This document shows, one piece after another, positions 1 through 8,214 of a stretch of DNA of 8,214 nt. Positions within the stretch are counted from its first letter, which is position 1; every line of letters begins with the position of its first letter. The position numbers and the translations under genes were made by a program. The notes beneath the pieces are model-generated. The model ran no database searches, had not been told where the DNA came from, and was given only the letters and a program-made list of their open reading frames with translations. Origin of the DNA: Desulfuromonas sp. SDB (GTDB lineage: Bacteria; SDB-A); assembly GCA_001412365.1 (NCBI GenBank), contig LKUE01000276.1:1-8214 (forward strand), written 5' to 3'.

Positions 1-54
1 TTTATCTTCTCGTTAGCTTGTTATCAAAAAAACATTCAAATCACAATATCATAA

Positions 55-291
55 GAGTACACCGAAAGTCGGGGAAGGGCGACACTAAAGATAAGGCATG
101 TTCGTCCATTAAAAAAGTATCAGGTAGGCTTCACAGTTCATCGGAAACGAAATCGGGCATTATTTATTATACTTCTGGATAGTAAAGCCTCAACAGAGTT
201 TGATTCGATAAGTATTATTGATTTGAGGGTTGAGAAGGCAAAGCGCTGGATGAGGGAGATTGTTCTTGGGTATATTTCCGGAATGTTTTAG
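55..291 (+). pseudogene. Possible start-less gene remnant, unrecognised
   Basis: A + strand frame stays open for 78 codons after a TAA at 52-54 and ends at TAG 289-291. It has no start codon in its first two thirds; the first in-frame candidates are a TTG and an ATG near the end. The last ~40 residues look protein-like (a hydrophobic LFIILLDSK stretch, then an acidic and basic segment with VEKAKRWMRE). The first part is rich in Arg and Lys. I do not recognise a family. It could be the decayed 3' end of a neighbouring gene or chance in a short AT-rich region. Confidence is low. Confidence 0.15.
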
Positions 292-310
292 GGTTTTGTG
301 ATTTGGCTCC

Positions 311-332
311 ATCAATTGATTTTTTTTATTTT
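311..332 (+). terminator. Palindrome with T-tract upstream of cas3, possible terminator or operator
   Basis: The perfect 10-bp palindrome ATCAATTGAT (311-320) runs directly into a T-rich stretch (eight Ts, an A, then four Ts). In archaea T-tracts alone can end transcription, so this may stop read-through from the left. The palindrome also lies about 30 bases upstream of the proposed cas3 TATA box and could be a repressor site. The arms are short and AT-rich, so chance is possible. Confidence 0.3.
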
Positions 333-344
333 CCACGAATAAGA

Positions 345-358
345 GCGAGATTTTATTG
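345..358 (+). promoter_or_regulatory. Putative archaeal-type promoter (BRE + TATA-like box) of the cas operon
   Basis: A purine-rich CGAGA (346-350) is followed by TTTTATTG (351-358), resembling a BRE/TATA pair. Its centre lies about 26 bases before the A of the cas3 ATG at 381, so transcription would begin at or next to the start codon. That would explain why cas3 has no Shine-Dalgarno sequence while most downstream genes have one. The call depends on the organism being archaeal, which is an inference. A second AT-rich box (164-171, TTATTATA) is a weaker alternative and would leave a leader of almost 190 bases. Confidence 0.35.
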
Positions 359-380
359 TTTCCCAATCTAAGCATAAGTC

Positions 381-2576
381 ATGCCTGAAAGGTATTACGC
401 CCACTCCACACTAAATCCGGATAAAAGCGACTGGCAATCGTTAAAAACGCACCTTGCAGGCGTTGCAGAGCTGGCCTCAGGTTTTGCCACCGATTTTAAT
501 GGCGAAAAACTTGCCTATCATGCTGGCCTCCTTCACGATCTTGGGAAATATACACAGGAATTCCAAAAAAGGCTTGAAGGGCAGAAAATAATGGTTGATC
601 ACTCAACGGCTGGAGCTCGTGAGGCATCACAATATTGTAATCCGTTACAAGCAAGAATCCTTCAATTTATCATAGCAGGTCATCATACCGGCCTTTTAAA
701 TTATGGGTCAGCTGCATCCGGTCTGGAGCGGAGACTCAATACTGCAAAATTATTCGATTATTCAGGCTATAAAAAGGAATTAAATATTGAAAATATTTCA
801 GATGAAATGCTAAATCTTAAAATTTTTGATTTTGGATTTTCTTTCTCTTTCTATATCCGAATGCTTTATTCCTGCCTTGTTGATGCCGATTTTCTTGATA
901 CCGAATCTTTTGTCAATTTGGAAAAATCCGGTCTCAGAGGAAAATATGACTCTCTTGATAAGCTCTCTCTAAAATTTTATAGTTATATGGAAAAAATCAA
1001 AGCCGACTCCGAATCTAATTATATCAATAACCATAGGGATGGGATTTATAATCAGTGTCGTAATATGGCTGACAGCGATCCAGGCCTCTTCACATTAACC
1101 GTTCCAACGGGAGGAGGAAAGACCCTCTCTTCCATGGCCTTTGCATTGGAACACCTGAAGAGAAACGACCTGAAAAGAATTTTTTATATTATTCCATATA
1201 CAAGCATCATTGAACAGAACGCCTCAATATTCAGAGAGATTTTCGGAGCAGAAAATGTTCTTGAACACCATAGTAATTTTGATCCAGATAAACAAATGAC
1301 AGAGAAATCTGAATATTCAAGGTCATTAGAGGAAAAATTAAGGCTTTCATCTGAAAACTGGGATATTCCTATCACAGTGACGACAAATGTCCAGTTTTTT
1401 GAGTCACTGTTTGCAAATAAAAGTTCAAGATGCCGTAAATTGCACAATCTTACACATAGTGTGATTATACTTGATGAAGCCCAGATGATCCCGACAGGAT
1501 TTTTAAGGCCATCTGTTATGGCATTGTCCGAACTGGTTTTAAATTATGGATCATCAATTGTTATCTGCACCGCAACGCAACCAAAATTGACTGAAATTCT
1601 TCCGGATTATATTAAATCTTTTGAAATAATGGATTTTCCTGATACTCTTTACAATGTTTTCAAACGAGTCAGGTTGTCCGATATTGGAGAAATCAGTGAT
1701 TCTGAATTATCAGAACGTCTCTTTGAACATAAGCAGGTTCTTTGCATAGTCAATACAAGAAAACACGCCGTCTCTCTCTATGAACAACTGTCTCAGAAGG
1801 GTAAATGCTTTCACCTAAGTGCCAGAATGTGCCCGGTTCACAGGAGAAAAATAATTCAGGAAATCAAGGAAAAACTGAAGAAAGGTGAGATTTGCAGGGT
1901 TATTTCAACTCAGTTGATCGAAGCGGGTGTCGACATCGATTTCCCTACAGTGTACAGGGTCATGGCAGGGATGGATTCCATATGCCAGGCTGCAGGAAGA
2001 TGCAACAGAGAAGGAAAAAGGAAATTTGGGGATGTATTTGTCTTTCGTTCTTCTGAAGAATATGGAAAGGCCATAGGCTGGCTAAGCAGAACTGCAGAGA
2101 TTGGCGAGATGGTAATCGGACAAAAAGATGATCCGATGACACTTGATTCAATCGAAGACTATTTTAAGGAATTATATTTCCATTCCGGAAACGAAGGTCT
2201 TGACACGGAAAAAATACTCGAGATGATAGAGGAAAATGGCAAATCAATGAAGTACCCATATGAGGATATCGGGCAAAAATTCAGACTTATCAAGGATTCC
2301 ACGAAAGACATTGTAATCCCCTGTGACGATAAATCGAAGGCGATAATTGAAAGAATCCGAAGGACCGGTTTTATTGGCAATGCTTTTAGAGAGCTACAGG
2401 GCTATGTGGTTAATGTATATCAAGATGAATTTGAGATTTACGAAAAATTGGGTTTATTAGAGTGTGTGGGGGAACGCTTTCATCTATTGCTGGATATTGG
2501 TAGCAATTATTCTAACAAAACCGGATTGTTAAATAGAAAAATTAATGGTAGAGATTCTTTATTGCTAATACATTAG
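381..2576 (+). CDS. cas3: CRISPR-associated helicase/nuclease Cas3 (type I-C)
   Basis: A 731-residue HD nuclease fused to a superfamily 2 helicase; Cascade recruits it to an R-loop, where it nicks and then unwinds and degrades the target DNA. The N-terminal HD domain (about 1-200) shows YYAHS (5-9), H24, HDLGK (52-56), DHS (73-75), GHH (100-102) and VDADF (167-171). The helicase shows Walker A PTGGGKT (242-248), PYTSIIEQN, a DEAQ box (365-368), a TAT motif III (397-399), STQLIEAGVDID and QAAGRCNR motif VI (536-543). About 150 residues follow as the C-terminal domain. The start is chosen because I-C Cas3 proteins begin with a similar YYAHS segment. There is no Shine-Dalgarno sequence before it, consistent with a leaderless first gene. 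DEAQ instead of DEAH is common in this family and does not suggest inactivity. Length and motifs indicate an intact enzyme. It is followed by cas5c after 3 bases. Confidence 0.97.
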   Translation: MPERYYAHSTLNPDKSDWQSLKTHLAGVAELASGFATDFNGEKLAYHAGLLHDLGKYTQEFQKRLEGQKIMVDHSTAGAREASQYCNPLQARILQFIIAGHHTGLLNYGSAASGLERRLNTAKLFDYSGYKKELNIENISDEMLNLKIFDFGFSFSFYIRMLYSCLVDADFLDTESFVNLEKSGLRGKYDSLDKLSLKFYSYMEKIKADSESNYINNHRDGIYNQCRNMADSDPGLFTLTVPTGGGKTLSSMAFALEHLKRNDLKRIFYIIPYTSIIEQNASIFREIFGAENVLEHHSNFDPDKQMTEKSEYSRSLEEKLRLSSENWDIPITVTTNVQFFESLFANKSSRCRKLHNLTHSVIILDEAQMIPTGFLRPSVMALSELVLNYGSSIVICTATQPKLTEILPDYIKSFEIMDFPDTLYNVFKRVRLSDIGEISDSELSERLFEHKQVLCIVNTRKHAVSLYEQLSQKGKCFHLSARMCPVHRRKIIQEIKEKLKKGEICRVISTQLIEAGVDIDFPTVYRVMAGMDSICQAAGRCNREGKRKFGDVFVFRSSEEYGKAIGWLSRTAEIGEMVIGQKDDPMTLDSIEDYFKELYFHSGNEGLDTEKILEMIEENGKSMKYPYEDIGQKFRLIKDSTKDIVIPCDDKSKAIIERIRRTGFIGNAFRELQGYVVNVYQDEFEIYEKLGLLECVGERFHLLLDIGSNYSNKTGLLNRKINGRDSLLLIH

Positions 2577-2579
2577 GGG

Positions 2580-3260
2580 GTGATTGCAATAGGCTTTGGA
2601 TTCAGACTGAAAGTCTGGGGCGATTATGCATGCTTCACTCGGCCTGAAATGAAGGTTGAAAGAGTAAGCTACGACGTAATTACACCATCTGCAGCAAGAG
2701 GAATCCTTGAAGCGATTTACTGGAAGCCTGCAATTTCCTGGAAGATAGATAAGATCCACATACTGAATCAGATAAAGTTTGACAATATCAGAAGGAATGA
2801 GGTACTGGGTACTATTCCTGTATCAAAGATTCAAAAGGCCATGAATGGCGAAGAAGTCGAGCTCTGCCAGGATGCAAATCAGGATCGTGCCCAGAGAGCT
2901 TCACTTCTTCTAAGAGATGTTTGCTATTGCATCGAAGCGCATTTTGAGATGACGAAAAAAGCCGGGTCGGACGATACACCAGAAAAGCATTATAATGTTG
3001 CACTTCGGCGGATGAGAAAAGGCCAGTGTTATCATTACCCTTATCTTGGGTGCAGGGAGTTTCCTGCACACTTTGAGTATATTGAAGGTGACATTCCCTG
3101 CTCATACTATTCAGGAGAAAGGGATCTCGGATTCATGCTTTGGGATCTTGAATTCAGCGAAGATCCAAAGGTGGAAGCCAAACCGGTTTTTTACAGGGCA
3201 TGTATGTCGGATGGCATAATTGATGTCGAAAAATGCCTCTGCTACGGAGGATTATCATGA
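2580..3260 (+). CDS. cas5c: Cas5c (Cas5d), pre-crRNA endoribonuclease and Cascade subunit, type I-C
   Basis: A RAMP-fold protein of up to 226 residues. In type I-C, which lacks Cas6, it cuts the repeat at the base of its hairpin and caps the crRNA 5' handle in Cascade. The N-terminal VWGDYACFTRPEMKVERVSY and the TPSAARGILEAIYWKP segment are typical. Y47, K136 and H137 align by context with the Tyr/Lys/His catalytic residues described for the Bacillus halodurans enzyme, so processing activity is expected. The start is uncertain. GTG 2580 is the only standard start codon before residue 24, but it sits inside GGGGGTGAT (2576-2584), a near-perfect complement to the 16S rRNA 3' end. That sequence would suit initiation a few codons later, where only ATA (2589) or CTG (2607) exist. 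Re-initiation after the cas3 stop 3 bases upstream is another possibility. Its TGA overlaps the cas8c ATG. Confidence 0.94.
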   Translation: MIAIGFGFRLKVWGDYACFTRPEMKVERVSYDVITPSAARGILEAIYWKPAISWKIDKIHILNQIKFDNIRRNEVLGTIPVSKIQKAMNGEEVELCQDANQDRAQRASLLLRDVCYCIEAHFEMTKKAGSDDTPEKHYNVALRRMRKGQCYHYPYLGCREFPAHFEYIEGDIPCSYYSGERDLGFMLWDLEFSEDPKVEAKPVFYRACMSDGIIDVEKCLCYGGLS

Positions 3261-5140
3261 TAATACAGTCTCTCTGTAAATATTATGATATTCTCAATAA
3301 AGATGGAAAAGTCTCAGGTCCTGGATATTCGAGTGCAAATGTATCTTTTAGTATTGTTATTGACGATGAAGGCAATCTAAAAAATATTATTGATTTAAGG
3401 ACTGGTGATAAGAAGCCTCGCCCGAAAACGATGAATGTTCCTCTCCATAAGTCTCGTTCCGGAAAAAATCCACCACCTTACTTCTTATGTGACAATGCAA
3501 AGTATGTATTTGGTGTTGAAGAGGTTAATAAATCGAAGTTTAAAAATGATTATAAATCCTCTAACAAGAACACATTCACTGTTCTGGAAGAAACCGAAAA
3601 AGATGTGATTCTGGTCGATGAATCAACACAGGCCAGATTTAATTCCTTCAGAGAACTCCATCTTTCTATCTTGAAAAATATAGATGATAGGAGTGCAGTA
3701 GCCTTTGTAAAATTCATTCAAAAATACAGTCCTGAAAAATTTCTAGACAACCCTAAGATTGTCCAGTATAAAGACCAGATTCTTGATAATGCCAGCTTCG
3801 TGTTTTACCACGATGGTTCATACCTTCACGAGAAGAGTTCCATTAGACGGGCATGGGAAGATTATCAAAATAATTCAATGGATAGATCCGATTGTCTATC
3901 GCAGTGCTTGATCTCAGGAAATAAGGAACCAATTGCAAGAACACATCAGCTAATAAAAGGGGTTGCAAATGCACAATCTGCCGGAGCTTCACTTGTTGGT
4001 TTCAATGACAAGTCGTTTAATTCCTATGGGAAAACACAGAGCTACAATGCACCCATAGGTAAATATGCGATGTTCAAATACACAACTGCCCTTAATTATC
4101 TTCTCTCGAATCCAAAACATAGGCTCTCTATAGGGGATTCAACGGTTATATTCTGGGCTGATGCTCCCGAGGGGATGTATGAGGATTTTACTAAATATTT
4201 TATTAATCCTGTTGAGAACAAGGGAGACAAAAAATCCAATGACGGTAACTCAGAGAAGAGGATCACTGATAATGATTTACTTGTTCTCGTAAAGGATGTC
4301 CTTGATATTGTTCGTAAGGGACAGGATATACGCGATGTTGATTTAGGAATTGATCCCAAAAAAATGTTTCATATTCTCGGCCTTTCTCCAAACAATGCCC
4401 GTCTCTCAGTAAGGTTCTGGTATATGAATGAATTCGGTGATTTTGTTGAGAAGGTTTCTCAGCATTATTTTGATATGGAGATTGAAAAGGATAATTTCGC
4501 ACCTCCTTTTATATCAACGTACAAACTGGTAAATGAAACTGTTCCAAAGCCACAACCATCTGAGAGGCCAAAACCGAATCCAATTCTCAGCGGGCTGTTG
4601 ATGAGATCAATTATTAACAATACCCCTTACCCTGTTCAGATGTATAACGCCATTTTGAGCCGTGTGAAAGTCGAAAGAACAATTAATTCAGTCAGAGCCG
4701 GGTTTATCAAGGCTTACCTCTTTAGACTTGCAAGAACCGGTTCAGCCTACGTAAAGGAGGACATGATTACTATGAGCTTAAATGAAACAAGCCAGGATGT
4801 GCCATACCGTCTTGGAAGATTATTTGCAGTTTTAGAAAAAGCACAGACAGATACCAGTAAAAGTATAGGAAGTACTATCAACAGCAAGTATTTCAGCAGT
4901 GCTTCAACGACACCTGCCGTTGTATTCCCGGTATTGATTAAGCTTGCCCAGCACCACATAGCAAAATCAGATTACGGAGTCAGGATTACGAAGGATATCG
5001 AAGATGTCCTTTCAGGAGTAGATAAATTTCCACCGTACCTGAATCTTGAGGAGCAGGGCATGTTTATGCTTGGATACTATCACCAGAAAAAGGCGAATTA
5101 TCAGAAGAAAGAAGAGGCAAAACCAGCGAAGGAGGCCTGA
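3257..5140 (+). CDS. cas8c: Cas8c (Csd1), large subunit of type I-C Cascade
   Basis: A 627-residue large subunit that recognises the PAM in double-stranded DNA and helps open the R-loop. Csd1 hallmarks are the N-terminal IQSLCKYYDIL, RSGKNPPPYFLCDN (67-80), GFNDKSFNSYG (248-258) and the C-terminal PYRLGRLFAVLEKAQ helix region. The start is ATG 3257, eight codons inside the longest frame (which opens at 3233). GGAGG at 3246-3250 lies 6 bases before it, and it forms an ATGA overlap with the cas5c stop, suggesting coupled translation. The protein is somewhat longer than many Csd1 members. A polar, charged stretch (about 320-337, rich in K, D, N, S and E) looks like a flexible linker, and the C-terminus carries a short Lys/Glu/Ala tail whose codons also supply the cas7c ribosome-binding site. 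The 3' fifth doubles as cas11c. Confidence 0.95.
   Translation: MIIQSLCKYYDILNKDGKVSGPGYSSANVSFSIVIDDEGNLKNIIDLRTGDKKPRPKTMNVPLHKSRSGKNPPPYFLCDNAKYVFGVEEVNKSKFKNDYKSSNKNTFTVLEETEKDVILVDESTQARFNSFRELHLSILKNIDDRSAVAFVKFIQKYSPEKFLDNPKIVQYKDQILDNASFVFYHDGSYLHEKSSIRRAWEDYQNNSMDRSDCLSQCLISGNKEPIARTHQLIKGVANAQSAGASLVGFNDKSFNSYGKTQSYNAPIGKYAMFKYTTALNYLLSNPKHRLSIGDSTVIFWADAPEGMYEDFTKYFINPVENKGDKKSNDGNSEKRITDNDLLVLVKDVLDIVRKGQDIRDVDLGIDPKKMFHILGLSPNNARLSVRFWYMNEFGDFVEKVSQHYFDMEIEKDNFAPPFISTYKLVNETVPKPQPSERPKPNPILSGLLMRSIINNTPYPVQMYNAILSRVKVERTINSVRAGFIKAYLFRLARTGSAYVKEDMITMSLNETSQDVPYRLGRLFAVLEKAQTDTSKSIGSTINSKYFSSASTTPAVVFPVLIKLAQHHIAKSDYGVRITKDIEDVLSGVDKFPPYLNLEEQGMFMLGYYHQKKANYQKKEEAKPAKEA
4753..4760 (+). 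promoter_or_regulatory. Internal Shine-Dalgarno within cas8c, for cas11c
   Basis: AAAGGAGG inside the cas8c reading frame (encoding part of V-K-E-D) is a full-strength ribosome-binding site. It is followed by two in-frame ATGs, at 4763 (2 bases away, too close) and 4772 (11 bases away, slightly long). It is stronger than the sites before cas4 and cas2, and sits at the boundary where the small-subunit domain begins in the Csd1 family. Confidence 0.7.
4772..5140 (+). CDS. cas11c: Cas11c small subunit, translated from inside cas8c
   Basis: An in-frame internal gene covering Cas8c residues 506-627, giving a 122-residue protein starting MSLNETSQDVPYRLG. In studied type I-C systems (for example Desulfovibrio vulgaris) a separate small subunit of about this size is made from an internal start in cas8c and forms the inner belly filament of Cascade, stabilising the R-loop. 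Here the sequence shows a strong internal ribosome-binding site (4753-4760) followed by ATG 4763 and ATG 4772. I prefer 4772 for spacing; 4763 would give 125 residues. The content is mainly helical-looking, with hydrophobic heptad-like stretches (RLGRLFAVLEKAQ and VFPVLIKLAQHHI). It shares its stop with cas8c, 3 bases before cas7c. It is inferred from position, size and the ribosome-binding site. Confidence 0.75.
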   Translation: MSLNETSQDVPYRLGRLFAVLEKAQTDTSKSIGSTINSKYFSSASTTPAVVFPVLIKLAQHHIAKSDYGVRITKDIEDVLSGVDKFPPYLNLEEQGMFMLGYYHQKKANYQKKEEAKPAKEA

Positions 5141-5143
5141 TTT

Positions 5144-5998
5144 ATGAGCAACCCGATAAAAAACAGATATGAATTTGTGTTGTTGTTTGATGTAGAGAAC
5201 GGAAACCCCAACGGCGATCCCGATATGGGAAATATGCCAAGGGTCGATCCTCAGACCGGGCATGGAATTGTGACGGATGTTTGTCTTAAAAGAAAAGTTC
5301 GTGACTTTATTGATATGGTGAAAACCGGAGAACCGGGTTACGATATCTATGTCAAATCCGGTGCTATTCTTAACTTACAAAATAAAAAGGCCTATGATTC
5401 GCTTGGAATAGAGCCTAAAGGAAAAAAAGATAGTCCTGATGTAAGAGCCACAGAATTTATGTGTAAAAATTTCTTTGATATCCGGACATTTGGTGCTGTT
5501 ATGTCCACTGACGTGAACTGCGGTCAGGTCAGAGGACCGGTTCAAATTAATTTCGGAAGAAGCATCGATCCCATATTCCAGCAGGAAGTTACCGTTACCC
5601 GCCTTGCAGTTACGAAGGAGGAGGATATTAAAAAGGGCCAGACAATGGGAAAGAAGCAGATCCTTCCATATGCCCTTTACCGTACCGAGGGATACATCTC
5701 TGCAAATCTTGCCAATAAGACAACCGGATTTAACGAGGATGATCTCGAACTCTTCTGGGACAGTCTTGTTAATATGTTTGAGCATGATCATTCTGCGGCA
5801 CGAGGGAAGATGTCTGCAAGAAAATTGATCGTCTTCAAACATGCAACAGAGTTAGGGTCATGCCAAGCGCATAAATTGTTTGATCTGGTAAAGATCAATA
5901 AAAATTCCGGTGACCTTCCTCCCCGATCATTTAGCGATTACGATATCGAAATATCACAAGATGTTCCTGACGGTGTTGAATTAATAGAAAAGTTATGA
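5144..5998 (+). CDS. cas7c: Cas7c (Csd2), Cascade backbone subunit, type I-C
   Basis: A 284-residue RAMP protein; several copies wrap the crRNA spacer and form the helical backbone of Cascade. The N-terminal YEFVLLFDVENGNPNGDPD (9-27) with its Asn/Gly-rich turn, the FGAVMSTDVNCGQ segment (about 116-128) and RGPVQINFGRS (130-140) are characteristic of Csd2. So is the late FEHDHSAARGKMSARKLIVFKH stretch. The length matches the family. GGAGG at 5131-5135 lies 8 bases before the ATG, with a 3-base gap to the cas8c stop. This is one of the clearest ribosome-binding sites in the operon, fitting a subunit needed in the highest copy number. Its TGA overlaps the cas4 ATG (ATGA). Confidence 0.97.
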   Translation: MSNPIKNRYEFVLLFDVENGNPNGDPDMGNMPRVDPQTGHGIVTDVCLKRKVRDFIDMVKTGEPGYDIYVKSGAILNLQNKKAYDSLGIEPKGKKDSPDVRATEFMCKNFFDIRTFGAVMSTDVNCGQVRGPVQINFGRSIDPIFQQEVTVTRLAVTKEEDIKKGQTMGKKQILPYALYRTEGYISANLANKTTGFNEDDLELFWDSLVNMFEHDHSAARGKMSARKLIVFKHATELGSCQAHKLFDLVKINKNSGDLPPRSFSDYDIEISQDVPDGVELIEKL

Positions 5999-6687
5999 AC
6001 TCCTGCGTTTTTTCTGACGAAGATCTATTATCTCTGTCAGGAATACAACATTTCTATTTTTGCAAACGTCAGTGGGCATTGATCCATATAGAACAGCAGT
6101 GGAGAGATAACCTTCGGACAACACAGGGTCACCTCTTACATGAGAGAGCTGATGACCCGTATTTTAACGAAACGCGAGGTGTTATTTTATTATCAAGAGC
6201 ATTTCCTGTCGTATCCTATCATCTCGGTTTTTATGGTATTGCAGATCTCGTAGAATTCAGGAAATCGGAGGCCGGCGTGTCTCTTCCCGGTCATGAAGGG
6301 TTATGGCTGATAAATCCTGTCGAATATAAGCGGGGCAGCCCGAAGATTGATGAGAGGGATGCGGTTCAGGTCTGTGCACAGGCCATATGCCTCGAGGAAA
6401 TGTTTGGAACTCATATCGATTCAGGCGACCTTTATTATTATGAAACACGGAGGAGAATGACAGTTGATATTTCCGATTTCCTGAGGGATCTTGTATTTTC
6501 ACTCTCGAAGGAGATGCATGATATATATCGTTCGGGACTTACACCGCCAGCAGTGAAAACCAGGAATTGCAGGTCGTGCTCATTGTATGACATATGTATC
6601 CCAAATCTCACAAAGAAGAGAGTCTCTGTCAAAAATTATATCCAAAAGCATGTAAAAAAAGCAACAGAGATCGATAATCCTGATTAG
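5995..6687 (+). CDS. cas4: Cas4, RecB-like exonuclease with iron-sulfur cluster (adaptation)
   Basis: A 230-residue PD-(D/E)xK nuclease that associates with Cas1-Cas2 in type I-C systems to trim prespacers and check for the PAM. The iron-sulfur cluster cysteines are visible as C23 (FYFCKRQWAL) and C192, C195 and C201 (CRSCSLYDIC). The nuclease core shows H49 (GHLLHERAD), D84 (GIADLVEF), and E110 and K112 (VEYKRG), followed by the QVCAQAICLEE helix. All of these are present, so activity is expected. The ATG is in a 4-base ATGA overlap with cas7c and there is no strong Shine-Dalgarno sequence, so translation probably depends on coupling. That may keep Cas4 lower than Cas7. It is followed by cas1 after 15 bases. 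Confidence 0.96.
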   Translation: MNSCVFSDEDLLSLSGIQHFYFCKRQWALIHIEQQWRDNLRTTQGHLLHERADDPYFNETRGVILLSRAFPVVSYHLGFYGIADLVEFRKSEAGVSLPGHEGLWLINPVEYKRGSPKIDERDAVQVCAQAICLEEMFGTHIDSGDLYYYETRRRMTVDISDFLRDLVFSLSKEMHDIYRSGLTPPAVKTRNCRSCSLYDICIPNLTKKRVSVKNYIQKHVKKATEIDNPD

Positions 6688-6702
6688 TAAAAGGTGGGTT
6701 TA

Positions 6703-7734
6703 GTGAGAAAACTTCTGAATACACTCTATGTCACCAATCCCGATTCATACCTTACGAAAGACGGGAATAATGTTATCGTAAAGGTTGACAGAGAAGAAAA
6801 ATTTCGGATTCCGGTGCACAATCTTGAAGCGATAGTCTGTATGGGATATATGGGTGCAAGCCCCCAACTCATGAGGCTTTGTTCAGATAATGGTGTCGGA
6901 TTATCCTTTCTTTCCCGTAACGGACAGTTTCTTGCGAGAATATCAGGCAAGATTAAGGGAAATGTCCTCCTCAGAAGAACCCAGTTCAGGTATGCTGATG
7001 ATCCTATAGTATCCCTCGATCTCTCAAAACGGTTTATCATCGGCAAACTGGTAAACTGTAGAGCGGTTCTTGGAAGAAGCTTGAGAGATCACCGGGATGT
7101 TATCAACAACGATAAAGTCAGATCCATTGAGGGTTATCTTATTGATAATATTAACCGGGTTCCTGATTCCTTAAATTGCGATATCCTCAGAGGAATTGAG
7201 GGGAATTGTGCAAAATTTTACTTTTCTGCAATGGATGAACTTATTTTACAGCAGAAAGATGATTTTTTTATTAAAGAAAGAAACAGGAGACCGCCTCTGG
7301 ATAATATGAACGCCCTCTTATCATTTTTATATACATTATTAGCCCATGATACTGAATCTGCACTGGAAACAGTCGGTCTTGATCCATACGTAGGTTTTTT
7401 CCATACGGACCGGCCAGGGAGAGCGAGCCTTGCTCTTGATATAATGGAGGAATTAAGGCCGTTTATGGCTGACCGTTTGGCCCTGAACCTGATTAATCTT
7501 AGAAAGATAAAGGGTTCGGATTTTATCAAAAAAGAAAATGGGGCTGTATTTATGACTGATAACTGCAGAAAGGAAGTTCTTGCTTCATGGCAGAAAAGGA
7601 AGCAAGACCAGATAAAACATCCTTATCTGGGGGAGAATATTCCTGTTGGTCTGCTTCCCTATATCCAAGCTATGCTGATGGCACGGTACCTGAGAGGAGA
7701 TATCGATGGTTATCCACCGTTTTTCATGAACTGA
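6703..7734 (+). CDS. cas1: Cas1, CRISPR integrase (type I-C)
   Basis: A 343-residue metal-dependent integrase that, with Cas2, inserts new spacers at the leader end of the array. The start is GTG 6703, three codons inside the longest frame. AAGGTG (6691-6696) is 6 bases upstream, and the resulting MRKLLNTLYVTNPDSYL matches how type I-C Cas1 proteins usually begin; GTG 6694 lies within the ribosome-binding site. The N-terminal beta domain is followed by the helical catalytic domain, with E166 (GIEGNCAKFYF), H234 (GFFHTDRPGR) and D246 (LALDIMEELRP) as the expected metal ligands. RPFMADRLALNLIN and the C-terminal PYLGENIPVGLLPYIQAM region are typical. It appears intact. Confidence 0.97.
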   Translation: MRKLLNTLYVTNPDSYLTKDGNNVIVKVDREEKFRIPVHNLEAIVCMGYMGASPQLMRLCSDNGVGLSFLSRNGQFLARISGKIKGNVLLRRTQFRYADDPIVSLDLSKRFIIGKLVNCRAVLGRSLRDHRDVINNDKVRSIEGYLIDNINRVPDSLNCDILRGIEGNCAKFYFSAMDELILQQKDDFFIKERNRRPPLDNMNALLSFLYTLLAHDTESALETVGLDPYVGFFHTDRPGRASLALDIMEELRPFMADRLALNLINLRKIKGSDFIKKENGAVFMTDNCRKEVLASWQKRKQDQIKHPYLGENIPVGLLPYIQAMLMARYLRGDIDGYPPFFMN

Positions 7735-7743
7735 GTGATATTA

Positions 7744-8034
7744 ATGATGGTTCTTGTCACTTACGATGTAAATACAGAGACTCCTGAGGGGAGGGCAAGG
7801 CTTAGAAAAATTGCCAAACTATGTGTAAATTATGGCCAAAGGGTCCAGAATTCTGTTTTTGAGTGTCTTATCGACCCCTCGCAGTTTGAAATCCTCAGGC
7901 AAAATTTAATCGGCATCGTGGATGAAGAGAAAGATAGTATAAGGTTTTATTTTCTTGGAAAAAACTGGAAAAGAAGAGTGGAGCATTACGGTGCCAAAGC
8001 CGGTTATGATCCTGAAGGATTATTAATAGCATAG
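7744..8034 (+). CDS. cas2: Cas2, structural partner of Cas1 in spacer integration
   Basis: A 96-residue ferredoxin-fold protein whose dimer bridges two Cas1 dimers and sets the spacer length. MMVLVTYDVNTETPEGRARL opens the protein with the conserved Asp at residue 8 on the first strand. NYGQRVQNSVFECLID and FYFLGKNWKRRVEHYG are typical of the type I-C branch. I start at ATG 7744 because GAGTGAT (7733-7739) is a partial ribosome-binding site with suitable spacing. The longest frame begins at GTG 7735, which is inside that site. ATG 7747 is an equally possible start, one residue shorter. It is the last gene of the operon. Confidence 0.96.
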   Translation: MMVLVTYDVNTETPEGRARLRKIAKLCVNYGQRVQNSVFECLIDPSQFEILRQNLIGIVDEEKDSIRFYFLGKNWKRRVEHYGAKAGYDPEGLLIA

Positions 8035-8038
8035 TATT

Positions 8039-8086
8039 GCGAACCTGAAGCAAACATGAATTTTCCGGGAGGTTCGCGGGTTTTTT
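8039..8086 (+). terminator. Hairpin with T-run after cas2, putative terminator of the cas operon
   Basis: GCGAACCT (8039-8046) pairs perfectly with AGGTTCGC (8070-8077) across a 23-base loop. GGG and six Ts (8081-8086) follow. The stem begins 4 bases after the cas2 stop. This is the expected form of an intrinsic terminator, though the loop is long. In an archaeon the T-run itself may be the main signal. It would separate cas transcription from that of the array. Confidence 0.6.
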
Positions 8087-8184
8087 AGAGATCTATTATA
8101 TTAAATTTTTGCCGAGTTTTCAGAAACATGATTTGATAAATTAGGACAATAACTAAATTAGTAGCAATATGACATTAATTTGCA
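8087..8184 (+). promoter_or_regulatory. CRISPR leader
   Basis: About 98 strongly AT-rich bases between the cas2 terminator and the first repeat, on the 5' side of the repeat in its crRNA orientation, as expected for a leader. It should hold the array promoter and the site that directs Cas1-Cas2 to the first repeat. TATA-like stretches occur at 8096-8103 (TTATATTA) and around 8132-8143. The second would place a start roughly 20 bases before the repeat. A short palindrome, ACTAAATTAGT, sits at 8152-8162. I cannot decide which promoter element is used. Confidence 0.7.
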
Positions 8185-8214
8185 GTCACACCCTTCACGG
8201 GTGTGCGGATTGAA
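8185..8214 (+). CRISPR. First repeat of a type I-C CRISPR array, cut by the window end
   Basis: Thirty bases matching the type I-C repeat pattern: it begins GTCACACCC and ends GCGGATTGAA. CACACCC (8187-8193) and GGGTGTG (8199-8205) form a perfect 7-bp stem with loop TTCAC. I-C repeats are usually 32 bases ending in GAAAC or GAAAT, so two bases are probably missing. Cas5c cutting at the 3' base of the stem (after 8205) would then leave an 11-base 5' handle, the length known for type I-C. Only one copy is visible, so the array is inferred from the match, the adjacent leader and the cas operon. Confidence 0.88.

Follow-up and report, generated by a model that had tools for sequence, protein, structure and literature searches.

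An in-frame gene for the small subunit Cas11c almost certainly lies within cas8c of a methanogen-type I-C CRISPR-Cas operon

INTRODUCTION

The type I-C complex of D. vulgaris contains one Cas8c and two small subunits, and the small subunit corresponds to Cas8c residues 489 to 612, a length of 124 amino acids (PMC7684278). Cas11 production by internal initiation is known for type I-C, and that report calls it widespread in subtypes I-B, I-C, and I-D; the preliminary description of the present DNA was right to treat internal translation of Cas11 from cas8c as already established in I-C, namely, in D. vulgaris. In Haloferax volcanii, Cas11b of the I-B system arises by internal in-frame initiation in cas8, which was billed as the first experimental proof in archaea (PMC11899642).

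We analyzed a window of 8,214 nucleotides that makes up the whole of contig LKUE01000276.1 in the Desulfuromonas sp. SDB assembly GCA_001412365.1. The last fifth of its cas8c gene is, judging from sequence comparison, almost certainly also translated separately, from ATG 4772, into the small subunit Cas11. In common with D. vulgaris Cas11c (PDB 7kha), this gene opens in frame inside cas8c, at the codon that aligns between the two, and the two internal products are of similar length (about 124 amino acids in D. vulgaris and 122 here). The resemblance to H. volcanii Cas11b lies in an archaeal-type Cas11 with an internal in-frame start in a cas8 gene, whereas the H. volcanii system belongs to subtype I-B and has only a degenerate Shine-Dalgarno sequence (GGATG), in contrast to the strong Shine-Dalgarno-type signal of this I-C locus. 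The D. vulgaris-type gene of the DP4 plasmid record (L074) has GTG with GGAGG 5 nt upstream, while in the window the start is ATG, GGAGG lies 11 nt upstream, and TGATT stands between the two. The window gene extends the known internally initiated Cas11c proteins, possibly with a variant initiation signal.

RESULTS

A complete type I-C operon lies on the forward strand of the window, in the order cas3, cas5c, cas8c, cas7c, cas4, cas1c, cas2, which is also the gene order of the related DP4 plasmid. The genes are cas3 (381 to 2576; TIGR01587, E = 4.4e-46), cas5c (2580 to 3260 as called; TIGR01876, E = 1.1e-58), cas8c (3257 to 5140; TIGR01863, E = 1.1e-128), cas7c (5144 to 5998; TIGR02589, E = 9.8e-103), and the adaptation genes cas4 (5995 to 6687; TIGR00372), cas1c (6694 to 7734; TIGR03640), and cas2 (7735 to 8034; TIGR01573). 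The type I-C profiles TIGR01876, TIGR01863, TIGR02589, and TIGR03640 all exceeded their cut-offs, and the end of the window, past cas2, reads as a first CRISPR repeat. For cas8c, the open reading frame finder takes ATG 3233, while a GGAGG and the alignment of the start column favor ATG 3257 (window 3233 to 3259). For cas2, GTG 7735 was called, and relatives begin at an ATG ATG pair aligned with 7744 (window 7735 to 7746). Among the relatives, cas8c appears to be interrupted in L092 (G110), where separate pieces match and one carries an in-frame TGA, and in L072 (G213) and L079 (G166), with one in-frame TAG each.

The operon and its assembly differ in type. The 16S of the assembly is bacterial, and the cas8c of the window is nearest to that of a Methanomicrobiales genome (75% identity to G117), Methanomicrobiales being the order of a Methanofollis genome. 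The tetranucleotide fit of the contig to the sampled rest of the assembly was 0.33, against 0.55 to 0.90 for other sampled contigs, and no other cas8c was found in the four genomes searched from the order and phylum of the assembly. Both a mis-binned contig and a recent horizontal transfer are possible. The CCUCC tail of 16S rRNA is near universal, and for this reason the argument from ribosome pairing stands under either origin.

Near the 3′ end of cas8c, which is read from 3257 (or 3233) to 5140, the octamer AAAGGAGG occupies positions 4753 to 4760, its single occurrence on the forward strand. ATG 4763 and ATG 4772 follow in the cas8c frame, and translation from 4772 to 5137 gives 122 residues, with the stop codon ending at 5140; the sequence bears out the preliminary description in each of these points. 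The Cas8c C-terminal domain was recognized by homology to Pfam PF09709 at positions 444 to 558. The 122-residue product matched solved Cas11c chains with E values of 2.7e-26 to 2.4e-22. The best match was to 8g9s_H, the type I-C Cas11 of PDB 8g9s and related entries, which comes from a bacterial system and is diverged in sequence from the window product. The D. vulgaris Cas11c chain 7kha_K also matched (E = 5.5e-24), and its residue 2 aligned with residue 2 counted from 4772, so that the start of the experimentally defined D. vulgaris protein falls on the codon aligned with 4772. In the DP4 record, this codon is GTG, and the 124 amino acids from there to the stop equal the D. vulgaris small subunit in length. 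That annotated record has no separate cas11 gene at the aligned site; annotation thus does miss cas11c, as had been predicted for gene callers.

Conservation of the start was followed in 53 distinct cas8c genes, comprising 40 branch members (at least 45% identity, mostly Methanomicrobiales) and 13 outgroups. One peptide search pattern, VKEDMITM, overlaps the site and could favor relatives in which this peptide is retained; a whole-protein search, free of this bias, supplied the larger set of cas8c relatives. The codon aligned with 4772 was GTG in 40 genes, ATG in 12, and ATT in 1, the last being a poorly aligned Parabacteroides gene with ATG as its next codon. A start codon therefore stands in this column in 52 of the 53 genes, a strictness equaled only at the start column of cas8c itself (48/48). 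Every valine at the column is encoded by GTG (40/40), although GTG makes up about 30% of valine codons in these genes overall (log10 P = -21.5 if the genes are taken as independent). On a FastTree phylogeny, 10 codon changes at this column corresponded to 10 amino acid changes, with zero synonymous changes, whereas codon changes outnumbered amino acid changes by 8 to 22 in each of 28 other valine-rich columns on the same tree. This pattern is, on the evidence of aligned codons, that of a nucleotide-level constraint as a start codon. Together with the homology to solved chains and the alignment with the D. vulgaris start, the retention of a start codon across the 53 relatives upholds the proposal of a hidden Cas11c in cas8c. 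The AGT that follows the start is conserved (rank 1 to 2) but was not counted as separate evidence, since at other serine columns of cas8c the choice between AGY and TCN tends to persist along the phylogeny.

The internal start at 4772 is preceded by a ribosome-binding signal of unusual spacing, in that the GGAGG of AAAGGAGG, the octamer being the proposed 5′ half of the signal, ends 11 nt before the ATG. For the 20 nt before 4772, the predicted duplex with the 16S tail had an energy of -12.7 kcal/mol, equal to cas7 (-12.7), weaker than cas5c (-17.3), and stronger than all remaining genes of the operon; the site had rightly been ranked among the strongest of the operon. AAGGAGG occurs 5 times on both strands of the window against 1.36 expected from shuffling, so the motif by itself is weak evidence, and the frequency of the octamer within the window was dropped as proof because it is too weak alone. 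Upon synonymous reshuffling of the window gene, 12.7% of trials reached the observed energy. Across the branch, the mean pairing energy at the 4772 column was the lowest of 616 cas8c columns, while the excess over synonymous reshuffles ranked 3rd of 616 by energy and 11th by z; some members paired weakly (-5.9 to -7.1 kcal/mol). There is thus a modest codon-level excess of duplex signal beyond the demand of the peptide, and because it is modest, the case was not rested on the reshuffling test. GGAGG is present in 21 of the 40 branch genes, each time 11 nt upstream of the start, and GAGG is present in 35; in the outgroups, GGAGG sits 5 or 8 nt before the start. Conservation of AAAGGAGG beyond its V-K-E-D codons, raised in the preliminary description, held only in part, in that GAG is favored and the octamer is not strongly conserved among cas8c relatives. 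The features invariant in the branch are the ATG/GTG start column itself and TGAT at -8 to -5 (40/40). The leucine codons that overlap TGAT are TTG or CTG in 17 of 17 cases (rank 1 of 59 leucine columns), and ATT accounts for 90% of the overlapping isoleucine codons (rank 1 of 26 isoleucine columns).

We weighed these data against two readings other than a sole start at 4772. Cas11c could begin at ATG 4763 (4763 to 4765), alone or along with 4772, giving 125 amino acids; this codon is in frame and lies directly 3′ of the Shine-Dalgarno-like motif, and the aligned codon in the branch is ATG in 20, TTG in 11, and GTG in 3 of the 40 members. It is CTG in the other 6, and GAG, GAA, or others in the outgroups, the GGAGG lies 2 nt away, and the solved D. 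vulgaris chain begins at the 4772 position and not at 4763. The NTG pattern at 4763 is itself accounted for by the constrained TGAT. A start at 4763 is therefore very unlikely, and conservation and the solved chain rule it out as the main start; the choice between the two ATGs, which the preliminary description had left open, is settled for 4772. That no separate product is made, with the motif and start codons as by-products of the Cas8c peptide, is barely credible. A K/Q-E-D-M/L-I peptide often encodes a Shine-Dalgarno-like site unaided, and the octamer is not conserved as such; the decisive evidence is start-codon conservation and not the single-sequence motif. A by-product of the peptide is at odds with 40 valine codons lacking any synonymous change across the tree and with an invariant TGAT whose third bases are constrained, as well as with the separate Cas11c established for D. 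vulgaris I-C (PMC7684278).

How the ribosome would recognize 4772 is more evenly balanced. The initiation signal may be split, with GGAGG and TGATT (4764 to 4768, -8 to -4) binding both halves of the 16S tail; TGATT, the proposed 3′ half, complements the AUCA stretch of the tail GGAUCACCUCCU, and the tail of two archaeal relatives reads GGATCACCTCCT. RNA duplex prediction gives -12.7 kcal/mol for a pairing in which AGGAGG and TGATT bind this tail on either side of a 3-nt bulge, an arrangement that would resolve the problem of the 11-nt spacing. The chances of this split signal and of a single Shine-Dalgarno are about equal. A 4772 start with a single Shine-Dalgarno, in which GGAGG is tolerated at 11 nt and some other need, for example a start region free of structure, preserves TGATT, is only slightly short of an even prospect. 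It agrees with the good pairing of GGAGG alone (-10.0 for the site before 4763) and with the retention of TGATT instead of TGATC, though TGATC would pair better. Against it, conservation is stronger for TGAT than for GGAGG, the offset of TGAT matches that within the extended Shine-Dalgarno GGAGGTGATT before cas5c, and the outgroups that have a normal spacing of 5 to 8 nt lack TGAT. Because the peptide favors such a site, as the reshuffles that match indicate, we only infer the split pairing. Nothing relevant to bulged Shine-Dalgarno pairing in archaea was found in the literature searched.

The start of cas5c was also unusual. The called GTG 2580 overlaps the Shine-Dalgarno sequence GGGGGTGATT itself (window 2571 to 2592), and the codon 8 nt behind GGGGGTGATT, aligned with the ATG of relatives, reads ATA in the window, making ATA 2589 the probable real start. 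In the branch, this column is ATA, ATT, or ATC in 31 genes, and the others mostly have ATG, with a single TTG. Four loci (L084, L085, L088, and L090) lack ATG, GTG, and TTG from the in-frame stop to the ATC or ATT that opens the conserved cas5c domain. The aligned codons suggest that cas5c uses a non-AUG start (AUA, AUU, or AUC); the literature searched contained nothing relevant on non-AUG cas5 starts.

DISCUSSION

We conclude with high confidence that cas8c carries a gene within a gene at its 3′ end, where a second initiation at ATG 4772 would yield the 122-residue Cas11c. The analysis shows the homology, the constraint on the start codon, and the signal for ribosome binding, and translation, stoichiometry, and function are proposed by analogy. 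Ribosomes would most likely initiate at 3257 to make Cas8c and, independently, at 4772 to make Cas11c, so that, as in homologues, the small subunit would be produced alongside full-length Cas8c. On the model of D. vulgaris, Cas11c would join Cascade beside the Cas8c C-terminal domain along the Cas7 backbone, probably in two copies per complex, and would hold or guide the non-target DNA strand in R-loop formation (PMC7684278). With less certainty, GGAGG and TGATT around the 3-nt bulge may place the ribosome in a normal register despite the 11-nt spacing. We suggest only tentatively, since we consider it somewhat improbable, that in Methanomicrobiales I-C systems a split Shine-Dalgarno for Cas11c and an AUA, AUU, or AUC start behind a near-perfect Shine-Dalgarno for cas5c jointly set the subunit ratios. 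The non-AUG start of cas5c may be a more novel lead than cas11c.

These results extend the hidden Cas11c to the methanogen-type I-C branch with nucleotide-level evidence. With the start codon fixed, the small subunit can be correctly annotated and cloned. The conservation test applied here, in which valine is always GTG with zero synonymous change, is a general route to genes within genes. The split Shine-Dalgarno, if true, would show a coding sequence accommodating an initiation signal.
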